From positions 310,001 through 374,000 of the forward strand of contig NZ_JAUTAJ010000004.1 in assembly GCF_030818485.1 (NCBI RefSeq): a stretch of DNA of 64,000 nt. The letters run 5' to 3'. How positions within the stretch are numbered: position 1 is the stretch's first letter; each line of letters starts with the position of its first letter. The DNA is from Pseudoroseomonas cervicalis (GTDB lineage Bacteria; Pseudomonadota; Alphaproteobacteria; Acetobacterales; Acetobacteraceae). The notes under the pieces were generated by a model. It had not been told where the DNA came from, did not search any database, and saw nothing but the letters and a program-made list of their open reading frames with translations. The translations under genes and the position numbers were made by a program. Of the stretch, positions 1 through 64,000 are shown in pieces.

Positions 1-269
1 TTGCGGATCATGATGCCGGCATTGCAGACCAGCGCGTCCAGCCGGCCCTCCTGCGCGGCCACGCCCTGGACCAGCGCGGTGACGGCGCCCTCATCCGCGA
101 TATCGGCGATGACGTGGCGGCTGCCGGCCGCGCCCGGCTTCAGATCGGCGGTGACGACGTGCCAGCCCTCGCGCTGCAGCCGCGCGGCGATGCCGGCGCC
201 GATGCCATGCGCCGCCCCGGTGACGAGGGCGACACGGGAGGGGGAAGGGGAAGCAGGGCTGTCTGACAT
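1..269 (-). CDS. SDR-family oxidoreductase, N-terminal part only
   Basis: The first 89 residues of a short-chain dehydrogenase/reductase are present; the rest lies before base 1. The Rossmann loop TGAAHGIG is at residues 17-24, an acidic residue follows in TADLKPG (the position that sets NAD versus NADP preference), and the structural NAG motif is in VCNAGIMI near residue 85. The ATG at 269 is the first that gives the usual short leader before beta-1. The catalytic Ser-Tyr-Lys part is outside the window, so the substrate cannot be predicted. The family is certain; the function is open. Confidence 0.85.
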   Translation of the reverse strand, partial: MSDSPASPSPSRVALVTGAAHGIGAGIAARLQREGWHVVTADLKPGAAGSRHVIADIADEGAVTALVQGVAAQEGRLDALVCNAGIMIR

Positions 270-320
270 GTCGGGCAGTGCAACGTGCCCGTCAGGGGCG
301 GGTTGCCGCCATCAGGCATC

Positions 321-458
321 CGTGAAGGCCAAGGGGGCGTGAGGCCAGGGGCGCGAAGGCCAGGGAGCGTGAAGGCCAGCGGGCGTGAAGGCCAGGGGCG
401 CGAAAGCTAGCGGGGGTGAAGGCCAGCGGGCGTGAAGGCCTGGCGGGCGCAAAGGCAG
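321..458. repeat. Degenerate 16-17 bp tandem repeat
   Basis: About eight imperfect copies of a unit close to AGCGGGCGTGAAGGCC follow each other between the SDR gene and the GPP34-like gene. The copies differ by one to four bases and by small length changes. An open frame crosses the array on the minus strand but gives only an Ala/Pro/His-rich low-complexity peptide, so I read the array as non-coding. The remaining gap, 459-573, shows only GC-rich sequence with no gene. Confidence 0.7.
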
Positions 459-573
459 GCAGCGCTGGCGGGCGCGCAGTGCGGCGGGGGCGCTGACCGG
501 CACCCCGGCGGGCCGGGCGGCAGGACCGCCCGGCGAGGGGGAAGGGGCGGGAGGGGCAGGCCCTCCCGCGCCC

Positions 574-1224
574 TCACATCATCGGCGCGTAGCGGGCGAC
601 CTCGGTGAAGATGTCGCGCACCGCGTCGGAGAGGGTGCGGTTCAGCTCCTCCAGATTGGCCACCTGGTCGATGCGCGGCTGGGCGCGGTCCAGCTCGGCC
701 GGGGCCAGCAGCAGCGGGAACAGGCCGGCGGCGCGGGTCAGGCCGATCAGCAGCGAATCGCGCGGGTCGGGGATCTCGTCATTGAAGATCACCGCCATCA
801 GGCGCGCCTTCACCTCGCGCTCCTCCTTGTCCGAGATCACCGGGTAGCGGCGCTCGGAGAAGAACCACAGGAAGCGGCCTTCCTCGCGCTTCAGCACGCC
901 GCGCTGCACCAGCCGCTCGAAATAGACGTCGCGATACTTGTCGGCATCGCGCGCCAGGGTCTCGATCCACCAGCGGCTGTCATGCGGCTCGGGCTCGGCC
1001 ATGATCTGCTGCACCACGCCGTCCAGCACCTGGTCGCCGGTGGGCTTGGTGTCGCCGACGAAGAGGCGCTTGGGGTCGGTGTCGATGCGGCCGGCCAGCG
1101 CCAGCTCCGCCAGGATGGCGCCGGCCAGCGCGTAGTCGCCGGACGGCGCCGCGCGGTCGATCAGCCGGCCCGTCTCGTCATCGAGCATGAGGAGCAGGAT
1201 CTCCTCCGGCATGGTCAGCGACAT
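574..1224 (-). CDS. GPP34/GOLPH3-VPS74-like protein
   Basis: This 216-residue protein matches the overall pattern of the GPP34 (Golgi phosphoprotein 3, VPS74) family. It opens with a Leu-rich helix and an acidic turn (EEILLLMLDDETGRLI), then an alanine-rich helix (LAGAILAELALAGRIDTD), a Trp-containing helix near residue 86, and a long helical C-terminal half. Eukaryotic members bind phosphatidylinositol 4-phosphate and retain glycosyltransferases in the Golgi. Bacterial members, best known from actinobacteria, have no established role. There is no signal peptide or membrane segment, so it is probably cytoplasmic or peripheral to the membrane. It stands alone, 84 bases from the cobW-like gene. 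The family call is by pattern recognition. Confidence 0.72.
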   Translation of the reverse strand: MSLTMPEEILLLMLDDETGRLIDRAAPSGDYALAGAILAELALAGRIDTDPKRLFVGDTKPTGDQVLDGVVQQIMAEPEPHDSRWWIETLARDADKYRDVYFERLVQRGVLKREEGRFLWFFSERRYPVISDKEEREVKARLMAVIFNDEIPDPRDSLLIGLTRAAGLFPLLLAPAELDRAQPRIDQVANLEELNRTLSDAVRDIFTEVARYAPMM

Positions 1225-1308
1225 TCTGGGCGCGCTCCGGTCATCAAAGGGTGGTTGCCGGGCTGAAAGGAAGCGCGTGGGGGGGCGCGCGTCAATTGCT
1301 CGTTCAGC

Positions 1309-2424
1309 TCAGGCCGTCTCGGAGCCTGTGCGCGTGGCCTCGACGAAGGCGGCGAGGCCTTCTTCCACCACCGCGCGCGGCAGGTCGCGCAGGATAAAGA
1401 CGAGGCGGGAGCGGCGCTTTTCCCCCTCCGGCCAGGCCGGCAGCAGGGTCGGGCGGTGCCAGACGCTCTGCACGCCATGGATGGCGACGGGCCGCTCCTG
1501 GCCTTCGAGGTCGAGGATGCCCTTCACCCGCAGCACCGAATCGCCGCGCGTGGCGGAGAGCATCTCCAGCCAGGTGGCCAGCCCCTCCCAGGGGAGGGGG
1601 GTGTCATAGGTCAGGCAGAAGGCGTGGATGCGCGAATCGTGGCGGTTCGGGTCATGGGCGTGGTGCGCATGGCCGTGGTGACCGTCGTGATGGTGATGGT
1701 CGTGATGGTGATGGTCGTGGTGGTGATGGTCGTGGTGGGGATGCGCCTCGGCCGGCGCCAGCTCGGCCAGCCAGCGGGCGACATCCTCGCCGCGCGCGGC
1801 CGGGTCGAAGGGGCCGCAGGCCAGCAGCGCCGCGGGGTCGGCCTTGCCATGCGCCACCTCCAGCATCGGCGCGGCGGGGTTCAGCGCGCGCAGCCGGCCG
1901 CGCAGCGCCGCCAGGGCGTCGGGCGCGGCAAGGTCGGTCTTGCTCAGCAGCAGCCGGTCGGCGACCGCCGCCTGGCGCCGCGCCTCGACCTGGCTGTCCA
2001 GCGTGGCGAGGCCGGCGACGGCATCGACCAGCGTCACCACCCCGTCGAGCACGAAGAGCCGGGCGATGGCGGGCTCGGCCATCAGGGTCTGCAGGATGGG
2101 CAGCGGGTCGGCCAGGCCCGTGGTCTCGATCACCACGCGGTTCACCGCCTGGCCATTGCGCGCACGCTCGGCCAGGCGCTGCAGCGCGCCGACCAGGTCG
2201 CCGCGGATGGTGCAGCAGAGGCAGCCCGATTGCAGCAGCACCGCCTCCTGCTCCAGGCTCTCCACCAGCAGATGGTCCAGCCCGATCTCGCCGAACTCGT
2301 TGATCAGCACGGCGGCGCCGGCGAGCGCCGGCTGCTGCAGCAGATGGTTCAGCAGCGTCGTCTTGCCGGCGCCGAGGAAGCCGGTCAGCAGCGTGACGGG
2401 GATCGGGAAACGCGGCTCAGCCAT
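1309..2424 (-). CDS. CobW-family (COG0523) GTPase, likely zinc metallochaperone
   Basis: The 371-residue product is a G3E GTPase. Walker A GFLGAGKTT is at residues 15-23, the family metal motif CLCC is at 68-71, and a SKTD-type guanine-specificity motif follows. A long His-rich run (many HHHHD blocks, about residues 225-265) precedes the CobW C-terminal domain. Zinc-linked members deliver Zn to client enzymes during starvation. The start MAEPRF overlaps the end of hisI by 8 bases, so the two are probably translated together. The divergent zur gene and the operator between them support a zinc role over a cobalamin role. Upstream in-frame codons are hisI shadow. Confidence 0.9.
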   Translation of the reverse strand: MAEPRFPIPVTLLTGFLGAGKTTLLNHLLQQPALAGAAVLINEFGEIGLDHLLVESLEQEAVLLQSGCLCCTIRGDLVGALQRLAERARNGQAVNRVVIETTGLADPLPILQTLMAEPAIARLFVLDGVVTLVDAVAGLATLDSQVEARRQAAVADRLLLSKTDLAAPDALAALRGRLRALNPAAPMLEVAHGKADPAALLACGPFDPAARGEDVARWLAELAPAEAHPHHDHHHHDHHHHDHHHHDGHHGHAHHAHDPNRHDSRIHAFCLTYDTPLPWEGLATWLEMLSATRGDSVLRVKGILDLEGQERPVAIHGVQSVWHRPTLLPAWPEGEKRRSRLVFILRDLPRAVVEEGLAAFVEATRTGSETA

Positions 2425-2860
2425 GCGAAGGCTGCCCGTACAGCACGGCCGGATCCACCTCCGGCGCCGTGATCGGCACCAGCGCATCCTCGCGCAGCGC
2501 CTGGAAGAAGCAGGAGCGGCGGCCGGTGTGGCAGGCCACGCCCTTCTGCCGCACCAGCGCCAGGATGGTGTCGCCATCGCAATCCAGCCGCAGATCCACC
2601 AGATGCTGCTCCTGGCCCGAGCTCTCGCCCTTGCGCCAGAGCGCGTTGCGGCTGCGGCTGAAATAGACCACACGTCCGGTGGAGAGGGTTTCCTCCAGCG
2701 CGGCGCGGTTCATCCAGGCCATCATCAGCACCTCGCCGCTGGCCGAATCCTGGGCGATGGCGGGCACCAGCCCATCGGCGTTGAAGCGGGTGGCGGCCAG
2801 GAAGCGGGCAATGGCCTCGGCGCTGGGGCGGGTCTCGCCGTTGGGCAGGGTCTCGGTCAT
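2417..2860 (-). CDS. hisI: Phosphoribosyl-AMP cyclohydrolase HisI, probable zinc-regulated paralog
   Basis: HisI hydrolyses phosphoribosyl-AMP in histidine synthesis (third step) and needs zinc. The 147-residue protein has the signature DCDGDTILALV, then VACHTGRRSC, so the three Cys that bind zinc in this family are all present. It is monofunctional, with no HisE domain. No other his gene is nearby. It is instead the first gene of an operon with a CobW GTPase, divergent from zur. Extra copies of zinc enzymes next to COG0523 genes are a known Zur-regulon pattern, so I infer a backup copy for zinc limitation. It could be the only hisI of the genome; the window cannot tell. Confidence 0.9.
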   Translation of the reverse strand: MTETLPNGETRPSAEAIARFLAATRFNADGLVPAIAQDSASGEVLMMAWMNRAALEETLSTGRVVYFSRSRNALWRKGESSGQEQHLVDLRLDCDGDTILALVRQKGVACHTGRRSCFFQALREDALVPITAPEVDPAVLYGQPSHG

Positions 2861-2886
2861 GGCGGGTCCTCACAGCGTCGGGTTCG

Positions 2887-2899
2887 GTTACTATATAAC
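2887..2899. promoter_or_regulatory. Candidate Zur operator between hisI and zur
   Basis: The 13-mer GTTACTATATAAC is a near-palindrome with GTTA/TAAC arms, close to the GTTATANTATAAC core reported for alphaproteobacterial Zur. It is an AT-rich island in very GC-rich DNA and lies 26 bases from the hisI start and 27 from the zur start, where it could control both divergent promoters. Confidence 0.6.
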
Positions 2900-2926
2900 G
2901 TGGATGCAGCGAGGGGAGAGGGTCGA

Positions 2927-3451
2927 ATGACGGCAGGTCAGGGCAGCGCCGGGCGGATGCCGCAGGCGGAGGCGACCCCCGCCCTGGCGCAGGCGCTGCA
3001 CGCCGCCGAGGCGCGCTGCCTGCGCGCCGGGGTGCAGCTGACCGAGCTGCGCCGCCAAGTGCTGGCGCTGGTGCTGGAGGCGGAGCAGCCGCTCGGCGCC
3101 TATGCGCTGCTGGACAGGCTGAAGGCGCAGCGGCCGGGTGCTGCGCCGCCCACCGTCTACCGCGCCCTCGACTTCCTGCTGGAGCAGGGGCTGATCCACA
3201 AGGTGGAGCGGCTGAACGCCTTCATCGGCTGCGTCGAGGCCGGGCACGACCATGCGCATGAGCATGCCCACCCGCACCAGTTCCTGATCTGCGGCCAATG
3301 CGGCGCCACCATCGAGCTGAGCGACCATGCGGTGGCGCATGCGCTGGAGGCGGCGGCGCGGAAGGCCGGCTTCCAGATGCGCCATGCGACGGTGGAGGTG
3401 GAGGGGCTCTGCGCCGCCTGCGCCGCCGCGCCGGCGCCGGCCGCGGGGTGA
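2927..3451 (+). CDS. zur: Zur-type Fur-family transcriptional repressor
   Basis: This 174-residue Fur-family protein has an N-terminal winged helix (TELRRQVLALVLEA ... PPTVYRALDFLLEQGLIHKVE) and a C-terminal metal and dimer domain. The metal part has a His-rich stretch (HDHAHEHAHPHQF), a CGQC pair and a C-terminal CAAC pair, the usual four-Cys structural zinc site. The CobW/HisI neighbours and the operator point to zinc and not iron. The ATG at 2927 follows a GAGGGGAGAGGG purine run and keeps the normal family N-terminus. A TetR gene follows within 5 bases and may be co-transcribed. Confidence 0.88.
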   Translation: MTAGQGSAGRMPQAEATPALAQALHAAEARCLRAGVQLTELRRQVLALVLEAEQPLGAYALLDRLKAQRPGAAPPTVYRALDFLLEQGLIHKVERLNAFIGCVEAGHDHAHEHAHPHQFLICGQCGATIELSDHAVAHALEAAARKAGFQMRHATVEVEGLCAACAAAPAPAAG

Positions 3452-3456
3452 GCGCC

Positions 3457-4101
3457 ATGGCGGCGGTGGTGGCCAGCGCGCGCCGGCGGCGCAGCGAGAT
3501 GATCGAGGAGACCCGCGCCCGGCTGATCGCCGCCGGGCGGCGCGCCTTCGCCGCGCATGGCTATGCCGCCGCCTCGATGGACGAGCTGACCGCCGAGGCG
3601 GGGCTGACGCGCGGCGCGCTCTACCACCATTTCGGCGACAAGAAGGGGCTGCTGCAGGCCGTCGTCGAGCAGATCGATGCCGAGATGTCGGTGCGGCTGG
3701 ATGCCGTCACGGCGCGGGCGGCAACCCCCTGGCAGGGCTTCCTGGACCAGAGCGTGGCCTATATCGAGATGGCGCTGGAGCCCGAGATCCAGCGCATCAT
3801 GCTGCGCGACGGCCCGGCGGTGCTGGGCGACCCGGCGCAATGGCCGAGCCAGAATGCCTGCCTGGCCGCCACCACGCGCAGCCTGCGGGCGCTGGTCGAG
3901 GATGGCACGCTGCGCCCGGTGGATCCGGAGGCGGCGGCGCGGCTGCTGAACGGCGCGGCGCTGACCGCCGCGCTGTGGACCGCCGCCGCCGAGCAGCCGG
4001 AGGCCGTGCTGCGCAAGGCGGTCGAGGGTTTTCTCCTGTTGGCCTCCGGGTTGCGGCGGCCGGAGGTGGAGCAGGGCAGGGCGGGGCAGGGCGGCGCCTG
4101 A
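3457..4101 (+). CDS. TetR/AcrR-family transcriptional regulator
   Basis: The 214-residue product has the TetR DNA-binding domain at its N-terminus: RARLIAAGRRAFAAHGYAAASMDELTAEAGLTRGALYHHFGDKKGLL at about residues 19-65. The C-terminal ligand domain is helical and has no recognisable ligand signature. It begins just after zur. A GTG at 3448 would overlap the zur stop by 4 bases and add three residues, so the start is uncertain. No obvious target lies beside it on the plus strand; glgX converges from the other side. The ligand is unknown. Confidence 0.88.
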   Translation: MAAVVASARRRRSEMIEETRARLIAAGRRAFAAHGYAAASMDELTAEAGLTRGALYHHFGDKKGLLQAVVEQIDAEMSVRLDAVTARAATPWQGFLDQSVAYIEMALEPEIQRIMLRDGPAVLGDPAQWPSQNACLAATTRSLRALVEDGTLRPVDPEAAARLLNGAALTAALWTAAAEQPEAVLRKAVEGFLLLASGLRRPEVEQGRAGQGGA

Positions 4102-4122
4102 GCGGCACCGCCCCGTCAGGCC

Positions 4123-6273
4123 TCAGCGCGCGCGGCGCTTCTTCGTCTTCAGGCAGAACAGCAGCAGCGAGCGGCCGGTGACGGTGTAGCTCTCGCCCAC
4201 CGCGAAATCCGGCTCGTCCTCCTCCTCATCCGGCAGGTTGGTGTCCACCAGCCGGGTCCAGGCGACGCCGTCCTGCACCGCCGGCAGGGTGAACTCCACC
4301 GCGTCGTGATAGGCGTTCAGGATCAGCAGCAGCGTCGCGTCATGCGCCGCGACGCGGATATTGCTCTCCTGCGCCCGGCCATCCAGCAGCTTGGCCAGGC
4401 AGCGCGTGTTGGGGTCGTCCCAGTCGGCGCCTTCCATCTCCTCGCCCGAGGGCTTGATCCAGGACAGCGCCTTGGCGCCGCTGGCCTCGTGATACTCGCC
4501 GGAGAGGAAGCGGCCGCGCCGCAGCACGGGGAAGCGCTGGCGAAGGGCTGCCAGGCGCTGGGTGAAGGCCACCAGCCGCTCGCCGCGCTCGCCATAATCC
4601 CAGTCGAACCAGGAGATCTCATTGTCCTGGCAATAGGCGTTGTTGTTGCCCTGCTGGCTGCGGCCGAACTCGTCGCCGGCCAGCAGCATCGGCGTGCCCT
4701 GGCTCAGATACAGCGTCGCCAGCATGTTGCGGATCTGCCGCTCGCGCACCGCGTTGATCTCGGGGTCGTCGGTCGGCCCCTCGACGCCGTAATTGTGCGA
4801 GAGGTTGTGCGAATGGCCGTCGCGGTTCTCCTCGCCATTCGCCTCATTGTGCTTCTCGTCATAGGTGACGAGGTCGTTCAGCGTGAAGCCGTCATGCGCG
4901 GCCAGGAAGTTGATGCTGGCCCAGGGCTTGCGGCCATTGTGGTCGAACAGGTCGGCCGAGCCGGAGAGCCGCTTGCCGAGATCGGCCGCCTTGCCTTCCT
5001 CGCCCACCCAGAAGCCGCGCACCGTGTCGCGGTACTTGTCGTTCCACTCCGCCCAGCCGGGCGCGAAATTGCCGACCTGGTAGCCTCCCGGGCCGATATC
5101 CCAGGGCTCGGCGATCAGCTTCACATCCGACAGCACCGGATCCTGCATGCAGGCCTTGAGGAAGGCGGATTGCGTGTCGAACCCGTCCGGCTCGCGCGCC
5201 AGGATGGTGCCGAGGTCGAAGCGGAAGCCATCGACATGCATCTCATTGACCCAGTAGCGCAGGCTGTCGGTGACCATCTGCAGCACGCGCGGGTGCGAGA
5301 GGTTCACCGTGTTCCCGGTGCCGGTGTCGTTGATGTAGTAGCGCTTCTGGTCGGGCAGCAGCCGGTAGTAGCTGGCATTGTCGATGCCCTTGAAGGACAG
5401 CGTCGCGCCCTTCTCATTGCCCTCGGCGGTGTGGTTGTAGACCACGTCCATGATGACCTCGAGCCCCGCATCGTGCAGGCGGGCCACCATCTCCTTGAAC
5501 TCGGCGAAGGCGAAATCCTGGTTGCGCGCATAGCGCCGGGCGGGGGCGAAGAAACCGAGGCTGTTGTAGCCCCAGTAATTCACCAGCCCCTTCTGCAGCA
5601 GGTAATCGTCATTCAGGAAGAAATGCACCGGCAGCAGCTCGACCGCGGTGACGCCGAGCGACTTGATGTGCCGGATCATCTCGCGGCTGGAGAGCCCCGA
5701 ATAGGTGCCCTGGCGGTCGGGCGGGATCAGCGGGTGGCGCTTGGTGACGCCCTTCACATGGGTCTCGTAGATCAGCGTGCGCTCCCAGGGGATGCGCGGC
5801 CGGCGATCATCGCCCCAGGTGAAGGCCGGGTCGACAACACGGCATTTCGGCATGAAGCGGGCGCTGTCGCGCTCGTCGAAGGAGAGATCCTCCGCCTCAT
5901 GCCCGATGGTGTAGCCGAACAGCGCCGGGTCCCATTGCAGGTCGCCCACATGGCTCAGCGCATAGGGGTCGAGCAGCAGCTTGTTCGGGTTGAAGCGGTG
6001 GCCTTCCTCGGGCGCGTAGGGGCCATGCACGCGATAGGCGTAGATGGTGCCCGGCCGCGCATCCGGCAGGAAGCCGTGGAACACCTCATTGGTGTATTCC
6101 GGCAGCTCGATCCGCTCCAGCTCGGTCTCGCCGCGATCGTCGAACAGGCACAGCTCGACCTTGGTCGCATGGGCGGAGAACAGGGCGAAATTGACGCCGA
6201 GCCCGGTCCAGGTGGCGCCCAGCGGATTGGGTCGGCCCTCGGTGATGCGGGAGCGGTGGATGGAAGCGGACAC
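4123..6273 (-). CDS. glgX: Glycogen debranching enzyme GlgX/TreX (GH13 isoamylase type)
   Basis: GlgX hydrolyses alpha-1,6 branches in glycogen or limit dextrins. The 716 residues show an N-terminal CBM48 domain (PLGATWTGLGVNFALFSAHAT), then a GH13 barrel with the conserved blocks MDVVYNHT, DGFRFDLGT (nucleophile Asp), LIAEPWDIG (acid/base Glu) and AAHDGFTL. A beta-sandwich domain ends the protein. Length and block order are normal for the family. It is a single gene here; glgB, glgA and treYZ are not in the window. It converges with the TetR gene, and a 186-base gap containing no recognisable gene separates its start from the next gene. Confidence 0.95.
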   Translation of the reverse strand: MSASIHRSRITEGRPNPLGATWTGLGVNFALFSAHATKVELCLFDDRGETELERIELPEYTNEVFHGFLPDARPGTIYAYRVHGPYAPEEGHRFNPNKLLLDPYALSHVGDLQWDPALFGYTIGHEAEDLSFDERDSARFMPKCRVVDPAFTWGDDRRPRIPWERTLIYETHVKGVTKRHPLIPPDRQGTYSGLSSREMIRHIKSLGVTAVELLPVHFFLNDDYLLQKGLVNYWGYNSLGFFAPARRYARNQDFAFAEFKEMVARLHDAGLEVIMDVVYNHTAEGNEKGATLSFKGIDNASYYRLLPDQKRYYINDTGTGNTVNLSHPRVLQMVTDSLRYWVNEMHVDGFRFDLGTILAREPDGFDTQSAFLKACMQDPVLSDVKLIAEPWDIGPGGYQVGNFAPGWAEWNDKYRDTVRGFWVGEEGKAADLGKRLSGSADLFDHNGRKPWASINFLAAHDGFTLNDLVTYDEKHNEANGEENRDGHSHNLSHNYGVEGPTDDPEINAVRERQIRNMLATLYLSQGTPMLLAGDEFGRSQQGNNNAYCQDNEISWFDWDYGERGERLVAFTQRLAALRQRFPVLRRGRFLSGEYHEASGAKALSWIKPSGEEMEGADWDDPNTRCLAKLLDGRAQESNIRVAAHDATLLLILNAYHDAVEFTLPAVQDGVAWTRLVDTNLPDEEEDEPDFAVGESYTVTGRSLLLFCLKTKKRRAR

Positions 6274-6459
6274 GGGTCACCTCAGGGCGGGGGGATGGCG
6301 GCAGCAGTGAGACGCGCCGCGCTCCGCAAGGTTGCAGCGCACCCGCTCGCTGCGCCGTGTTCCACGCTGCCGGAGTGTTGAAAGGGCGGCGCGGCGCGGA
6401 ATGGCTAAAGCTCGGCGCGCGGCCCGCGAGGGGCCGGGGAGAGAGGAGAGCGCCGGCGC

Positions 6460-7281
6460 ATGTCCTGGACCAATGGCTACACGCCCACGGGCGGGGTGAC
6501 GATGATGCTGTCACCACAGGACCGCAACCAGCTGGTCATGGCGGTGGACCGTACCAATGCGCTGCGCGGCTCGGCCATCGTGTTCTGCCGCGCCGGCCAG
6601 TGCGAGAAGCTGCGCGAGGCGCCGCCCTGGGGCCCGCGCACCGTGGTGGTGTTCGAGGCGACCGGCGCGCCGCCCAACCCGGCGCCGCAATCCGTGCCGC
6701 CCGCGCGCAAGAGCAAGCTGGGCTGGGAGCTGTTCCAGCTCGGCCTCAATTGCGGCGGCACGGCGCTGGCCGCCGTCGGCACCATCTTCTTCAGCGCGGC
6801 GGCGGCGCCGACCGGTGGCGTGGCCGGCGTGGCGGCGGTCGCCACCGGCGCGGCGACAGCGGCCGGCGCGGTGCAATGCGCCGCCTCCGGCTATCGCGTC
6901 TACAATGAGCTGACCGACCAGGGCGCGACCAATGACAAGCTCGACGCCAACCCGGTCTATACCAACTCCATGCTGGCCCTCGACGTGGTCGGGCTGGCCG
7001 GGGTCGGCGGCGCCACGCGCGGCACGGCGCGCTTCGTGGGCTCGCTGAGCAAGGCCGGCGCCTCCAGCCGCGCCGTGCTGGCCGGGCAGAGCCTGTCGCG
7101 GCCGATGCGCAAGGCGGTCACCGCGAATCTCGGCGGCACCGGCCGCTTCACCTCGGCCGCGCTGACGGCGCGGGCGCGGGAGGAGCTGCTCTCCTCGATC
7201 GGCAGCGGGCTGAACCTGACCAGCAGCGCCACCGGCGGCACCATCAACGAGATGGTGGTCTACGTCGCCGAGAAGCAGTGA
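6460..7281 (+). CDS. Unrecognised 273-residue protein with a long hydrophobic hairpin
   Basis: I do not recognise this family. The N-terminal 90 residues are soluble, with two Cys in FCRAGQCEKL and a Pro-rich linker (PPNPAPQSVPPARK). Residues about 95-150 are a long Gly/Ala-rich apolar stretch that could form a membrane hairpin and contains two more Cys. A Gly/Ser/Thr-rich C-terminal part follows (TRGTARFVGSLSKAGASSRAVLAGQ). There is no signal peptide. The architecture recalls glycine-zipper or pore-forming effector proteins, but no secretion gene or immunity gene is evident. The ATG at 6460 follows GGGGAGAGAGGAG. The coding call is good; the function is open. Confidence 0.75.
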   Translation: MSWTNGYTPTGGVTMMLSPQDRNQLVMAVDRTNALRGSAIVFCRAGQCEKLREAPPWGPRTVVVFEATGAPPNPAPQSVPPARKSKLGWELFQLGLNCGGTALAAVGTIFFSAAAAPTGGVAGVAAVATGAATAAGAVQCAASGYRVYNELTDQGATNDKLDANPVYTNSMLALDVVGLAGVGGATRGTARFVGSLSKAGASSRAVLAGQSLSRPMRKAVTANLGGTGRFTSAALTARAREELLSSIGSGLNLTSSATGGTINEMVVYVAEKQ

Positions 7282-7358
7282 GGCGCGGCGCCCCCTCCCG
7301 GGGGGCGTGACCGGCCCGGCATTCGCGGCGCGGCCGCCGGTCGTGCTAGGCTTCCGGC

Positions 7359-7751
7359 ATGAACCGCGACCCTCAACCGCATCTGCCGCGCCCCTCCGAG
7401 GCCGCGGCGGCGCTCGGCGTCTTCCTGGGCCAGGCGGTGCTGCCGGCGCTCAGCCTGGCCGTCGCCTGGCTGGCGCTCTTCGCCGAGCCGGCGCCGATCG
7501 CGGCCATCCTGGCGGTGGCGGCGATCTCGGTCGGGCTGTCGCTGAAGCTGCTCTACCGGCGCGGCCGGCCCTGGCCGCTGCCGGCCCTGCCGCTGCTGGC
7601 GCTCTGCGCCATCCTGGGCCGGCTGGCGCTGGGCCGGCCGGGCCTCGGGGAGATGGTGTTCCTGACGGCGCTGCTGGCGCTGTCGCTGGGCAGCGCGGCG
7701 CTGGCGCGCTCGCCGGCGCTGGAGCGTTTCCTCCGGCGCGGCCATCGCTGA
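7359..7751 (+). CDS. Small multi-pass membrane protein of unknown function
   Basis: The 130-residue product has about four hydrophobic segments (FLGQAVLPALSLAVAWLALFA, IAAILAVAAISVGLSLKLL, LPALPLLALCAILGRLAL, MVFLTALLALSLGSAAL) separated by short Arg-rich loops, consistent with an inner-membrane protein. I do not recognise a family. It is followed by a perfect 10-bp stem at 7777-7800 before the convergent metC-like gene. An antisense frame covers the same bases but gives a Gln/Arg-rich shadow. Confidence 0.6.
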   Translation: MNRDPQPHLPRPSEAAAALGVFLGQAVLPALSLAVAWLALFAEPAPIAAILAVAAISVGLSLKLLYRRGRPWPLPALPLLALCAILGRLALGRPGLGEMVFLTALLALSLGSAALARSPALERFLRRGHR

Positions 7752-7776
7752 GAAGGCGGGGAGAACAGGCAGGGCA

Positions 7777-7800
7777 GGGCGGCGGGACAGCCCGCCGCCC
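7777..7800. terminator. Hairpin between convergent genes
   Basis: GGGCGGCGGG and CCCGCCGCCC form a perfect 10-bp stem with a four-base loop, between the stop codons of the membrane-protein gene and the cystathionine beta-lyase gene. There is no T run, so termination is inferred from position and stem strength. Confidence 0.4.
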
Positions 7801-7807
7801 GCCCGCC

Positions 7808-9040
7808 TCAGCGCGGCAGGCTGTCCAGCCCGGCCTCCAGATCGGCGATCAGGTCGGCCGCATCCTCCAGCCCGATATGGAAGCGCACCGTCGGCCCCTG
7901 CAGCGCGCCGGCATCGGTCGCGGTGCGGGAGATGTAGTTGGTGGTGGGCAGCGCCAGGCTCTCATAGCCGCCCCAGGAGGCGCCGATGCCGAACAGCTTC
8001 AGCCCATCCACCACCGCGTCGATCTGCTGCGTGCTGTAGCGGGGCTGGAACACCACGCCGAACAGCGAGGCGCCGCCGGTGAAGTCGCGCTTGAACAGCG
8101 CGTGCTGCGGGTGGCTGGGCAGGGCCGGGTGGATGACGCGCAGCACCTCGGGCCGGCCCTCGAACCAGCGGGCGACGGCCAGGCCGGCCTCATACTGGTG
8201 CTTCAGCCGCATCGGCATGGTGCGCAGCCCGCGCAGCGCCAGCCAGCAATCATCCGGGCTGGCGTAATGGCCGATCTCGCGCGCTGCACCCGCGATGATG
8301 CGCCAATCCTCCTCGGTCGCCACCGTCACGCTGCCCAGCAGCACGTCGGAATGGCCACCGACATATTTGGTCAGCGCCTGGATCGAGACATCGACGCCCT
8401 TGGTGAAGGGCTGGAAATGGTGGATGCCCCAGGTGTTGTCCATCAGCACCTTGGCGCCATGCGCATGCGCCACCTCGGCCAGCGCCGGCACGTCCTGCAG
8501 CTCGAAAGTGTGGCTGCCCGGGCTTTCCAGATAGACGACCTTCGTGTTCGGCCGCATCAGCGGGGCGAGGCCGGCGGCGTCGATGGTCGGGTCGTAATAT
8601 TCCGTCTCGATGCCGAAGCGCTTCAGCATGCCATCGGCGATGCGGCGCGTCGGACCATAGACGCTGTCCGGGATCAGGCAGTGGTCGCCGGCCGAGAGAT
8701 AGGCCATCAGCGGCAGGGTGCAGGCGGCGAGGCCCGTGCCGGTGATCAGCGCGCGATGGCCGCCCTCGATCTCGGCGACCATGTTCTCCAGCGCGAAATG
8801 CGTCGGCCCGCCCGCGGTGCCATAGGTCATCACCTGCTCGAACGAGCGGGCATTGATGCTGCCGCGTGCCTCGCAGGAGGGGTAGAGCACCGTCGAGCCG
8901 CGATAGACCGGCGTGTTGACGAAGCCATGCTCGCGCACGCCGGGGCGGCCGCCATGCGACATGCGCGTGGCGAAGCCATGCCCGGAATTGTGGCCGGCGC
9001 TCTGGCCGGGCTTGCGGCCAGGGGGGAGGTGATCGGGCAT
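7808..9040 (-). CDS. metC: Cystathionine beta-lyase (PLP enzyme)
   Basis: A Cys/Met-metabolism PLP enzyme of 410 residues; it should split cystathionine to homocysteine, pyruvate and ammonia. Visible blocks are the phosphate-binding turn ITGTGLAACTLPLMAYL, VVYLESPGSHTFE, and VSIQALTKYVGGHSD, whose Lys forms the internal aldimine. The C-terminal region VRFHIGLEDAADLIADLEAGL is typical. I start at the ATG at 9040, which overlaps the sulfurtransferase stop as TGATG; codons further upstream read into that gene. Pairing with a sulfurtransferase suggests sulfur amino acid breakdown. A related gamma-lyase activity cannot be excluded. Confidence 0.88.
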   Translation of the reverse strand: MPDHLPPGRKPGQSAGHNSGHGFATRMSHGGRPGVREHGFVNTPVYRGSTVLYPSCEARGSINARSFEQVMTYGTAGGPTHFALENMVAEIEGGHRALITGTGLAACTLPLMAYLSAGDHCLIPDSVYGPTRRIADGMLKRFGIETEYYDPTIDAAGLAPLMRPNTKVVYLESPGSHTFELQDVPALAEVAHAHGAKVLMDNTWGIHHFQPFTKGVDVSIQALTKYVGGHSDVLLGSVTVATEEDWRIIAGAAREIGHYASPDDCWLALRGLRTMPMRLKHQYEAGLAVARWFEGRPEVLRVIHPALPSHPQHALFKRDFTGGASLFGVVFQPRYSTQQIDAVVDGLKLFGIGASWGGYESLALPTTNYISRTATDAGALQGPTVRFHIGLEDAADLIADLEAGLDSLPR

Positions 9041-9882
9041 CAGGGCGTGCTCTGCTTCGGGGTTTCGGGCCGCGCGGCCCATTCGGTCCAGGAGCCGTCA
9101 TAGACGGCGGGCTCCGGCAGCCCCGCCTGCACCAGGCCGAGCGCCAGGACGCAGGCGGTGACGCCGGTGCCGCAGGTGGTGACCAGCGGCCGCGACCCGT
9201 CGACGCCGGCGGCGGTGAAGATCTCGCGCAGCCGCTCGGGCGGCAGCATGGTCTGGTCGGGCGCCAGCAGCTCGTTCACCGGCACGTTGCAGGCGCCGGG
9301 CATATGGCCGGAGGGCAGGCCCGGCCGCGGCTCCGGCGCCGTGCCGTCGAAGCGGCCGCGGGCGCGGGCATCGAGGATCAGCGCCGAGCCATCGGCGACG
9401 ATGCGCTTCATGTCGCCGATGCCGGCCAGGCGGCGCGCCACGAAATCGGCCCAGAAATCCTGCGGCGCCGCGGCGGCCGGGGCGCCGCCCTCGGTCGCAT
9501 GGCCCTCATCCCGCCATTTCGGCAGCCCGCCATCCAGCACCGCCGCCCGCTCATGCCCGAACAGCCGCATCAGCCACCAGCCGCGCGCCGCCGAGAACAG
9601 GCCCTTCTGGTCGTAGAACACCACGCGGTGCCGGTTGGAGATGCCGAGCTCCCCCAGCAGCCGCGCGGCGCGCCCCGGGGTCGGCGCCATATGCGGCAGG
9701 TTGGTCTCGGGGTCGGCGACCTCGTCGATGTCGAAGAAGCGGGCGCCCGGGATATGCGCCGCGGCGAATTCGGCCCTGGCGTCGCGCGGCTCGTTCGGCA
9801 GGTATTTGGTGGTGTCGAACACCAGCAGATCCGGCTGGCCGAGCTGTTCCGCCAGCCAGCGCGCGGAGACGAGATTGTCCAT
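9040..9882 (-). CDS. sseA: 3-mercaptopyruvate/thiosulfate sulfurtransferase
   Basis: Two rhodanese domains make up these 280 residues. The N-terminal one is inactive; the C-terminal one holds the active-site loop TTCGTGVTAC with the persulfide Cys at about 237. The CG[ST]GVTA loop is the mercaptopyruvate-sulfurtransferase form, as opposed to the CRKGVTA of thiosulfate rhodaneses. It transfers sulfur from 3-mercaptopyruvate to thiols or cyanide. It lies 6 bases after the AlaX-like gene and is coupled by TGATG to the PLP lyase, so the four genes from 11303 to 7808 look like one transcript. Confidence 0.9.
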   Translation of the reverse strand: MDNLVSARWLAEQLGQPDLLVFDTTKYLPNEPRDARAEFAAAHIPGARFFDIDEVADPETNLPHMAPTPGRAARLLGELGISNRHRVVFYDQKGLFSAARGWWLMRLFGHERAAVLDGGLPKWRDEGHATEGGAPAAAAPQDFWADFVARRLAGIGDMKRIVADGSALILDARARGRFDGTAPEPRPGLPSGHMPGACNVPVNELLAPDQTMLPPERLREIFTAAGVDGSRPLVTTCGTGVTACVLALGLVQAGLPEPAVYDGSWTEWAARPETPKQSTP

Positions 9883-9888
9883 GCTGCC

Positions 9889-10605
9889 TCAGCCCTCCAG
9901 CGTCAGGTAGACGCGCCGGTTCTGCCGGCCCTTGTTCTCGAGCTTGGTCACCGTGATGGCGCCGATCTCCCCGGTGCGGCGCACATGCGTGCCGCCGCAG
10001 GGCTGCAGGTCGACCGGCGCATCCTCGGCGCCGATGCGCACCAGCCGCACCTGGCCGCTGCCGCGCGGCGGCTGCACCGAGAGGGTGCGCACCAGCGAGG
10101 GGTTGGCGTCCAGCTCGGCATCGCTGATCCAGCGCTCGGTCACCGCATGGTCGGCGGCGGCGAGCGCGGTCAGCTGCTCGGACAGCCATTCCTTGGTGGG
10201 CGGTTCGGCCAGGTCGAAATCCAGCCGCGACTTCTCGGTGCCCATCTGCCCGCCGGTGACGCCGGCGCCGGGGATCAGGCTGCACAGCAGATGCAGGCTG
10301 GTGTGCATGCGCATCAGCCGGTGCCGCCGCGCCCAGTCCAGCCGCGCGGTGACGCGCGCGCCCACCGGCGGCAGCGCGGCCTCGGGGCCAGGCACATGCA
10401 GCACCGCGCCTGCCTCGCCCTTCACCGCATTGGCGACCGGCATCTCGCCGCCTTCCCAGACCAATACCCCGACATCGCCGGGCTGGCCGCCGGCCTGGGC
10501 GTAGAAGGGGGTGCGGTCGAGCACGACCCCCTCGGGCCCGGCGGACAGGACGGTGGCCTCGGCTTCCTGCAGATAGGCGTCGGCGCGGTACAGCAGCTCG
10601 GTCAT
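9889..10605 (-). CDS. AlaX-like alanyl-tRNA editing hydrolase
   Basis: This is a free-standing relative of the AlaRS editing domain (238 residues), which clears Ser or Gly mischarged on tRNA-Ala. The zinc site is visible as HTSLHLL (HxxxH) near residue 100 and CGGTH near residue 200. The N-terminal beta domain has DRTPFYAQAGGQPGD, as in AlaX-M/L. There is no aminoacylation domain. Its ATG overlaps the nudix stop by 4 bases (ATGA). Spacing on both sides suggests translational coupling in a four-gene operon. Confidence 0.9.
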   Translation of the reverse strand: MTELLYRADAYLQEAEATVLSAGPEGVVLDRTPFYAQAGGQPGDVGVLVWEGGEMPVANAVKGEAGAVLHVPGPEAALPPVGARVTARLDWARRHRLMRMHTSLHLLCSLIPGAGVTGGQMGTEKSRLDFDLAEPPTKEWLSEQLTALAAADHAVTERWISDAELDANPSLVRTLSVQPPRGSGQVRLVRIGAEDAPVDLQPCGGTHVRRTGEIGAITVTKLENKGRQNRRVYLTLEG

Positions 10606-11303
10606 CGGGTGGTCCACTCTTCCTCCAGCCGCTTCGCGTTCAGCTGCAGCCACATCAGGGCCATCGCCGCGGTCACGTTGCGGATCTCGTTGCGCGCCAC
10701 CATCGCATAGGCGGCGTCGGCGTCCAGCACCAGCACGCGCGTCTCCTCGCCCTCCGCCTCCAGCCCGCGCGTGCCGATCAGGCCGGGCTCGGGCAGGCGG
10801 GTGCGGCCGCAGAAGAAATGCATGCGCTCGTCGCAGCCGCCCTGCATCAGCAGGAAGGCGCCGATCGGCGCCACGCGGTCGGGGATGAAGCCGGTCTCCT
10901 CCTCCACCTCGCGGCGGGCGGCGGCCTCGGGGTCCTCGCCGGCCTCCAGCAGGCCGGCGGGGCATTCGGTCATCATCGGCTCCTCGCCGGCGGCCAGCGC
11001 CGGCAGGCGGAACTGCTCGATCAGCGCGACGCGCCGCGTCCAGGGATCATAGGGCAGCATCACCACCCCCTGGCCGCGTCGCCACAGCTCCCAGGTCAGG
11101 CTGTTGCTCGGCGTGCCGTCGCTGCGGCGGTAGCGGAAGCGCACGATCTGCAGCGCGAAGCGGCCGGACCAGACGACCTCGTCCCGCTCCGGCAGGTAGA
11201 GCGGGTGGGGCGGTACCTCCGGCGCCTTGGGCGGCCGCGCCGCGGCGCCGCCGGTGTCAGCGATGCCTTGCGGGGCAGGGGCCGGGGGTGGGCTGGCCTT
11301 CAT
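10602..11303 (-). CDS. NUDIX hydrolase, ADP-ribose pyrophosphatase type
   Basis: A 233-residue hydrolase with a complete Nudix box, GLLEAGEDPEAAARREVEEETGF, in the middle of the protein. The upstream LIEQFRLPAL and downstream metal-side residues fit NudF-like ADP-sugar pyrophosphatases. A Pro/Ala-rich N-terminal tail of about 35 residues is unusual and could mean that the true start is further in, though no strong alternative Shine-Dalgarno is evident. It is the first gene of the nudix-AlaX-sulfurtransferase-lyase run, divergent from the DMT transporter. The substrate is inferred from family only. Confidence 0.88.
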   Translation of the reverse strand: MKASPPPAPAPQGIADTGGAAARPPKAPEVPPHPLYLPERDEVVWSGRFALQIVRFRYRRSDGTPSNSLTWELWRRGQGVVMLPYDPWTRRVALIEQFRLPALAAGEEPMMTECPAGLLEAGEDPEAAARREVEEETGFIPDRVAPIGAFLLMQGGCDERMHFFCGRTRLPEPGLIGTRGLEAEGEETRVLVLDADAAYAMVARNEIRNVTAAMALMWLQLNAKRLEEEWTTR

Positions 11304-11344
11304 GCGGGGGTGCGCCTAACCTGTCACGAAACACATCAGCGATC

Positions 11345-12295
11345 ATGAGCCGGTCCACGCCCCGCGTCCATTCCCCCAGCCAGACCCCGTCCGGCGCCGC
11401 GGCCCTGCGCGCCGCGCGCGGCCGGGCCATCCTCTGCGTCATGGCGGCCGCCGCCACCTTCGCCCTCGCCGCGGTGGCGGTGAAGCTGCTGGGCGGCGAG
11501 GTGCCGGTGATGCAGGTCATCCTGTTCCGCAACCTCTTCGCCATCCCGCCGCTGCTGGCGCTGGCGCTGTGGACCGCGCCGCGCGGCCAGCGCCGCTCGG
11601 TGCTGGCCACCCGCAACCCGTGGAGCCATGCGCAGCGCACCCTCTACGGGCTGATGGGCATGTTCGGCAGCTTCTACGGCTATATGCACCTGCCGCTGGC
11701 GACGGTGACCGCGCTCGGCTTCACCATGCCGCTGTTCCTCACCGCCCTCTCGGTGCCGCTGCTGGGCGAGAAGGTGGGCTGGCGGCGGGCCAGCGCCGTG
11801 GCGGTGGGCTTTCTCGGCGTGCTGCTGCTGCTGCGCCCGGGCATGGGCGGCGGGGCGCTGCACCAGGGCGCGCTGCTGGCCGTGCTGGCCGGCGCGGTGG
11901 GCTGGGCCATGGCGATGATCACCATCCGCCGCATGGGCGAGCAGGGCGAGAGCGGCGCCGCCATCGTGCTGTGGTTCGCCATCGGCGGCGCGATCGTGGG
12001 CGCCGCCGCGGCCATCCCGGGCTGGGTCTGGCCGACGCCCACGCAATGGGCGCTGCTGGCCGCGGTCGGGCTGGTCTCGGCCCTGGCGCAGCTCTTCATG
12101 ACGGCGGCCTATCGCAGCGGCGAGACCACGCTGATCGCGCCCTTCGAATATTCCGGCATCCTCTGGACCATGAGCTTCGGCATGCTGATCTGGGGCGAGA
12201 TGCCGCAGGGCTGGGATTTCGCCGGCATCGCCGTGCTGGTCGCCTCGGGCCTCTACATCTGGCACCGCGAAGTCCGCCTCGGCCTGAAGCGTTAG
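11345..12295 (+). CDS. DMT-superfamily (EamA) transporter
   Basis: The 316 residues fold as two EamA repeats with ten predicted membrane helices, preceded by a basic Ser/Pro-rich cytoplasmic tail. Typical parts are FALAAVAVKLLGGEVPVMQVILFRN in the first half, and TAAYRSGETTLIAPFEYSGILW with MLIWGEMPQGWDFAGIAVL in the second. These exporters move amino acids, nucleobases or other small metabolites; the sequence does not tell which. The ATG at 11345 is preferred over an upstream codon because it matches the usual short tail. The stop is followed directly by a T run and a copy of the intergenic repeat family. Confidence 0.88.
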   Translation: MSRSTPRVHSPSQTPSGAAALRAARGRAILCVMAAAATFALAAVAVKLLGGEVPVMQVILFRNLFAIPPLLALALWTAPRGQRRSVLATRNPWSHAQRTLYGLMGMFGSFYGYMHLPLATVTALGFTMPLFLTALSVPLLGEKVGWRRASAVAVGFLGVLLLLRPGMGGGALHQGALLAVLAGAVGWAMAMITIRRMGEQGESGAAIVLWFAIGGAIVGAAAAIPGWVWPTPTQWALLAAVGLVSALAQLFMTAAYRSGETTLIAPFEYSGILWTMSFGMLIWGEMPQGWDFAGIAVLVASGLYIWHREVRLGLKR

Positions 12296-12363
12296 TTTTT
12301 CGGGCTGCCGCCGTCTTGTGGGGCGGCGGGGCGCTACACCGGGCTCGGCGGGGCGGTTTTGAG
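12296..12363 (+). repeat. Intergenic GC-rich repeat, one clear and one decayed copy
   Basis: Directly after the transporter stop codon come five T residues and then CGGGCTGCCGCCGTCTTGTG, the same start as the arrays at 16198 and, on the other strand, 41960. The first copy runs to about 12333. A shorter decayed copy (CCGGGCTCGGCGGGGCG) follows. The rest of the gap up to 12481 has no gene. Confidence 0.7.
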
Positions 12364-12481
12364 CGCGAAGCCCAGATGCCGCGCCTGTCCTGCCCGTGTC
12401 AGCGCCTTCCGCAACGCGGGGCCGGAGCGAAGGCTGCCCCTGCAGCACCTCCCCTCCCGGCCCTGACCGGCAGCGGACAGA

Positions 12482-13828
12482 TCAACGGATCTGGGTGAGG
12501 AAGGTGGCGACGGCGTGCTGCATCTCGCCGGTCTGGCGGCCGAGCGCGCCGGCGGCGCCGGTCAGCTGTCCGGCGACGGCCTGGGTCTCGTCGGCGCCGC
12601 GGGTCAGGCCGGCGGCCAGCTCGCTGACCTGGCGGTTGCCGGCGGCGGCCTGCTGCACATGGGCGGCGATCTGCCGGGTGGTCTGGCCCTGCTCCTCCAC
12701 CGCAGCGGCGATGGCGCTGGCGACGCGGCTGACCTGGTCGATGCTGCGGGTGATCGCCTCGATCGCCTGCACGGCTTCCTGGGTCGCCGCCTGCACCTGG
12801 CCGATCTGGGCGCCGATCTCCTCGGTGGCGCGGGCGGTCTGGCTGGCCAGCGTCTTCACCTCGGAGGCGACGACGGCGAAGCCCTTGCCGGCCTCCCCGG
12901 CCCGCGCCGCCTCGATCGTGGCGTTGAGCGCCAGCAGGTTGGTCTGGCCGGCGATGCTGCTGATCAGCCCGACCACGTCGTCGATGCGGCGGGCGCCATC
13001 CGCCAGCGCCTGCACCACGCCATCGGTGCGGCGCGCCTCGGCCACCGCCTGGCCGGTCAGCTGGGCGGAATGCGCCACCTGGCGGCGGATCTCGGCCACC
13101 GAGGCGGAGAGCTGCTCGGTGGCGCTGGCGACATTCTGCACCGTGCCATTGGCGCCCTCGGCCAGCCCGGCCAGGCTGCGGCAGGATTCGGTCATGCGCC
13201 CGGCGGTGCCCGACATCGCCTGCACCGCCTGGTCCAGCGCGGCGGCGGAGCTGCCGACACCGGCGACGACATGGCTCACCTGGCTCTCGAAGCTGCCGGC
13301 CAGGCGGTCCATCACGGCGCGCTTGCTGGCGGCCTCGGCCGCCGCATAGCTCTCCAGCAGCACTTCGAGGTCGAGCCAGGCGATCTTCACCAGCGCCTCG
13401 CGCAGCCGCTCGGCGCGGCGGCGTGCGGCACCGCGGCGCAGCCAGGCCAGGGGGCCACGCGGCGCGGCGGCCTCGGCCAGCAGCCCGGCCACGGCGCGGG
13501 CCACGGTGGCGTGGCAGATGGCCACCGCGTAGCCGGGCACGCCATGGCGGTAGAAGGCATCGGCCAGCGCCCGGGCGGAGGCGGTGAAGCCCTCGCCGAT
13601 CTCGCCGCCGGCCAGCCGCGTCCAATGCGCCAGCCGCACCCGGTGCACCTCGGGCCGGGTCAGCGCCGCCTGGATCTCCGGCCAGGCGTCGAAGCGGCCA
13701 TGCAGGGATTCGAGCAGGGCGGGCAGGCGCTGCCGGATCAGGCCGGCCTGGCCGCGCAGCAGGTCGAGCTCGGCATCGCCGAGCTGAAAGGCCGCCAGCA
13801 GGGCGTGGCGAGCCTTGGGGGTATCCAT
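12482..13828 (-). CDS. Globin-coupled methyl-accepting chemotaxis protein, soluble
   Basis: The 448 residues have an N-terminal protoglobin-like sensor (about 1-175) and a C-terminal MCP signalling domain with the invariant hairpin [35 protein letters not shown]. No membrane segment is present, so it should be a cytoplasmic receptor that reports to CheA through CheW. Globin-coupled sensors bind heme through a His in a pattern like xHxRxGLxPxWY. Here the matching stretch is [14 protein letters not shown], which puts Phe92 where the His is expected, with His95 three residues on. Heme binding is therefore doubtful. No che genes are near. Confidence 0.88.
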
Positions 13829-13954
13829 GGGTGGGGTCCGTCAGGGCGGGGGGCGAGGGGGCCGGATCTTCCAGCCGGAGCCAAAAGCCGCCGCCCCCCG
13901 GCGAGTTGCAGTCCGAGGGGCGAGGCGGCGCGCCTCTTTAACGATTCTTGCAGA

Positions 13955-14419
13955 TTATGGGAGAGAAATTTCCGATTCCGCCCCGTCCCAGCGCTTGGCG
14001 AACCACAGCCGGTCATGCCCGGCCGGGCGGCCGCGCAGCCGGCCGATCTCCGCATAGCCCTGGGCGCGGTAGAATTCCGGCGCCTGGAAGCTGCTGGTGT
14101 AGAGATGCGCCCCCACGGCGCCGAGGGCGCGGGCCCGTTCCTCGGCCGCGGCCAGCATGCGGCGGCCGATGCCCTGGCCGCGCAGCGCCTCATCCACCCA
14201 GAACTTGTCGACGAACAGCCAGTCCAGCGTGACGTCGCCGATCAGCCCGGCGCGGATCCGCCCCCCGGCGTCGCGCCAGACCAGCGAGACGGGCGGGCCG
14301 CCGGCGCTGTCCGGCCGCGCCGGCAGGGCGCTAGCGCGGTGCGCGGCCAGGCCCGCGCGCACCGCCGCCGCCTCCGGCCCGGCATTGTCGGCGATGAATT
14401 CGAAGCGATCCGCCAGCAT
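13955..14419 (-). CDS. GNAT-family N-acetyltransferase
   Basis: The 154-residue product has the GNAT core: DKFWVDEALRGQGIGRRMLAAAEERARALGA, in which the RGQGIGRR loop binds acetyl-CoA, followed by the C-terminal strand FYRAQGYAEIGRL. The acceptor is unknown. The start overlaps the stop of the upstream membrane-protein gene as TGATG, so they are translated together. About 125 bases of non-coding sequence separate it from the chemoreceptor gene. Confidence 0.87.
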   Translation of the reverse strand: MLADRFEFIADNAGPEAAAVRAGLAAHRASALPARPDSAGGPPVSLVWRDAGGRIRAGLIGDVTLDWLFVDKFWVDEALRGQGIGRRMLAAAEERARALGAVGAHLYTSSFQAPEFYRAQGYAEIGRLRGRPAGHDRLWFAKRWDGAESEISLP

Positions 14420-14874
14420 CACCCGCCGAACCGCCCCCAGCCGGCGACGATGACGGTGAGAAGGCCGAGCGCCAGATTGGCCTGGATCAGCTGCCGCACC
14501 TTGTCCGCCGACGCCGCCGCGCCGGCCGTGTCGCCCGCCGCCAGCGCCGCGCGCATGCCCTTCCACGGGCCGAAGAACACCGCCAGGAACACCGCCGACA
14601 TCAGCAGCCCGGTCAGGTGCATGGTGTGGATGTGCCAGCCGGCGCCGCGGAAGCCGCCATACCAGCCGAACAGCAGCGCATAGCCGCTGGCCAGCATCAC
14701 CGGCATGGCGTGCCAGACCAGCAGGAAGAAGCGGCGATGCGCCGCCTGCGTCACCGCCAGGCGCTGCGGGCCCGGCAGCTCGGCCAGGGCCGGGCGCAGC
14801 ACCAGCATGCCGAAGGCCATGCCCCCCACCCACAGCACCGCGAACACCAAGTGCAGCACATAGACCAGCGTCAT
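14419..14874 (-). CDS. CopD-like four-helix membrane protein
   Basis: These 151 residues form about four membrane helices: MTLVYVLHLVFAVLWVGGMAFG, FFLLVWHAMPVMLASGYALLFGW, HTMHLTGLLMSAVFLAVFFGPW and ANLALGLLTVIVAGWG. Conserved His near the membrane faces (LHLVFAVLWVG, WHIHTMHL) resemble the CopD/DUF2269 families, where they bind heme or copper. The cargo is unproven. It is coupled to the GNAT gene downstream. A GC-rich run at about 14890-14930 lies upstream. Confidence 0.72.
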   Translation of the reverse strand: MTLVYVLHLVFAVLWVGGMAFGMLVLRPALAELPGPQRLAVTQAAHRRFFLLVWHAMPVMLASGYALLFGWYGGFRGAGWHIHTMHLTGLLMSAVFLAVFFGPWKGMRAALAAGDTAGAAASADKVRQLIQANLALGLLTVIVAGWGRFGG

Positions 14875-14944
14875 TCCGTCACTCCTTGAAGGTGCCCGGG
14901 GCTTGGGGCTTGGGGCCCAGCCCCGGGGGGCAGTCAGGGTGGAT

Positions 14945-15586
14945 TCAGGACCCGGCCGGGCCCAGGGATTCCTCGATGGCGCGCAGCACCGCCCGCGCCT
15001 CGGCCGCGGCGCTGCCGCGCGGCGCCGTCTCCGCCACGCCAAGCCCCAGGGCGAAGGCGCTGGCGAAGGCCGCCCGGTTGCCGAAGCCGTATTCCAGCAG
15101 CGGCAACCCGCGCCGCTGCAGCTCGGCCACGATCTCCTCGCGCAGCCTGCCATTCGGCGGCACGCGGTTCAGCAGCAGCCGCACCGGGCGCTTCTCCTCG
15201 GCCGCCACCGCCAGCGTCGCCTCCATCGCCCAGAGATCGGCGGCGGAGGGCTGCAGCGGCACCAGCACCAGATCGGCGGCGCGGATGGCGATTCGCGCAT
15301 CGCTGTCGGCATGTGGCGGCGTGTCGATCAGCAGCGTGTCATGCGCGCCGCGCAGCCGCTCCAGCGTGGCCGGCATGCGCCAGCCCGACACGGCGGCGAA
15401 TTCCAGCGGCCGGGCCTGGGCCTGGCCGGCGCGCAGGCCGTGCCAGCGCGCCAGGCTCTGCTGCGGGTCGCTGTCCAGCAGCGCCACGCGCTGGCCCTGC
15501 ACCGCCAGGCTGGTGGCCAGCGTCGCCGCCACCGTGGACTTGCCCGCGCCGCCCTTGCGCTGCGCCACCGTCACCACGAAGGCCAT
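14945..15586 (-). CDS. Orphan ParA-family ATPase
   Basis: A 213-residue ParA/MinD-type ATPase. The deviant Walker A KGGAGKST is at residues 11-18, LLDSDPQQS gives the A' region, and LLIDTPPHAD is Walker B. There is no N-terminal DNA-binding helix-turn-helix, so it is the short chromosomal or plasmid type (ParA-like, as in PpfA-like positioning ATPases). No parB, no centromere-like repeat and no cargo gene are next to it. Its partner must be elsewhere or it acts alone. Confidence 0.88.
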   Translation of the reverse strand: MAFVVTVAQRKGGAGKSTVAATLATSLAVQGQRVALLDSDPQQSLARWHGLRAGQAQARPLEFAAVSGWRMPATLERLRGAHDTLLIDTPPHADSDARIAIRAADLVLVPLQPSAADLWAMEATLAVAAEEKRPVRLLLNRVPPNGRLREEIVAELQRRGLPLLEYGFGNRAAFASAFALGLGVAETAPRGSAAAEARAVLRAIEESLGPAGS

Positions 15587-15775
15587 GCCTTGCCCCTTCC
15601 TGCCTGTCGCCCCGCCGCCTGCCGCACCGCATCCCGGGCCCATCCTGCCCTGCGCCGGCCGATCCGGCCAGGGCGCAGAGGACCCGCCGGCGGAAGGGTG
15701 ACCGGCGGTGGCATGGACGCCGGCCGGCCGCGACCCCACACTCAGGGGGAACGGCCACCGAGACGGAGGAACGCC

Positions 15776-16189
15776 ATGAGCGTCGCCGACATTCCCCCCC
15801 GCGCCACCTGGGACGCGCTGAAGAGCGACCCCGAGGCGGTGCTGATCGATGTGCGCACCGATGCCGAATGGAATTTCGTCGGCCTGCCCGACCTGGCCGA
15901 GGCCGGCAAGCAGCCGGTGCTGATCCCCTGGCAGGTCTATCCCAGCATGCAGGTGAACGGCGCCTTCGCCGAGCATCTGCGCAAGGCCGGCGTCACCCCG
16001 CTGCACAAGCTGTATTTCCTCTGCCGCTCCGGCGCGCGCAGCCTGGCCGCGGCCCAGGCCGCCCAGGCCGCGGGCTACGCCAATGCCTACAACATCGCCG
16101 ATGGCTTCGAAGGCCCGCCCGACGCCGAGGGCCATCGCGGCCAGGTCGCCGGCTGGAAAGCCGAAGGCCTCCCCTGGCGCCAGCGCTAG
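15776..16189 (+). CDS. Rhodanese-domain protein, single domain
   Basis: The 137-residue protein is one rhodanese domain with LIDVRTDAEWNFVGLPDL near the start and the active-site loop LCRSGARSLAAAQ, whose Cys would carry the persulfide. The six-residue loop CRSGAR fits sulfurtransferases more than Cdc25-like phosphatases. The ATG at 15776 follows ACGGAGGAACGCC, a good ribosome site. The stop is followed by eight T residues and the largest intergenic repeat array in the window. Confidence 0.9.
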   Translation: MSVADIPPRATWDALKSDPEAVLIDVRTDAEWNFVGLPDLAEAGKQPVLIPWQVYPSMQVNGAFAEHLRKAGVTPLHKLYFLCRSGARSLAAAQAAQAAGYANAYNIADGFEGPPDAEGHRGQVAGWKAEGLPWRQR

Positions 16190-16420
16190 TTTTTTTTCGG
16201 GCTGCCGCCGTCCCGTGGAGAGGCGGGACGCTTGGTCGGGCGGCCGCCGTCTTGTGGAGAGGTGGGGCGCTTTTCCGGGCTGCCGCCGTCTCGTGGAGCG
16301 GCGGGACTCTTCGGGGATTGCCGCCGTCGGGTGGAGAGGTGCGCTTCTGGTCCGGGCGGCCGCTCTGCGAAGCGGGGCGCTTTTCCGGTGTGCGGCCGCC
16401 TCGCGGAGAAGCGGGGCGCG
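16190..16420 (+). repeat. Array of six 35-bp GC-rich intergenic repeats, about 39-bp period
   Basis: After the rhodanese stop and T8, six copies of a unit beginning CGGGCTGCCGCCGTC and ending in GGCGGGACGCT or a variant follow, at about 16198, 16237, 16276, 16312, 16353 and 16385. Spacers are only 2-5 bases. The last two copies are the most decayed. Each unit can fold because its 5' GTCCCG and 3' CGGGAC ends are complementary. No reading frame explains the period, and neither spacers nor cas genes suggest CRISPR. The same family occurs at 12301, 41889-41960 and, as a core, 44857-44890. Confidence 0.8.
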
Positions 16421-16483
16421 GTGAAGGCGCGCGGTTGCGGGGGAGCGGGGCTTCGCTCTCCCGGAACCCTCGGGCCTGACGCC

Positions 16484-16789
16484 TCAGCCGGCGGCGCGCG
16501 CCTTGCGGGTCGCCGCCGCCTTCTTCGCGCTGGCCGAGCGGGCGGCGGCCGGCCGGCTGGCCGAGGCCGCGCCGCCCTTGCGCCCGCCGCGATGCGACGC
16601 CGCATTGCTGTCCGGCGTGCCGCGGCCGGAGCCGCTCTGCTTGCCGCCGCCGGTATCCTTGTTCACCGTCGCCCAGGCGCGGCGCTCGGCCTCCGCCTCG
16701 GGCACGCCGCGCGCCTCGTAGCTTTCCTCGATATGCTCGGCCTTGCGCTTCTGCTTGTCGGTATAGGCGGATTTGTCGCCGCGGGGCAT
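16484..16789 (-). CDS. Small basic protein, plasmid-stabilisation/KGG-like family
   Basis: The 101-residue product opens with MPRGDKSAYTDKQKRKAEHIEESYEARGV and AERRAWATVNKDTGGGKQSGSGRG, a pattern I know from small proteins often annotated as plasmid stabilisation proteins. It then has a Lys/Ala/Ser-rich tail like histone H1 tails. It is probably nucleic-acid binding; no experimental role is known to me. A Shine-Dalgarno-like GGAGGAGGCCGGC precedes the start on the minus strand. It lies between the repeat array and the binding-protein gene. Confidence 0.78.
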   Translation of the reverse strand: MPRGDKSAYTDKQKRKAEHIEESYEARGVPEAEAERRAWATVNKDTGGGKQSGSGRGTPDSNAASHRGGRKGGAASASRPAAARSASAKKAAATRKARAAG

Positions 16790-16983
16790 GCCGGCCTCCT
16801 CCTGGCTGGGACTGACCGGAAAACCGGTCAGGCCGGGGGAGGGTTGCCACCATCACCGCCGGCGCCGCCGCAGGGCGCGCGCCGCCCGGCTGCTCCCGGG
16901 CCATGCTCCGCGGGCCCCGGGGCCGGGAGGAGGGCAGGGCCGCCGCGCCGGGCGGCCCCGCATCATGGGGCGGCCGGGCCGCC

Positions 16984-17826
16984 TCAGCTGCAGCGCGGCT
17001 CGTGCGGGGTCGGGTCGTAGCCGGGCAGGCCGGGCACGCCATAGCCGGGGAAGACGGTGTTCTCGGCGTCATCCGCCGCCGGGCGCACGCCGAACCACTT
17101 CTCCGACAGGGCGGCGATGGTGCCGTCCTTCTTCATGCATTCCAGCACATTCTCGACCTGGTTGCGCAGCTCGGCATTGTCGCGGCGGAAGGGCGCGGCC
17201 CAGTGCGCGCGGGTCTCCTTGATGGTGTAGTCCGCCACCAGCAGCGGCGTGCGCGTCGCGGCGTAGCGGATGCCGGTGTTGCCGCCGAGGGTGGCGAAGG
17301 CGCGCCCCGCCACCACGGCCTGCACCGCATCCGGCTGGCTGTCGAAGGTCTGCACGGTGAAGCCCATGGCGGCGGCGTTGCGCTGCGCCCAGGCGTCATA
17401 GGCCGAGCCCTTGTTCACCGCGATGGTCTTGCCGCGGATATCCTCCAGCGAGCGGATCGGCGCCGAGCCGCGGCGGATGCCGAACTGGAACTCGGTGTAG
17501 AGATAGCCCTCGGTGAAAAGCAGGTTCTCGGCGCGCTCCGGCGTCACCGTCACCGGCGCGGCCAGGAAGTCGTAGCGCCCGGCATTCAGCGCCGGCACCA
17601 GGCCGGAGAAGCTGGCGCTGTCGATGGTGATCGGCCGGCCGAGACGCTTCGCCACCTCGGTGAACAGATCGACATTGAAGCCCTGCACGCCGCCATCCAG
17701 CTTGGGGAAGGCATGCGGGGCGAAGGTGCCGTCCACGGCGGTGCGCAGCGGCTGCTGCGCCTGCGCCCCCGCTGCCGCGAAAGCGAGCGGCACGGCGCAG
17801 AACAGGGCAAGGGCGAAGGAACGCAT
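16984..17826 (-). CDS. Periplasmic amino-acid-type substrate-binding protein
   Basis: A family 3 solute-binding protein of 280 residues with a signal peptide (MRSFALALFCAVPLAFAAAGAQAQ). Typical parts are GTFAPHAFPKLDGGVQGFNVDLFTEVAKRLG and LEDIRGKTIAVNKGSAYDAWAQ. These proteins deliver polar amino acids or related solutes to ABC importers. No permease or ATPase gene is beside it, so it is an orphan or feeds a transporter elsewhere. The C-terminal tail has an extra Pro/Gly-rich stretch after the fold ends (PGYGVPGLPGYDPTPHE). The region upstream, 17827-18101, shows no gene. Confidence 0.87.
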   Translation of the reverse strand: MRSFALALFCAVPLAFAAAGAQAQQPLRTAVDGTFAPHAFPKLDGGVQGFNVDLFTEVAKRLGRPITIDSASFSGLVPALNAGRYDFLAAPVTVTPERAENLLFTEGYLYTEFQFGIRRGSAPIRSLEDIRGKTIAVNKGSAYDAWAQRNAAAMGFTVQTFDSQPDAVQAVVAGRAFATLGGNTGIRYAATRTPLLVADYTIKETRAHWAAPFRRDNAELRNQVENVLECMKKDGTIAALSEKWFGVRPAADDAENTVFPGYGVPGLPGYDPTPHEPRCS

Positions 17827-18101
17827 CGGCAAGAGACTCCCTGGCGGCCCGATATCGGCCGGAATGGCGTCCGGACCTGCAAGAAGCGTGCAAGGATGCG
17901 CGGCCCAGGCCAAGGGTGCCGCGCCGCGCCCCGCATGGCGCCTTTGCTGACGGGGCCGTGAGCAGGGCGGGCAGGGCCGCGTCGCGCGGGGCGTATCGCG
18001 TGGGCGGTACCGGTTGGACGATCGCGCGGCGTGGCGCCCGCCGGGCGTCTCGCCATCCCACCCGGGGCAGGATCGGCCGCGCCGCCCTGGCCGGTCATCG
18101 G

Positions 18102-18132
18102 AAAAGGGGCGGGCCCGCGCGGACCCGCCCCC
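18102..18132 (-). terminator. Rho-independent terminator after mtnA
   Basis: Read on the minus strand, GGGGCGGG and CCCGCCCC arms flank a GC-rich loop and are followed by TTTTCC, about 60 bases past the mtnA stop. The inner CCGCGCGG can extend the fold. Confidence 0.65.
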
Positions 18133-18192
18133 TGAAACAGCCCGCCGGCCGATCCTGCGGCGCCCCGCTCCCGGCCCGGTCGCCCGGAGGAA

Positions 18193-19299
18193 TCAGGCCG
18201 CCTGGCTGGCCATCTCCGGATAGAGGGAGAGCAGCCCTTCCTCGGAGGCGGCGCAGCGGCCGCGCTCGGTGATCAGCCCGGTGACCAGGCGGGCCGGCGT
18301 CACGTCGAAGGCCGGGTTGGCGCCGGCGCTGCCGGGGGCGGCGGTGCGCACCGTCTCGATGCGGCCATCCCAGGTCTGGCCGGTGGTCTCCAGCACCTCG
18401 CGCGCGTCGCGCTCCTCGATCGGGATCTCGCGCACCCCGTCGCGCACGCTCATATCCAGCGTCGAATGCGGCAGGCCGACCCAGAAGGGCACGTTGTTGT
18501 CATGCGCCGCCAGCGCCTTCAGATAGGTGCCGATCTTGTTGGCCACATCGCCCTGGCGCGTCACCCGGTCGGTGCCGACCAGCACGATATCCACCTGGCC
18601 ATGCTGCATCAGATGCCCGCCGGCATTGTCGGCCACCACCGTGTGCGGCACGCCATGCTTGCCCAGCTCCCAGGCCGTCAGCGCCGAGCCCTGGTTGCGC
18701 GGCCGCGTCTCATCCACCCAGACATGCACCGGGATGCCGGCATCATGCGCCTGGTAGATGACCGAGAGCGCGGTGCCGTAATCGACCGTCGCGATCCAGC
18801 CGGTGTTGCAATGGGTCAGGATGTTGACCGGCTGGCCCGGCTTGCGCGCGGCGATCTCCTGGATCAGCGGCAGCCCGTGCTGGCCGATGCGGCGGCAGGT
18901 CTCGACATCATCCTCGGCGATCTCGGCGGCGGCGGCATAGGCCGCGGCGGCGCGCTGCTCGGGCGCCACCGGGCGCAGCGCCCGCAGCATGCGGTCCAGC
19001 GCCCAGCGCAGATTGATGGCGGTCGGCCGGGTGCGGCCCAGCATCGCCGCCACGCTCTCCAGCGCCGCATCCGAGGCATCGCGCCGCAGGGCCAGCCCCA
19101 GCCCATAGGCGGCGACCGCCCCGATCAGCGGCGCGCCGCGCACCTGCATCGACTTGATGGCGTGCGCGACCTGCTTCTCCTCGGTGAGGCGCAGGATCTC
19201 GACCGTCCAAGGCAGCCGGGTCTGGTCGAGGATGCGGACCGACCAGCCATCCTCCGGGTCCACCCAGACGCTGCGATAGGGAACGCCATCAATCTTCAT
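18193..19299 (-). CDS. mtnA: S-methyl-5-thioribose-1-phosphate isomerase
   Basis: MtnA converts methylthioribose-1-phosphate to methylthioribulose-1-phosphate in methionine salvage. The 368 residues have the family blocks MQVRGAPLIGAVAAYGLGLAL, NILTHCNTGWIATVDYGTAL (with the catalytic Cys) and VDIVLVGTDRVTRQGDVANKIGTY (with the catalytic Asp). Length is normal for the family. No other mtn gene is beside it, so the rest of the pathway is elsewhere. eIF2B-alpha-like paralogs exist, but the Cys and Asp support the isomerase. A terminator follows. Confidence 0.95.
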   Translation of the reverse strand: MKIDGVPYRSVWVDPEDGWSVRILDQTRLPWTVEILRLTEEKQVAHAIKSMQVRGAPLIGAVAAYGLGLALRRDASDAALESVAAMLGRTRPTAINLRWALDRMLRALRPVAPEQRAAAAYAAAAEIAEDDVETCRRIGQHGLPLIQEIAARKPGQPVNILTHCNTGWIATVDYGTALSVIYQAHDAGIPVHVWVDETRPRNQGSALTAWELGKHGVPHTVVADNAGGHLMQHGQVDIVLVGTDRVTRQGDVANKIGTYLKALAAHDNNVPFWVGLPHSTLDMSVRDGVREIPIEERDAREVLETTGQTWDGRIETVRTAAPGSAGANPAFDVTPARLVTGLITERGRCAASEEGLLSLYPEMASQAA

Positions 19300-19459
19300 C
19301 GAGGTAAGGCTCCGTCCGGGGTTGGCCGCGCGCGGGCGGGTTCAAGCATCGCGAGCGACGCATATAGTCGCATCCGGACCCCGGCGTCATGCGATGCGCG
19401 GGGGAGAGCCCCGCGCCGCCTGTCGGCCGGGGCATGGCCCGCCCGGAGAACCACCCCGC

Positions 19460-21088
19460 ATGCGCCTGAGCTTCACCGTCGACGCGCCGCGGCGCCGCAT
19501 CCTGCTGCTGGCGCTGCTCGGCCTGGTCCAGGGCCTGGCGCTGTGGTGGCTGGCCCGGCAGGCGCGGCCGGAGCAATGGCCCTTCCCGCTGAACTCGCCG
19601 GCGCTGTTCGCCTGGATCACGCTGGTGGCGGGGCTGCTGCCGCCGCTGGTGATGCTGGGCCTCGGCCATTGGCGCGGCCGGGTGCTGGCCCTCTGGATGG
19701 TGGCGGCGGCGGCGCTGCTGGCGGTGATGGCCTGGTTCGAGACGGCGCTGTTCGGCACCGAGCTGCCGGACCGGCTGCTGCCGCAGGCGGGTCTGGCGCT
19801 GCTGGCGCTGCACTGGCTGCTGGGGGCGGGGCTGGCGCGGCCCGGCCCGGAGGGCGGCCGCTTCTGGCCCAGCTATCCGGCGCTGTATCACGAGCATGGC
19901 CAGCTCGCCCTGCGGATCGGCCGCTCGGTGCTGTTCCTGCTGGTGTTCTGGCTGGTGCTGATCGCCGGGGCGCAGCTTTTCGTGCTGATCGGGCTGGAGG
20001 GCCTGTGGCGGCTGCTGCGGCGCGACCTGTTCACCTGGCCGCTGTCCGGGCTGATCCTGGGCGCGGCGCTGGCGGCGCTGCCGGCGGGCGAGCCGCCGCG
20101 CATGGCGCAGCTCGGCTGGCTGACGCCGATGCTGGCCGGGCTGGTCGCGCTGTTCCTGCTGGCGCTGCCCGTCACCGGGCTGCAGCCGCTCTGGGACACC
20201 GGCTTCGCCGCCGCCGGGCTGCTCGGCGCGGCGCTGCTGATGGCCTCCCTGGTCAATGCGGTGCATGAGGATGGGCAGCTCCGCCCGCCGGCGCTGCTGC
20301 GCGCTTCGGCGCGGCTCGGCGCGCTGGTGCTGCCGGCGCTGGCCGGGCTCGGCCTGCTGGCGCTGTGGCTGCGGCTGCAGCAGCACGGGCTGACGCCGGA
20401 TCGCGTGCTGGGGCTGGTCGCCGCCGGCTACGCCGCCCTGGTCTCGCTGGGCTATTTCTGGGCGGCGCTGCGGCCGCGCATGGCGCCGATCGGCACCGTC
20501 AACACCGCGGCGCTGCTGCTTGGCGCGCTGCTGCTGGTGCTGCTGGCGACGCCGCTGCTCTCGCCCGAGCGGATCAGCCTGCGCAACCAGCTGGCGCGGC
20601 TGGAGAGCGGGGCGGTGGCGCCGGAAGATTTCGATCTCGGCCTGCTGCGGCGCAAGCTGGGCCGGCCCGGCCAGGCGCTGCTGGCCACGCCGCGCTTCGC
20701 CGAGATCGCCACCCTGCAGCGCAACCAGCGGAGCAGGGCCGACCAGCCGCTGGAGCCGGTGCTGTGGCCCGAGGGCGCCGCCATGCCCGCCGGCCTGGCC
20801 GAGGCCGCCGAGCGCACGCTGCGCCGCCGCTGCCGGGTGGACCAGTGCCATGTGCGGCTGATCGACCTCGATGGCGATGGCGCGGTCGAGGCGCTGATCG
20901 GCGACAACACGCCGGAGGTCTGGGGCCAGCGCGACGGGCGCTGGCAGCTGGTCGCCCGGCTGCGCTCCTGCGGTGTGGAGGCGGATGCGCTGCAGCTGCC
21001 GGTCATCGCGCTGCGGCCCTCGCCCTGGCCGGAGCTGGTGCTGCCGGATGGACGGCGCCTCTGGGTCGAACCGGTGGGCTGCCCCTGA
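19460..21088 (+). CDS. DUF4153-type polytopic membrane protein
   Basis: The 542 residues have roughly ten to twelve membrane helices in the first 390 positions, then a soluble C-terminal part with FDLGLLRRKLGRPG, a Cys pair in RRRCRVDQCHVRLIDLDGDGAVEALIGD, and a final RLWVEPVGC. The arrangement matches DUF4153 proteins, which have no assigned biochemical role. The soluble end contains a calcium-loop-like DLDGDG that may be structural. The start at 19460 begins MRLSFTVDAPRRR, with positive residues before the first helix. It converges with the UPF0262 gene, 11 bases between stops. Confidence 0.72.
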   Translation: MRLSFTVDAPRRRILLLALLGLVQGLALWWLARQARPEQWPFPLNSPALFAWITLVAGLLPPLVMLGLGHWRGRVLALWMVAAAALLAVMAWFETALFGTELPDRLLPQAGLALLALHWLLGAGLARPGPEGGRFWPSYPALYHEHGQLALRIGRSVLFLLVFWLVLIAGAQLFVLIGLEGLWRLLRRDLFTWPLSGLILGAALAALPAGEPPRMAQLGWLTPMLAGLVALFLLALPVTGLQPLWDTGFAAAGLLGAALLMASLVNAVHEDGQLRPPALLRASARLGALVLPALAGLGLLALWLRLQQHGLTPDRVLGLVAAGYAALVSLGYFWAALRPRMAPIGTVNTAALLLGALLLVLLATPLLSPERISLRNQLARLESGAVAPEDFDLGLLRRKLGRPGQALLATPRFAEIATLQRNQRSRADQPLEPVLWPEGAAMPAGLAEAAERTLRRRCRVDQCHVRLIDLDGDGAVEALIGDNTPEVWGQRDGRWQLVARLRSCGVEADALQLPVIALRPSPWPELVLPDGRRLWVEPVGCP

Positions 21089-21099
21089 GGCGCGCCGCC

Positions 21100-21573
21100 T
21101 CAGATCCGCTGGTGCAGCGCGCAGACCAGGGTGAAGAGGCGGCGGGAGGTCTCGAAATCCAGCGCCACGCGGCCTTCCAGCCGCTGGCAGAGCAGCTCGG
21201 CGCCTTCGTTGTGCAGGCCGCGGCGGCCCATATCGATCGCCTGGATGCGGGCTTCCGAGCCGCCCTCGGTCACCGCCTGCTCATGGCTCGCCACCACCAG
21301 GTGGTAATCCTTGATCAGCCGGCGGAACGGGCCGAGGGCGAGCGCGATCAGCCGCAGCGGCGCCTCGGCCGCGTCGCGGATGTCGAAGACCAGCCTGCCG
21401 TCGCGGATCTCCAGATGCAGCGCATAGGGGCCGGGCGGCAGGCCCTGCGGGTCGAAGCTGTTGCTGGCCAGCAGGTCGGCCACCGCCTGGGCGCGGTCGG
21501 CCTCGGCATAGGGGTTGGGCAGCGGCGCGCCGCCATCCGGCAGCGCGATGCTGATCAGCCTCTGGTCAGCCAT
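21100..21573 (-). CDS. UPF0262 family protein
   Basis: A 157-residue protein typical of the alphaproteobacterial UPF0262 family. Recognisable parts are RLISIALPDG at the start, GPYALHLEIRDGRLVFDIRDA in the middle, and FRRLIKDYHLVVASHEQAV with IDMGRRGLHNEGAELLCQRLEGRV near the end. No function is known. Its start overlaps the DUF983 gene stop by 8 bases, so they are co-translated. Confidence 0.88.
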   Translation of the reverse strand: MADQRLISIALPDGGAPLPNPYAEADRAQAVADLLASNSFDPQGLPPGPYALHLEIRDGRLVFDIRDAAEAPLRLIALALGPFRRLIKDYHLVVASHEQAVTEGGSEARIQAIDMGRRGLHNEGAELLCQRLEGRVALDFETSRRLFTLVCALHQRI

Positions 21574-22048
21574 CGCGCCGGGCCGGGGCCAGGGGGCGGG
21601 GGCTGGCGCGAGGCGGGGCCGGCGGCGCCTCCGCCTGGGGGTCTTCCATCAGGCCCAGGCGCAGCATCAGCCCGACCGTCGCCCCCTTGATCGGCCGCAG
21701 CATCAGGGTGGAGATCAGCGCGAAGAGCGGCAGCCACACCGCCATGTGCAGCCACATCGGCGGCTCATAGGCCTTCTCCACCCAGAAGATCACCGGCACC
21801 AGCAGATGGCCGACGATGAAGATGGTGAAATAGGGCGGCGCGTCATCGGCGCGCAGCCGGCCGAGCGGGGTGTGGCAATGGGCGCATTCCGGCACCACGC
21901 GCAGGAAGCCCTGGAAGACGGGCCCCTCGCCGCAGACCGGGCAGCGGTTGCGGGCGCCGCGGGCGAGCAGGGTGGTCATCGGCGGCAGGGGAGGGGGCGG
22001 CTCCGCGGCGCGGGCGGGCTCCCAGCGCGCGGGCTGGCTGTCCATCAT
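21566..22048 (-). CDS. DUF983 family membrane protein with zinc-ribbon-like Cys pairs
   Basis: The 160 residues contain CPVCGEGPVF and CAHCHTPLGRL, a four-Cys zinc-ribbon-like pair, followed by two or three membrane helices (FTIFIVGHLLVPVIFWVE, MWLHMAVWLPLFALISTLML). The layout is that of DUF983, a widespread alphaproteobacterial family of unknown role. Several ATGs cluster at the start; I chose 22048 because AGG sits 6 bases upstream of it. A Pro-rich N-tail and an Ala/Pro-rich C-tail flank the core. Confidence 0.85.
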   Translation of the reverse strand: MMDSQPARWEPARAAEPPPPLPPMTTLLARGARNRCPVCGEGPVFQGFLRVVPECAHCHTPLGRLRADDAPPYFTIFIVGHLLVPVIFWVEKAYEPPMWLHMAVWLPLFALISTLMLRPIKGATVGLMLRLGLMEDPQAEAPPAPPRASPRPLAPARRDG

Positions 22049-22218
22049 CGTCATCCTGGCTGTTGTCGTTGTTCCGGCCCGCGCCTTTCCTGGCCCGGTG
22101 CCGGCTCCTCCGTGTGCAGCGCAATATCCGCATGTCCGGCTGCGCCGATCAAGAGAAGCCTGGGCGCGGAGGGGGCGCCCGTCTTGCCGGGGCGGCATGG
22201 CGCGGCGATGCTGGGCAG

Positions 22219-22860
22219 ATGGGCAAGCGCATCCTGGTCATCAACCCGAATTCCTCGCAGAGCTGCACCGACGGCATCGCCGAAAGCCTGCGGGCCTTCG
22301 CCGCCCCGGGGCGGCCGGTCTTCGAGACGGTCTCCCTGCCCGGCGGGCCGCCGGCCATCGCCTCCTGGCGCGACTGGTACGGGGTGGCCGAGCCGCTCTG
22401 CCGCCTGGTCGAGACCAGCCCGGCCGATGCCTATATCCTGGCCTGCGTCTCCGACCCCGGGCTGGAGGCGGTGCGCAGCGTCACGCCGAAGCCGGTCTTC
22501 GGCCCGTTCCGCAGCGCGGTTGCCGCCGCCCTGGCGCGGGCCGAGCGGTTCGGGGTGATCGCCTTTGTCGACGCCTCCAAGGCGCGGCAGCGTCGGGCCC
22601 TGCAGGCGATGGGGGCGGAGGCGCGGCTGGCCGCCAGCATCGCGCTGAACCTGCCGATGGAGGTGCTGACCGACCCGATGGCCGCGCGCGGCGCGCTGTG
22701 CGACACGGCGCGCGCCCTGGTGGCCGAAGGGGCGGAGGTGGTGATCCTGGGCTGCGCCGGCATGGCCGGCCACCGCGCGGCGGTGGAGGACGCGGCCGGC
22801 GTGCCGGTGATCGAGCCCTGCCAGGCCGCGGCGGCGCAGGCGCTGCTGGCGCTGGCCTGA
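22219..22860 (+). CDS. Asp/Glu/hydantoin racemase family protein
   Basis: The 213-residue product belongs to the Asp/Glu/hydantoin racemase family: KRILVINPNSSQSCTDGI at the start, a first catalytic Cys in YILACVSDPGLEA and a second in VVILGCAGMAGH. Two Cys on opposite faces of the substrate are the hallmark of these cofactor-free racemases. Hydantoin racemases equilibrate D- and L-5-substituted hydantoins, which fits the cyclic amidase and carbamoylase genes 0.5-4 kb away on the other strand. Some members instead act as decarboxylases or isomerases. Confidence 0.82.
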   Translation: MGKRILVINPNSSQSCTDGIAESLRAFAAPGRPVFETVSLPGGPPAIASWRDWYGVAEPLCRLVETSPADAYILACVSDPGLEAVRSVTPKPVFGPFRSAVAAALARAERFGVIAFVDASKARQRRALQAMGAEARLAASIALNLPMEVLTDPMAARGALCDTARALVAEGAEVVILGCAGMAGHRAAVEDAAGVPVIEPCQAAAAQALLALA

Positions 22861-22867
22861 CAGGGGT

Positions 22868-22888
22868 CGGGCGGGGAGACCCCGCCCG
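22868..22888. terminator. Hairpin after the racemase gene
   Basis: CGGGCGGGG and CCCCGCCCG form a perfect 9-bp stem with a three-base loop, 8 bases after the racemase stop and ahead of the convergent Asp-rich gene. No T run follows. Confidence 0.4.
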
Positions 22889-22905
22889 CCGCCCGGTTCA
22901 GGCGG

Positions 22906-22971
22906 GGCGTGCCGCGTGGCTCAGCCGAGGCGTGCCGCGTGGCTCAGGCGGCGCGTGCCGCGCCTGGCTCA
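22906..22971. repeat. 19-bp direct repeat, two exact copies and one decayed
   Basis: GGCGTGCCGCGTGGCTCAG occurs at 22906 and 22929 without change, and a variant runs from about 22950 to 22971. The last copy ends in the stop codon of the Asp-rich gene, so the array is its 3' flank. Confidence 0.75.
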
Positions 22972-23265
22972 ATCATCATCATCATCATCCCGCTCCCGCC
23001 GGCGGCGCCAGCGGCGGCGGCGGTCATCATCGTCATCATCGTCGTCGTCATCATCGTCGCGGTCGCGCCGCCAGCGGGCCTGGCGGCGGCGCTCCTCCTC
23101 GCGCCAGCGCCAGGCATCGTGCCAGGGGTCGCGCCAGCCCTCGCGCAGGCCCTGGCCCCAGCGGGGACCGTCATCATCGGCGCGGGCGGCGCCGGCCAGG
23201 CCCAGCGTGCCGAGCAGCGCCAGGCCCAGGCCACGGGCGAAGAAGCGGCGGGTGGAATGGGACAT
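22969..23265 (-). CDS. Secreted Asp/Arg low-complexity small protein
   Basis: The 98 residues start with a signal peptide bearing an RR pair (MSHSTRRFFARGLGLALLGTLGLAGAARAD), possibly Tat-type. They continue with a Trp/Arg-rich segment (GWRDPWHDAWRWREEERRRQ) and end in alternating Asp and Arg runs, including 12 Asp in a row. The Asp runs are coded by GAT/GAC triplets that form a visible trinucleotide tract at 22971-23060. Acidic runs may bind calcium or basic partners. I do not recognise a family. The signal peptide makes a real gene likely, though tract length is probably variable. Confidence 0.6.
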   Translation of the reverse strand: MSHSTRRFFARGLGLALLGTLGLAGAARADDDGPRWGQGLREGWRDPWHDAWRWREEERRRQARWRRDRDDDDDDDDDDDDRRRRWRRRRERDDDDDD

Positions 23266-23353
23266 GCATCACCTCCACCCGCAGAATCGCCCCAGCCTGC
23301 GGCAGGGTTGCGGCGGGCCGCGCCGCAATTCCGCCGCCGGCCGGCAACGCGCC

Positions 23354-24343
23354 TCAGCGCGAGGGCGTCCACTCCGCCGGCGCCTCGCTGCCCACCTGGC
23401 CGGTGATGCGGCCATAGGCCTCCGGGCGGCGATGGGCCGCGAAGTTGAAGATCGTCGTCCGGCCCAGCGTGCACTGGTCCAGATTGCAGTCGGCGACGAT
23501 CAGCTCGTCATCCCATGTCGTGGCCTGGGCCACGATCTCGCCCTGCGGGTTGACGATGATGGAATGGCCGAACAGCTCGCACCCATCCTCGACGCCCGCC
23601 TTGGCGACGCCGGCGGCGAAGCAGGCATTCTGGTAGCAGCCGGCGCGGATCGACAGATGGCTGTGCTCGACGCGCAGGTGATGCGCCTCGAAGCCCTTGG
23701 CGTCCTGGTTGATCGAGGGGGTGTTGTAGCCCAGCATCACCAGCTCGACCTGCTGCAGGCCGAGCTCGCGCCAGGCCTCCGGCCAGCGGCGGTCATTGCA
23801 GATCAGCATGCCGATATTCACCGGACCGGCCTGGCCGATCGGCGCCCGCACCACCGGGAAGCCCAGATTGCCGACCTCGAAATAGCGCTTCTCCAGATGC
23901 TGCACCTTGCGCTTCGGGTCGAATTCGCGATGCCCGGGCAGATGCACCTTGCGGTATTTCAGCACCACCTCGCCATTCGGGTGGACATAGACGGCGGTGT
24001 TGAAATGGCGCTTGCGCACCACGCCGGTCTCATCCGCCTCATGCGCGATCTCGGCATAGCCGAGATGGAAGCCGATATTGAACTTGCGCGCGGCCTCGAA
24101 CAGCGGCGCCGTCTCGTTGGAGGGCAGGCTCTGCTCGTACCAATGGTCGGCGTTGTTGATGTCCTCCTCATACCAGCGCGGGAAGAAGGTGGTCAGCGCC
24201 AGCTCGGGGAAGACGACGACCTCGGCGCCGCGCTTATGGGCGGTCTCCATCAGCCGCACCATGCGGCCCGTGACGACATCGCGCCCCTCGGCCTTCTGGA
24301 TGGGGCCGAGCTGCGCGGCGGCGAGGGTCAGGCGACGGGACAT
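23354..24343 (-). CDS. N-carbamoyl-D-amino acid hydrolase-like amidase (nitrilase superfamily)
   Basis: A 329-residue nitrilase-superfamily amidase with the Glu-Lys-Cys triad: E47 in VVVFPELALTTFFPRWY, K132 in KYRKVHLPGH and C182 in MLICNDRRWPEAWRELG. The blocks and length match D-carbamoylases, which hydrolyse N-carbamoyl-D-amino acids to amino acid, CO2 and ammonia, the second step of hydantoin use. It is the last gene of a four-gene minus-strand run whose first gene is a cyclic amidase. An N-carbamoylputrescine or ureide amidase role is possible. Confidence 0.87.
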   Translation of the reverse strand: MSRRLTLAAAQLGPIQKAEGRDVVTGRMVRLMETAHKRGAEVVVFPELALTTFFPRWYEEDINNADHWYEQSLPSNETAPLFEAARKFNIGFHLGYAEIAHEADETGVVRKRHFNTAVYVHPNGEVVLKYRKVHLPGHREFDPKRKVQHLEKRYFEVGNLGFPVVRAPIGQAGPVNIGMLICNDRRWPEAWRELGLQQVELVMLGYNTPSINQDAKGFEAHHLRVEHSHLSIRAGCYQNACFAAGVAKAGVEDGCELFGHSIIVNPQGEIVAQATTWDDELIVADCNLDQCTLGRTTIFNFAAHRRPEAYGRITGQVGSEAPAEWTPSR

Positions 24344-24370
24344 TTTTTTCGGTCTCTCCAGGCGGGTCGT

Positions 24371-24583
24371 TCAGTTGGTCGCGGGCGGCATCGGGTCGAT
24401 GAAATCGGCCGCGTATTCCTCCTGGACCTCGGAGACGGCGCGCAGGAAGGCGTCGTCCCAGGCATCCTCCAGCGCATCCACCAGGGCATGCGCTGCCGCT
24501 TCCGTGCGCAGCACGGCCAGGCGCTCGCCACCGGCGATCCAGACGGCAAAGGCGCCGTCGCGTTCCTCACGCACTTCGAACAT
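24371..24583 (-). CDS. Small acidic protein of the hydantoin operon, unknown
   Basis: This 70-residue acidic protein has an N-terminal beta-like segment (MFEVREERDGAFAVWIAGGERLAVLRTE), then a helix (AHALVDALEDAWDDAFLRAVSEVQEEY). I do not recognise it. Its ATG overlaps the stop of the 97-residue gene as TGATG and it ends 27 bases before the carbamoylase, so operon membership is clear even though the role is not. Confidence 0.65.
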   Translation of the reverse strand: MFEVREERDGAFAVWIAGGERLAVLRTEAAAHALVDALEDAWDDAFLRAVSEVQEEYAADFIDPMPPATN

Positions 24584-24876
24584 CAGCCATCTCCTTGCCG
24601 GGGCCGCCAGGCCGGCGGCGGGACGGGGTGCGGGGTGGGCGGGGCGGCGCCCGGCGCCGCCTCCGTCCCGGTCTCCGCCTCCAGCTCCCGATCCGGCTCC
24701 GGGGCGGTGTCGTGGTCCAGGGACCGTGGCGTAAGCAAGCGATAGGCCAGCCGCCCCGCCAGCAGCGCGAAGATCCCGCCGCCCAGCGCCAGCATCAGGC
24801 TGGTGCCGGGGCCGGTCAGCCAGACCCACAGCGCCAGCGCCGCCAGCCCGGTTCCGGCCACCAGCGCGGCGCGCAT
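24583..24876 (-). CDS. Small two-helix membrane protein of the hydantoin operon
   Basis: The 97 residues contain two membrane helices (LVAGTGLAALALWVWLTG and SLMLALGGGIFALLAGRLAYRLL) and an acidic, Pro-rich cytoplasmic tail. I do not recognise a family. Its ATG shares a base with the cyclic amidase stop (TGATG) and its stop overlaps the next gene the same way. Two such junctions in a row point to tight translational coupling. Confidence 0.65.
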   Translation of the reverse strand: MRAALVAGTGLAALALWVWLTGPGTSLMLALGGGIFALLAGRLAYRLLTPRSLDHDTAPEPDRELEAETGTEAAPGAAPPTPHPVPPPAWRPRQGDG

Positions 24877-26252
24877 CAGCCGAGCGCGCTGTCGCGGTGC
24901 TGGCGCGGCACGAAACGGCCCTGGCCGGGGCGGGCCAGCACCGCGCTGCCATCCCACACGCAGGCGCCGCGCAGGAAGGTGGCGGCGACGCGCCCGGTCA
25001 TCTTCCGCCCGTGATAGGGCGACCAGCGCGCATCCGGCCGGTCCTGGATGGTGGATTCGTCGAACAGATACTCGCCCTCCTCCATCACCAGGAAATCGGC
25101 GTCGGAGCCGAGGCGGATGGCGCCCTTCTTCGGGAACAGCCCGTGATAGCGCGCGGTGTTCTCGGCGCAGTACTTTGCCATCAGGGTCAGCGGCAGGCCG
25201 CGCTCGCGCAGCAGGCTGAACATCAGCGGCGCGAAGGATTGCAGCCCGGTCAGCCCGGCGCCGCAGGCGAAGATGTCGTCGCCGAGCTTCTTCTCGCGCT
25301 GCCAGGGCGCGTGGTCGGTCGAGACATAGGCGATCTTGCCGGCGGCGAAGGCCGCCCACATGCGCTCCACCTCCTCCGCCGTGCGGAAGGGCGGGTTGCA
25401 CTTGCCGAAGCCCTTGAGGCGGACCAGGTCCTCCTCGGTCATGCAGAGATACTGGATGCAGGCCTCGCCGCTGGCCTTGGCGCCCATGGCGCGGAAGCTC
25501 TCGGCGATGTCGAAGCCGCGGGCGACCGAGGAATGCGCGATATGCACATGCGCCCCCGTCTCCAGCCCGATCTCGAAGATCTCGAGATCGGCCATGGTCT
25601 CGGCCAAAGGCGGGCGGGTGCGGGCATGCATGATCGGGTCGACGCGCCCCGTCGCCTTGGCCTCGGCGGTCAGCCGCTCGACCAGCTCCTGATCCTCATT
25701 GTGCACCGCGACCATGAGACCGGTTTTGGCGATCTCGGCGAAGGCCGCGACCATGGTCGGGTGGTCGATGCGCGGGAAACGCACCGCGTCATACTCATAG
25801 GTGGAGAGCTTGAAGGCCGAGGCGCCGGCCTCGGCGAGGCCCGCGATCTCGTCGACTCCGCCGCTCTTGCGGATGGTGGCGTAGAGCGCGACATCGACAT
25901 GCGATAGCTGGTGCACCGCCTCCACCTTCTCCTGGAAGATGGCGGCGGAGGTCACGGCGCGCGGCACGTCATAGGGCATGTCGCAGATGGTGGTGACGCC
26001 GCCGGCGGCGGCCGACATGCTGGCGCCCTCAATGCCCGGCCAGCCGATGGCGCTGCCGGTGTGCATGTGACCGTCCACCAGCCCCGGCAGGATATAGCGT
26101 CCGGAGAAATCATCGACCGCGGCGGCGGGCGGCAGCTCGCCCTCGCCGATCGCCGCGATGCTCTCCCCGCGCACCGCGACATAGCCATCCTGCAGGATGC
26201 CGTCGGGCAGCACGAGGTTGCCGCGCAGCACGCGGTCATAGGGAAGCGGCAT
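24876..26252 (-). CDS. Cyclic amidase (dihydroorotase/allantoinase/hydantoinase family)
   Basis: A 458-residue amidohydrolase with the binuclear-metal blocks GLVDGHMHTG (HxH), SAFKLSTYEYD (the Lys expected to be carbamylated), VAVHNED, HVHIAHSS and YVSTDHAPW (Asp). GGVTTICDMPYDVP resembles allantoinases and dihydroorotases more than classic D-hydantoinases. The N-carbamoyl amino acid hydrolase downstream suggests that the ring-opened product is an N-carbamoyl compound. It leads a four-gene coupled run; the racemase gene faces the run from the far side. The exact substrate is not settled by sequence. Confidence 0.87.
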   Translation of the reverse strand: MPLPYDRVLRGNLVLPDGILQDGYVAVRGESIAAIGEGELPPAAAVDDFSGRYILPGLVDGHMHTGSAIGWPGIEGASMSAAAGGVTTICDMPYDVPRAVTSAAIFQEKVEAVHQLSHVDVALYATIRKSGGVDEIAGLAEAGASAFKLSTYEYDAVRFPRIDHPTMVAAFAEIAKTGLMVAVHNEDQELVERLTAEAKATGRVDPIMHARTRPPLAETMADLEIFEIGLETGAHVHIAHSSVARGFDIAESFRAMGAKASGEACIQYLCMTEEDLVRLKGFGKCNPPFRTAEEVERMWAAFAAGKIAYVSTDHAPWQREKKLGDDIFACGAGLTGLQSFAPLMFSLLRERGLPLTLMAKYCAENTARYHGLFPKKGAIRLGSDADFLVMEEGEYLFDESTIQDRPDARWSPYHGRKMTGRVAATFLRGACVWDGSAVLARPGQGRFVPRQHRDSALG

Positions 26253-26356
26253 GGGCAGAGGCTCCGTTCTGGCGAAGGAGGGCGAGACTAGGCCCCGTCT
26301 CCTCCTTTGTCAGCCCAGGGGCCCTGTTCCTTTCCCGGGCGGTGCCGGTTCCAGTC

Positions 26357-27622
26357 TCAGGGAGAGATCACCATGCAGGGCCCGCGCAACGCGCCGCAGG
26401 CCTGGCGCGCGCTGGCGGCGGACAGGCCGGTGACGCGCGCCCGCCAGTAGGTGCGGCCATTGACGCGCACGCGCTCCACCTCGCCCTGGCCGGCGGCGGC
26501 GTGGTGGCCCCGGCTGGCGGCGCGGTTGGCGGCGCTGCGGGCGGTGGCCTGGTCGCCGAAGGCGCCGACCTGGATCGCCCAGGCGCCGCGCTGCGAGCCG
26601 GGCGCGCGGGCGGCGGCGCGGCGCGGCTCGGGCCGCGCCGCAGCCCGCGGCTGCGGCGGCGGCACGGCGCGGGCGCGCGGCAAGGCCGGGGCGATGGCGG
26701 CGGCCTGCGCCGCCCCCACCAGACGCGGGCCGGCGGGCAGCGGCGCGCCGGCGCGCCCGGCCACCATCATGTCGCTGCCGCGCCCGCGCTCCTGGAAGCC
26801 GCGATCGAGCAGCGCCATCACATGGTCGTCGCGCTCGCGGCTGGTGGCGCCGCCGAAGACCACGACGATCAGCCGCACCCCGCCGCGCTCGGCGCTGGAG
26901 GCCAGGTTGAAGCCGCTGGCGCGGATGAAGCCGGTCTTCAGCCCGTCGGCGCCGTCATACTCGTCCAGCACGCGGTTGTGGCCGCGGATGGTCTGGCCGC
27001 GCCAGCTGAAGCTGCGCGCGTTGAAATAGGCATAGTGCTGCGGGAAGTGGCGGATCAGCGCGCGGCTGAGCAGCGCCATGTCGCGCGCCGTCGTCACCTG
27101 GTTGGCATCCGGCAGGCCGGAGGCGTTGCGGAAGCTGGTATCGCGCATGCCGAGCGACTGGGCGCGCCGCGTCATCATGCGGCCGAACTGCACCTCGCTG
27201 CCGCCGATATACTCGGCGACGGCGGCGGCGACGTCATTGGCGGATTTCGTCACCAGCGCCAGGATGGCGTCGCGCGCGCTGATGCTGCTGCCCGGCTTCA
27301 GCCCGAGCTTGGAGGGTTCCTGCCCCGCCGCGTGGCGCGAGACGGGGATGCGGGTCGCCAGCGTCATGCGGCCCTGCTGCATCGCCTCGAACATCATGTA
27401 GAGCGTCATCATCTTGGTCAGCGAGGCCGGGTAGCGCGAGGCGCCGGCATTGACCGAGATCAGCTCCTCGCCGGTCGCCGCATCCATGACGATGGCGGAG
27501 TAGCGCGCGCCGCCGATCTGCGCCGCCGTGGGCTGCGCGCCCATGGCCAGCAGCAGCAGCGCCAGCATGGGCAGCAAGGCGCGCCGCATGGCGCGCGCCG
27601 CGATATGTCCGATCCCCGGCAT
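26357..27622 (-). CDS. D-alanyl-D-alanine carboxypeptidase (S11) with C-terminal SPOR domain
   Basis: A periplasmic penicillin-binding protein that trims terminal D-Ala from peptidoglycan. After a signal peptide (ALLPMLALLLLAMGAQPTAAQ) come the active-site motifs PASLTKMM (SxxK), TKSANDVAA (SxN) and DGLKTGFI (KTG). An Ala/Pro/Arg-rich linker leads to a C-terminal SPOR-like repeat (GAWAIQVGAFGDQATARSAA), which binds denuded glycan at septa. I start at the ATG at 27622, giving 421 residues; the ATG at 27589 just before the signal peptide is an alternative. The next 190 bases upstream hold no gene. Confidence 0.9.
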   Translation of the reverse strand: MPGIGHIAARAMRRALLPMLALLLLAMGAQPTAAQIGGARYSAIVMDAATGEELISVNAGASRYPASLTKMMTLYMMFEAMQQGRMTLATRIPVSRHAAGQEPSKLGLKPGSSISARDAILALVTKSANDVAAAVAEYIGGSEVQFGRMMTRRAQSLGMRDTSFRNASGLPDANQVTTARDMALLSRALIRHFPQHYAYFNARSFSWRGQTIRGHNRVLDEYDGADGLKTGFIRASGFNLASSAERGGVRLIVVVFGGATSRERDDHVMALLDRGFQERGRGSDMMVAGRAGAPLPAGPRLVGAAQAAAIAPALPRARAVPPPQPRAAARPEPRRAAARAPGSQRGAWAIQVGAFGDQATARSAANRAASRGHHAAAGQGEVERVRVNGRTYWRARVTGLSAASARQACGALRGPCMVISP

Positions 27623-27814
27623 GGCGTCCCCCTCGTGCCGCGCGCCGCCCGGCGGGCGCGCGGCCTCACACTCCCCAACACAGGGCCCGGCCGGCATCCC
27701 GCCGCCGAAGCGGCGACGGGTTCCCCAGCGCGGCGGGGCCGGCTGCAACATGCCGACATCCAGCGTGAGAAGAAAGCGCTTATGCTCTGATTGGCCAAGA
27801 AAATTACGGCCAGT

Positions 27815-28744
27815 TCAGCTTGACGGAAGCGTGGCGGCGGGTGGGAAGACACGCTGCGCGACGCTGAGCGCCGCCGCCGCCGCCTCGCTCGGCCGCTCCT
27901 CATTCCAGGCCAGCGCCACGGCGACGGCCTGCACCGGCGCGCCGCCCGGCCCCTGCACGGCGCGGAAGACCACGCCCGGCGGATGGATGCGCGCCATGCC
28001 CGAGGAGACGAGCGCGATGCCGAGGCCCGAAGCCACGAAGCCCAGCTGCGCCATCGCCGAGCCCACCTCGCGCACGCCGCGCGGCTCGAATCCGGCGGCG
28101 CGGCAGGCGGCGACCAGCCCGTCGAAATAGGCCGGGCTGATCGAGCGCGGCAGGGTCAGCAGCGGCGCGCCGGCCAGCGCCGAGAGCGGCAGCGCGCCGG
28201 GCTGCTGCAGCAGCGCATGCCCCTCCGGCAGCGCCGCCACCAGGTGATCCTCGCCGAGCGGGCGCACCCGCAGCGGCGGCCGGTCGCGATCGAGGCGCAA
28301 CAGGGCGAGGTCGACCTCGCCGCGGCGCAGCGCCTCCTGCGCGTCGACACTGTCCATCTCGCGCACCGCGATGGCGGAATCCGGCAGCGCCTCGCGCAGC
28401 GCGCGGACCAGGGGCGGCAGGTGGTCGAACAGGCCGGAGGTGACGCAGGCGATCGCCACCGGCGCGCCGCGCCCCTCGCGCAGCGCGCGCGCCAGCGCCT
28501 CCAGCGTGCCCGCATCGCGCGCCAGGCGGCGGGCCAGCGGCAGCAGCGCCTCGCCCTCGCGCGTCGGCCGGGCGCCCTTGCGCGTGCGCTCCAGCAGCCG
28601 CACGCCCAGCTCCGCCTCCAGCGCCTGGATCTGCGCGGTCAGCGGCGGCTGCGACAGGCCGAGCCGCGCGGCGGCGCGGCCGAAATGACCTTCCTCGGCG
28701 ACGGCGAGGAAATGCCCGAGGCGGCGGAGGAGTCGGAAATCCAT
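27815..28744 (-). CDS. LysR-family regulator divergent from the methylcitrate-type operon
   Basis: A 309-residue LysR regulator: winged helix at the N-terminus (FLAVAEEGHFGRAAARLGLSQPPLTAQIQALEAELG) and a periplasmic-binding-like effector domain. It is divergent from prpD with 105 bases between starts, so it probably controls that operon and itself. Classic prp operons are more often run by PrpR or GntR-type regulators, so the inducer is not evident. No motif identifies the ligand. Confidence 0.88.
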   Translation of the reverse strand: MDFRLLRRLGHFLAVAEEGHFGRAAARLGLSQPPLTAQIQALEAELGVRLLERTRKGARPTREGEALLPLARRLARDAGTLEALARALREGRGAPVAIACVTSGLFDHLPPLVRALREALPDSAIAVREMDSVDAQEALRRGEVDLALLRLDRDRPPLRVRPLGEDHLVAALPEGHALLQQPGALPLSALAGAPLLTLPRSISPAYFDGLVAACRAAGFEPRGVREVGSAMAQLGFVASGLGIALVSSGMARIHPPGVVFRAVQGPGGAPVQAVAVALAWNEERPSEAAAAALSVAQRVFPPAATLPSS

Positions 28745-28849
28745 CGCGATACGGAAAAGCTATCGTGCCGCCCCGTCAATCGGAATGGACGATGGCGCGG
28801 GGGCGGCGCACAACAGCCGCGGTTTTCGGCAAACGGGAGAACGCCAGAG

Positions 28850-30374
28850 ATGAAACTGCATCCGGTGAAGGTCCATCCCTCCAAGGCGCTGCTGCCGCGC
28901 GAGGAGCAGCTGGCCTGGAAGATCGCCGGCGTCGCCGCCGACAAGGTCGCGGTGCAGAAGCCGGTGGCGGAGATGATCATCAACCGCATCATCGACAATG
29001 CGGCGCGTGGCGATCGCGGCGATCAACCGCTCCGCCCCCACCTCGGCGCGCAGCATGGCGATGGGCCATCCGCGCCGCGGCGGCGCCACCATCTTCGGCC
29101 TGCCCGGCAGCAAGGGCTTCTCGCCGGAATGGGCGGCCTGGGCGAATGGCACGGCGGTGCGCGAGCTCGACATGCACGACACCTTCCTCGCCGCCGACTA
29201 TTCGCATCCCGGCGACAACATCCCGCCCATCCTGGCGGTGGCGCAGACCATGGAGCGCTCGGGGCGCGACCTGATCCGCGGCCTGGCCACCGGCTACGAG
29301 ATCCAGGTCGATCTGGTGCGCGCCATCTGCCTGCATGAGCACAAGGTGGACCATATCGCCCATCTCGGGCCCTCGGCGGCGGCGGGGATCGGCACGCTGC
29401 TCGGGCTGAAGCAGGAGGTGATCTACCAGGCGGTGCAGCAGGCGCTGCACACCACCATCACCTTCCGCCAGAGCCGCAAGGGCGAGATCTCCTCCTGGAA
29501 GGCCTTCGCCCCCGCCCATGCCGGCAAGCTGGCGGTCGAGGCGGTGGACCGCGCCATGCGCGGCGAGGGCGCGCCGAGCCCGATCTATGAGGGCGAGGAT
29601 TCGGTCATCGCCTGGGTGCTCTCGGGGCGCAGCAACCGCTCGGACGTCTACGGCCCCACCTATTACAATGTGCCGCTGCCGGAGAAGGGCGAGGCCAAGC
29701 GCGCCATCCTCGACACCTATACCAAGGAGCATTCGGCCGAGTACCAGTCCCAGGCGCTGATCGACCTGGCCTTCCGCATGCGGGAGAAGATCGCCGACCA
29801 GGAGGCGATCGAGAAGATCATCCTGCACACCTCCCACCACACCCACTACGTCATCGGCACCGGGGCGAACGACCCGCAGAAGATGGACCCGAAGGCCAGC
29901 CGCGAGACGCTGGACCATTCCATCATGTACATCTTCGCCGTCGCCCTGCAGGACGGGTCCTGGCACCATGTCGACAGCTACGCGCCGAAGCGCGCCGGCC
30001 GGGCCGACACGGTGCGCCTCTGGCACAAGATCGAGACGCGCGAGGATCCGGAATGGACCCGCCGCTACCACTCGACCGACCCGGATGAGAAGGCGTTTGG
30101 CGCGCGGGTGGAGATCCTGTTCAAGGACGGCACCAGCCTGGTGGACGAGATGGCGGTGGCCAATGCCCATCCGCTGGGGGCGAAGCCCTTCGGCCGCGAG
30201 GACTATATCCGCAAGTTCCGCATCCTGACCGAGGGCATCCTGGCGCCGCGCGAGGTGGAGCGCTTCCTCGAGGTGGTGCAGGACCTGCCGCGGCTGCAGG
30301 CGGGCGAGCTGCACCTGCTGAACCCGGCCCTGCCGCGCGGCACGCTGGCCGAGGGCAAGCCGGGCATCTTCTGA
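28850..30374 (+). pseudogene. prpD: MmgE/PrpD-family 2-methylcitrate dehydratase, interrupted by a +1 frameshift
   Basis: The ATG at 28850 opens a frame coding for 52 residues of a typical PrpD N-terminus (ending INRIIDNAA). The match then continues one base later as [31 protein letters not shown] and runs to the stop at 30374. An extra C in the GCGGCGCGTGG stretch near 29006 explains the shift. Without it the product would be about 507 residues, and the later blocks ([30 protein letters not shown]) are intact. PrpD dehydrates 2-methylcitrate in propionate breakdown. It could be a sequencing error, a recent mutation, or restart at the internal ATG at 28998. The final TGA overlaps the next ATG. 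Confidence 0.82.
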
Positions 30375-30892
30375 TGCGCGGCGGCGCGCCGCTCTGGCTG
30401 CGCGCCGGGCGGGCGGAGGATGCGCCGGCGCTGGCCGCCATCCATCGCCGCGCCCGGCAGGCGGCCCTGCCCGGGCTGCGCGAGGCGCATGCGCCGGAGG
30501 ATGTGGCGCGCTGGATCGCCACCACCCTGATGCGCGAGCACCGGGTGGTGGTGGCCGGGCAGGGCGGCACCCTGCTCGGCTATATCGGCTTCGGCCACGA
30601 TGCGCGGCACGGGCCGATGGTGCTGCATCTCTACCTGGCGCCGGAGCGGCGGGGGATGGGCATCGGGCGCCGCCTGCTGGCGGCGGCCGCGGCCGAACTC
30701 GGCCCGGCCCTCAGCCTCGTCTGCATCGCCCGCAACGCGGCGGCGTTGCGCTTCTACGCGCGGCAGGGTTTCCGCGTCATCGCCCGCGGCGACGGGCGCG
30801 ACAGCGAGGAGGGCGAGCCCGAGCTGCTGCTGCACCGCGCGGCACCCCCCGGCGCCGCGCCCGACCACGAAACAGAACAGGGAAGACACTCC
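30374..30892 (+). CDS. GNAT acetyltransferase domain reading in frame into prpC
   Basis: The segment codes for about 155 residues of a GNAT domain: WLRAGRAEDAPALAAIHRRA at the start, LHLYLAPERRGMGIGRRLLAAAAAEL (acetyl-CoA loop) and LRFYARQGFRVIARG near the end. No stop codon follows; the frame continues through a 15-20 residue linker into the methylcitrate synthase, whose first Met would be residue 174. The ATG overlaps the prpD stop as TGATG. Either a true GNAT-synthase fusion is made, or the GNAT gene lost its stop and prpC also starts on its own. The end given here is only the domain boundary. Confidence 0.6.
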
Positions 30893-32026
30893 ATGAGCGA
30901 AACCGAGCCCGACATCCGCAAGGGCCTGGTCGGCGTCGTTGCCGATGTCTCCGCCGTGTCCAAGGTGATGCCGGAGACCAACAGCCTGACCTATCGCGGC
31001 TATGCCGTGCAGGACCTGGCCGAGCAGTGCAGCTTCGAGGAGGTCGCCTATCTGCTGTGGAATGGCGAGCTGCCGGATGCCGCGCAGCTCGCCGCCTTCC
31101 GCGCCGAGGAGGCGGCCAACCGCGCCATCAGCCCGGCGCTGCACCAGGTGATCCAGGCCTTCCCGCATGACGCCCACCCGATGGACGCGATCCGCACCGC
31201 GGTCAGCTTCCTCGGCATGGAGGATCCGGAGAGCGCCGACACCACCGAGCCCGCCACGCGCCGCAAGGCGATGCGGCTGCTGGCGAAGATCCCGACCGCC
31301 ATCGCCGCGGCGCATCGCGCCGCCAAGGGCCAGGCGCCGGTCGAGCCCGACCCGAAGCTGGGCTTCGCCGAGAATTTCTTCCACCTGGTGTTCGGCCGCG
31401 TGCCGCAGCCCGAGGTGGTGAAGGCCTTCGACGTCTCGCTGATCCTCTATGCCGAGCACGGCTTCAACGCCTCGACCTTCACCGCCCGCACCGTCACCAG
31501 CACGGGGGCCGACCTGCATGGCGCCATCACCGCCGGCATCGCCGCGCTGAAGGGGCCGCTGCATGGCGGCGCCAATGAGGCGGTGATGCACATGCTGGCC
31601 GAGATCGGCGAGCCGTCGAAGGCGCTGGCCTGGCTGGAGGGCAAGTTCGACCACAAGGCGCTGGTGATGGGCTTCGGCCACCGCGTCTACAAGAATGGCG
31701 ACAGCCGCGTGCCCACCATGACGAAATACGCCGAGAAGATGGCCGAGGTGGTGGGCGACCGCCGCTGGATGGAGATGAGCCGCGTGCTGGCCGGCGCCAT
31801 GCTGGAGCGGAAGAACATCCATCCGAACCTCGATTTCCCGGCCGGCCCCGCCTACCACCTGATGGGCTTCGACATCCCGCTCTTCACGCCGATCTTCGTC
31901 GCCAGCCGCATCACCGGCTGGGCGGCGCATGTCATCGAGCAGGCGGCGGACAACCGGCTCATCCGTCCGCTGTCGCACTACACCGGGGTGGCGCAGCGCG
32001 GCGTGCCGCCGATCGGCCAGCGCTGA
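30893..32026 (+). CDS. prpC: 2-methylcitrate synthase / citrate synthase
   Basis: The 377 residues counted from the ATG at 30893 are a type I citrate synthase-fold enzyme of PrpC length. Conserved blocks are LTYRGYAVQDLAEQCSFEEVAYLLW, GPLHGGANEAV (His), MGFGHRVYKNGDSR (His) and NLDFPAGPAY (Asp), the usual catalytic triad. PrpC condenses propionyl-CoA with oxaloacetate; adjacent prpD supports that over a TCA-cycle role. A purine-rich ribosome site (ACAGGGAAG) precedes the ATG, although the frame is also open upstream through the GNAT domain. A strong terminator follows. prpB is not in the window. Confidence 0.9.
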   Translation: MSETEPDIRKGLVGVVADVSAVSKVMPETNSLTYRGYAVQDLAEQCSFEEVAYLLWNGELPDAAQLAAFRAEEAANRAISPALHQVIQAFPHDAHPMDAIRTAVSFLGMEDPESADTTEPATRRKAMRLLAKIPTAIAAAHRAAKGQAPVEPDPKLGFAENFFHLVFGRVPQPEVVKAFDVSLILYAEHGFNASTFTARTVTSTGADLHGAITAGIAALKGPLHGGANEAVMHMLAEIGEPSKALAWLEGKFDHKALVMGFGHRVYKNGDSRVPTMTKYAEKMAEVVGDRRWMEMSRVLAGAMLERKNIHPNLDFPAGPAYHLMGFDIPLFTPIFVASRITGWAAHVIEQAADNRLIRPLSHYTGVAQRGVPPIGQR

Positions 32027-32047
32027 GCGCTCCGCTTCAGACTCTCG

Positions 32048-32080
32048 AAAGGCGGCCTGGGCAACCAGCGCCGCCTTTTT
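32048..32080 (+). terminator. Rho-independent terminator of the prp operon
   Basis: AAAGGCGGC and GCCGCCTTT form a 9-bp stem with a 13-base loop, followed by a run of five T, 22 bases after the prpC stop. Confidence 0.85.
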
Positions 32081-32134
32081 GCTGTTTGCGCGCGGGAATG
32101 CGCGGCGTTTTGCAACGGCGGCACGCGGATTTCG

Positions 32135-32163
32135 TTGACAAGCAGATTGCGCGTGAAGATAGC
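32135..32163 (+). promoter_or_regulatory. Possible sigma-70 promoter in the gap before the histone-like gene
   Basis: TTGACA at 32135-32140 is a perfect -35 hexamer, and GATAGC at 32158-32163 is a weak -10 at 17-base spacing. The region 32081-32470 is less GC-rich than its surroundings. It could give a leader of about 300 bases, in which I see no convincing gene or known riboswitch. Confidence 0.35.
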
Positions 32164-32473
32164 GTGTTCCTCGCGCGCATCGGTTGAGCGCGATTCGCGG
32201 AACAGCCTGTCAAGGCGGGTTCGCGCATCGGAAGCGGTAGGGTGCGTCGCGGTTCGGAAGGACGGTCAAAGGAAGCATGGGCGGGCAGGCGGCAGGCGAC
32301 GCAGCGCTCCCATCCCGGAGGACACGGCTTCCGCATCGCTGTTTTCATGAGTCGAACAGCATCATGGGACGAGAGGGGAGTTCGGAAGCAGCCGCTCCCC
32401 GCCGCGCATATCCGCCAGCCTGCATCGCGCGGAGCCGGCACGGCATCCATCTACGGGTAAGGAGATCCAGCAC

Positions 32474-33601
32474 GTGAGCGACAGCAACGAGACCAGCCCG
32501 CCCCGGGCCCGCGCCATGGCGATGAGCAGCAGCACGCGCCGTGGCGGCGCGACGCGCAAGGCCAGCACGGCGGGCCGCAAGCCGGCCGCGACGAAGAGCG
32601 CGACCAAGGCCGCGGCGCCGAAGAAGGCCACCACGGCGAAGAAGCCGGCGGGCGCGAAGAAGGCGACCACCGCCAAACCCGCCGCGCCGAAGAAGGCCGC
32701 GTCGACCAAGACGGCTGCCGCCCGCAAGCCGGCCAGCACGCGCACCGCCAAGGCCGCCGCGCCGAAGAAGGCCGCGTCGACCAAGACGGCCGCCGCCCGC
32801 AAGCCGGCCAGCACGCGCACCACCAAGGCCGCCGCGCCGAAGAAGGCCGCGCCGACCAAGACGGCTGCCGCCCGCAAGCCGGCCAGCACGCGCACGGCCA
32901 AGGCCACCGCGCCGAAGAAGGCCGCGTCGACCAAGACGGCTGCCGCCCGCAAGCCGGCCAGCACGCGCACGGCCAAGGCGGCCGCGCCGAAGAAGGCCGC
33001 GTCGACGAAGACGGCTGCCGCCCGCAAGCCGGCCAGCACGCGCAGCGCCAAGGCCGCCGCGCCGAAGAAGGCCGCGTCGACGAAGACCGCCGCCCGCAAG
33101 CCGGCCAGCACGCGCACCACCAAGGCCGCCGCGCCGAAGAAGGCCGCGTCGACCAAGACGGCTGCCGCCCGCAAGCCGGCCAGCACGCGCACCGCCAAGG
33201 CCGCCGCGCCGAAGAAGGCCGCGTCGACGAAGACGGCTGCCGCCCGCAAGCCGGCCAGCACGCGTACGGCCAAGGCGGCCGCGCCGAAGAAGGCCGCCAC
33301 GGCCAAGGCGACCACCGCCCGCAAGCCGGCGGCCGCCAAGACCGCCGCGCCGAAGAAGGCCGCGGCGCCGCGCAAGCCCGCCACGCGCCGCGCCAAGCCC
33401 GCCGCTGAGGCGGTGGTCGAGACGCCGGTGGCGCCGGCCGCCGAGGCCGCGCCGAAGCCTGCGCGCAAGCGCAGCGCGTCGCCGCGCCGCAAGCCCGCCG
33501 CCGCCCCGGTGCTGCCGCCGGTGGAGGCCGAGGAGGTGGAGGCCGAAGCCGTGCCCGCCGCGCCCTCGCCCGAGGCGCCGCTGGACAGCGCGGCCGACTG
33601 A
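32474..33601 (+). CDS. Histone H1-like Lys/Ala/Pro-rich repeat protein
   Basis: A 375-residue, highly basic, low-complexity protein. A Ser/Arg-rich start is followed by 25-residue repeats of the type KAAAPKKAASTKTAAARKP-ASTRTA. Eight near-identical copies cover residues 68-266, then decayed copies, then an acidic Glu/Pro/Ala tail (about 340-375). Such AlgP/HctB-like proteins bind DNA through Lys/Ala/Pro repeats and may compact or regulate the chromosome. The start is GTG at 32474, after AAGGAGAT 7 bases upstream. One copy lacks a single Ala, so copy-number and indel changes stay in frame. A terminator follows. Confidence 0.85.
   Translation: MSDSNETSPPRARAMAMSSSTRRGGATRKASTAGRKPAATKSATKAAAPKKATTAKKPAGAKKATTAKPAAPKKAASTKTAAARKPASTRTAKAAAPKKAASTKTAAARKPASTRTTKAAAPKKAAPTKTAAARKPASTRTAKATAPKKAASTKTAAARKPASTRTAKAAAPKKAASTKTAAARKPASTRSAKAAAPKKAASTKTAARKPASTRTTKAAAPKKAASTKTAAARKPASTRTAKAAAPKKAASTKTAAARKPASTRTAKAAAPKKAATAKATTARKPAAAKTAAPKKAAAPRKPATRRAKPAAEAVVETPVAPAAEAAPKPARKRSASPRRKPAAAPVLPPVEAEEVEAEAVPAAPSPEAPLDSAAD
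32675..33271 (+). repeat. Eight 75-bp in-frame coding repeats
   Basis: Each unit codes for 25 residues, and neighbouring units differ by only a few bases, mostly GTCGACCAAG versus GTCGACGAAG and GCTGCC versus GCCGCC. The sixth unit is 72 bp. High DNA identity, not just protein identity, suggests recent duplication or gene conversion. Confidence 0.85.
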
Positions 33602-33626
33602 GCCGGGCGCCGGACGCCCTGAAGAT

Positions 33627-33658
33627 GGCGCCATCCCGCGAGGGGTGGCGCCTTTTTT
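33627..33658 (+). terminator. Rho-independent terminator of the histone-like gene
   Basis: GGCGCCA and TGGCGCC form a perfect 7-bp stem with a 12-base loop, followed by six T, 25 bases after the stop. Confidence 0.85.
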
Positions 33659-33763
33659 CATGGCCGCGCGGCCAGAGAAGCGTCGCCGGTTTTTGTCCCC
33701 CGCCACCTTTGCCGCGCCGCCGCGCTGGCCTAGCTTCGCGGCGCGACGTCCGGGGGAAACACC

Positions 33764-34750
33764 ATGTCCGAGAATCTGCACCGCATCCTGTATCTGAGCT
33801 ACGCGCCGGAGGCGGTCTACGCCATGTGGCGCAAGGCGCTGCCCGAGGGCTGCGAGCTGCTGACGCTGACTGCCAATGACGATGCGGAGCGTGTGGCGAA
33901 GCTGGCCGAGGCCGATGCGGTGATCGTCGCCCCCGCCGTGCTGCGCCCCGAATGGGTGGCGCAGGCGCCCAGGCTGAAGCTGGTGCAGCACCAGGGCGTG
34001 GGCTGGCAGGGCGAGACGCCGATCCCCGAGCTGCGCGCGCGCGGTATCCGCCTGGCCATCAACCCCTCCGGCACCGCCGATGTGGTGAGCGAGCACGCGC
34101 TGGCGCTGATGTTCGCCTGCCTGCGGCACATCCCGCGCACCGATGCGGCGATGCGGCGCGGCGAATGGCTGGGCACGGCGCTGCGCACCGTCTCGCGCAA
34201 TCTGCGCGGCCGCACGGTGGGCATTGTCGGCATGGGGCGCATCGGCTCGGCCGTCGCGGCGCTGCTGCAGCCCTTCAAGGTGCGCGGCCTGTATGTCGAC
34301 CCCTACCAGAAGCTGCCCGAGGGGCTGGAGCTGGCGCTGGGCTTCCGCCGTGTCGAGCTGGACGAGCTGCTGCGGGAGTCGGAGGTCGTCACCCTGCATC
34401 TGCCGGCGACGGCGGAGACGCATCACCTGTTCAGCGACGCCACCTTCGCCAGGATGCGGCGCGACGCGGTGCTGATCAATTGCGCCCGCGGCGCGGTGGT
34501 GGATGAGGAAGCGCTGGCCCGCGCGCTGAAGGGCGGCACCATCCGCGCCGCCGGCATCGACGTGTTCGAGCCGGAGCCGCCGCGCCCGGACAACCCGCTC
34601 TTCGCGCTCGACAATGTGGTGCTGACGCCGCATGTGGCGGCCGGCACGCTGGACGCCATGCAGGCCAAGGTCGATGGCGCCACCGCCAATATCGGCCGCT
34701 TCTTCCGCGGCGAGGCGCTGCAGGACGAGATCGACCTGCAGGCGCCCTGA
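33764..34750 (+). CDS. D-2-hydroxyacid dehydrogenase family protein
   Basis: The 328 residues show the D-isomer-specific 2-hydroxyacid dehydrogenase pattern: NAD-binding GIVGMGRIGSAVA in the middle, then LINCARGAVVDEEAL (the substrate-binding Arg), GIDVFEPEP (Glu) and VLTPHVAAGT (catalytic His). The exact acid (glycerate, phosphoglycerate, phosphonate or other) is not fixed by sequence; no ACT domain is present, which argues against classic SerA. The ATG at 33764 follows GGGGGAAACACC. It stands alone between the histone-like gene and the lipid kinase. Confidence 0.9.
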   Translation: MSENLHRILYLSYAPEAVYAMWRKALPEGCELLTLTANDDAERVAKLAEADAVIVAPAVLRPEWVAQAPRLKLVQHQGVGWQGETPIPELRARGIRLAINPSGTADVVSEHALALMFACLRHIPRTDAAMRRGEWLGTALRTVSRNLRGRTVGIVGMGRIGSAVAALLQPFKVRGLYVDPYQKLPEGLELALGFRRVELDELLRESEVVTLHLPATAETHHLFSDATFARMRRDAVLINCARGAVVDEEALARALKGGTIRAAGIDVFEPEPPRPDNPLFALDNVVLTPHVAAGTLDAMQAKVDGATANIGRFFRGEALQDEIDLQAP

Positions 34751-34819
34751 GCCTGGCGCGGCGCGCAGCCATGTGTTGTGCGCCGCGAAACTCCAGCCTG
34801 GCGGCGGGCTTAGACCGGC

Positions 34820-35716
34820 ATGCGCCTTCTTGTCCTGCTCAATGCCGCGGGCGGCAGCGCGGGGGATGACACCCTGCCGGACCGCATCGCCTCGGCCTTC
34901 GCCGAGGCGGGGGTGGAGGCGCGTGTGCTGACACCGCCGGGAGAGGAGCTGGCCGAAGCCGCCCAGACACCGGGCTATGATGGCGTTGTCGCCTGCGGCG
35001 GCGACGGCACGATCAATGCCGTGGCCAATGCGCTGGTGGGCGGCGATGTGCCGCTCGGCGTGCTGCCGCTGGGCACGCTGAACCATTTCGCGCGCGATCT
35101 CGGCCTGCCGGTGGAGTGGGAGGCGGCGATCGGTGTCATCGCCTCCGGCCACACCCGCCATATCGATGTGGGCGAGGTGAATGGCCGCATCTTCGTCAAC
35201 AATTCCTCGGTCGGGCTCTATGCCGAGATGGTGACGGAGCGCGACCGGCAGCGGCGGCGGCGCGGCTGGCGCAAGGGGCCGGCGATGCTGCTGGCCGGCT
35301 GGCGCACGCTGTGGCGCTTCACGCGGCGGCGGCTGGTGATCCGGGCGGATGGGGCGCGCGCCGTGCTGCGCTCGCCGCTGGTGTTCATCGGCAACAATCT
35401 CTACGAGACCAGCCTGCCCAATCCCGGCACGCGCCACGCGCTGGACAAGGGCGAGCTCTGCCTGGCGGTCACCCGCCACCAGAGCCGCTGGGGCCTGCTG
35501 CGCTCCGGCCTGCGCGCCATGTTCGGCCGGCTGCGCGAGGATCGCGACTTCACCCTGACCAGCGTCAGCGCGGTCGACATCGACTCCCCGCTGCCGATGC
35601 TGCGCGTGTCCTATGATGGCGAGGTGCGCAGCATGGCGCCGCCGCTGCGCTACCGCTCCCGCCCGGGTGCCCTTCTGGTCTTCGCCCCGCCCGCCGACAG
35701 CGTCGGCGGGCCCTGA
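34820..35716 (+). CDS. Diacylglycerol-kinase-family lipid kinase
   Basis: A 298-residue member of the DAGK catalytic-domain family (YegS/DgkB type). VVACGGDGTINAVANAL holds the GGDGT nucleotide motif, and PLGVLPLGTLNHFARDLGLP is the second conserved block. These kinases phosphorylate diacylglycerol, ceramide or other lipids. No signal peptide or membrane helix is present; a basic RRRRGWRKGPAMLLAGWRTLWRFTRRR segment may dock on the membrane. A GC-rich hairpin at about 34757-34787 lies between it and the previous gene. Confidence 0.88.
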   Translation: MRLLVLLNAAGGSAGDDTLPDRIASAFAEAGVEARVLTPPGEELAEAAQTPGYDGVVACGGDGTINAVANALVGGDVPLGVLPLGTLNHFARDLGLPVEWEAAIGVIASGHTRHIDVGEVNGRIFVNNSSVGLYAEMVTERDRQRRRRGWRKGPAMLLAGWRTLWRFTRRRLVIRADGARAVLRSPLVFIGNNLYETSLPNPGTRHALDKGELCLAVTRHQSRWGLLRSGLRAMFGRLREDRDFTLTSVSAVDIDSPLPMLRVSYDGEVRSMAPPLRYRSRPGALLVFAPPADSVGGP

Positions 35717-35718
35717 CA

Positions 35719-35761
35719 GAAAAAAGAAGAGGGGGCCGGGGGAGAATTCATTCTCCCCCGG
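35719..35761 (-). terminator. Hairpin over the mgsA stop codon with a downstream T-rich tract
   Basis: CCGGGGGAGAA and TTCTCCCCCGG make a perfect 11-bp stem at 35736-35761 that contains the mgsA stop codon. Read on the minus strand, CCCCCTCTTCTTTTTT follows. The T run is set back from the stem, so this is a less regular terminator. Confidence 0.5.
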
Positions 35762-36134
35762 AGAGCAGCCCCCCCGCCACCAGCAGATCGGCCGTCGCCG
35801 GCGAAAAGGCGCAAGGCACGTCATAGACCAGGGCGATGCGCAGCAGCGCCTTCACATCCACATCATGCGCCTGCGGTGCCAGCGGATCGGGGAAGAAGAT
35901 CAGCGCCTGGACCTCCCCCTCGGCGATCATCCCGCCGATCTGCTGATCCCCGCCCAGCGGCCCGCTCTTCACCGTGCGGATGGCGAGGTCCGGGTTGCGC
36001 TCGCGCAGCACGCCGCCGGTGGTGGCGGTGGCGACGACGCGGTGCGGCGCCAGCTGCGCCGCGTGGCGCGCCGCCCATTCGGCCAGCGCCGGCTTCATCC
36101 GGTCATGCGCGACGAGGGCGAGGGTGATGCTCAT
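35748..36134 (-). CDS. mgsA: Methylglyoxal synthase
   Basis: MgsA makes methylglyoxal from dihydroxyacetone phosphate, a relief path when phosphate is short. The 128 residues have the family blocks LVAHDRMKPALAEWA, TATTGGVL, VKSGPLGGDQQIGGMI and FFPDPLAPQAHDVDVKALLRIA, with the catalytic Asp in the GGDQQIGG block and the conserved His-Asp pair. Length is normal (MGS-only). Its ATG overlaps the otnK stop by 4 bases (ATGA), an unusual partner for this enzyme. Confidence 0.93.
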   Translation of the reverse strand: MSITLALVAHDRMKPALAEWAARHAAQLAPHRVVATATTGGVLRERNPDLAIRTVKSGPLGGDQQIGGMIAEGEVQALIFFPDPLAPQAHDVDVKALLRIALVYDVPCAFSPATADLLVAGGLLSGGE

Positions 36135-37384
36135 GGCTGGAAGGCCTTCAGGAAGAAGTCGCGGGCGCCGAAATTGCCGGATTTCAGCGCCAGGTGCAGC
36201 CCCTGCACCTCGGCATGGGTCCAGGGCACGCCGGGGTCGATCTGCGGCCCGATGCGCAGCGTGGTGATGCCCAGGCGCTGCACCACGGCGCCGGAGGTCT
36301 CGCCGCCCGCCACCACCAGCCGCTTCACGCCGCGCGCCACCAGCGCCTCGGCGATGCCGGCAAGCGCTTCCTCGACCAGCGCGCCGGCTTCGTCGCGCCC
36401 CAGCTTCGCCTGCAGCGCCGCCACCTGCTCCGGCGGGGCGGAGGCGGCGATGACGATGGGCCGCGCCTCGGAGAGCTTGCCCTCCGCCCAGTCCAGCGCC
36501 TGGTCGCGCAGCGCGGCGGCGTCGGGGGTCGCCAGCGGGTCCAGCGCCAGCACCGGCACATGCAGCCGCGCCATGCCGAGCTGCGCCAGCGTGGCGCGGG
36601 AGCAGGAGCCGGACAGCACCGCCATGGCGCCCCTGGCCGGGGGCAGCGCATCGGCGTCGCTGCGGTCCGGCAGCAGCCCGGCGGCGCGGAAATTCTGCGG
36701 CAGCCCCATCGCCAGGCCGGAGCCGCCGGTGACCAGCGCATGCCCGTCGCAGGCGGTGCCGAGTGCCAGCAGATGCTGCTCGGTCAGCGCATCGGCGATG
36801 GCGTAGCGGCGGCCGCCATCGCGCAGCCGGTGCATCGCCTGGCGGATGGCCGTCACACCCTGCTCGACCACGGCGAAGGGCAGCAGCCCGACGCCGCCAT
36901 CGGTCTGCCGCGCCAGCACGCGCAGCAGGTTGGGGTCGCGCATCGGCGTCAGCGGGTGGTGCTCCATGCCGCTCTCGCTCAGCAGCGACGCACCGACGAA
37001 GAGATGCCCCTGATAGACGCTGCGGCCATTCGCCGGAAAGGCCGGGCAGGCGATGGCGAAGCCCGATTGCAGCCGGCGCAGCAGCGCATCGGCGACGGGG
37101 CCGATATTGCCGGCCTCCGTGCTGTCGAAGGTGGAGCAGTATTTGAAGAAGATCTGCTTCGCGCCACCGGCCAGCAGCGCCTCGCAGGCGGCCAGGCTCT
37201 GCGCCACCGCCTCCGCCACCGGGGCGGTGCGGGTCTTCAGCGCGATGATCACGGCATCCGCCTCGGGCAGCGGCGCATGAGGCACGCCGATCACCTGCAC
37301 GCTGCGCATGCCCTGCGCCACCAGCATGGCGGCAAGGTCGGTGGCGCCGGTGAAATCATCGGCGATGCAGCCGAGCAAAGGCAT
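36131..37384 (-). CDS. otnK: 3-oxo-tetronate kinase / four-carbon acid sugar kinase family
   Basis: A 417-residue member of the four-carbon acid sugar kinase family (formerly DUF1537): LGCIADDFTGATDLA at the start, KYCSTFDST, CPAFPANGRSVYQGHLFVG and, near the C-terminus, VVAGGETSGAVVQRLG for nucleotide binding. OtnK phosphorylates 3-oxo-tetronate at C4. Here the aldolase, isomerase and dehydrogenase of that pathway are not adjacent; instead mgsA follows with a 4-base overlap. The substrate is therefore a family inference. Two GC-rich hairpins precede the start. Confidence 0.88.
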   Translation of the reverse strand: MPLLGCIADDFTGATDLAAMLVAQGMRSVQVIGVPHAPLPEADAVIIALKTRTAPVAEAVAQSLAACEALLAGGAKQIFFKYCSTFDSTEAGNIGPVADALLRRLQSGFAIACPAFPANGRSVYQGHLFVGASLLSESGMEHHPLTPMRDPNLLRVLARQTDGGVGLLPFAVVEQGVTAIRQAMHRLRDGGRRYAIADALTEQHLLALGTACDGHALVTGGSGLAMGLPQNFRAAGLLPDRSDADALPPARGAMAVLSGSCSRATLAQLGMARLHVPVLALDPLATPDAAALRDQALDWAEGKLSEARPIVIAASAPPEQVAALQAKLGRDEAGALVEEALAGIAEALVARGVKRLVVAGGETSGAVVQRLGITTLRIGPQIDPGVPWTHAEVQGLHLALKSGNFGARDFFLKAFQP

Positions 37385-37405
37385 AATCCAAAAACTCCCA
37401 AAAGC

Positions 37406-37450
37406 AGGGGCTCCGCCCCTGACCCCGCTGGGGGGACAGGGTCCCCCCAG
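37406..37450. repeat. Two adjacent GC-rich hairpins between the methyltransferase and otnK genes
   Basis: AGGGGC/GCCCCT (37406-37420) and CTGGGGGGA/TCCCCCCAG (37428-37450) are perfect inverted repeats with short loops. They lie after the methyltransferase gene and before otnK, both on the minus strand, so they may end the upstream five-gene transcript or shape the otnK leader. Confidence 0.5.
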
Positions 37451-37459
37451 ACCCCGCCA

Positions 37460-38323
37460 TCAGTGGGGGGGCAAGGCCAGCAGATCGGTGTGGCCAATGC
37501 GGACGGAGAGGCGGCCGCGGCGGGCCTGGGCGCGACGCGCCTCGGCCCAGCCGCGCAGCAAGGGCGCGGTGCCGGGGGGCAGGGCAGCGCGGGCCGCCTG
37601 CGCATGGCCCTCGGCCAGCGTGTCCGCCATCACCGGCGTGGCGCCAGGCACGAACCAGGGGCTGGGGGCGGTCTGCACCCGGAAGCCCGCCCCCCGGAAG
37701 GCGCGCGCCATCGCCGCCGGCGCCGCGGGGCCCAGCGCCCTGCCAAACCCCTTGTCGCGCCCCTGGTCGCGGCGGAAACCACGCGCCACCAGCCCATCGG
37801 CCGGATGCGGCGGGCTGAAACGGTCCCGCCCATCGACATTCAGCGCGGCATAGAAGGGCACCCGCAGCGCGCCCGCCATCTGCCGCACCCAGCGATGCGA
37901 GACCAAATCGCACAGCGCCGTGCTGACCACGCCATCCGCCTTGTCCAGCGGCAGGGCGGAGGGTCCGGCGGCGAGGTCGGCCACCAGCCCCTCCACCCGC
38001 CAGACGCCCTGCGGCGTGTGCACCAGCAGCGTGGTCGGGCGCGGCCAGGTGGTGGTCCAGCCGGCCAGGATCGCCCGCTCCTCGATGGTGGCGAAGGCGC
38101 GCTGCAGCAGCGCTGCATCGGCATCCACCAGCGTCCAGAATTGCGACCGCCCCAGGATCGGCGCCAGCCAGCGCAGCAGCGAGCCGGTGCCGGCGCCGAG
38201 ATCCAGCAGATGCGGCCGCGGCGGCAGCGCCTCGGCCAGGGCGATCGCCAGCGACGCGTTGCGGGCGCGGGCGTCGAAGGGCTCGCGCAGCTCCAGCCAA
38301 TCGGCCTCGAAGGGTTCGCTCAT
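37460..38323 (-). CDS. SAM-dependent class I methyltransferase of the five-gene operon
   Basis: A 287-residue methyltransferase whose SAM site is visible as PHLLDLGAGTGSLLRWLAPILG, followed by the acidic motif II region FWTLVDADAALL. The later part (VSTALCDLVSHRWVRQMAGAL, FYAALNVDGRDRFSPPHP) does not match a specific substrate family known to me. Its ATG overlaps the glycosyltransferase stop by 4 bases, and it is the last gene of the RibD/MDR/PTPS/GT/MT run. It should methylate the product of that pathway. Confidence 0.85.
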   Translation of the reverse strand: MSEPFEADWLELREPFDARARNASLAIALAEALPPRPHLLDLGAGTGSLLRWLAPILGRSQFWTLVDADAALLQRAFATIEERAILAGWTTTWPRPTTLLVHTPQGVWRVEGLVADLAAGPSALPLDKADGVVSTALCDLVSHRWVRQMAGALRVPFYAALNVDGRDRFSPPHPADGLVARGFRRDQGRDKGFGRALGPAAPAAMARAFRGAGFRVQTAPSPWFVPGATPVMADTLAEGHAQAARAALPPGTAPLLRGWAEARRAQARRGRLSVRIGHTDLLALPPH

Positions 38324-39369
38324 GCGCTGACCTGCTCCAGCTCGGCGGCGAAGGCGGTGGCGCGGTCCGTCCAGCGCGGCAGGCGCTGCCCGGCCTGCCA
38401 GGCGGCCTCCGCCATGTCGGCGCGCAACCGCGTGTCGAAGATCACCCGCCGCATGGCGCGGGAGAGCGAGGTGACATCCCCCGGCGCCGCCACCACCCCG
38501 GCCTCGCGTGGGACGAGGTCGGCGATGGCGCCGCCGGCGGTGATGGCGACCGGCAGGCCGCGCGCCAGCGCCTCGGCCGCCGCCATGCCATAGCCTTCCC
38601 AATGGGTCGCCAGCGCGAACAGGTCGGCGCGGGCATAGAGCGCCTCCAGCGCCGCCTGCCCGACCTCGCCGGCGAAGCTGACGCGCTGGTCGATCGCCAG
38701 CTCCACGGCCAAAGCGCGCAGCCCCTCGGCATGCACGGGGTCGCGCGGCGCGCCGGCGATGGTCAGCGACCAGTCGAGATCCGGCAGCTTGGCCAGCGCC
38801 CGCATCAGCACGTCATGCCCCTTGCGCGGCACCAGCACGCCGACGGCCAGGATGGCGCAGCCCGGCCCGCCCGAGCCCCGCGCGCGCGGCGCCGGGTCGG
38901 TGCCCGGCTCGACCACGCCGATGCGCGCCGGATCGGCGCCGAACTCGCCCGGCAGCCGGTCGGCGGTGAGGCGGGAGGTGGCGACCAGCCGCGCCAGGCG
39001 TGGGAAGAGCAGCGCCTCGCGCCGCTTCAGCTCGGCGCGCTCCGCCTCGGTGAAGCCGGGCTCGATGGCGGTCGGGTGGTGGATCAGCCCGACGGCGCCG
39101 CGCGCTTCCAGCTCCTCCACGAAAGGCGCGAAGGCGGGCAGGCCGAGCCCGTCGATGATCAGCCGCGTCCCCTGCGGCACCGCATCCAGCGCGGCGCGGG
39201 CCGAGGCCTCGGCCGCGTCATCGGGCAGCGGGTGGCGGCCGGACAGCTCCACCACCTCCACCGCATGCCCGGCTTCGGAGAAACCCTGCACCAGGCGGCG
39301 GTCATAGCCATAGCCGCCGGAGATGGTGGCGAAGGGGCCGGGGACCAGCAGGGCGATGCGCATGCTCAC
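38320..39369 (-). CDS. Family-4 glycosyltransferase of the five-gene operon
   Basis: A 349-residue GT-B glycosyltransferase of the GT4 type. The donor-binding part is AILAVGVLVPRKGHDVLMRAL, and HWEGYGMAAAEALARGLPVAI carries the EX7E motif that retaining GT4 enzymes use. The N-terminus (RIALLVPGPFATISGGYGYDRRLVQGF) is typical. No membrane segment is present. The 4-base overlaps on both sides place it inside a pathway operon, not a polysaccharide cluster, so a small-molecule acceptor such as a pterin is my inference. Confidence 0.88.
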   Translation of the reverse strand: MSMRIALLVPGPFATISGGYGYDRRLVQGFSEAGHAVEVVELSGRHPLPDDAAEASARAALDAVPQGTRLIIDGLGLPAFAPFVEELEARGAVGLIHHPTAIEPGFTEAERAELKRREALLFPRLARLVATSRLTADRLPGEFGADPARIGVVEPGTDPAPRARGSGGPGCAILAVGVLVPRKGHDVLMRALAKLPDLDWSLTIAGAPRDPVHAEGLRALAVELAIDQRVSFAGEVGQAALEALYARADLFALATHWEGYGMAAAEALARGLPVAITAGGAIADLVPREAGVVAAPGDVTSLSRAMRRVIFDTRLRADMAEAAWQAGQRLPRWTDRATAFAAELEQVSA

Positions 39370-39773
39370 GCCGGCTCCGCCTCATAGGCCGCCCAGGCCA
39401 GCGGGCTTTCGCGCAGCAGCACCTTGATGCCGGTGACGGCACCGCCGCCCGCGCCCAGCCGCCCCTCGCGCAGCGCCGCCGAGAGCAGGGCATGGATGTG
39501 CTGGCAGAGGAATTCGGTGCTGGTGTTCTGCCCGGCGAATTGCGGCAGCGTGTCGAGATTGTTGTAGTCGAACCCGTCCAGGATGCGGCGCAGCTCGACC
39601 CGCGCGGCGGCGATGTCGATCAGCAGATTGTCGGGGCCGAGGCGCGGGGCACGGAACTCCGCCTCCACCACGAAGGTGGCGCCGTGCACGCGCTGCGCGG
39701 GCCCGAAGCCCTCGCCGCGGAAGCTGTGCGCGACCATGATGTGGTCGGCGACGGTCAGGCTGAACATCGGCAT
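39366..39773 (-). CDS. PTPS/QueD-like protein lacking the catalytic Cys and one zinc His
   Basis: The 135 residues fit the 6-pyruvoyl-tetrahydropterin synthase fold: FSLTVADHIMVAHSF (first zinc His, H16), GPAQRVHGATFVVEAEF, and YNNLDTLPQFAGQNTSTEFLCQHIHALL, which matches the NPTSEN-type active-site stretch. In QueD the middle motif is CxxxHGH. Here A26 stands where the Cys should be and HGA replaces HGH, so the normal carboxypterin chemistry is unlikely. Similar GPAQ-HGAT forms appear, as I recall, in related bacteria. The ATG at 39773 lies 13 bases after the dehydrogenase gene. It should not be called queD without proof. Confidence 0.82.
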   Translation of the reverse strand: MPMFSLTVADHIMVAHSFRGEGFGPAQRVHGATFVVEAEFRAPRLGPDNLLIDIAAARVELRRILDGFDYNNLDTLPQFAGQNTSTEFLCQHIHALLSAALREGRLGAGGGAVTGIKVLLRESPLAWAAYEAEPA

Positions 39774-39786
39774 CCCTTCGTAAAAG

Positions 39787-40770
39787 TCACGGAGCGTAGG
39801 TGATGACGGGGCAGAGCGGCGCAACCTCTCCCTCGGCCGGCTTGCCGAGCAAAGCGGGCAGCCGCGCCGGCAATTCGGCGAAGGGCAGGGTCGGGCCGCA
39901 CAGCGTGTCGAGCGCCGGATCCGCCAGCAGCGAGAGGGCCAGCGCCATGCGCTGCCCATGGCAGCGGCGCCCGCGCATGCTGCCCGAGACGGCGCCGACC
40001 TGGGTGGAGCGGAGGGTGAGGCGCTTGGCGTGGAAATCCTCGCCCAGCGGCAGGGAAACGGGCGCGTCGCCGAACCAGGAGGCTTCGAGGATGCGCGCCT
40101 CGAAGGCCGCATGGGCCAGGGCATGGCGCAGCCCGTCGCCGCTGGCCGAGGCGTGGATGATCAGCTCCTGCTCGCCCGGGCTGTCCTCGGGCAGGGCGAA
40201 GCGGCAGCCCAGCGCCTCGGCCTGGGCGCGGCGGCGCGGATCGGTGTCCAGCAGCGTCACCTCGGCGCCCGGCAGCCGCGCCAGCAGGAAGCCGGCCAGC
40301 AGCCCGACCACGCCGGCGCCGATCACCAGGATGCGCTCGCCGAGCCGCGGCTCGGCATCCCAGACGATGTTCAGCGCGGTTTCCATATTGGCGCCGAGCA
40401 CGGCGCGATGGTCCGGCACCGCATCCGGCACCGTGGTGCAGAGCGCGGCGGGGGCGATGAAGCGGTCCTGGTGCGGGTGCAGGCAGAAGACGCGCTGGCC
40501 CCGCCACTCCGCCGGACCCTGCTCGACATGGCCGACCGCGGCGTAGCCATATTTCACCGGGAAGGGGAAATCTCCCTCCTGCAGCGGCGCGCGCATCGCC
40601 GCCCATTGGCTTTCCGGCACGCGGCCCTGCAGCACCAGCCGCTCCGTCCCGCGCGAGACGCCGCTGGCCAAGGCGCGCACCAGCAGCTCGCCCTCGGCGG
40701 GCGGGGAGAGGTCTTCCTCGCGGATCTCGCCCTGGCCCGGGGCGGTGGTCCAGAAGGCCCGCGCCCTCAT
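39787..40770 (-). CDS. MDR-superfamily alcohol-dehydrogenase-like protein
   Basis: A 327-residue medium-chain dehydrogenase/reductase relative. The GroES-like part starts at about residue 25 and includes SGVSRGTERLVLQGRVP; the cofactor loop is ILVIGAGVVGLLAGFLLARL, followed by LLDTDPRRRAQAEALG, suggesting NAD use. The Cys-rich structural zinc lobe of classic zinc ADHs is not apparent. It is the second gene of the operon; its ATG overlaps the RibD-like stop by 4 bases. The substrate is unknown but presumably a pathway intermediate. Confidence 0.83.
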   Translation of the reverse strand: MRARAFWTTAPGQGEIREEDLSPPAEGELLVRALASGVSRGTERLVLQGRVPESQWAAMRAPLQEGDFPFPVKYGYAAVGHVEQGPAEWRGQRVFCLHPHQDRFIAPAALCTTVPDAVPDHRAVLGANMETALNIVWDAEPRLGERILVIGAGVVGLLAGFLLARLPGAEVTLLDTDPRRRAQAEALGCRFALPEDSPGEQELIIHASASGDGLRHALAHAAFEARILEASWFGDAPVSLPLGEDFHAKRLTLRSTQVGAVSGSMRGRRCHGQRMALALSLLADPALDTLCGPTLPFAELPARLPALLGKPAEGEVAPLCPVITYAP

Positions 40771-41609
40771 GCGGCGCAGACCGCCGGGCGGGCGCGGTGC
40801 AGGGCGATGTCGAACAGCACATCCTCGCCCAGACGGTGCACGCCCCAGGCGAAGCGCAGCCCATCGGCGATGCGCGCCGCCTCGGGCAAAGTGAAGGCGG
40901 GGATGCCGCTGCCCAGCAGCACCGGCGCCACGGTGACATGCAGCCGGTCCAGGCAGCCGGCGGCGAGGAAGCGGGAGACGGTGAGGCCGCCGCCCTCGAC
41001 AAAGATGCGCCGGAGCCCGCGCGCGGCCAGCATCGGCAGCAGGGCCGGCAGGTCGATGCCGCCGATCGCGGCGCGGGGCGCGCGCAGCAGCTCCGCCGCG
41101 CCGTGCCGGTCGCGCGGCAGGCCGCGCTCCGGCGCGTCCTCGGCGCAGACCAGCAGCGTCGGCGGGCCGCCCGCGGCGAAGACGCGATATTCGGTGCCAA
41201 GCGTCCGGCTGGTGTCGATGACCACCCGCACCGGGTTGGGGCCGGGGCAGTCGCGCGTGGTCAGGCGCGGATCGTCATGCTTCACCGTGCCGGCGCCGAC
41301 CAGCACGGCATCGCAGAGCGCGCGCAGCCGGTGGGTGTGCAGCAGGTCGCCGGGGCCGCCGATCCACTGGCTGGAGCCGCCGGCGGTGGCGATGCGGCCA
41401 TCCAGCGTCTGCGCCAGCCGGCCCAGCACCAGGCAGCCATCCTGCGCCTGCGCGCTGGCCAGGATGGGGGCGAAGAGTTCGGTGAGCGGGCCGGGCGGCA
41501 ATGCCGCGAGGTCGCCGCCCTGCCGCGCGCGCAGCAGCGCCTGCCAGGCGGGGCTGTCGGCCGCGCATTCTTCCGGGGGCTGCGGCGGGGTCGGGGCGGT
41601 GGCGTGCAT
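40767..41609 (-). CDS. RibD C-terminal-type reductase, first gene of the operon
   Basis: The 280-residue product is a RibD_C/DHFR-like reductase without the deaminase domain. LVLGRLAQTLDGRIATAGGSSQWIGGPGDLLHTHRLRALCDAVLVGAGTV and the IFVEGGGLTVSRFLAAGCLDRLHVTVAPVLLGSG stretch are diagnostic. In riboflavin synthesis such domains reduce the ribosyl side chain of a pyrimidine; free-standing copies serve other pterin or pyrimidine pathways. An N-terminal tail of about 60 residues is not part of the fold. Four genes follow with overlaps or a 13-base gap. About 280 bases with no gene precede the repeats at 41889. Confidence 0.86.
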   Translation of the reverse strand: MHATAPTPPQPPEECAADSPAWQALLRARQGGDLAALPPGPLTELFAPILASAQAQDGCLVLGRLAQTLDGRIATAGGSSQWIGGPGDLLHTHRLRALCDAVLVGAGTVKHDDPRLTTRDCPGPNPVRVVIDTSRTLGTEYRVFAAGGPPTLLVCAEDAPERGLPRDRHGAAELLRAPRAAIGGIDLPALLPMLAARGLRRIFVEGGGLTVSRFLAAGCLDRLHVTVAPVLLGSGIPAFTLPEAARIADGLRFAWGVHRLGEDVLFDIALHRARPAVCAA

Positions 41610-41888
41610 GCGCGGCCTCTATGCCCGAAAACCGCATGGGGATGTATCCCCCCGGCCGCGATGGGCGGCCGGGCCGGGCTGTCGGGCAGAGCCAGCCGGC
41701 GCTGCTGCAACGCGGGGCGCGCGGCAAAGGCGGCAGCACGGCGCCGCATCGTGCGGGAACGGACCGCGCCCCGCCCCGTCACGGCGGCAGCCTGGCGGGA
41801 CAGCGCGCGCTCTTCGCGGGGCTGCACTTCATCGCGCTGTCGGCGGCGTCAGCCCGGTGGGAACAGCCAGCGCCGTTCCCCTTCGCCC

Positions 41889-41969
41889 CGCGTCCCGCCT
41901 GTCCACGCGACCGCGGCCGCCCGACCGAGTCCCGCCCCTCCACAAGACGGCGGCAGCCCGACAAAAAAA
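41889..41969 (-). repeat. Two copies of the 35-bp intergenic repeat after the transporter stop
   Basis: Read on the minus strand, the transporter stop codon is followed by seven T, then a copy starting CGGGCTGCCGCCGTCTTGTG and, after CGGT, a second starting CGGGCGGCC. The order (CTGCC copy first, CGGCC copy second, four-base spacer) is the same as in the first two units at 16198. The rest of 41610-41888 has no gene. Confidence 0.75.
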
Positions 41970-42542
41970 TCAGGCGGGGAGGATGCCGCGGCGGGCGTCG
42001 GCGCGGCGCAGCCAGGCGGTCAGCGGCAGGGCCAGCAGCACCATCCACAGCTTGCCCATCACCTGGCCGGGCAGGTAGCCGAGATCGCCGAAGGCGATGG
42101 CCAGGAAGAACACGCTGTCCACCACCAGCCCGACCAGGCCGGAGGCGAGCACCGCCAGCACCAGGTTGCGCCGCTGCAGCGGGGTATAGACCAGGAGGTC
42201 GGCGGTCTCGCTGAGCAGGAAGGCGGTGGCCGAGGCCAGCACCAGCGCCGGCGGCGCCAGCAGGGCGGAGAGCGCGGTGCCCGCCACGATCGCGGCCCAG
42301 GCGAAGCGCAGGCCGAGGCGGCGCTGCACGAAGTCGCGCAGCACCAGGGCCAGGCCGATCATCAGCACGCCGGAGGGCGCCATGATGCCCGGGGCGACCG
42401 GGATGAGGCAGGGCCCGTTCGGCACGCAGACCGTGCCGGCATGGCCGATCAGCCAGTTCGCCGCGGGAATGGTGAGGCCGAAGGCGATGAGGGCCAGGAA
42501 GCCCTCCCACCGGCGTGGGTCGGTCATCTGCGAGTTTTCCAT
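41970..42542 (-). CDS. YhhQ/VUT-family queuosine precursor transporter
   Basis: A 190-residue membrane protein with five or six helices: FLALIAFGLTIPAANWLIGHAG, GVLMIGLALVLRDFVQRRLG, LSALLAPPALVLASATAFLLSETADLLVY, LVLAVLASGLVGLVVDSVFFL. The block LLSETADLLVYTPL matches YhhQ (queuosine precursor transporter). YhhQ imports preQ0 or preQ1; next to queC and the rest of the que set, this role is well supported. An alternative start at 42527 would remove five residues. The stop is followed by a repeat pair. Confidence 0.85.
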   Translation of the reverse strand: MENSQMTDPRRWEGFLALIAFGLTIPAANWLIGHAGTVCVPNGPCLIPVAPGIMAPSGVLMIGLALVLRDFVQRRLGLRFAWAAIVAGTALSALLAPPALVLASATAFLLSETADLLVYTPLQRRNLVLAVLASGLVGLVVDSVFFLAIAFGDLGYLPGQVMGKLWMVLLALPLTAWLRRADARRGILPA

Positions 42543-42577
42543 TGCTGGGCGGGAGCATCCGCGCCGACGAAAAGCCG

Positions 42578-43324
42578 TCAGCGGCGCGACTGGTACTCCG
42601 CCCAGCCCCTGGCGCGCAACTCGCAAGCCGGGCACGCAGCGCAGCCATGCCCCCAGGGGTGCAATGCGCCGCGCTCGCCGCGGTAGCAGGTATGGGTCTT
42701 CTCGACGATGTCGCAGACCAGGCGCTGGCCGCCCAGCCGCTCGGCCAGCGCCCAGGTCTCGCCCTTGTCCAGCCACATCAGCGGGGTGTGCAGGATGAAG
42801 CGGCGCTCCATGCCGAGGTTCAGCGCCAGCTGCAGCGCCTTGATGGTGTCGTCGCGGCAATCGGGGTAGCCGGAGAAATCCGTCTCGCACATGCCGCCGA
42901 CGATGTGGCGCAGCCCGCGCCGGTAGGCGAGCGCGGCGGCGAAGGTCAGGAACAGCAGGTTGCGGCCGGGGACGAAGGTGTTGGGCAGCCCGTCCGCCTG
43001 CATGGCGATCTCGGTCTCGCGGGTCAGCGCGGTGTCCGACAGCTCGCCCAGCGCGTCGAGCCGCAGCGTGTGGTCAGGGCCGAGCCGCGCCTGCCAATCC
43101 TCCGGCAGGCCGCTGCGGAAGCCCTCGCGGCATTCCAGCTCGATCCGGTGGCGCTGGCCGTAATCGAAGCCCAGCGTCTCCACCCGCGCGAAGCGGGTCA
43201 GCGCCCAGGCCAGGCAGGTGGCGGAATCCTGCCCGCCGCTGAACAGCACCAGCGCGCCATCCTCCACCGTATGGCGGCCGAGCAGCCCGTCCGGGGTGAT
43301 CTGGGATGTGGTGCCGTCCTGCAT
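42578..43324 (-). CDS. queC: 7-cyano-7-deazaguanine (preQ0) synthase
   Basis: QueC turns 7-carboxy-7-deazaguanine into preQ0 using ATP and ammonia. The 248 residues have the PP-loop [19 protein letters not shown] at about residues 25-43 and a C-terminal zinc site, [24 protein letters not shown], with four Cys. [16 protein letters not shown] is also typical. The ATG at 43324 begins [13 protein letters not shown]. The gene lies 59 bases before hyp-43384 and 35 bases ahead of the transporter gene on the same strand. Confidence 0.95.
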
Positions 43325-43383
43325 GCGCCTGCCTCCTGCTGCGCCGGGCTTGCGGCGCGGCGGGCGGCGCGTCAAGCGCGACG

Positions 43384-43698
43384 TCAGAACAGGCCGAGAA
43401 TGCCGCGCCCCGCGCGCTCCGCCTTCACCAGCAGCGTCGCCTGCTCGGCGGCATAGGTGCGGCGGGCGGTCAGGCCGGGCAGGCCGATGCCCTTGCGGTC
43501 GCACCAGGGGAAGAATTCCTGCGGCCGCACCGCGATGCGGATGACGCGATAGCCTTCACCCACCGCGCGCTGCAGATCCTTCTTCGCGCCGAGCAGCCAA
43601 TCCTCATAGGATTCGCTCATATCCGGCATCCGGGCACGCAGGGCCTCGAAGGAATCCCTGTCATACCAGGCGAAGCCCATCACGCGGTCATCCTTCAT
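43384..43698 (-). CDS. Small conserved-looking protein between queG and queC
   Basis: I do not recognise this 104-residue protein. It is soluble, with an N-terminal segment [36 protein letters not shown], then a beta-like [22 protein letters not shown], and a C-terminal helix. It lies on the same strand as the que genes, 49 bases after queG and 59 before queC, so it is probably part of that transcript. No motif links it to queuosine chemistry. Confidence 0.7.
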
Positions 43699-43747
43699 CC
43701 CACCCTCCTGGCAAGCCCGCCGCAGGGTAGGCGCAAGATCTCAAAGA

Positions 43748-44842
43748 TTAGGTTGACGGCGCCGCGGCGGAGAGCCGCGCCCGCGCCCAGCGGGCGGCCT
43801 CCGCCACGATCTCCGACGGGTCGGCGGCCAGCCGCTCGGCCACCGGGCGCAGCGCCGGCTCGGCCGAATTGCCGATGGCGATCAGCACATTGCGCAGGAA
43901 GCGGTCGCGCCCGATGCGCTTGATGGGCGAGCCGGAGAACAGCGCGCGGAAGCCGGAATCGTCCAGCGCGGCCAGCTCGGCCAGGCGAGGCGCGGTCAGG
44001 TCCTCGCGCGGGATCAGCCCGGGCTCGCGCGCCGCCTGGGCGAATTTGTTCCAGGGGCAGGCGGCCAGGCAGTCGTCGCAGCCATAGATGCGGTTGCCGA
44101 TGGCGGCGCGGAATTCCTCCGGGATCGGGCCCTTGTGCTCGATCGTCAGGTAGGAAATGCAGCGCCGCGCATCCAGCCGGTAGGGGGCGGGGAAGGCCGC
44201 CGTCGGGCAGGCGGAGAGGCAGCGCGTGCAGCCGCCGCAATGATCCTGCCCGGCGCCAGAGGGCGCCAGGTCCAGCGTGGTGTAGACCTCGCCCAGGAAC
44301 AGCCAGGAGCCGTGGCTGCGCGAGACCAGATTGGTGTGCTTGCCCTGCCAGCCGAGCCCCGCCTGCTGCGCCAGCGGCTTCTCCGCCACCGGGGCGGTGT
44401 CGACGAAGACCTTCAGCTCGCTGCCGCGCCAGCGCTCCACCATCCAGCGGGCCAGCGCCTTCAGCCGCTTCTTGACGATGTCGTGGTAGTCCCTGTGCCG
44501 GGCATAGACGCTGATGGCGCCCACGTCGCGCTGCGCCTGGAGCGCGCGCGGGTCGTGATCCGGCCCGTAATTCATGCCCAGCGCGATGACGGAGACCGCC
44601 TCGGGCCACAGCGCCTGCGGATGGGCGCGCTGTCCGGCCCGGTCGGCCAGCCAGCCCATCTCGCCCTGCATGCCGGCAGCCAGGAAGGCATCCAGCCGCG
44701 CCCGCACCTCCGGCCCCAGCCGCGCCGGGGCAAAGCCCACCGCATCGAAGCCCAGGCGGAGGGCTTCGTCCCGGATGGCGGCGGCGCGGGCTTCAGGGGT
44801 GTCTATGTTCAGTTCCTTCTTTTTCTGAAGAAAAAGAAGCAA
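43748..44842 (-). CDS. queG: Epoxyqueuosine reductase QueG
   Basis: QueG reduces epoxyqueuosine in tRNA to queuosine with cobalamin and two 4Fe-4S clusters. [18 protein letters not shown] and [16 protein letters not shown] are the two cluster motifs; [13 protein letters not shown] is in the N-terminal part, and a HEAT-like repeat is at the end. The only standard start, TTG at 44842, gives a first ten residues ([10 protein letters not shown]) coded by a palindromic intergenic element, which is suspicious. The best-spaced AAGGAA sits before an ATA codon at 44806, from which the protein would read [15 protein letters not shown] if ATA initiates or is really ATG. Confidence 0.93.
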
Positions 44843-44932
44843 AAAGACTTTTTGCCAGGCTGCCGCCGTCTCCCGGTGAAGCGGGACGCCAAACTGACAA
44901 AAGTTTTTTGGTTCTTTTTTCCAAAAAAGAAC
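44816..44932. repeat. Palindromic intergenic element, copy A (117 bp)
   Basis: The left end CTTCTTTTTC-TGAA-GAAAAAGAAG and the right end GTTCTTTTTT-CC-AAAAAAGAAC are perfect hairpins. A short CAAAAA-GAC-TTTTTG hairpin follows the left end, and the core (44857-44890) resembles the 35-bp GC-rich repeat unit. Read backwards it matches copy B at 52922-53040, including 34 identical bases at one end and 28 at the other. It lies between queF and queG and reaches into the queG start. Confidence 0.85.
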
Positions 44933-44940
44933 AAATACCT

Positions 44941-45408
44941 TCAGCCACGCCCCTTATAGGGCGGCACCCCTTGCTCCGGGATCCAGACCCCCTCCGGCGC
45001 CGCCCCCGTCTGCCAGAACACGTCGATCGGGATGCCGCCGCGCGGGTACCAGTAGCCGCCAATGCGCAGCCAGACGGGGGCGAGCGTCTCGGCCAGGCGC
45101 AGGCCGATGCCCACCGTGCAGGCCTCGTGGAAGGCGCCATGGTTGCGGAAGCTGGTCAGGAACAGCTTCAGGCTCTTGCTCTCCACCAGCCAGTCGCCGG
45201 GGATGTAGTCGATCACCAGATGCGCGAAATCCGGCTGGCCGGTCAGCGGGCAGAGGGAGGTGAATTCCGGCGCCACGAAGCGCACCGTGTAGCGCTGGCC
45301 GGGATGCGGGTTGGGCACGCGCTCCAGCACCGCCTCCTCGGGCGATTGCGGCTGGGCGACGGCCTGGCCCAGCATGGTCAGGCCGGAGACGTCGTGAGAG
45401 GTGGTCAT
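44941..45408 (-). CDS. queF: NADPH-dependent preQ0 reductase (preQ1 synthase)
   Basis: QueF reduces the nitrile of preQ0 to the amine of preQ1. The 155-residue unimodular form has the catalytic Cys53 in [13 protein letters not shown] and the family motif [20 protein letters not shown] (E(S/L)K(S/A)hK(L/Y)...). Length is that of the short, YkvM-like QueF. Its ATG overlaps the tgt stop by 4 bases. The stop lies 8 bases before the palindromic element, whose hairpins could reduce read-through to queG. Confidence 0.95.
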
Positions 45409-46532
45409 GCGGTGGTTTCCTCGGCCTGCGGCGCCCAGCCGGCCTCGATGGCGGCGGCTTCCTGCTCGAAGCGACCATCGAGGATGGCCTGGCGCAGGCG
45501 CTGCATCAGGCGCTGGTAGTAGCGGATATTGTGCCAGGAGAGCAGGATCGGCCCCAGCATCTCATCCGCCTTGAACAGATGGTGCAGATAGCCCCGGCTG
45601 TGCCTTGTGCAAGCGGGGCAGTCGCATTCCGGGTCGAGCGGCGAGGTGTCCTCGGCATGCCGGGCATTGCGGATGTTCAGCACGCCGCGGCTGGTATAAG
45701 CGCGCCCCGTGCGGCCCGAACGCGTTGGCATCACGCAATCGAACATGTCGACGCCGCGCCGCACCGCCCCGATCAAATCCGATGGCGTTCCGACGCCCAT
45801 CAGGTAGCGTGGATGCGTCTCCGGCAGCATCGGCACGCAGAAATCGAGGACGCGGAACATTTCTTCCTGTCCTTCGCCGACCGCCAGGCCGCCAATGGCG
45901 TAGCCCTCGAAGCCGATCTCGCGCAGGGCCTTGGCGCTCTCGGCGCGGAGATCCTCATAGACGCTGCCCTGCTGGATGCCGAACAGCCCATAGCCCGGCC
46001 GCTCGACAAAAGCGGCGCGGGAGCGCGCGGCCCAGGCCATGGACAGCCGCATGGATTGCGCCGCCACCTCATGCGTGGCCGGGAAGGGTGTGCATTCGTC
46101 GAAGCACATGGTGATGTCGGCATCCAGCAGGTGCTGGATCTCGATGCTGCGCTCCGGCGTCAGGCGGAATTTCTGGCCGTTGATGTGGCTCTGGAAGGTG
46201 ACGCCGTCCTTGTCCAGCTTGCGCAGCTGCGACAGGGACATGACCTGGAAGCCGCCGGAATCGGTCAGGATCGGCCCGTGCCAGTCCATCATCTCGTGCA
46301 GGCCGCCGAGTTTGGCGACCCGCTCGGCGCCCGGGCGCAGCATCAGGTGATAGGTGTTGCCGAGCACGATCTGCGCGCCGGTGGCGCGCACGGCGTCCGC
46401 CGTCATGCCCTTCACCGTGCCGGCGGTGCCGACCGGCATGAAGACCGGGGTGGCCACATCGCCATGCGCGGTGTGCAGCGTGCCGGCACGGGCCTTCCCG
46501 TCCTGGCACTGGCAGCTCCAGGAGAGTGTCAT
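45405..46532 (-). CDS. tgt: tRNA-guanine transglycosylase
   Basis: Tgt swaps guanine-34 of GUN anticodons for preQ1. The 375 residues include [47 protein letters not shown] (catalytic Asp and substrate loop), [11 protein letters not shown], and the zinc site [17 protein letters not shown]. The ATG at 46532 gives [19 protein letters not shown], which fits the family start. It overlaps queA by 4 bases upstream and queF by 4 downstream, so queA-tgt-queF are translationally coupled. Confidence 0.96.
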
Positions 46533-47611
46533 GGGGTCGGGTCCTCCCGGAACAGCAGGCTGGCATCGCCATAGGAGTAGAAGCGGTAGCCCTGCGCCAC
46601 CGCATGGGCATAGGCGTCGCGCATGCGCGCCTGCCCGGCGAAGGCCGAGACCAGCATGAACAGGCTGGATTTCGGCAGGTGGAAATTGGTCAGCAGCAGA
46701 TCGGCCGAGCGGAAGACATGGCCGGGCAGCAGGAAGATATCTGTGAGTCCGCGGAAGGGGTGGACGACACCGTCCGTGTCCACCGCGCTCTCCAGCAGCC
46801 GCAGCGCCGTGGTGCCGATGGCGATGATGCGCCCGCCCTTGGCCCGCGTCTCGTTGATGGCCGCCGCCGCCGCCTCGGAGATATGGCCCCACTCGGCATG
46901 CAGCTTGTGCTCGCGCGGGTTGTCGCCGCGGATCGGCAGAAAGGTGCCGGCGCCGACATGCAGCGTCAGGGAGACCTGGCCAACGCCACGCTCCGCCAGG
47001 GCTGCCAGCAATCCGGGCGTGAAATGCAGGCTGGCGGTGGGGGCGGCGACCGCCCCGGGCTCGCGCGCGAAGATCGGCTGGTAATCCTCACGATCCTCGG
47101 GCCGGGGGCCGTCGGGCCGCGCGATATAGGGCGGCAGCGGGATCTCCCCGGCCTTTTCCAGCGCGGCGGCCAGCTTCCCCTGGTCGGGGCCGAAATCGAT
47201 CAGCGCCGCGCCGCCTTCCTGCCGCTCCACCACCCGCGGGGCGAGTTCCGGCGCGCCCTCGATCGTCAGGATATCGCCAGGGCGCAGCTTCTTCGCGTTG
47301 CGCACCAGGGCGTGCCACATCCCGCCGCTCTCGGCGCGGTTCAGCATGATCTCCAGCCGCGCCTCGCCGCGCCGGGCGCGCAGGCGGGCGGGGATGACGC
47401 GGGTGTCGTTCACCACCATCAGATCGCCGGGGCGCAGCCAGGCGGGCAGGTCGCGCACGCCCTGGTCGCGCAGCCCGTCGTGGGCTGCCACCAGCAGGCG
47501 GGCGGCGTCGCGCGGCCGGGCGGGGGCCTGGGCGATCAGCGCCTCGGGCAGGGCGAAGTCGAAATCCTCGGCCCGGAGCTCGGGCAGGGCGGGGGGTGTG
47601 GTGCTGGTCAT
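46529..47611 (-). CDS. queA: S-adenosylmethionine:tRNA ribosyltransferase-isomerase
   Basis: QueA transfers and isomerises the ribosyl part of SAM onto preQ1 in tRNA, giving epoxyqueuosine. The 360-residue protein starts with [31 protein letters not shown] and contains [36 protein letters not shown] and [19 protein letters not shown], all QueA signatures. It is the first gene of the minus-strand que run. The 170 bases upstream toward the divergent TPP-enzyme gene hold no recognisable riboswitch. Confidence 0.96.
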
Positions 47612-47781
47612 GGGGGTTTCCGCCGGCGGCGGTAGCGGAGGGGGGGCGCGAAGGCAAGCGCAGACGCCGCCATGCCGCCATGCGGGGGCGGGCCAGACAG
47701 GGAGTAAGGGGGGGGTGGGGTTGCCGCCCCGGCCCCGGCCGGGCAGGCTGGCCGCCGAGGAAAACGGAACCAGGACCGACC

Positions 47782-49464
47782 ATGCGCCAGAACGGGGCGG
47801 AATGGCTGGCGCGCAGCATCGCGCGTTCCGGCCAGAGCCATGTCTTCTTCATCGACGCGGTGCTGCGCCCGACGCTGATGGCCCTGCAGGCCGAGGGGGT
47901 GCAGCCGGTGCTGGCGCATTCCGAGAAGGGCGCGGCCTATATGGCCGATGGCTATGCCCGCATCGCCGGCCTGCCCGGCATCGTCGCCGCGCAATCCGTG
48001 GGCGCCGCCAATCTGGCCGCCGCCTTGCAGGACGCGTATCTGGCCCGCGCGCCGCTGCTGGCGCTGACCGGCCGCAAGACGCCCGCCGCCCAGCACCGCA
48101 ACGCCTATCAGGAGGTGGCGCACGCCCCGCTCTTCGCGCCGGTGACCAAATTCTCGGCCGCGGTGGAGAGCACGGCGGAGCTGCCGCGCCTGTTCCGCCA
48201 GGCCTGGGCGGCCGCCGTCTCGGCCTCGCCCCGTCCGGCGCATCTCGACCTGAACGGGCTGATGGGGGAGGTGGTGGAGCAGGGCGAGGCGCCCGAACCC
48301 CCGGCCGAGCTCGGCGCCTGGCGCGCGCCGCGCCACCGCCCGCTGCCCGACCCGGCGCTGGTGGAGGATGCCGCGCGGCGGCTCGCCGCCTGCCCGCGTG
48401 TGGCGATCCTGGCCGGCGATGGCGCGGCGCAGTCGCGCTGCGGGGCGGAGCTGCTGGCCCTGGCCGAGCGGCTGCGCGCCCCCATCGTCACCAGCCTCGG
48501 CGCCCGGGCGCTGGTGCCGACGCGGCATCCATTGGTGGCGGGCGTCTCCGGCACCTATTCCGCGCCGCCAGCCAACCGCGTGCTGCATGCCGCCGATCTC
48601 GTGCTGATGGTGGGCTGCGATGGCGGCGATCAGGTGACGCTGAACTGGCGCCTGCCGCGCGCCGGGGCCGGGATCATCCGCCTGGATGCCGACCCGATGG
48701 AGCTGGCGCAGGACAGCGCCGGCGGGGCCACGGCGCTCGATCTGCTCTGCGATCCGGCCGCCGGCCTCGCGGCGCTGGCCGACGCGCTGGGCCGCCCCGA
48801 GCGGGACGACAGCTTCGCTGGCCAGGCGGCGGGCTGGATGGCGGAGTGGCGCCAAGCCATGGCGCCGCGCCTCACCTCCGACGAGGCGCCGATCGACCCC
48901 GCCCGGCTCTGCGCCGAGATTTCTGCCAGTTTGCCCGAGGATGGGGTGCTGGTGGCGGATACCGGCTATTCCGGCATCTGGACCGGCACGCTGGTGGAGT
49001 TCAACGGGGCGGGGCAGGAGTATCTGCGCGCCGCCGGCTCGCTGGGCTGGGCCTTCCCGGCGGCGCTCGGCGCCAAATGCGCGGCCGGGGCGCGCAAGGT
49101 GGTCTGCTACAGCGGCGACGGCGCGCTCTACTACCACCTGACCGAGCTGGAGACCGCCAAGCGCCGCGGCATCGCGGTGACGCTGGTGGTCAACAACAAT
49201 CGCGGCTTCGGCCAGGGCTGGCCGAACCTGCTGCGCGCCGCCGGCAACCGGCCGGAGGTCGCCGGCACGCTGCTGCGCTTCGGCGAGCACACGGATTTCT
49301 GTGCCATCGCCCGCGGTTTCGGCCTGCGCGGCATCCGCGTCGAGCGCGCCGGGGAGATCGGCCCCGCCTTGCGTGAGGCCATGGCATCGGACGAGACCGT
49401 GCTGGTCGAGGTGATGACCGGCATCGACCACCGCGCCCCCGAACCCTGGTCGCCGGAGAGCTGA
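47782..49464 (+). CDS. Thiamine-pyrophosphate-dependent enzyme (acetolactate-synthase-like)
   Basis: A 560-residue TPP enzyme of the IlvB-like family. The N-terminal PYR domain has VLAHSEKGAAYMADGYARIAG with the catalytic Glu at 48, a middle domain follows, and the C-terminal PP domain has the TPP/Mg motif YSGDGALYYHLTELETAKRRGIAVTLVVNNN. The substrate is not clear: true acetolactate synthase would usually sit with ilvN, which is absent. It is followed after 4 bases by a hydroxyacyl-CoA-type dehydrogenase and then an SDR, which suggests a catabolic lyase or decarboxylase. Confidence 0.87.
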   Translation: MRQNGAEWLARSIARSGQSHVFFIDAVLRPTLMALQAEGVQPVLAHSEKGAAYMADGYARIAGLPGIVAAQSVGAANLAAALQDAYLARAPLLALTGRKTPAAQHRNAYQEVAHAPLFAPVTKFSAAVESTAELPRLFRQAWAAAVSASPRPAHLDLNGLMGEVVEQGEAPEPPAELGAWRAPRHRPLPDPALVEDAARRLAACPRVAILAGDGAAQSRCGAELLALAERLRAPIVTSLGARALVPTRHPLVAGVSGTYSAPPANRVLHAADLVLMVGCDGGDQVTLNWRLPRAGAGIIRLDADPMELAQDSAGGATALDLLCDPAAGLAALADALGRPERDDSFAGQAAGWMAEWRQAMAPRLTSDEAPIDPARLCAEISASLPEDGVLVADTGYSGIWTGTLVEFNGAGQEYLRAAGSLGWAFPAALGAKCAAGARKVVCYSGDGALYYHLTELETAKRRGIAVTLVVNNNRGFGQGWPNLLRAAGNRPEVAGTLLRFGEHTDFCAIARGFGLRGIRVERAGEIGPALREAMASDETVLVEVMTGIDHRAPEPWSPES

Positions 49465-49468
49465 CCCC

Positions 49469-50458
49469 ATGAACATCGCCATCATCGGCGCCGGGCTGAT
49501 GGGCCATGCGCTGGCCCTGGTCTTCGCCATCGGCGGCCACCGCGTGCGGCTCACCGACAGCAACCCGGAGGCGCTCGCCCGCGCGCCCGGCCTGATGGAG
49601 AAGGCCCGCGCCACGCTGGAGCGGGAGGGGGAGGCCGGGGGCCTGTCCGCCGAGGGGCTGCGCGAGCGCGTCACCCTGCACGACACCCTGGCCGCGACGG
49701 TTGCCGACGCCGCCCTGGTGATCGAGGCGATCATCGAGAAGCCCGAGCCCAAGCGCGCCCTCTTCGCCGAGCTGGACGCGCTGATGCCAGCGGAGGCGCT
49801 GCTGGCCAGCAACACCTCCTATCTCGACGTCTTCCCGCTGATGCCGCCCGCGCGCCTCCCGCGCGCGCTGATCATGCACTGGTACACGCCGCCCTATCTG
49901 GTCGATCTGGTCGATCTGGTGGGCAGCCCGGAATGCCCTGAGGCGGTGGTGGAGGAACTGGCGGCGGAGCTGCGCCGCATGGGCAAGGTGCCGCTGGTGA
50001 TGCGCCGCTTCCTGCCCGGCTACATCGCCAACCGGCTGCAATCGGCGCTCTCCCTCGAATGCTACCGGCTGATGGATGAGGGCTACGCCACGCCGCAGGA
50101 GATCGACGAGGCGATCATCCACGGCCTCGGCCTGCGCCTGCTGCTGCTGGGCCAGATGGCGAAGGGCGATTTCACCGGCCTGCCGCTCTCCGCCCATGCG
50201 CTGGCCAACCGCATGTATGCGCCGCCCGAGCCGCAGGGCCGCAGCGCCACGCTGGACGCGGCGCTGGAACAGGGCCGCACCGGCGTGATGGCCGGGCGCG
50301 GCTTCTATGATTGGGGCGGGGCCGACCCCGCCACCCTGATGGCCGAGCGCGACCGCAGACTGATCGCGCTGAAGCGCGCGCTGCGGCAGATCGGCCCGAT
50401 GGCCGGGCTCGGCGCCGGCACCACTTCCGACAACAGGCAGGACGAGACCACGCGATGA
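49469..50458 (+). CDS. 3-hydroxyacyl-CoA dehydrogenase-like NAD enzyme
   Basis: A 329-residue dehydrogenase: NAD loop IAIIGAGLMGHALALVFAIGG at the N-terminus, VIEAIIEKPEPKRALFAELD, LLASNTSYLDVFPLM and a C-terminal domain starting PGYIANRLQSALSLECYRLMDEGYATPQEID. The layout matches the 3HCDH family and related L-gulonate/carnitine dehydrogenases. MHWYTPPYLVDLVDLVG occupies the region where the classic enzyme has HFFNPxxxMxLVE, so the substrate may not be an acyl-CoA. It is coupled by ATGA to the SDR gene. Confidence 0.86.
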   Translation: MNIAIIGAGLMGHALALVFAIGGHRVRLTDSNPEALARAPGLMEKARATLEREGEAGGLSAEGLRERVTLHDTLAATVADAALVIEAIIEKPEPKRALFAELDALMPAEALLASNTSYLDVFPLMPPARLPRALIMHWYTPPYLVDLVDLVGSPECPEAVVEELAAELRRMGKVPLVMRRFLPGYIANRLQSALSLECYRLMDEGYATPQEIDEAIIHGLGLRLLLLGQMAKGDFTGLPLSAHALANRMYAPPEPQGRSATLDAALEQGRTGVMAGRGFYDWGGADPATLMAERDRRLIALKRALRQIGPMAGLGAGTTSDNRQDETTR

Positions 50459-51225
50459 TCCGCTACGAGCTTTCCGGCAAGCGCGCCCTGGTCACCGGCG
50501 GCGCTTCCGGCATCGGGCTGGCGACGGTGCGGCTGCTGGCCGGCGCCGGCTGCCGCGTCGCCATCAACCACCTGGAGAACGACCCGCGCGGGGCCGAGAT
50601 GGTGGCCGAGCTGCGCGCCGCCGGGCATGACGTCATCGCCGCCCCCGGCAATGTCGGCGATGCCACGGACGGGCCGCGCATGGTGGCGCAGGCGATCGCC
50701 GATCTCGGCGGGCTCGACTATCTGGTGAACAATGCCGGCACGCCCGGCACCAGCAGCCTGATCCCGCCCACCGCGCTGGAGCGGCTGACCGAGGAGCTGT
50801 GGCAGACCGTGCTGCAGGTGAACCTGCTCGGCGTGTTCCGCTGCGCCAAGGCGGCGGCGCCGGCACTGCAGGAAGCCGGCGGCGCGGTGGTCAATGTCGC
50901 CTCCATCGCCGGGCTCGACAGCCCCGGCAGCTCCATGGCCTATGGCGCCACCAAGGCGGGTGTCGTCAGCCTGACGAAGAACCTGGCGCGCGGCCTCGCA
51001 CCCCGGGTGCGCGTCAATGCGGTCGCGCCCGGCGCCGTCGATTCCTCCTGGATGGTGGAGTGGACGCCGGAGCGGCGCGCCGCCTCGGCCGAGAAGGCGC
51101 TGCTGAAGCGCCGCTGCACGCCGGAGGATCTGGCGGAGGTGATCGTCTTCCTGCTGGCCGGGGCAGGCATGGTCACCGGCCAGACCGTGGTGGTCGATGG
51201 CGGGCTGACGCTGGAATCGCGCTGA
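50455..51225 (+). CDS. SDR-family oxidoreductase
   Basis: The 256 residues are a classical SDR: RALVTGGASGIGLATVRLLAGAG, YLVNNAGTPGTSSL, VVNVASIAGLDSPGSSMAYGATKAGVV (Ser, then Tyr-x3-Lys) and a C-terminal GMVTGQTVVVDGGLTL. The ATG at 50455 overlaps the upstream stop by 4 bases. Its place after a TPP enzyme and a 3HCDH-type dehydrogenase suggests a short oxidative pathway for a hydroxy acid or sugar acid; nothing in the sequence fixes which. Confidence 0.88.
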   Translation: MIRYELSGKRALVTGGASGIGLATVRLLAGAGCRVAINHLENDPRGAEMVAELRAAGHDVIAAPGNVGDATDGPRMVAQAIADLGGLDYLVNNAGTPGTSSLIPPTALERLTEELWQTVLQVNLLGVFRCAKAAAPALQEAGGAVVNVASIAGLDSPGSSMAYGATKAGVVSLTKNLARGLAPRVRVNAVAPGAVDSSWMVEWTPERRAASAEKALLKRRCTPEDLAEVIVFLLAGAGMVTGQTVVVDGGLTLESR

Positions 51226-51237
51226 AGCCCGGCCGCG

Positions 51238-51263
51238 GGGCGGCGCGGGGCATCGCGCCGCCC
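51238..51263. terminator. Hairpin between the convergent SDR and Nif11-like genes
   Basis: GGGCGGCGC and GCGCCGCCC form a perfect 9-bp stem with an eight-base loop between two convergent stops. No T run follows, so its role as a terminator is inferred from position. Confidence 0.35.
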
Positions 51264-51265
51264 GG

Positions 51266-51505
51266 CTAGCGCAGCCGCCCCAGGAACCAGGGGGAGAGCG
51301 GCACCTCCCCCGCCGCCATGCGCCGCGCCGCCTCGGCCTTGTGGCGGCGGATATCCTCCGCGCTCACCTCATAGCCATAGCGCTGCAGCACCAGCGCCGC
51401 ATCGGCGGCGTCGGTCACCAGATCGAGCTCCTCATGGATCGCCTCGGCGAGCGCCGGACGCAGCTCCATCTCGGCGATGAAGCGCTGCAGCTCATCCGCG
51501 TTCAT
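51266..51505 (-). CDS. Nif11-like small protein
   Basis: The 79-residue product MNADELQRFIAEMELRPAL... followed by LVTDAADAALVLQRYGYEVSAEDIRRH resembles the Nif11 domain (S/N-x-E-x-Lxx-F and a G-(Y/F)-x-(V/F)-(S/T)-xx-(D/E) end), the leader part of some RiPP precursors and a domain of N-fixation-linked proteins. No double-Gly cleavage site or Cys-rich core follows; it ends in PLSPWFLGRLR. No maturase or transporter is adjacent. In-frame codons upstream to 51706 cross the start region of the M20 gene and look non-coding. Family assignment is tentative. Confidence 0.6.
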   Translation of the reverse strand: MNADELQRFIAEMELRPALAEAIHEELDLVTDAADAALVLQRYGYEVSAEDIRRHKAEAARRMAAGEVPLSPWFLGRLR

Positions 51506-51689
51506 GGCGAGCCCCCGCAAGCGAAGCCTGTGCATGACGACCTCTCCCGCCCGATGGACACTTGCATGCCACGCTGAAGTTCGTTTTGCAAGCGGTTCAA
51601 AATTGCGGCTTTGTGCGGTGCGCGCAGCTTCTTGCCGCGCGCCGCGCCGCGCCGCACCATCGCGCCTTCGCCGCTGAGGAAACCCCGCC

Positions 51690-52898
51690 ATGCCGAAGGC
51701 CGACACCGCCCGCTTTCTCCAGGATCTGCACGAGCTGCGCCAGATCGGCGCCTATCGCACGGGCGTGCATCGCCCGACCTACTCGCCGCAGGACATGGAA
51801 TCGCGCCGCTGGCTGATGCGGAAGCTGGAGGAGGTGGGGCTGGAGGCCAGCATCGACGGCATCGGCAATGTCTATGGCCGCCACAAGGGGGCGGGGCCGC
51901 ATCTGTTGGCCGGCAGCCATATCGAGACGCAGAACGAGGCCGGCTGGCTGGATGGCGCGCTCGGCGTCGTCGGCGCGCTGGCCATGGCGCGCGCCGGACT
52001 GCCCGTCGATGTCTGCGCTTTCGCCGATGAGGAAGGGCATTTCGAGGGCGGCTTCCTCGGCAGCCGGTCGATCATCGGCGACCTGTCGGAGGAGGAGATC
52101 GACCGCAGCCGCAACCGCACCGACGGGACGCCGCTGCGCGACGCGCTGGCCGCCGCCGGCCTCGCCGGCCTGCCGCGCATGCAGCTCGAGCCCGGGCGGC
52201 ACAAGGGCTTCTTCGAGATGCATATCGAGCAGGGCACGCAGCTGGAGCGCGCCGGGCTGCGGCTCGGCATCGTCAGCGGCATCGTCGCCATCTGGCAGTG
52301 GCGGCTGCTGGTGGAGGGGCAGCAGGACCATGCCGGCGGCACCACCATGGCCGAGCGCCGCGATGCCGGGCTGACCGCGGTGCGGCTGCTGGCCGCGATC
52401 GACGCCGAATTCCCGCGCATCTGCGGCGAGCGCAGCACCTGGACCACAGGCCGCATCACGCTGGAGCCGGGCGCGCCCAGCATCATCCCCGGCCGCGCCG
52501 ATGTGCTGTTCCAGTTCCGCGATGTCTCGCTGGCCAGGCTGGAGGAGATGGAGGCCGGGCTGCGCCGCCTGGTGCAGGAGAGCAACCGGCGCGAGCGCTG
52601 CGAGACCACGCTCTCCGCCGTCGGCAAGGCGACGCCCGCGCTCTGCGACCCCGGCATGATGCGCGCGCTGCAGGCGGCGGCCGAGGCGCTGGCGCCGGGC
52701 GCCTGGCAGGTGATGCCGAGCGGCGCCGGGCATGACGCACAATACATCGCGCAGCTCATGCCCTCCGCGATGCTCTTCGTGCCCTCGATCGGCGGCATCA
52801 GCCATCACTGGGCGGAGGACACCAAGGAGGAAGACCTGGCGCTCGGGGTCGAGACGCTGGTGGAAGCGGGGGCGCGCTTCCTGGCGGGGTCGAATTGA
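51690..52898 (+). CDS. M20-family N-carbamoyl-L-amino acid / allantoate amidohydrolase
   Basis: A 402-residue M20 di-zinc hydrolase: LLAGSHIETQNEAGWLDGALGV (His and Asp), FADEEGHFEGGFLGS (Glu pair), GFFEMHIEQGTQLERAG, a dimerisation lid with HAGGTTMAERRDA, AGHDAQYIAQLMPSAM and ISHHWAEDTKEED. The pattern fits hydantoinase/carbamoylase members, which release CO2 and ammonia from N-carbamoyl-L-amino acids, ureidoglycine or allantoate. It lies 25 kb from the cyclic amidase and D-type carbamoylase genes. The ATG at 51690 follows GAGGAAACCCCGCC. A palindromic element begins 24 bases after its stop. Confidence 0.87.
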   Translation: MPKADTARFLQDLHELRQIGAYRTGVHRPTYSPQDMESRRWLMRKLEEVGLEASIDGIGNVYGRHKGAGPHLLAGSHIETQNEAGWLDGALGVVGALAMARAGLPVDVCAFADEEGHFEGGFLGSRSIIGDLSEEEIDRSRNRTDGTPLRDALAAAGLAGLPRMQLEPGRHKGFFEMHIEQGTQLERAGLRLGIVSGIVAIWQWRLLVEGQQDHAGGTTMAERRDAGLTAVRLLAAIDAEFPRICGERSTWTTGRITLEPGAPSIIPGRADVLFQFRDVSLARLEEMEAGLRRLVQESNRRERCETTLSAVGKATPALCDPGMMRALQAAAEALAPGAWQVMPSGAGHDAQYIAQLMPSAMLFVPSIGGISHHWAEDTKEEDLALGVETLVEAGARFLAGSN

Positions 52899-52921
52899 GG
52901 GCATCGGAGGGCTCGGGGAAG

Positions 52922-53040
52922 GGTTCTTTTTTGTAAAAAAGAACCAAAAAACTTTTGTCAGTGGGCGTCCCTCCTATGGCCTGAGGCGGGACGCCAAACT
53001 GAAAGAAGTCTTTTTGCTTCTTTTTCTTCAGAAAAAGAAG
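52922..53040. repeat. Palindromic intergenic element, copy B (119 bp)
   Basis: The left end GGTTCTTTTTT-GT-AAAAAAGAACC is a perfect 11-bp hairpin, GGCGTCCC/GGGACGCC forms a central stem, and CTTCTTTTTC-TTCA-GAAAAAGAAG is the right end. It is the reverse-oriented relative of copy A. It sits between convergent genes and can act as a two-way terminator, because both outer hairpins carry long T runs on one strand. Its AT-rich ends stand out in this GC-rich DNA. Confidence 0.85.
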
Positions 53041-53053
53041 ATTTGTTAATCTG

Positions 53054-53827
53054 CTATTCCTTGGTCACGCGCCGCGCCATGCCGCCCGCCAGCACCTCGG
53101 CCATGCATTGGTAGCCGAGATCGTTCATGTGGAACCCGTCCTCGGACAGCATCAGCACCGGCTGCGGCAGGGCCTGCCAGAAGCGCATGATGGCGTAGCG
53201 CCGCATCATCGGGATGCGCCGCTCCGCCGCCACGCGCTCGATGCTCTGCACGAAGGTCTGGTAGAGATCCTGGTTCGGGATGCTCGGGAAATATTGCGGG
53301 TTGATCAGCACCAGGTCGCGCCCGCGCTCCAGCACGAAATCGGCGCCGTCGCGCAGGATGCCGGCGAAGGCGGCGGCGGTGACGCCGCGCAGCGCGTCAT
53401 TGGTGCCGAGCTGCCACAGCACCACATCCGGGTCCCATTCCTCCACCGCTCGTTTCATGCGCACCAGGGTGGTGGAGGCGACCTCGCCGCCGATGCCGTC
53501 ATTCTTCACGGTGATGTCGGCGCCGGGCAGCAGCCGCTCCAGCGCGGCCTCCAGCCGCGGCGGATAGGCGTGGGAGGGCACGGTGGCGCCGATGCCGGCG
53601 GTGGAGGAGGAGCCGATCGCCAGGATGCGCACCGGCTGCCGGTCCTGCAGCAGGGCCCGCATGCGGGGCAGGCCGAATTGCAGGTCGCGCAGCTCATCCG
53701 GCACGGTGCAGGCGGCGGGAACATTGTCGGTGCGGACCGGGGGCGGCGGGGCCGCCGGCTGCGCGCCGGCGGGAGGGGCTGCCGCCAGCAGGGCGATGGC
53801 GAGCAGGGCAGCGGCAGCCAGATGCAT
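53054..53827 (-). CDS. Secreted SGNH/GDSL-type esterase
   Basis: The 257 residues start with a signal peptide (MHLAAAALLAIALLAAAPPAGAQ). The SGNH blocks follow: ILAIGSSSTAGIG (nucleophile Ser), DGIGGEVASTT (Gly), WQLGTNDALRG (Asn), and LSEDGFHMNDLGY (Asp-His). It should act on an ester outside the cytoplasm. The gene lies 14 bases after the OpgC-like acyltransferase gene on the same strand, so a role in removing or moving acyl groups on a periplasmic glycan is plausible. Confidence 0.88.
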   Translation of the reverse strand: MHLAAAALLAIALLAAAPPAGAQPAAPPPPVRTDNVPAACTVPDELRDLQFGLPRMRALLQDRQPVRILAIGSSSTAGIGATVPSHAYPPRLEAALERLLPGADITVKNDGIGGEVASTTLVRMKRAVEEWDPDVVLWQLGTNDALRGVTAAAFAGILRDGADFVLERGRDLVLINPQYFPSIPNQDLYQTFVQSIERVAAERRIPMMRRYAIMRFWQALPQPVLMLSEDGFHMNDLGYQCMAEVLAGGMARRVTKE

Positions 53828-53841
53828 CGGCGGCGGGATCC

Positions 53842-54996
53842 TCAGGAGAGGCGGGCGATGGCGGGCAGCGGCGCCGCCTCGGCGGGCTTGCCGCCGCGGC
53901 GCTTCTCGGTCAGCGTCAGCAGGCCCGCTACCAGCACCTGGGTGAAGATGCCGGCGCTGACATAGGTGATGTCGAACAGCACCCCGTCATAGCCGGTCTG
54001 GCGGAAGGCGACGCCGGTCAGGCTGACCAGCAGGCCGGTGCAGAAGATCGGCAGCGAATGCCGCCCCATCATCGCCAGCGGGTGGGTGCGCGGCGCGCTG
54101 CGCGCCCAGTCCTGCAGCGGCGAGAACACCACCACATAGGCCAGCGCCAGCACATGCAGCAGCCGCGGCAGGGAGAGGTACTGCTTCTCCGGCACGGTCA
54201 GGAAATCCGGCAGCGGCAGCAGCCAGCCATGGCCGGGCAGGCCGGTGCCCAGCATCACCACCGCGCCCAGCCCCACATAGGCCAGCGCCGCCCACCACAG
54301 CCCGCGATGATAGCGGACCGCCGCGCCGGTGCGGCTGCGCCGCGCGCCCAGCGCGAAGCCCAGCACGAACAGGAACTGCCAGGAGAGCGGGTTGAAGAAC
54401 CAGCCGCCGGGCAGCAGGCTGGGGAAATTGGCGCCCGTCAGCCCGGCTGCCAGCCAGATGGCGAAGGACAGGCCGAGCGCCGCCTGCATGCTGCGCGCGG
54501 CGAGCGCCATCAGCAGCGGCAGCAGGCCGATCAGCACGAAATACAGCGGCAGGATGTTGAGGAAGCCGGGCTGGTAGCGCAGCGTCGCGGCATCGACCAG
54601 GGCACCCGCCGGGTCGAGCATCAGCGGCTCCAGCGCGATCACCGACATCAGGCCGAGATCGCCATTCTTCAGCGCCTTGGTGGCGAAGACGGCGGCGCCC
54701 AGCACGACGAGCGCCAGATGCGTGGTGTAGAGCTTCACCGCCCGGCTCAGCACCTTCATGGTGATGCCGAAGCGCTCGCCCTCCAGATAGCGGCTGAAAT
54801 AGGCGGAGGCCGCCGCGTAGCCGGCGAAGAAGACGAACAGATCCGCCGCGTCGGAGAAGCCGAAATTCTTGTGCGTCCAGTTCTCCAGCACATTGCCGGA
54901 GACGTGGTTGACGAAGATCGTCACCAGCGCGAAGCCGCGCCAGACGTCGAGGGCCGTATCGCGGCCCGGCGCGGCCGATGCAATGGGCGCCGCCAT
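53842..54996 (-). CDS. OpgC-domain membrane acyltransferase, first paralog
   Basis: A 384-residue polytopic protein of the OpgC family, with about ten helices. The start RDTALDVWRGFALVTIFVNHVSGNVLENWTHKNFGFSDAADLFVFFAGYAA contains the family His and Asp residues. OpgC proteins add succinyl groups to osmoregulated periplasmic glucans. No opgG, opgH or cyclic-glucan synthase gene is here. A second, divergent paralog lies directly upstream, and an esterase gene follows after 14 bases. Confidence 0.88.
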   Translation of the reverse strand: MAAPIASAAPGRDTALDVWRGFALVTIFVNHVSGNVLENWTHKNFGFSDAADLFVFFAGYAAASAYFSRYLEGERFGITMKVLSRAVKLYTTHLALVVLGAAVFATKALKNGDLGLMSVIALEPLMLDPAGALVDAATLRYQPGFLNILPLYFVLIGLLPLLMALAARSMQAALGLSFAIWLAAGLTGANFPSLLPGGWFFNPLSWQFLFVLGFALGARRSRTGAAVRYHRGLWWAALAYVGLGAVVMLGTGLPGHGWLLPLPDFLTVPEKQYLSLPRLLHVLALAYVVVFSPLQDWARSAPRTHPLAMMGRHSLPIFCTGLLVSLTGVAFRQTGYDGVLFDITYVSAGIFTQVLVAGLLTLTEKRRGGKPAEAAPLPAIARLS

Positions 54997-55034
54997 GTCG
55001 TCCTCCTCCGAGACGGCGCAAGGGGCGCCGCAGC

Positions 55035-55062
55035 AAAAACCGCCCTTTCGCCTTGGCGGTTT
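55035..55062 (-). terminator. Rho-independent terminator after the second OpgC-like gene
   Basis: On the minus strand AAACCGCC and GGCGGTTT form an 8-bp stem with a ten-base loop that runs into five T. It starts at the stop codon itself, so the gene at 55062-56246 and the gene at 53842-54996 are probably separate transcripts or partly coupled by read-through. Confidence 0.75.
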
Positions 55063-56246
55063 CAGGTGGGGCGGGTGACGGTCGCGTCAACGGCCGGGGG
55101 GCGTATGCGCGCGCGACGGTGATCGCGCCAGGCGGCGAGGCCGAGCTGCAGCGCCAGCCCCGTGGCCAGCCAGAGGAGATCGGGCAGCAGCCCCGCCCCC
55201 GGCGGCCGCAGCGCCATGCCGAGCAGGCTGAGCGCCAGGCCGAGGGTGAAGACCGGCAGGGTGTTGCGGCCGAGCCGCGCCAGCGGGTGGGTGGGGCCGG
55301 CGCGGCGCGCCCAGCGCTGCAGCGGCGAATGCGCCACCACATAGCAGAGCGCCAGCACATGCAGCAGCCGCGGCAGGGCGAGGTACTGCTTGTCCGGCAG
55401 TACCAGCAGCGCCGGCAAGGGCCAGTCGGCGGGGCTGGGCAGGCCCCGCAGATGCATGGCGAAGGGGCTGGCCAGCAGCAGCGCCAGCGCCGCCCACCAC
55501 AGCGCCGGATGCCAGGGCAGGGGGCGCCCCAGGCTTCGCCTCGCGCCGCAGGCGAAGCCCAGGGTGAACAGCAGCTGCCAGGAGAGCGGGTTGAAGAACC
55601 AGCCGCCGGCCGCGCCCTCCGCCGGCAGATTGACCCGGCCGAGCCCGGCCGCCAGCCACAGCGCGGCCGAGGCGCCGAGGGCCAGGGCCAGATGCCCGCG
55701 CGCGGCGGCCAGCAGCAGCAGCGGCAGCAGCAGCAGCAGCACCAGGTAGAGCGGCAGGATGTCGAGATAGTGCGGCTGCAGCGCCAGCGCGAGCAGCGGG
55801 CCCAGCAGGCCCGCCGGATCGTCCAGCAGCGGGGCCAGGCCGAGCCGCGTGGCGTAGCCGGGCCGCGCCCAGGGCACCAGCAGCAGCGCCAGGGCGACCA
55901 GGCCGAGATGCGCGGCATAGAGCAGGCCGAGCCGCGCCAGCAGCCGGCGCAGCACGGCGCGCGGCTGCGCGCCGCCGCGGCGGAAGCGCGGCAGATAGGC
56001 CAGCGCCGCGACATAGCCCGCGAACAGCACGAACAGCTCGGCCGCGTCGGAGAAGCCGAAATTCAGCGGGGTCAGCCGGCGCAGCAGGCTGTCGCCGGCA
56101 TGGTTGACGAAGATCGCCACCAGCGCCGTGCCGCGCCAGAGATCCAGCGCCGCGTCGCGCCCGGCCGGGCAGGGCACGGCCAAGGCGGGTTTCGTTTCGG
56201 TGTCGGACATATCGGCCGGCAGATGGGGTGTCGCGAGCGCCGGCAT
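55062..56246 (-). CDS. OpgC-domain membrane acyltransferase, second paralog
   Basis: The 394 residues repeat the OpgC layout: RDAALDLWRGTALVAIFVNHAGDSLLRRLTPLNFGFSDAAELFVLFAGYVAAL, then about ten helices, including GGWFFNPLSWQLLFTLGF, which is nearly the same as GGWFFNPLSWQFLFVLGF of the first paralog. Central parts are more Leu-rich and divergent. The ATG at 56246 follows GAGAGGG, 8 bases after the transglutaminase stop, so it may share the upstream transcript. An ATG at 56210 would drop 12 residues. Which acyl group is moved is not known. Confidence 0.86.
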   Translation of the reverse strand: MPALATPHLPADMSDTETKPALAVPCPAGRDAALDLWRGTALVAIFVNHAGDSLLRRLTPLNFGFSDAAELFVLFAGYVAALAYLPRFRRGGAQPRAVLRRLLARLGLLYAAHLGLVALALLLVPWARPGYATRLGLAPLLDDPAGLLGPLLALALQPHYLDILPLYLVLLLLLPLLLLAAARGHLALALGASAALWLAAGLGRVNLPAEGAAGGWFFNPLSWQLLFTLGFACGARRSLGRPLPWHPALWWAALALLLASPFAMHLRGLPSPADWPLPALLVLPDKQYLALPRLLHVLALCYVVAHSPLQRWARRAGPTHPLARLGRNTLPVFTLGLALSLLGMALRPPGAGLLPDLLWLATGLALQLGLAAWRDHRRARIRPPAVDATVTRPT

Positions 56247-56254
56247 AAGCCCTC

Positions 56255-57115
56255 TCAGGCCGGGGTGAGGTCGACGCTGACCGTCAGGCCGTGCCGCCCG
56301 CCGCCCAGGATGATGCCGCGCAGTGGCGAGATGTCCTGGAAGTCGCGCCCCCAGCCCAGCACCACATGCTCTTCCTGCACCACCAGATCATTGGTGGGGT
56401 CGAGGTCGATCCAGCCGAAGGGCTCGCCCAGCCAGGCGCCGACCCAGGCATGCGACTGGTCGGCGCCCAGCCGCGCCGTGCCGCCCGGCGGCGGGCGGGT
56501 GCGGATATAGCCCGAGACATAGCGTGCCGGCAGGCCGAGGCCGCGCAGCCCGCACAGCATCAGATGCGTGAAGTCCTGGCAGACCCCCGCGCGCTGCGCC
56601 AGCACCTGCGCCACCGGCGTGGCGATGCCGGTGACGCCGGGGCGGAAGGCGAAGTCGCGCTTGATGCGCCGGTTCAGCTCCAGCAGCCCCTCCAGCACCG
56701 GCCGGCCGGGCGGGAAGGAGAAGGCGGCATAGTCGCGCGCCCCCGCCTGCTCGGGCAGCATGGGGGAGGGGTAGGTGAATTCGGCGGCCTCCGGGTGGCG
56801 GGCGGCCTCGGCCGCCACCTGCTCCCAGGGCGGCGTCAACCCGGCCAAGGGCGGGGTGGGGAAGGCGGTCTCCACCTCGGCCTCGGAGACCACCTCGAAG
56901 CGGGCATGCGGGCGGTCGAGGAACAGCCAGGTCACCCGGTTGCCGAAATGGTCGGTGTCGCCGGCGACGCGGGCCGGCTCCGGCGCGCAGGCGATGCTGT
57001 CCCACACCACGCGCTGCTGCGGCAGCGGGCGCGGCGAGAGATGCAGCATATGCGACGCGATATCCACCGGCTCGGCATAGCTGTAGGCGGTGGCATGGCG
57101 GATGCGCCACCTCAT
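56255..57115 (-). CDS. Transglutaminase-like protein (bacterial N-terminal type)
   Basis: A 286-residue protein with the bacterial transglutaminase-like N-terminal beta domain (MRWRIRHATAYSYAEPVDIASHMLHLSPRP) and the papain-like core: AGVCQDFTHLMLCGL (Cys), SHAWVGAWLGEPFGW (His) and DLDPTND (Asp), a complete triad. It is the third gene of a known conserved set (DUF2126 transglutaminase, ATP-grasp/alpha-E, transglutaminase). Its ATG overlaps the ATP-grasp gene stop by 4 bases. The set is proposed in the literature to make and process peptide-like products; the substrate is not known. Confidence 0.9.
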   Translation of the reverse strand: MRWRIRHATAYSYAEPVDIASHMLHLSPRPLPQQRVVWDSIACAPEPARVAGDTDHFGNRVTWLFLDRPHARFEVVSEAEVETAFPTPPLAGLTPPWEQVAAEAARHPEAAEFTYPSPMLPEQAGARDYAAFSFPPGRPVLEGLLELNRRIKRDFAFRPGVTGIATPVAQVLAQRAGVCQDFTHLMLCGLRGLGLPARYVSGYIRTRPPPGGTARLGADQSHAWVGAWLGEPFGWIDLDPTNDLVVQEEHVVLGWGRDFQDISPLRGIILGGGRHGLTVSVDLTPA

Positions 57116-59622
57116 GCGGCACCCCAGAACAGCACGGCGGGCTCCTCGGCCATGTCCGGGCCCAGGGTCTGGGCCGGCGGCAGCAGGGCGAAATAGCGCC
57201 GCGCGATGCCGTCCGACAGGGTGGCGATCTCGCCCTCCATGGCGGCGATGCGCGGGGCGAGCTGGACGGCCATCTGCGCCTGGTCGGTGGCGGCCAGCAG
57301 CTGCTGCGGGATGGCCTCGACATCCGCCAGCAGCGCGTCGAGGCCGGGCAGCAGCGCCTCCTCGGCGCCGCCATCCAGCGCCACCAGCCGCCGCCGCATG
57401 GCCTGCAGCTGATAGGCCAGGCCGCGCGGATTGCCCGGGTCGGCCAGCACCAGGTCCAGCGCCGGCGCCGGCTGCAGCACGGCGAGGTAGCGGCTACGAT
57501 AGGTGATGACGGAATCGCACAGCTCGAGCGCCAGCCGCAGCCCGCCCTCGATGCGGCTGGCCGGCTGGGCGAGGGCGAAGCCGAGCTGCGCGGCGATCGC
57601 CTGGGCGCGCTCCAGCCGCCGCCCCAGATCAAGGAAGGCATAGCCGCCGGCGCGCACCATGTTCTCCGCCGCGGCGCCGGCCACGCCGGCCGAGAAGCGC
57701 AGGATGCCGGCCAGCACCTCCTCCAGCCCCGGCAGGCCGCGGCCCTGCTGCGCCGCCTGCACCCGCACCGCGCGCAGCGGCAGGGTGAACAGGGTGTGCA
57801 TGTCGCCGGTCAGCCGGTCGCGCACCGATTCGACCAGCCGGGCGATCTCGCCCATCAGCCAGGCCATGGTGCCGCCCTCGCGCAGGGCGCGCCACAGCGC
57901 CGCCTGCAGCGCGGTGTTGGCGGCGCCGTTCGGCGCATCCTCCGGCTGGGCCAGCCCGGCATGGCGCAGCGCCGCGGCGAGTGCCGCCAGCTCCGCCTGC
58001 TCGCGCGGCAGCAGCGGCCCGCGGTCGAGCCGTTCCAGCACCGCGCGCATCAGCCGCGCCGAACCCTCCAGCCGCTCCACATAGCGGCCCAGCCAGAACA
58101 GGTTGTCGGCGACGCGCGAGGGCAGCTCGCCGGCGCCGCGCTGGATCGCCAGCGGCGGCGCGGGCAGGGCGGCGGGGCCCAGGATCTGCGTGCCTTCCTC
58201 GCTCAGCACCCAGACATCCTTGGCCACGCCCTGGCGCGGCAGCCGCCCGCCCAGGCCCTCGCCGGGCTGCGGCACGCGGGCCAGGCCGCCCGGCAGGGCG
58301 TGCCATTCGCCGGCCTCCTGCACCAGGAACATGCGCAGGATGACCGGGGCGGGGGAGAGCTGCGCGCCATCGGCGCAGGGCGCGACGGAGGGCGGCATGG
58401 CGCGGCTGGCGGCGAAATCCTGCGGCCGCTCGCGGATGCGGGCCAGCAGCGCGGCCAGCGCCGCATCCTCCATGCCGGCCAGCGCCTGGGCGGGCTGGGC
58501 GCCGTCATAGGCGTGCCGCACCATCCAGGGCGCCGGATCGGCCAGCAGCGCGGCGCGTGCCCCGGGCTCGGCCAGCCAATGCGTCTCCAGCACCGGCAGG
58601 CGCAGCGCCTCGCCTAGCAGGCGCTGGCAGAGGGCCGGGAGGTAGGGGGCAAGCGCCGGCGCCTCGGCCATGCCGCAGCCGGGGGTGTTGACGATGCGCA
58701 GCGCGCCATGCCGCATGGCGTCCATCATGCCCGGCACGCCGGGGCCATGGCCGCCGAATTCCAGCGGGTCCAGGCTGCGGCCATCGACCCGGCGCAGCAG
58801 CACATCGACCGGACGCAGCCCCTTCAGCGTCTTCAGCCACAGCGCGCCGCCGCGCACCGTCAGGTCGCCCGGCTCGACCAGGGCGCAGGAGAGCTCGCCG
58901 GCCAGCAGCACATGCTCGAACCAGAGCGGGTGGTGCACGCCCGGCGTCAGGAGCGCGATGGCGGCATTGTCGCGGCCGCTGGGGGCCAGGCGCTGCAGGC
59001 TGTCCTGCCAGCGGTCGAAGAAGGGGCGCAGCGGCCGCACCTGCTGGAAGCGGAAGAGCTGCGGCAGCACCCGCCCCAGCATGCGCCGGTTCTCCTGCGC
59101 ATGGCCGATGCCGGCGGCGCGGCTGGTGCGGTCGGCCAGCAGGCGCCAGCGCCCATCCGGGCCGCGGATCAGGTCGGCGGCATAGGCGTGCAGCAGCGGC
59201 AGCGCCGGCGGATGCGCCGCGCTGCGCACCGGGCGCAGGAAGGCCGGGTTGGCGAAGACCAGCGCCGGCGGCAGCAGCCCCTCGGCCAGCAGGCGCTGCG
59301 GGCCGTAGCAATCGGCCAGGATGGCGTCCAGCAGGCGCGCGCGCTGCGCCAGCCCCTCGGCCAGCTCGGCGAATTCGGCCGCCGGCAGCACCAGCGGCAC
59401 CGGGTCGCAGCGCCAGGCGCGGGCCGAGCGGCCGCCGCCGGGCAGCAGGGAGGAGACGCCCTCATCCTCGAAGGCACGGTCGAGGCGCCGCGCCGCCTCG
59501 GCGGTGCCGCTGCCGGCATGGTCCGGCGGCAAATCGGCGAAGGCCGCCAGGATGCCGCGCCAATGCGGGCGCACCTGGCCGCGGCCATCCACCATTTCAT
59601 CGAGCGGGGCGAGGCTGTTCAC
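57112..59622 (-). CDS. Fused circularly permuted ATP-grasp and alpha-E domain protein
   Basis: The 836 residues join two parts often found as separate genes. The N-terminal half is a circularly permuted ATP-grasp (former DUF404/DUF407): LLDAILADCYGPQRLLAEGLLPPALVFANPAFL, LIRGPDGRWRLLADRTSRAAGIGHAQENRRML and the PGVPGMMDAMRHGALRIVNTPGCG block. From about residue 510, LPSRVADNLFWLGRYVERLEGSARLMRAVLE starts the all-helical alpha-E domain (DUF403). I take the GTG at 59622 as the start, 13 bases after the DUF2126 gene; an ATG at 59595 is also possible. ATP-grasp suggests amide-bond formation. Confidence 0.88.
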   Translation of the reverse strand: MNSLAPLDEMVDGRGQVRPHWRGILAAFADLPPDHAGSGTAEAARRLDRAFEDEGVSSLLPGGGRSARAWRCDPVPLVLPAAEFAELAEGLAQRARLLDAILADCYGPQRLLAEGLLPPALVFANPAFLRPVRSAAHPPALPLLHAYAADLIRGPDGRWRLLADRTSRAAGIGHAQENRRMLGRVLPQLFRFQQVRPLRPFFDRWQDSLQRLAPSGRDNAAIALLTPGVHHPLWFEHVLLAGELSCALVEPGDLTVRGGALWLKTLKGLRPVDVLLRRVDGRSLDPLEFGGHGPGVPGMMDAMRHGALRIVNTPGCGMAEAPALAPYLPALCQRLLGEALRLPVLETHWLAEPGARAALLADPAPWMVRHAYDGAQPAQALAGMEDAALAALLARIRERPQDFAASRAMPPSVAPCADGAQLSPAPVILRMFLVQEAGEWHALPGGLARVPQPGEGLGGRLPRQGVAKDVWVLSEEGTQILGPAALPAPPLAIQRGAGELPSRVADNLFWLGRYVERLEGSARLMRAVLERLDRGPLLPREQAELAALAAALRHAGLAQPEDAPNGAANTALQAALWRALREGGTMAWLMGEIARLVESVRDRLTGDMHTLFTLPLRAVRVQAAQQGRGLPGLEEVLAGILRFSAGVAGAAAENMVRAGGYAFLDLGRRLERAQAIAAQLGFALAQPASRIEGGLRLALELCDSVITYRSRYLAVLQPAPALDLVLADPGNPRGLAYQLQAMRRRLVALDGGAEEALLPGLDALLADVEAIPQQLLAATDQAQMAVQLAPRIAAMEGEIATLSDGIARRYFALLPPAQTLGPDMAEEPAVLFWGAA

Positions 59623-59635
59623 CCAGCCGCCGGTA

Positions 59636-62600
59636 TCACGCGAAACGGCGCAGGTCGAGCGTGCGTCGCAGCTCCGCGCTGTCCACCGGGCGCGGCTCTG
59701 TGCTCGGGCCGGGGCGATGGCCGAAGGGGAAGAAGCGGGCGCGGCGGCGGGCCTCCGCCTCCTGGGCATTGACCGGGAAGCGCTCATAGTTGCGCCCGCC
59801 CGGATGCGCCACGTGATGGGTGAAGCCGCCCAAGGCGCGGCCGGTCCAGCGGTCCCACAGCTCGAACACCAGCGGGCCCTGCGCCGGCACGCCGGGATGC
59901 AGGGCGGAGGGCGGCGCCCAGGCCTTGAAGCGCACCCCGCCCACATACTCCCCGGCGCGGCCGGTGGGCGCCATCGGCAGGGCGCGGCCATTGACGCCCA
60001 GCACATAGCGCTCCGGCGAGAGGCCGCTGGCGCGCAGCTGCAGCCGCTCGGTCGAGCTGTCGACATAGCGCGCCGTGCCGGCGCCGGTGCTCTCCTCGCC
60101 CAGCACATGCCAGGGCTCGAGGGCGTGGCGCAGCTCGAGGCCCACGCCATGCAGCGTCACCTCACCCAGCAGCGGGTAGCGGAAGGCGAAATGCGGCGCG
60201 AACCAGTCCTTTTCGAGCGGGGCGCCGAGGGATTTCAGCTCCTCGATCGCATCGGCAAAATCCTGCTCGGCATAGTGCGGCAGCATGAAATCGTCATGCA
60301 GCCGGGTGCCCCAGCGGACCAGGCGGCGCTCATAGGGTGTGCGCCAAAAGGCGGCGATGGCGGCGCGCATCAGCAGCATCTGCGCCGCCGACATCTGCGG
60401 GCTGGGCGGCATCTCGAAGGCGCGGAACTCGACCAGCCCGCGCCGGCCGCCGGCATGGTCGGGCGAGTACATCTTGTCGATGCAGAACTCGGTCCGGTGG
60501 GTGTTGCCGGTCATGTCCGCCAGGATGTTGCGGAACAGCCGGTCGGTCATCCAGGGCGCCATCTCCTGCCCCGGCCGCACCTGCTGGAAGGCGATCTCCA
60601 GGTCGTGCAGCGCATCCTGCCGCGCCTCGTCGATGCGCGGATGCTGGCTGGTCGGGCCGATGAACAGCCCGGCGAACAGGAAGGACAGGCTCGGATGGTT
60701 GTGCCAGAAGCCGAGCAGCGATTTCAGCAGGTCCGGCCGCCGCAGGAAGGGGCTTTCCTCGGGCGTCGCGCCGCCCATGACGACATGGTTGCCGCCCCCC
60801 GTGCCGACATGCCGGCCATCCAGCATGAATTTCTCGGCCGCCAGCCCTTCCTCCCGCGCCAGCGCATAGAGCTGCTCGGTGCGCGCCACATGCTCGGGCC
60901 AGGAGAGGGAGGGGTGGATGTTCACCTCGATCACCCCCGGATCGGGGGTGACGGAGAAATGCAGCAGCCGCGGGTCGGAAGGCGGGCCATAGCCCTCCAG
61001 CACCACCTTGCGGCCCTGCGCGGCGGCGGTGTCCTCGATGGCGGCGGTCAGCTCCAGCCAATGCTCCAGCCGGGCGAGCGGCGGGTAGAAGATGTGGATC
61101 TTGCCCTCGCGCGCCTCGACCGTCAGCGCGGTGCGCACGAGGTCGGGCTGCGGCTGGCCGACCACCGGCGGCACCGCCCGGGGATAGGCCAGGTCGCGCC
61201 AGGCGGCGGCCGGCGGCAGGGTGCCGCCCGGGGCGTCCTCGGCCGGCAGCGGCGCCGGCTGGTGGCGCAGCGGGAAGCCGGGCATGCCGTCGCGCGGCTG
61301 CGGCCGGCCGGGCAGGGCGGGCTGGCGGTGATAGTGATCGGCCGGCGGCAGCCCGGCGCGGGGCGCGAAGGGGTCGGCCTCGAATTCGGGCTCGATCTCC
61401 TTCGGGTCGGCCCAGGGCAGGCTTTCCAGCGGCAGGCGGAAGCCGATCGGCGAATCGCCGGGCAGCAGGAAGATCGGGTCGCCCTCGCGGAACAGCCAGA
61501 GCCCGCTCTCCCAGCCCTGCCCGTCGGCGCGGCGGCGCAGCGGCAGCACCGAGCCGACCTCCGAGGACAGGCCCTGGCCGAAGACGCGCGCCAGCCGGGC
61601 GCGCTCCAGCGGGTCGCGCAGTTTGGAATCCTCGACGATGACATTCGCCGGCAGCCGCTTCTCCCGCCACAGATAGTGGTGGATGTCCTCATGCGCCGGC
61701 TGCACGAAGCCCTCGGCCAGGCCCAGCCGCAGCGCCAGCGCCTGGGCGAAGGCGCGGGCCTGCGCGGCGGTGGCGTCGCCGCTGTCGTCATCGCCGGCGA
61801 GGCGCGCCGGGTCGAGCCAGACCGGCTCGCCATCCGCCCGCCAATAGGCGTTCAGCGCCCAGCGCGGCAGCTGCTCTCCGGGATAGTGCTTGCCCATGGC
61901 GTATTGCACCACGGCGCCCGGCGACCACAGCGGCAGCAGGCGCTGCAGCAGCCGCCCGGCCAGGCGGCGCTTGGTCGGGCCCAGGGCGGCGGTGTTCCAC
62001 TCCGCCCCCTCCTGGTCGGTGGCGGAGACGAAGGTGGGCTCGCCACCCATGGTCAGCCGCACCCCGCCGGCGGCGAGCTGCGCATCGACCGCATCGCCGG
62101 CATCGAGGATCGCCCGCCAGGCGGCCTCGGAATAGGGCTTGGTGACGCGCGGCGTCTCCCGCACCCGGGCGACGGTCATGGCGAAGTCGAACTCGACCTC
62201 CGCCTTGCTCATCAGGCCGGAAATGGGGGCGGCGGATTGCGGCTCCGGCGTCGCCGCCAGCGGGATATGCCCCTCGCCGGTCAGCAGGCCGGAGGTGGCG
62301 TCCAGCCCGACCCAGCCGGCGCCGGGCAGGTAGACCTCGGCCCAGGCATGCAGGTCGGTGAAATCGGCCGACGGGCCCTCGGGCCCCTCCAGCGGCTTCT
62401 GGTCGGCCACCAGCTGGATCAGGTAGCCGGAGACGAAGCGCGCCGCGTAGCCCAGATGCCGCAGCATCTGCACCAGCAGCCAGGCGCTGTCGCGGCATGA
62501 CCCCTTGCCCTGGCCCAGCGTCTCCTCCGGCGACCAGACGCCGGGCTCCAGCCGCACGATGTAGTCGATGCGCTCGGAGAGCATCTGGTTCAGCCCGGTG

Positions 62601-63034
62601 ATCATGGTCACCGTGCCCTGCTCGCCGCGCGGCACCCGCTCCAGCAGGCCCGCCAGCAGCGGGCCGGCGGGGGCGGCGCGGCGGAACGGCGCCAGCTCCT
62701 GCTCCAGCACCGGGTCATAGGCGAAGGGCCAGGTCTCCGCCTCGGGCTCCAGGAAGAAGTCGAAGGGGTTGATGGTGGCCATGTCGGCCACGAGGTCGAC
62801 GGTGACCTCGAAATGCCGCACCGCCTCGGGGAACACCACGCGGGCCTGGAAATTGCCCTGCGGGTCCTGCTGCCAGTTGATGAAATGCGGCTTCGGCGAG
62901 ATGCCCAGGCTGTAGGACAGCACTGGCGTGCGCGAATGCGGCGCCGGCCGCAGCCGGATGGTCTGTGGCCCCAATGTCACCGGCCGGTCGTAGCGGTAGC
63001 GGGTACGATGGGTCAGCGCGACATGGATGGACAT
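59636..63034 (-). CDS. Large transglutaminase-like DUF2126 protein
   Basis: An 1132-residue protein, first gene of the set. The first 300 residues are a transglutaminase-like unit with beta N-domain and triad: GKGSCRDSAWLLVQMLRHLG (Cys), DLHAWAEVYLPGAGW (His) and GLDATSG (Asp). The long remainder is DUF2126, with GGEPTFVSATDQEGAEWNTAALGPTKRRLA and, later, HVGTGGGNHVVMGGATPEESPFLRRPDLLKSLL. No signal peptide is present, so it works in the cytoplasm. Order and orientation match the conserved set in other proteobacteria. Confidence 0.92.
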   Translation of the reverse strand: MSIHVALTHRTRYRYDRPVTLGPQTIRLRPAPHSRTPVLSYSLGISPKPHFINWQQDPQGNFQARVVFPEAVRHFEVTVDLVADMATINPFDFFLEPEAETWPFAYDPVLEQELAPFRRAAPAGPLLAGLLERVPRGEQGTVTMITGLNQMLSERIDYIVRLEPGVWSPEETLGQGKGSCRDSAWLLVQMLRHLGYAARFVSGYLIQLVADQKPLEGPEGPSADFTDLHAWAEVYLPGAGWVGLDATSGLLTGEGHIPLAATPEPQSAAPISGLMSKAEVEFDFAMTVARVRETPRVTKPYSEAAWRAILDAGDAVDAQLAAGGVRLTMGGEPTFVSATDQEGAEWNTAALGPTKRRLAGRLLQRLLPLWSPGAVVQYAMGKHYPGEQLPRWALNAYWRADGEPVWLDPARLAGDDDSGDATAAQARAFAQALALRLGLAEGFVQPAHEDIHHYLWREKRLPANVIVEDSKLRDPLERARLARVFGQGLSSEVGSVLPLRRRADGQGWESGLWLFREGDPIFLLPGDSPIGFRLPLESLPWADPKEIEPEFEADPFAPRAGLPPADHYHRQPALPGRPQPRDGMPGFPLRHQPAPLPAEDAPGGTLPPAAAWRDLAYPRAVPPVVGQPQPDLVRTALTVEAREGKIHIFYPPLARLEHWLELTAAIEDTAAAQGRKVVLEGYGPPSDPRLLHFSVTPDPGVIEVNIHPSLSWPEHVARTEQLYALAREEGLAAEKFMLDGRHVGTGGGNHVVMGGATPEESPFLRRPDLLKSLLGFWHNHPSLSFLFAGLFIGPTSQHPRIDEARQDALHDLEIAFQQVRPGQEMAPWMTDRLFRNILADMTGNTHRTEFCIDKMYSPDHAGGRRGLVEFRAFEMPPSPQMSAAQMLLMRAAIAAFWRTPYERRLVRWGTRLHDDFMLPHYAEQDFADAIEELKSLGAPLEKDWFAPHFAFRYPLLGEVTLHGVGLELRHALEPWHVLGEESTGAGTARYVDSSTERLQLRASGLSPERYVLGVNGRALPMAPTGRAGEYVGGVRFKAWAPPSALHPGVPAQGPLVFELWDRWTGRALGGFTHHVAHPGGRNYERFPVNAQEAEARRRARFFPFGHRPGPSTEPRPVDSAELRRTLDLRRFA

Positions 63035-63167
63035 GCAGGATCCCGGGACTCGTTCCTGCGCAGCAGCATAGACAGCCGCCGGAGGCAGGGGAAATCATCG
63101 CGCCGGCGAAATCTGCATCGCGGCGCGGCAGGACGCCCGGGCGCTGCCCTGCCGGTGCCGTTTCTGC

Positions 63168-63812
63168 CTAAGGGTTGTGCGCCCGGCTGGCCGGCAGCGT
63201 CTCGATCACGCCCGAGAGCAGGCCGGATGCCGCGCGCAGCGCCACCGGCGCGCCGCCCGGCAGCCAGGAGCTGACCCGCGTCTTGACGAAGCGGCCGCCC
63301 AGCACGGTCAGGCAGACCGCCTCGCCGGTGGTGCTGCCATCCTCCTGCACCGCCTCGAAGGTGGCGCAGCGCAGCCCGGGCACGCCGTTGCGGTCGGGTA
63401 CCGCGCTGCTGGTGGCGGGCGTCACGGCGCGGTAGCGGCCCATCTGCACCATCGCCCGCATCTCGGCGGCGGTCTGGTTCAGCTCCAGCTCCAGCGCCGG
63501 GCTGCCGGCGCCCTCCGGCCCCTGGCGGCGGCCGCGATCATAGAGATAGAGCGTGGCGACCAGCCGCTCGCCGGAGACCGGCACATAGCGCTGGGCGACG
63601 CCGAGGCCCGGCGGCGCCGCCGGGTTGGCGCCGAAATCCGTGGCCGGGCCGTGGCGGCGCAGGCCGGCCAGCGGGTCCGGCAGGGCGGCCATCAGCCGCA
63701 GCTCGGGCGAGGCGGCGGCGGCCAGCTGCGCGGTGCCGGCGGCCTGGCCGCTGGCGGCGGGCAGCCCGGCCAGCGGCGCGGCCAGCAGGAGGGCGGTGAG
63801 GAGAGCGCGCAT
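63168..63812 (-). CDS. Secreted protein of unknown function
   Basis: The 214-residue product has a clear signal peptide (MRALLTALLLAAPLAGLPAASGQAAG). The mature part reads as a beta-rich domain: ERLVATLYLYDRGRR, ALELELNQTAAEMRAMVQMGRYRAVTPA, LRCATFEAVQEDGSTTGEAVCLTVLGGRFVKTRVS, with one pair of Cys that could be disulphide-bonded. I do not recognise a family. The ATG at 63812 is chosen because it puts the signal peptide at the N-terminus; codons further upstream are unlikely. Confidence 0.75.
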   Translation of the reverse strand: MRALLTALLLAAPLAGLPAASGQAAGTAQLAAAASPELRLMAALPDPLAGLRRHGPATDFGANPAAPPGLGVAQRYVPVSGERLVATLYLYDRGRRQGPEGAGSPALELELNQTAAEMRAMVQMGRYRAVTPATSSAVPDRNGVPGLRCATFEAVQEDGSTTGEAVCLTVLGGRFVKTRVSSWLPGGAPVALRAASGLLSGVIETLPASRAHNP

Positions 63813-63924
63813 GCCAGGCTCCGCGATGAGTTGCGGAAGCGTTGCAAAGCGCGGGCCACAGGGCAACCGGGAAGCTGGTGACAGATCGAAGATGTTGCGC
63901 CGCCGCGGGCGTCGCGGCGGCGGC

Positions 63925-64000
63925 TCAGCGGCGGATGCGCATCATCTCGGCCGCTATGGCCTGCGCCGCCTCGGCGGCGCGGGGCAGGGCCGGCAGGCTG
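63925..64000 (-). CDS. C-terminal end of a gene that continues past the window
   Basis: The last 24 or 25 codons before a TGA read ...RAAEAAQAIAAEMMRIRR, a charged helix. The frame is open to the window edge on the minus strand. Too little is present to name a family, and a chance frame cannot be excluded. Confidence 0.4.
   Translation of the reverse strand, partial: SLPALPRAAEAAQAIAAEMMRIRR

Follow-up and report, generated by a model that had tools for sequence, protein, structure and literature searches.

A widely shared operon with a PTPS-IV protein as a candidate branch from the early riboflavin route in Pseudoroseomonas cervicalis

Cyanobacterial pterin glycosides are made with a glycosyltransferase that acts on the pterin, and the toxoflavin pathway combines GTP cyclohydrolase II (GCHII), a RibD-type protein, and a methyltransferase, but neither is known to use the gene set described here. 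The early riboflavin route of archaea and bacteria runs through GCHII or ArfA, ArfB or BrbF, and ArfC (PMC9478397). In that paper one creatininase-family enzyme deformylates AFRPP to DARoPP, and two more distant BrbF homologues failed complementation, such that function in the creatininase family is not uniform (PMC9478397). PTPS-IV, a subfamily of COG0720 with the signature FGPAQ, was named in papers of 2016 and 2017 (PMC5041015, PMC5445326), whose passages on it publish no reaction; its neighbours PF00925 and PF01872 are already in print in section 19 of PMC5445326, which gives the group no reaction. The initial annotation of the present locus had proposed a candidate novel pathway around a degenerate PTPS protein, which does not hold as stated, because the PTPS group is on record as PTPS-IV (FGPAQ; solved homologue in PDB entry 3d7j) with this neighbourhood.

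The locus and its relatives share FGPAQ, PF00925, and PF01872 with those PTPS-IV accounts, whose passages do not name the accompanying set of MDR-type dehydrogenase, GT4 family glycosyltransferase, and methyltransferase (MT). The GCHII, creatininase-family, and RibD_C types of the early riboflavin route recur at loci of the operon, which differs from that route in continuing with MDR, PTPS-IV, GT4, and MT and in having no deaminase domain. No description of the five-gene set was found in the open-licence PMC literature, subscription papers lying outside the search. This fuller conserved set (RibD_C, MDR, PTPS-IV, GT4, and MT, with GCHII and creatininase) points to a likely starting compound, first steps, and decorations, and a vitamin B2 precursor is probably diverted by its widely shared core into a sugar-decorated, methylated small molecule.

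The window, a stretch of 64,000 nt of NZ_JAUTAJ010000004.1 from Pseudoroseomonas cervicalis, carries five intact open reading frames on its minus strand at 37460-41609:

40767..41609, minus strand: RibD_C protein, first operon gene (280 aa; Pfam RibD_C 4.9e-42)
39787..40770, minus strand: MDR-type dehydrogenase (327 aa; TIGR01202 bchC 1.9e-13)
39366..39773, minus strand: PTPS-IV-type protein, FGPAQ...HGAT (135 aa; Pfam PTPS 1.9e-19)
38320..39369, minus strand: GT4 family glycosyltransferase, GTG start (349 aa; Glycos_transf_1 2.2e-28)
37460..38323, minus strand: predicted class I SAM-dependent methyltransferase, last operon gene (287 aa; Methyltransf_25 1.5e-4, weak)

The genes are joined by three 4-base overlaps and a 13-base gap between MDR and PTPS, as first annotated, but the overlaps, previously all given as ATGA, are two ATGA and one GTGA. 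By Pfam, the deaminase, RibB, RibE, and RibH of a riboflavin operon are absent among the five.

That the five genes travel together, as the initial annotation held, is borne out, and the set is conserved across families, so that the lack of joint conservation which that annotation named as refuting did not appear. Among the best 80 of 89 Acetobacteraceae-type loci, 71 have all five in the same order and on the same strand, and all are present at 41 of 59 loci of other proteobacterial families and at 8 of 14 plasmid loci; plasmids of Streptomyces, Microbacterium, and the gammaproteobacterial Thiodictyon have the whole set. Of 384 alphaproteobacterial genomes sampled, 44 carry a PTPS-IV relative, the window genome not counted. 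The neighbourhood sample took in 40 of these 44 class matches (all but G074, G156, G281, and G339) and 19 of 23 further phylum matches at E <= 1e-27 (all but G523, G673, G749, and G759), and the plasmid sample 14 of 20 matches (all but H7, H10, H12, H15, H17, and H18). Four weak phylum matches (E 3e-10 to 5e-9) were not counted as PTPS-IV, and the one that was read, G412 (L207), has no cluster. Three Streptomyces plasmids carry PTPS-IV with no other operon genes nearby, and at locus L158 its only companion is an MDR gene in opposite orientation.

Among the 59 loci, GT4 is present near PTPS-IV at 57 and MT at 51, the two being fused at 5, while MT went undetected at 8 loci, RibD_C at 10, and GCHII at 33, some of these at contig ends or through divergence. 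The divergence of the five proteins is correlated over 49 loci (r 0.70-0.86), and in none of the 10 pairs did any of 500 permutations reach the observed value. Correlated divergence also arises from shared host ancestry. The flanks of the best 80 of 89 Acetobacteraceae-type loci include QueC at 14, Vut at 14, and a downstream OtnK-type kinase at 50, and four flanking genes, these three among them, had no match in 40 + 20 stretches from other families.

Neighbours of the cluster were scored against 40 control stretches at hand-chosen round coordinates, one per genome, from 40 of the 59 genomes. With HMMs that were built from cluster and plasmid loci and so favour these over controls, and with loci that are not independent, GCHII (PF00925) is near the cluster at 26 of 59 loci against 0/40 controls, and creatininase at 13 of 59 against 1/40. 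The GCHII at L150, a degenerate RibBA-type domain, was excluded, leaving 25 of the 59. Clustered GCHII (32 copies) retains the zinc Cys motif in 31, with Tyr as the switch residue in 29 and Met in 2. Creatininase is not tied to Met-type GCHII only, as it accompanies both Met copies (Streptomyces L223 and L231) and 9 Tyr-type loci too. Unlinked copies were read in 10 of the 20 genomes with clustered GCHII, and because a second intact GCHII is present in 7 of these 10, the clustered copy looks dedicated in those seven. Two clustered creatininases that were tested scored best with MftE, under its cut-off.

Membrane-linked satellites also recur in the same comparison, each at 0/40 controls: CDP-alcohol phosphatidyltransferase (22/59), MdoH-like GT2 (17/59), FkbM (11/59), and LPG_synthase_TM (9/59). 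Cytochrome b561 (13/59) and YceI (12/59) proteins recur too, each likewise at 0/40 controls. A response regulator was rejected as a linked gene (10/59 vs 6/40 controls). In the window PF01872 is a near neighbour of the PTPS gene within the operon, whereas in the window genome GCHII (C4:3194631) and a creatininase with 27-37% identity to the clustered ones (C4:2459829) are both unlinked to the operon.

RibD_C is the sole Pfam family matched in the first gene, which has no deaminase domain; RibD_C proteins have a DHFR-like fold. Its best PDB matches are early riboflavin route reductases, 6p8c (1.2e-29) and 2azn (1.9e-22), followed by bacterial RibD entries. Two features of an ArfC-type protein, RibD_C without a deaminase domain and a diaminopyrimidinone-phosphate reductase as nearest PDB entry, are present, and the NCBIfam equivalogs TIGR01508 and TIGR00326 both score under cut-off. 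The MDR protein is zinc-less by sequence, with an SRGTE segment (positions 39-43) invariant across 31 sequences. Its BchC-like similarity is weak and does not qualify it as BchC (TIGR01202, 50.2 bits vs a cut-off of 291). The AlphaFold2 model (mean pLDDT 93.7) has among its nearest folds rspB and threonine, L-idonate 5-, and sorbitol dehydrogenases, which puts it closest to dehydrogenases of polyols and other alcohols.

The third protein carries FGPAQ at residues 23-27, with F, G, and A in 73/73 aligned relatives and P and Q in 72/73. The residues for QueD chemistry that the initial annotation found missing are indeed gone: Ala at position 26 replaces the catalytic Cys, and HGA marks the loss of the third zinc His. 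A26, A32, H16, H30, and E122 are all invariant in the 73 relatives. A conserved Glu anchors pterins in PTPS enzymes, and the window protein keeps it. The sole PDB match at E <= 0.01 is 3d7j (SCO6650, Streptomyces coelicolor; E 1.1e-40; FGPAQRLHGATF), which shares the PTPS group with the window protein and whose entry is named uncharacterized protein. The SCO6650 structure paper reportedly describes no zinc and no triad, and the PTPS-IV protein is probably metal-free.

The GT4 protein matches 6kih (9.3e-16), 3c4q/3c48 (1.2e-12), and 7qsg, a D-inositol 3-phosphate glycosyltransferase (2.6e-11). For the last protein, an AlphaFold2 model (mean pLDDT 96.0) with 719 Foldseek matches at E <= 0.001, and a glycine-rich motif I with D41, L42, G43, and G45 invariant in 30 sequences, support a predicted class I SAM methyltransferase; VIA-align and Foldseek indicate a general methyltransferase fold and nothing more specific.

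From the gene content, conservation, lost residues, and folds observed here, we infer reactions, a reaction order, and a product: with a probability of about 0.5, the five genes form the centre of a small-molecule pathway that leaves the early riboflavin route with an undeaminated precursor and then reduces, remodels, glycosylates, and methylates it. GCHII would convert GTP to 2,5-diamino-6-ribosylamino-4(3H)-pyrimidinone 5'-phosphate, a creatininase-family formamidase may strip the formyl group where GCHII leaves it on, and the RibD_C protein would reduce the ribosyl to a ribityl group. Since none of the operon's proteins has a deaminase domain, the ring would stay 2-amino-4-oxo (pterin-type). 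The zinc-less MDR may then oxidise or isomerise the polyol side chain, the PTPS-IV protein may bind and reshape that chain or close a second ring, GT4 would add a sugar, and MT would methylate. The unlinked GCHII and creatininase of the window genome, the mixed functions of the creatininase family, and the loci at which RibD_C, MT, or GCHII went undetected weigh against this pathway. The initial annotation's link to a GTP- or riboflavin-type precursor is strengthened, because GCHII and creatininase recur beside the operon in relatives and because the closest PDB entry to RibD_C is a diaminopyrimidinone-phosphate reductase, while its pterin or pyrimidine glycoside product remains conjecture. 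In many relatives, lipid attachment and transport of the product may follow, through the CDP-alcohol phosphatidyltransferase and a flippase-like membrane protein. A bolder version, which is doubtful, would make the product a new and widespread cofactor linked to lipid: a pterin- or diaminopyrimidine-type base from a riboflavin precursor, glycosylated and methylated, joined to lipid by the CDP-alcohol phosphatidyltransferase, flipped across the membrane, and used in membrane redox with cytochrome b561 and YceI, with the window genome holding the soluble five-gene core.

An unlikely alternative starts on the GCH I side, with dihydroneopterin phosphate as substrate, RibD_C reducing a dihydropterin, PTPS-IV editing the side chain, and GT4 and MT decorating a pterin glycoside. 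Known PTPS enzymes use dihydroneopterin triphosphate (PMC5041015, in its account of the family), and the conserved Glu and the frequency of GT4 and MT suit this scheme as well, but the best RibD_C matches are riboflavin-route reductases and the cyclohydrolase that recurs near the loci is GCHII, in a search that took in GCHII, not FolE. The recurrent membrane satellites suggest instead a glycolipid or surface glycan, in which CDP-alcohol phosphatidyltransferase, LPG_synthase_TM, MdoH-like GT2, FkbM, GT4, and MT would make a membrane glycolipid with a polyol head group from RibD_C and MDR and no free pterin as product. The best NCBIfam scores of GT4, the exopolysaccharide enzyme EpsE followed by MshA, lean the same way, both far under cut-off. 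This too is rather doubtful: GCHII indicates a GTP-derived base, each satellite was seen at fewer than half of the 59 loci, and one query, run with no positive control, found no CDP-alcohol phosphatidyltransferase relative in the window genome.

A spare riboflavin supply, with RibD_C (and GCHII in other genomes) serving riboflavin and GT4 and MT as hitchhikers, is improbable. The reductase region of RibD in the window genome is split over two frames, and the GCHII at C4:3194631 probably serves riboflavin too, because it alone of three GCHII-type matches has the Cys motif. Against this, a separate rib operon near C4:1.678 Mb holds RibB and the RibD pieces, together with riboflavin synthase and lumazine synthase as judged by eye, and MDR, PTPS, and GT4 are associated across families, classes, and phyla with correlated divergence. 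F420 synthesis also begins from a ribityl pyrimidine, and the S. fungicidicus cluster has a PPOX-class F420-dependent oxidoreductase in its vicinity. A deazaflavin link, in which PTPS-IV serves an F420-type cofactor, has in its favour a statement in PMC5041015, made there with no published data. It is nevertheless barely plausible, since no F420 synthesis gene was recognised by eye among the listed recurrent neighbours.

The PTPS protein is the only one in the window genome, and the 5.3 kb upstream hold Vut, QueC, QueG, QueF, and Tgt, but its reading as QueD of the host queuosine pathway was rejected and such a role is very unlikely, given that the PTPS-I motif CxxxHGH is absent in 73/73 relatives, that a genome search with the QueE model TIGR04508 gave no match (assembly 95% complete; 8 of 14 control genomes match, 1 over cut-off), and that QueC adjoins so few loci; the PTPS-II and PTPS-III motifs (CxxxxxHGH, ExxHGH) also do not fit the window protein.

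As further support for the proposed riboflavin-route branch, RibD_C, MDR, PTPS, GT4, MT, GCHII, and creatininase stay together in three genomes of only 1.4-1.6 Mb, two of which belong to the same genus, and because the set survives at that genome size, its product is probably no dispensable secondary metabolite.

The five-gene operon is a real and conserved unit without a known product, and its genes, all with intact reading frames, lie as follows:

41609-40767, minus strand, RibD_C (Pfam RibD_C, PF01872, 4.9e-42)
40770-39787, minus strand, MDR (weak dehydrogenase-type Pfam matches)
39773-39366, minus strand, PTPS (Pfam PTPS, 1.9e-19)
39369-38320, minus strand, GT4 (Pfam Glycos_transf_1, 2.2e-28)
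38323-37460, minus strand, SAM methyltransferase, MT (weak Pfam methyltransferase match, 1.5e-4)

The initial annotation described three ATGA overlaps and a 13-base gap; three overlaps and the gap are present, but one overlap is GTGA, flanked in order by the two ATGA junctions. It also staked its proposed pathway on the genes being conserved together elsewhere, and they are. Among the best 80 of 89 Acetobacteraceae-type loci, 71 carry all five genes, with order and strand identical in all 71, and in the remaining nine between one and three genes are missing, in some cases where the contig stops; an OtnK-type kinase lies nearby in 50 of these 80 and QueC in 14. Across 59 neighbourhoods from other proteobacterial families, scored for 13 gene families, the complete set is found in 41, and the scored gene directly before PTPS is MDR in 57, that directly after PTPS is GT4 in 52, and that directly after GT4 is MT in 47. 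GT4 and MT are fused into one protein in five of these loci (L190, L191, L192, L194, and L195; 645-654 aa), and the gene that follows is an LPG_synthase_TM.

Control stretches of 18 kb (n = 40) from genomes of the 59 loci rarely contain these families: RibD_C 49/59 near PTPS vs 0/40, MDR 58/59 vs 1/40, GT4 57/59 vs 2/40, and MT 51/59 vs 0/40, although the enrichment p-values are too small because the profiles derive from the cluster and plasmid loci themselves and because the loci are related. Satellite families, with representatives assigned by Pfam, include GTP cyclohydrolase II (GCHII, PF00925; 26/59, or 25 without the L150 copy), CDP-alcohol phosphatidyltransferase (22/59), MdoH-like GT2 (17/59), cytochrome b561 (13/59), YceI (12/59), FkbM (11/59), and LPG_synthase_TM (9/59), each vs 0/40, and creatininase (13/59 vs 1/40). 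A response regulator was discarded as a linked gene (10/59 vs 6/40, no enrichment). In three genomes of 1.4-1.6 Mb, two from one genus, creatininase, MDR, PTPS, GT4, MT, RibD_C, and GCHII stand side by side. Divergence is correlated among the five proteins (r 0.70-0.86 for pairwise distances, 49 loci), a pattern that host relatedness also gives.

With the PTPS protein as query, matches at E <= 1e-8 come from 45 of the 385 alphaproteobacterial genomes searched; in a set of 398 genomes from the whole phylum there are 31, of which 27 reach E <= 1e-27. Both counts include the own genome, a close relative of Pseudoroseomonas cervicalis; its PTPS protein is 100% identical to that of locus L002. The loss of the catalytic Cys and a zinc His claimed for this member is borne out across 73 relatives, in which A26, A32, H16, H30, D53, E87, and E122 are invariant, A26 replacing the catalytic Cys and A32 the third zinc His (equivalence via the published CxxxHGH motif). 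Its sole PDB match is 3d7j, SCO6650, whose authors reportedly described absent zinc, an absent triad, and a pterin-like pocket. The subfamily is already known by name: one study gives FGPAQ as the PTPS-IV signature and places PF00925, there labelled GTP cyclohydrolase I (Pfam name, GTP cyclohydrolase II), and PF01872 beside a 561-sequence cluster (PMC5445326), and another says, as an unpublished statement, that PTPS-IV takes part in F420 synthesis (PMC5041015). No description of the whole gene set was found in the literature open to searching. A single PF01242 match occurs in 9 of 22 PTPS-IV genomes searched, and nine second PTPS loci scanned for motifs have CxxxHGH in three, ExxHGH in one, and neither in five, so that they bear only in part on the coexistence of a QueD.

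RibD_C resembles, by PDB comparison, the reductase acting after the GCHII step of the riboflavin route. The predicted MDR model (pLDDT 93.7) adopts an MDR fold, its structural neighbours including rspB and the threonine, L-idonate 5-, and sorbitol dehydrogenases, and the best NCBIfam match is BchC (50.2 bits vs a cut-off of 291); SRGTE, invariant across 31 family sequences, occupies the place of the first Cys ligand of zinc MDR enzymes. GT4 best matches, in NCBIfam, EpsE (exopolysaccharide) and then MshA, both far under cut-off, with PDB matches 6kih, 3c4q/3c48, and 7qsg, and MT is predicted to have a class I methyltransferase fold (pLDDT 96.0).

The presence of GCHII near the cluster suggests that the pathway would start with the GCHII step, RibD_C perhaps acting as the subsequent reductase. 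The ring would keep a 2-amino-4-oxo pterin-type pattern, since a deaminase is absent. MDR may then oxidise the ribityl chain, and ring closure between the resulting keto group and the 5-amino group could yield a dihydropterin, by analogy with GTP cyclohydrolase I. Closure at the 2' carbon would simply recreate the direct GTP cyclohydrolase I product, so it is equally likely that a different carbon reacts or that MDR has some other use. PTPS-IV might guide ring closure, and GT4 and MT would decorate the product.

Of 32 clustered GCHII copies, 31 retain the zinc Cys motif, and the switch residue is Tyr in 29, Met in two (both Streptomyces, L223 and L231, in place of the proteobacterial Tyr), and another residue in the degenerate L150 copy. 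A Met-type GCHII of S. coelicolor releases the formylated product. In Sinorhizobium meliloti, the creatininase-family BrbF strips that formyl group, whereas complementation failed with two more distant homologues (PMC9478397), so clustered creatininases are only candidate formamidases. Clustered GCHII occurs in 20 genomes; unlinked copies were examined in ten, seven of which have a second intact GCHII, and in those the clustered copy looks dedicated. In S. fungicidicus, a gene annotated as a PPOX-class F420-dependent oxidoreductase lies two genes past the clustered ribA (L223, 16423-16869).

The own genome has one PTPS, three GCHII-type matches, one creatininase, and four RibD_C matches at three places; 11 of 17 genomes of the genus have a single PTPS and six have two. 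The only GCHII there that carries the Cys motif lies away from the operon and probably serves riboflavin too. In its rib operon, the GCHII-like half of RibBA (L209, 1474-2601, minus strand) is without the zinc Cys motif, and the two RibD_C matches that make up the RibD reductase region lie in different reading frames (L216, about 7560-8750; C4 near 1679600-1680800 in the own genome), which reflects either a genuine interruption or a fault in the assembly. Upstream, beside the operon, lies a group that looks like queuosine precursor salvage:

41970-46892, minus strand, Vut_1 transporter, QueC, QueG, QueF, and Tgt

QueC is kept there although no QueD-type PTPS was found in the genome and the QueE model TIGR04508, which matches 8 of 14 control genomes, has no match in it.

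Among 14 plasmid loci, all five genes occur in eight (Thiodictyon, Microbacterium, Methylosinus, Agrobacterium, S. globisporus, Peteryoungia, Rhizobium sp. SSA_523, and Palleronia), part of the set in three, and PTPS alone in three from Streptomyces. An Acetobacteraceae-like copy (70% identity) on a contig labelled Solirubrobacterales (L069) is possibly a binning error. On the Streptomyces linear plasmids (L224, L229, and L230), where PTPS-IV stands alone, the protein may serve a different purpose; the neighbours at L229 and L230 are alike, comprising YbaB/EbfC, discoidin, cupin, and MBL-fold proteins.
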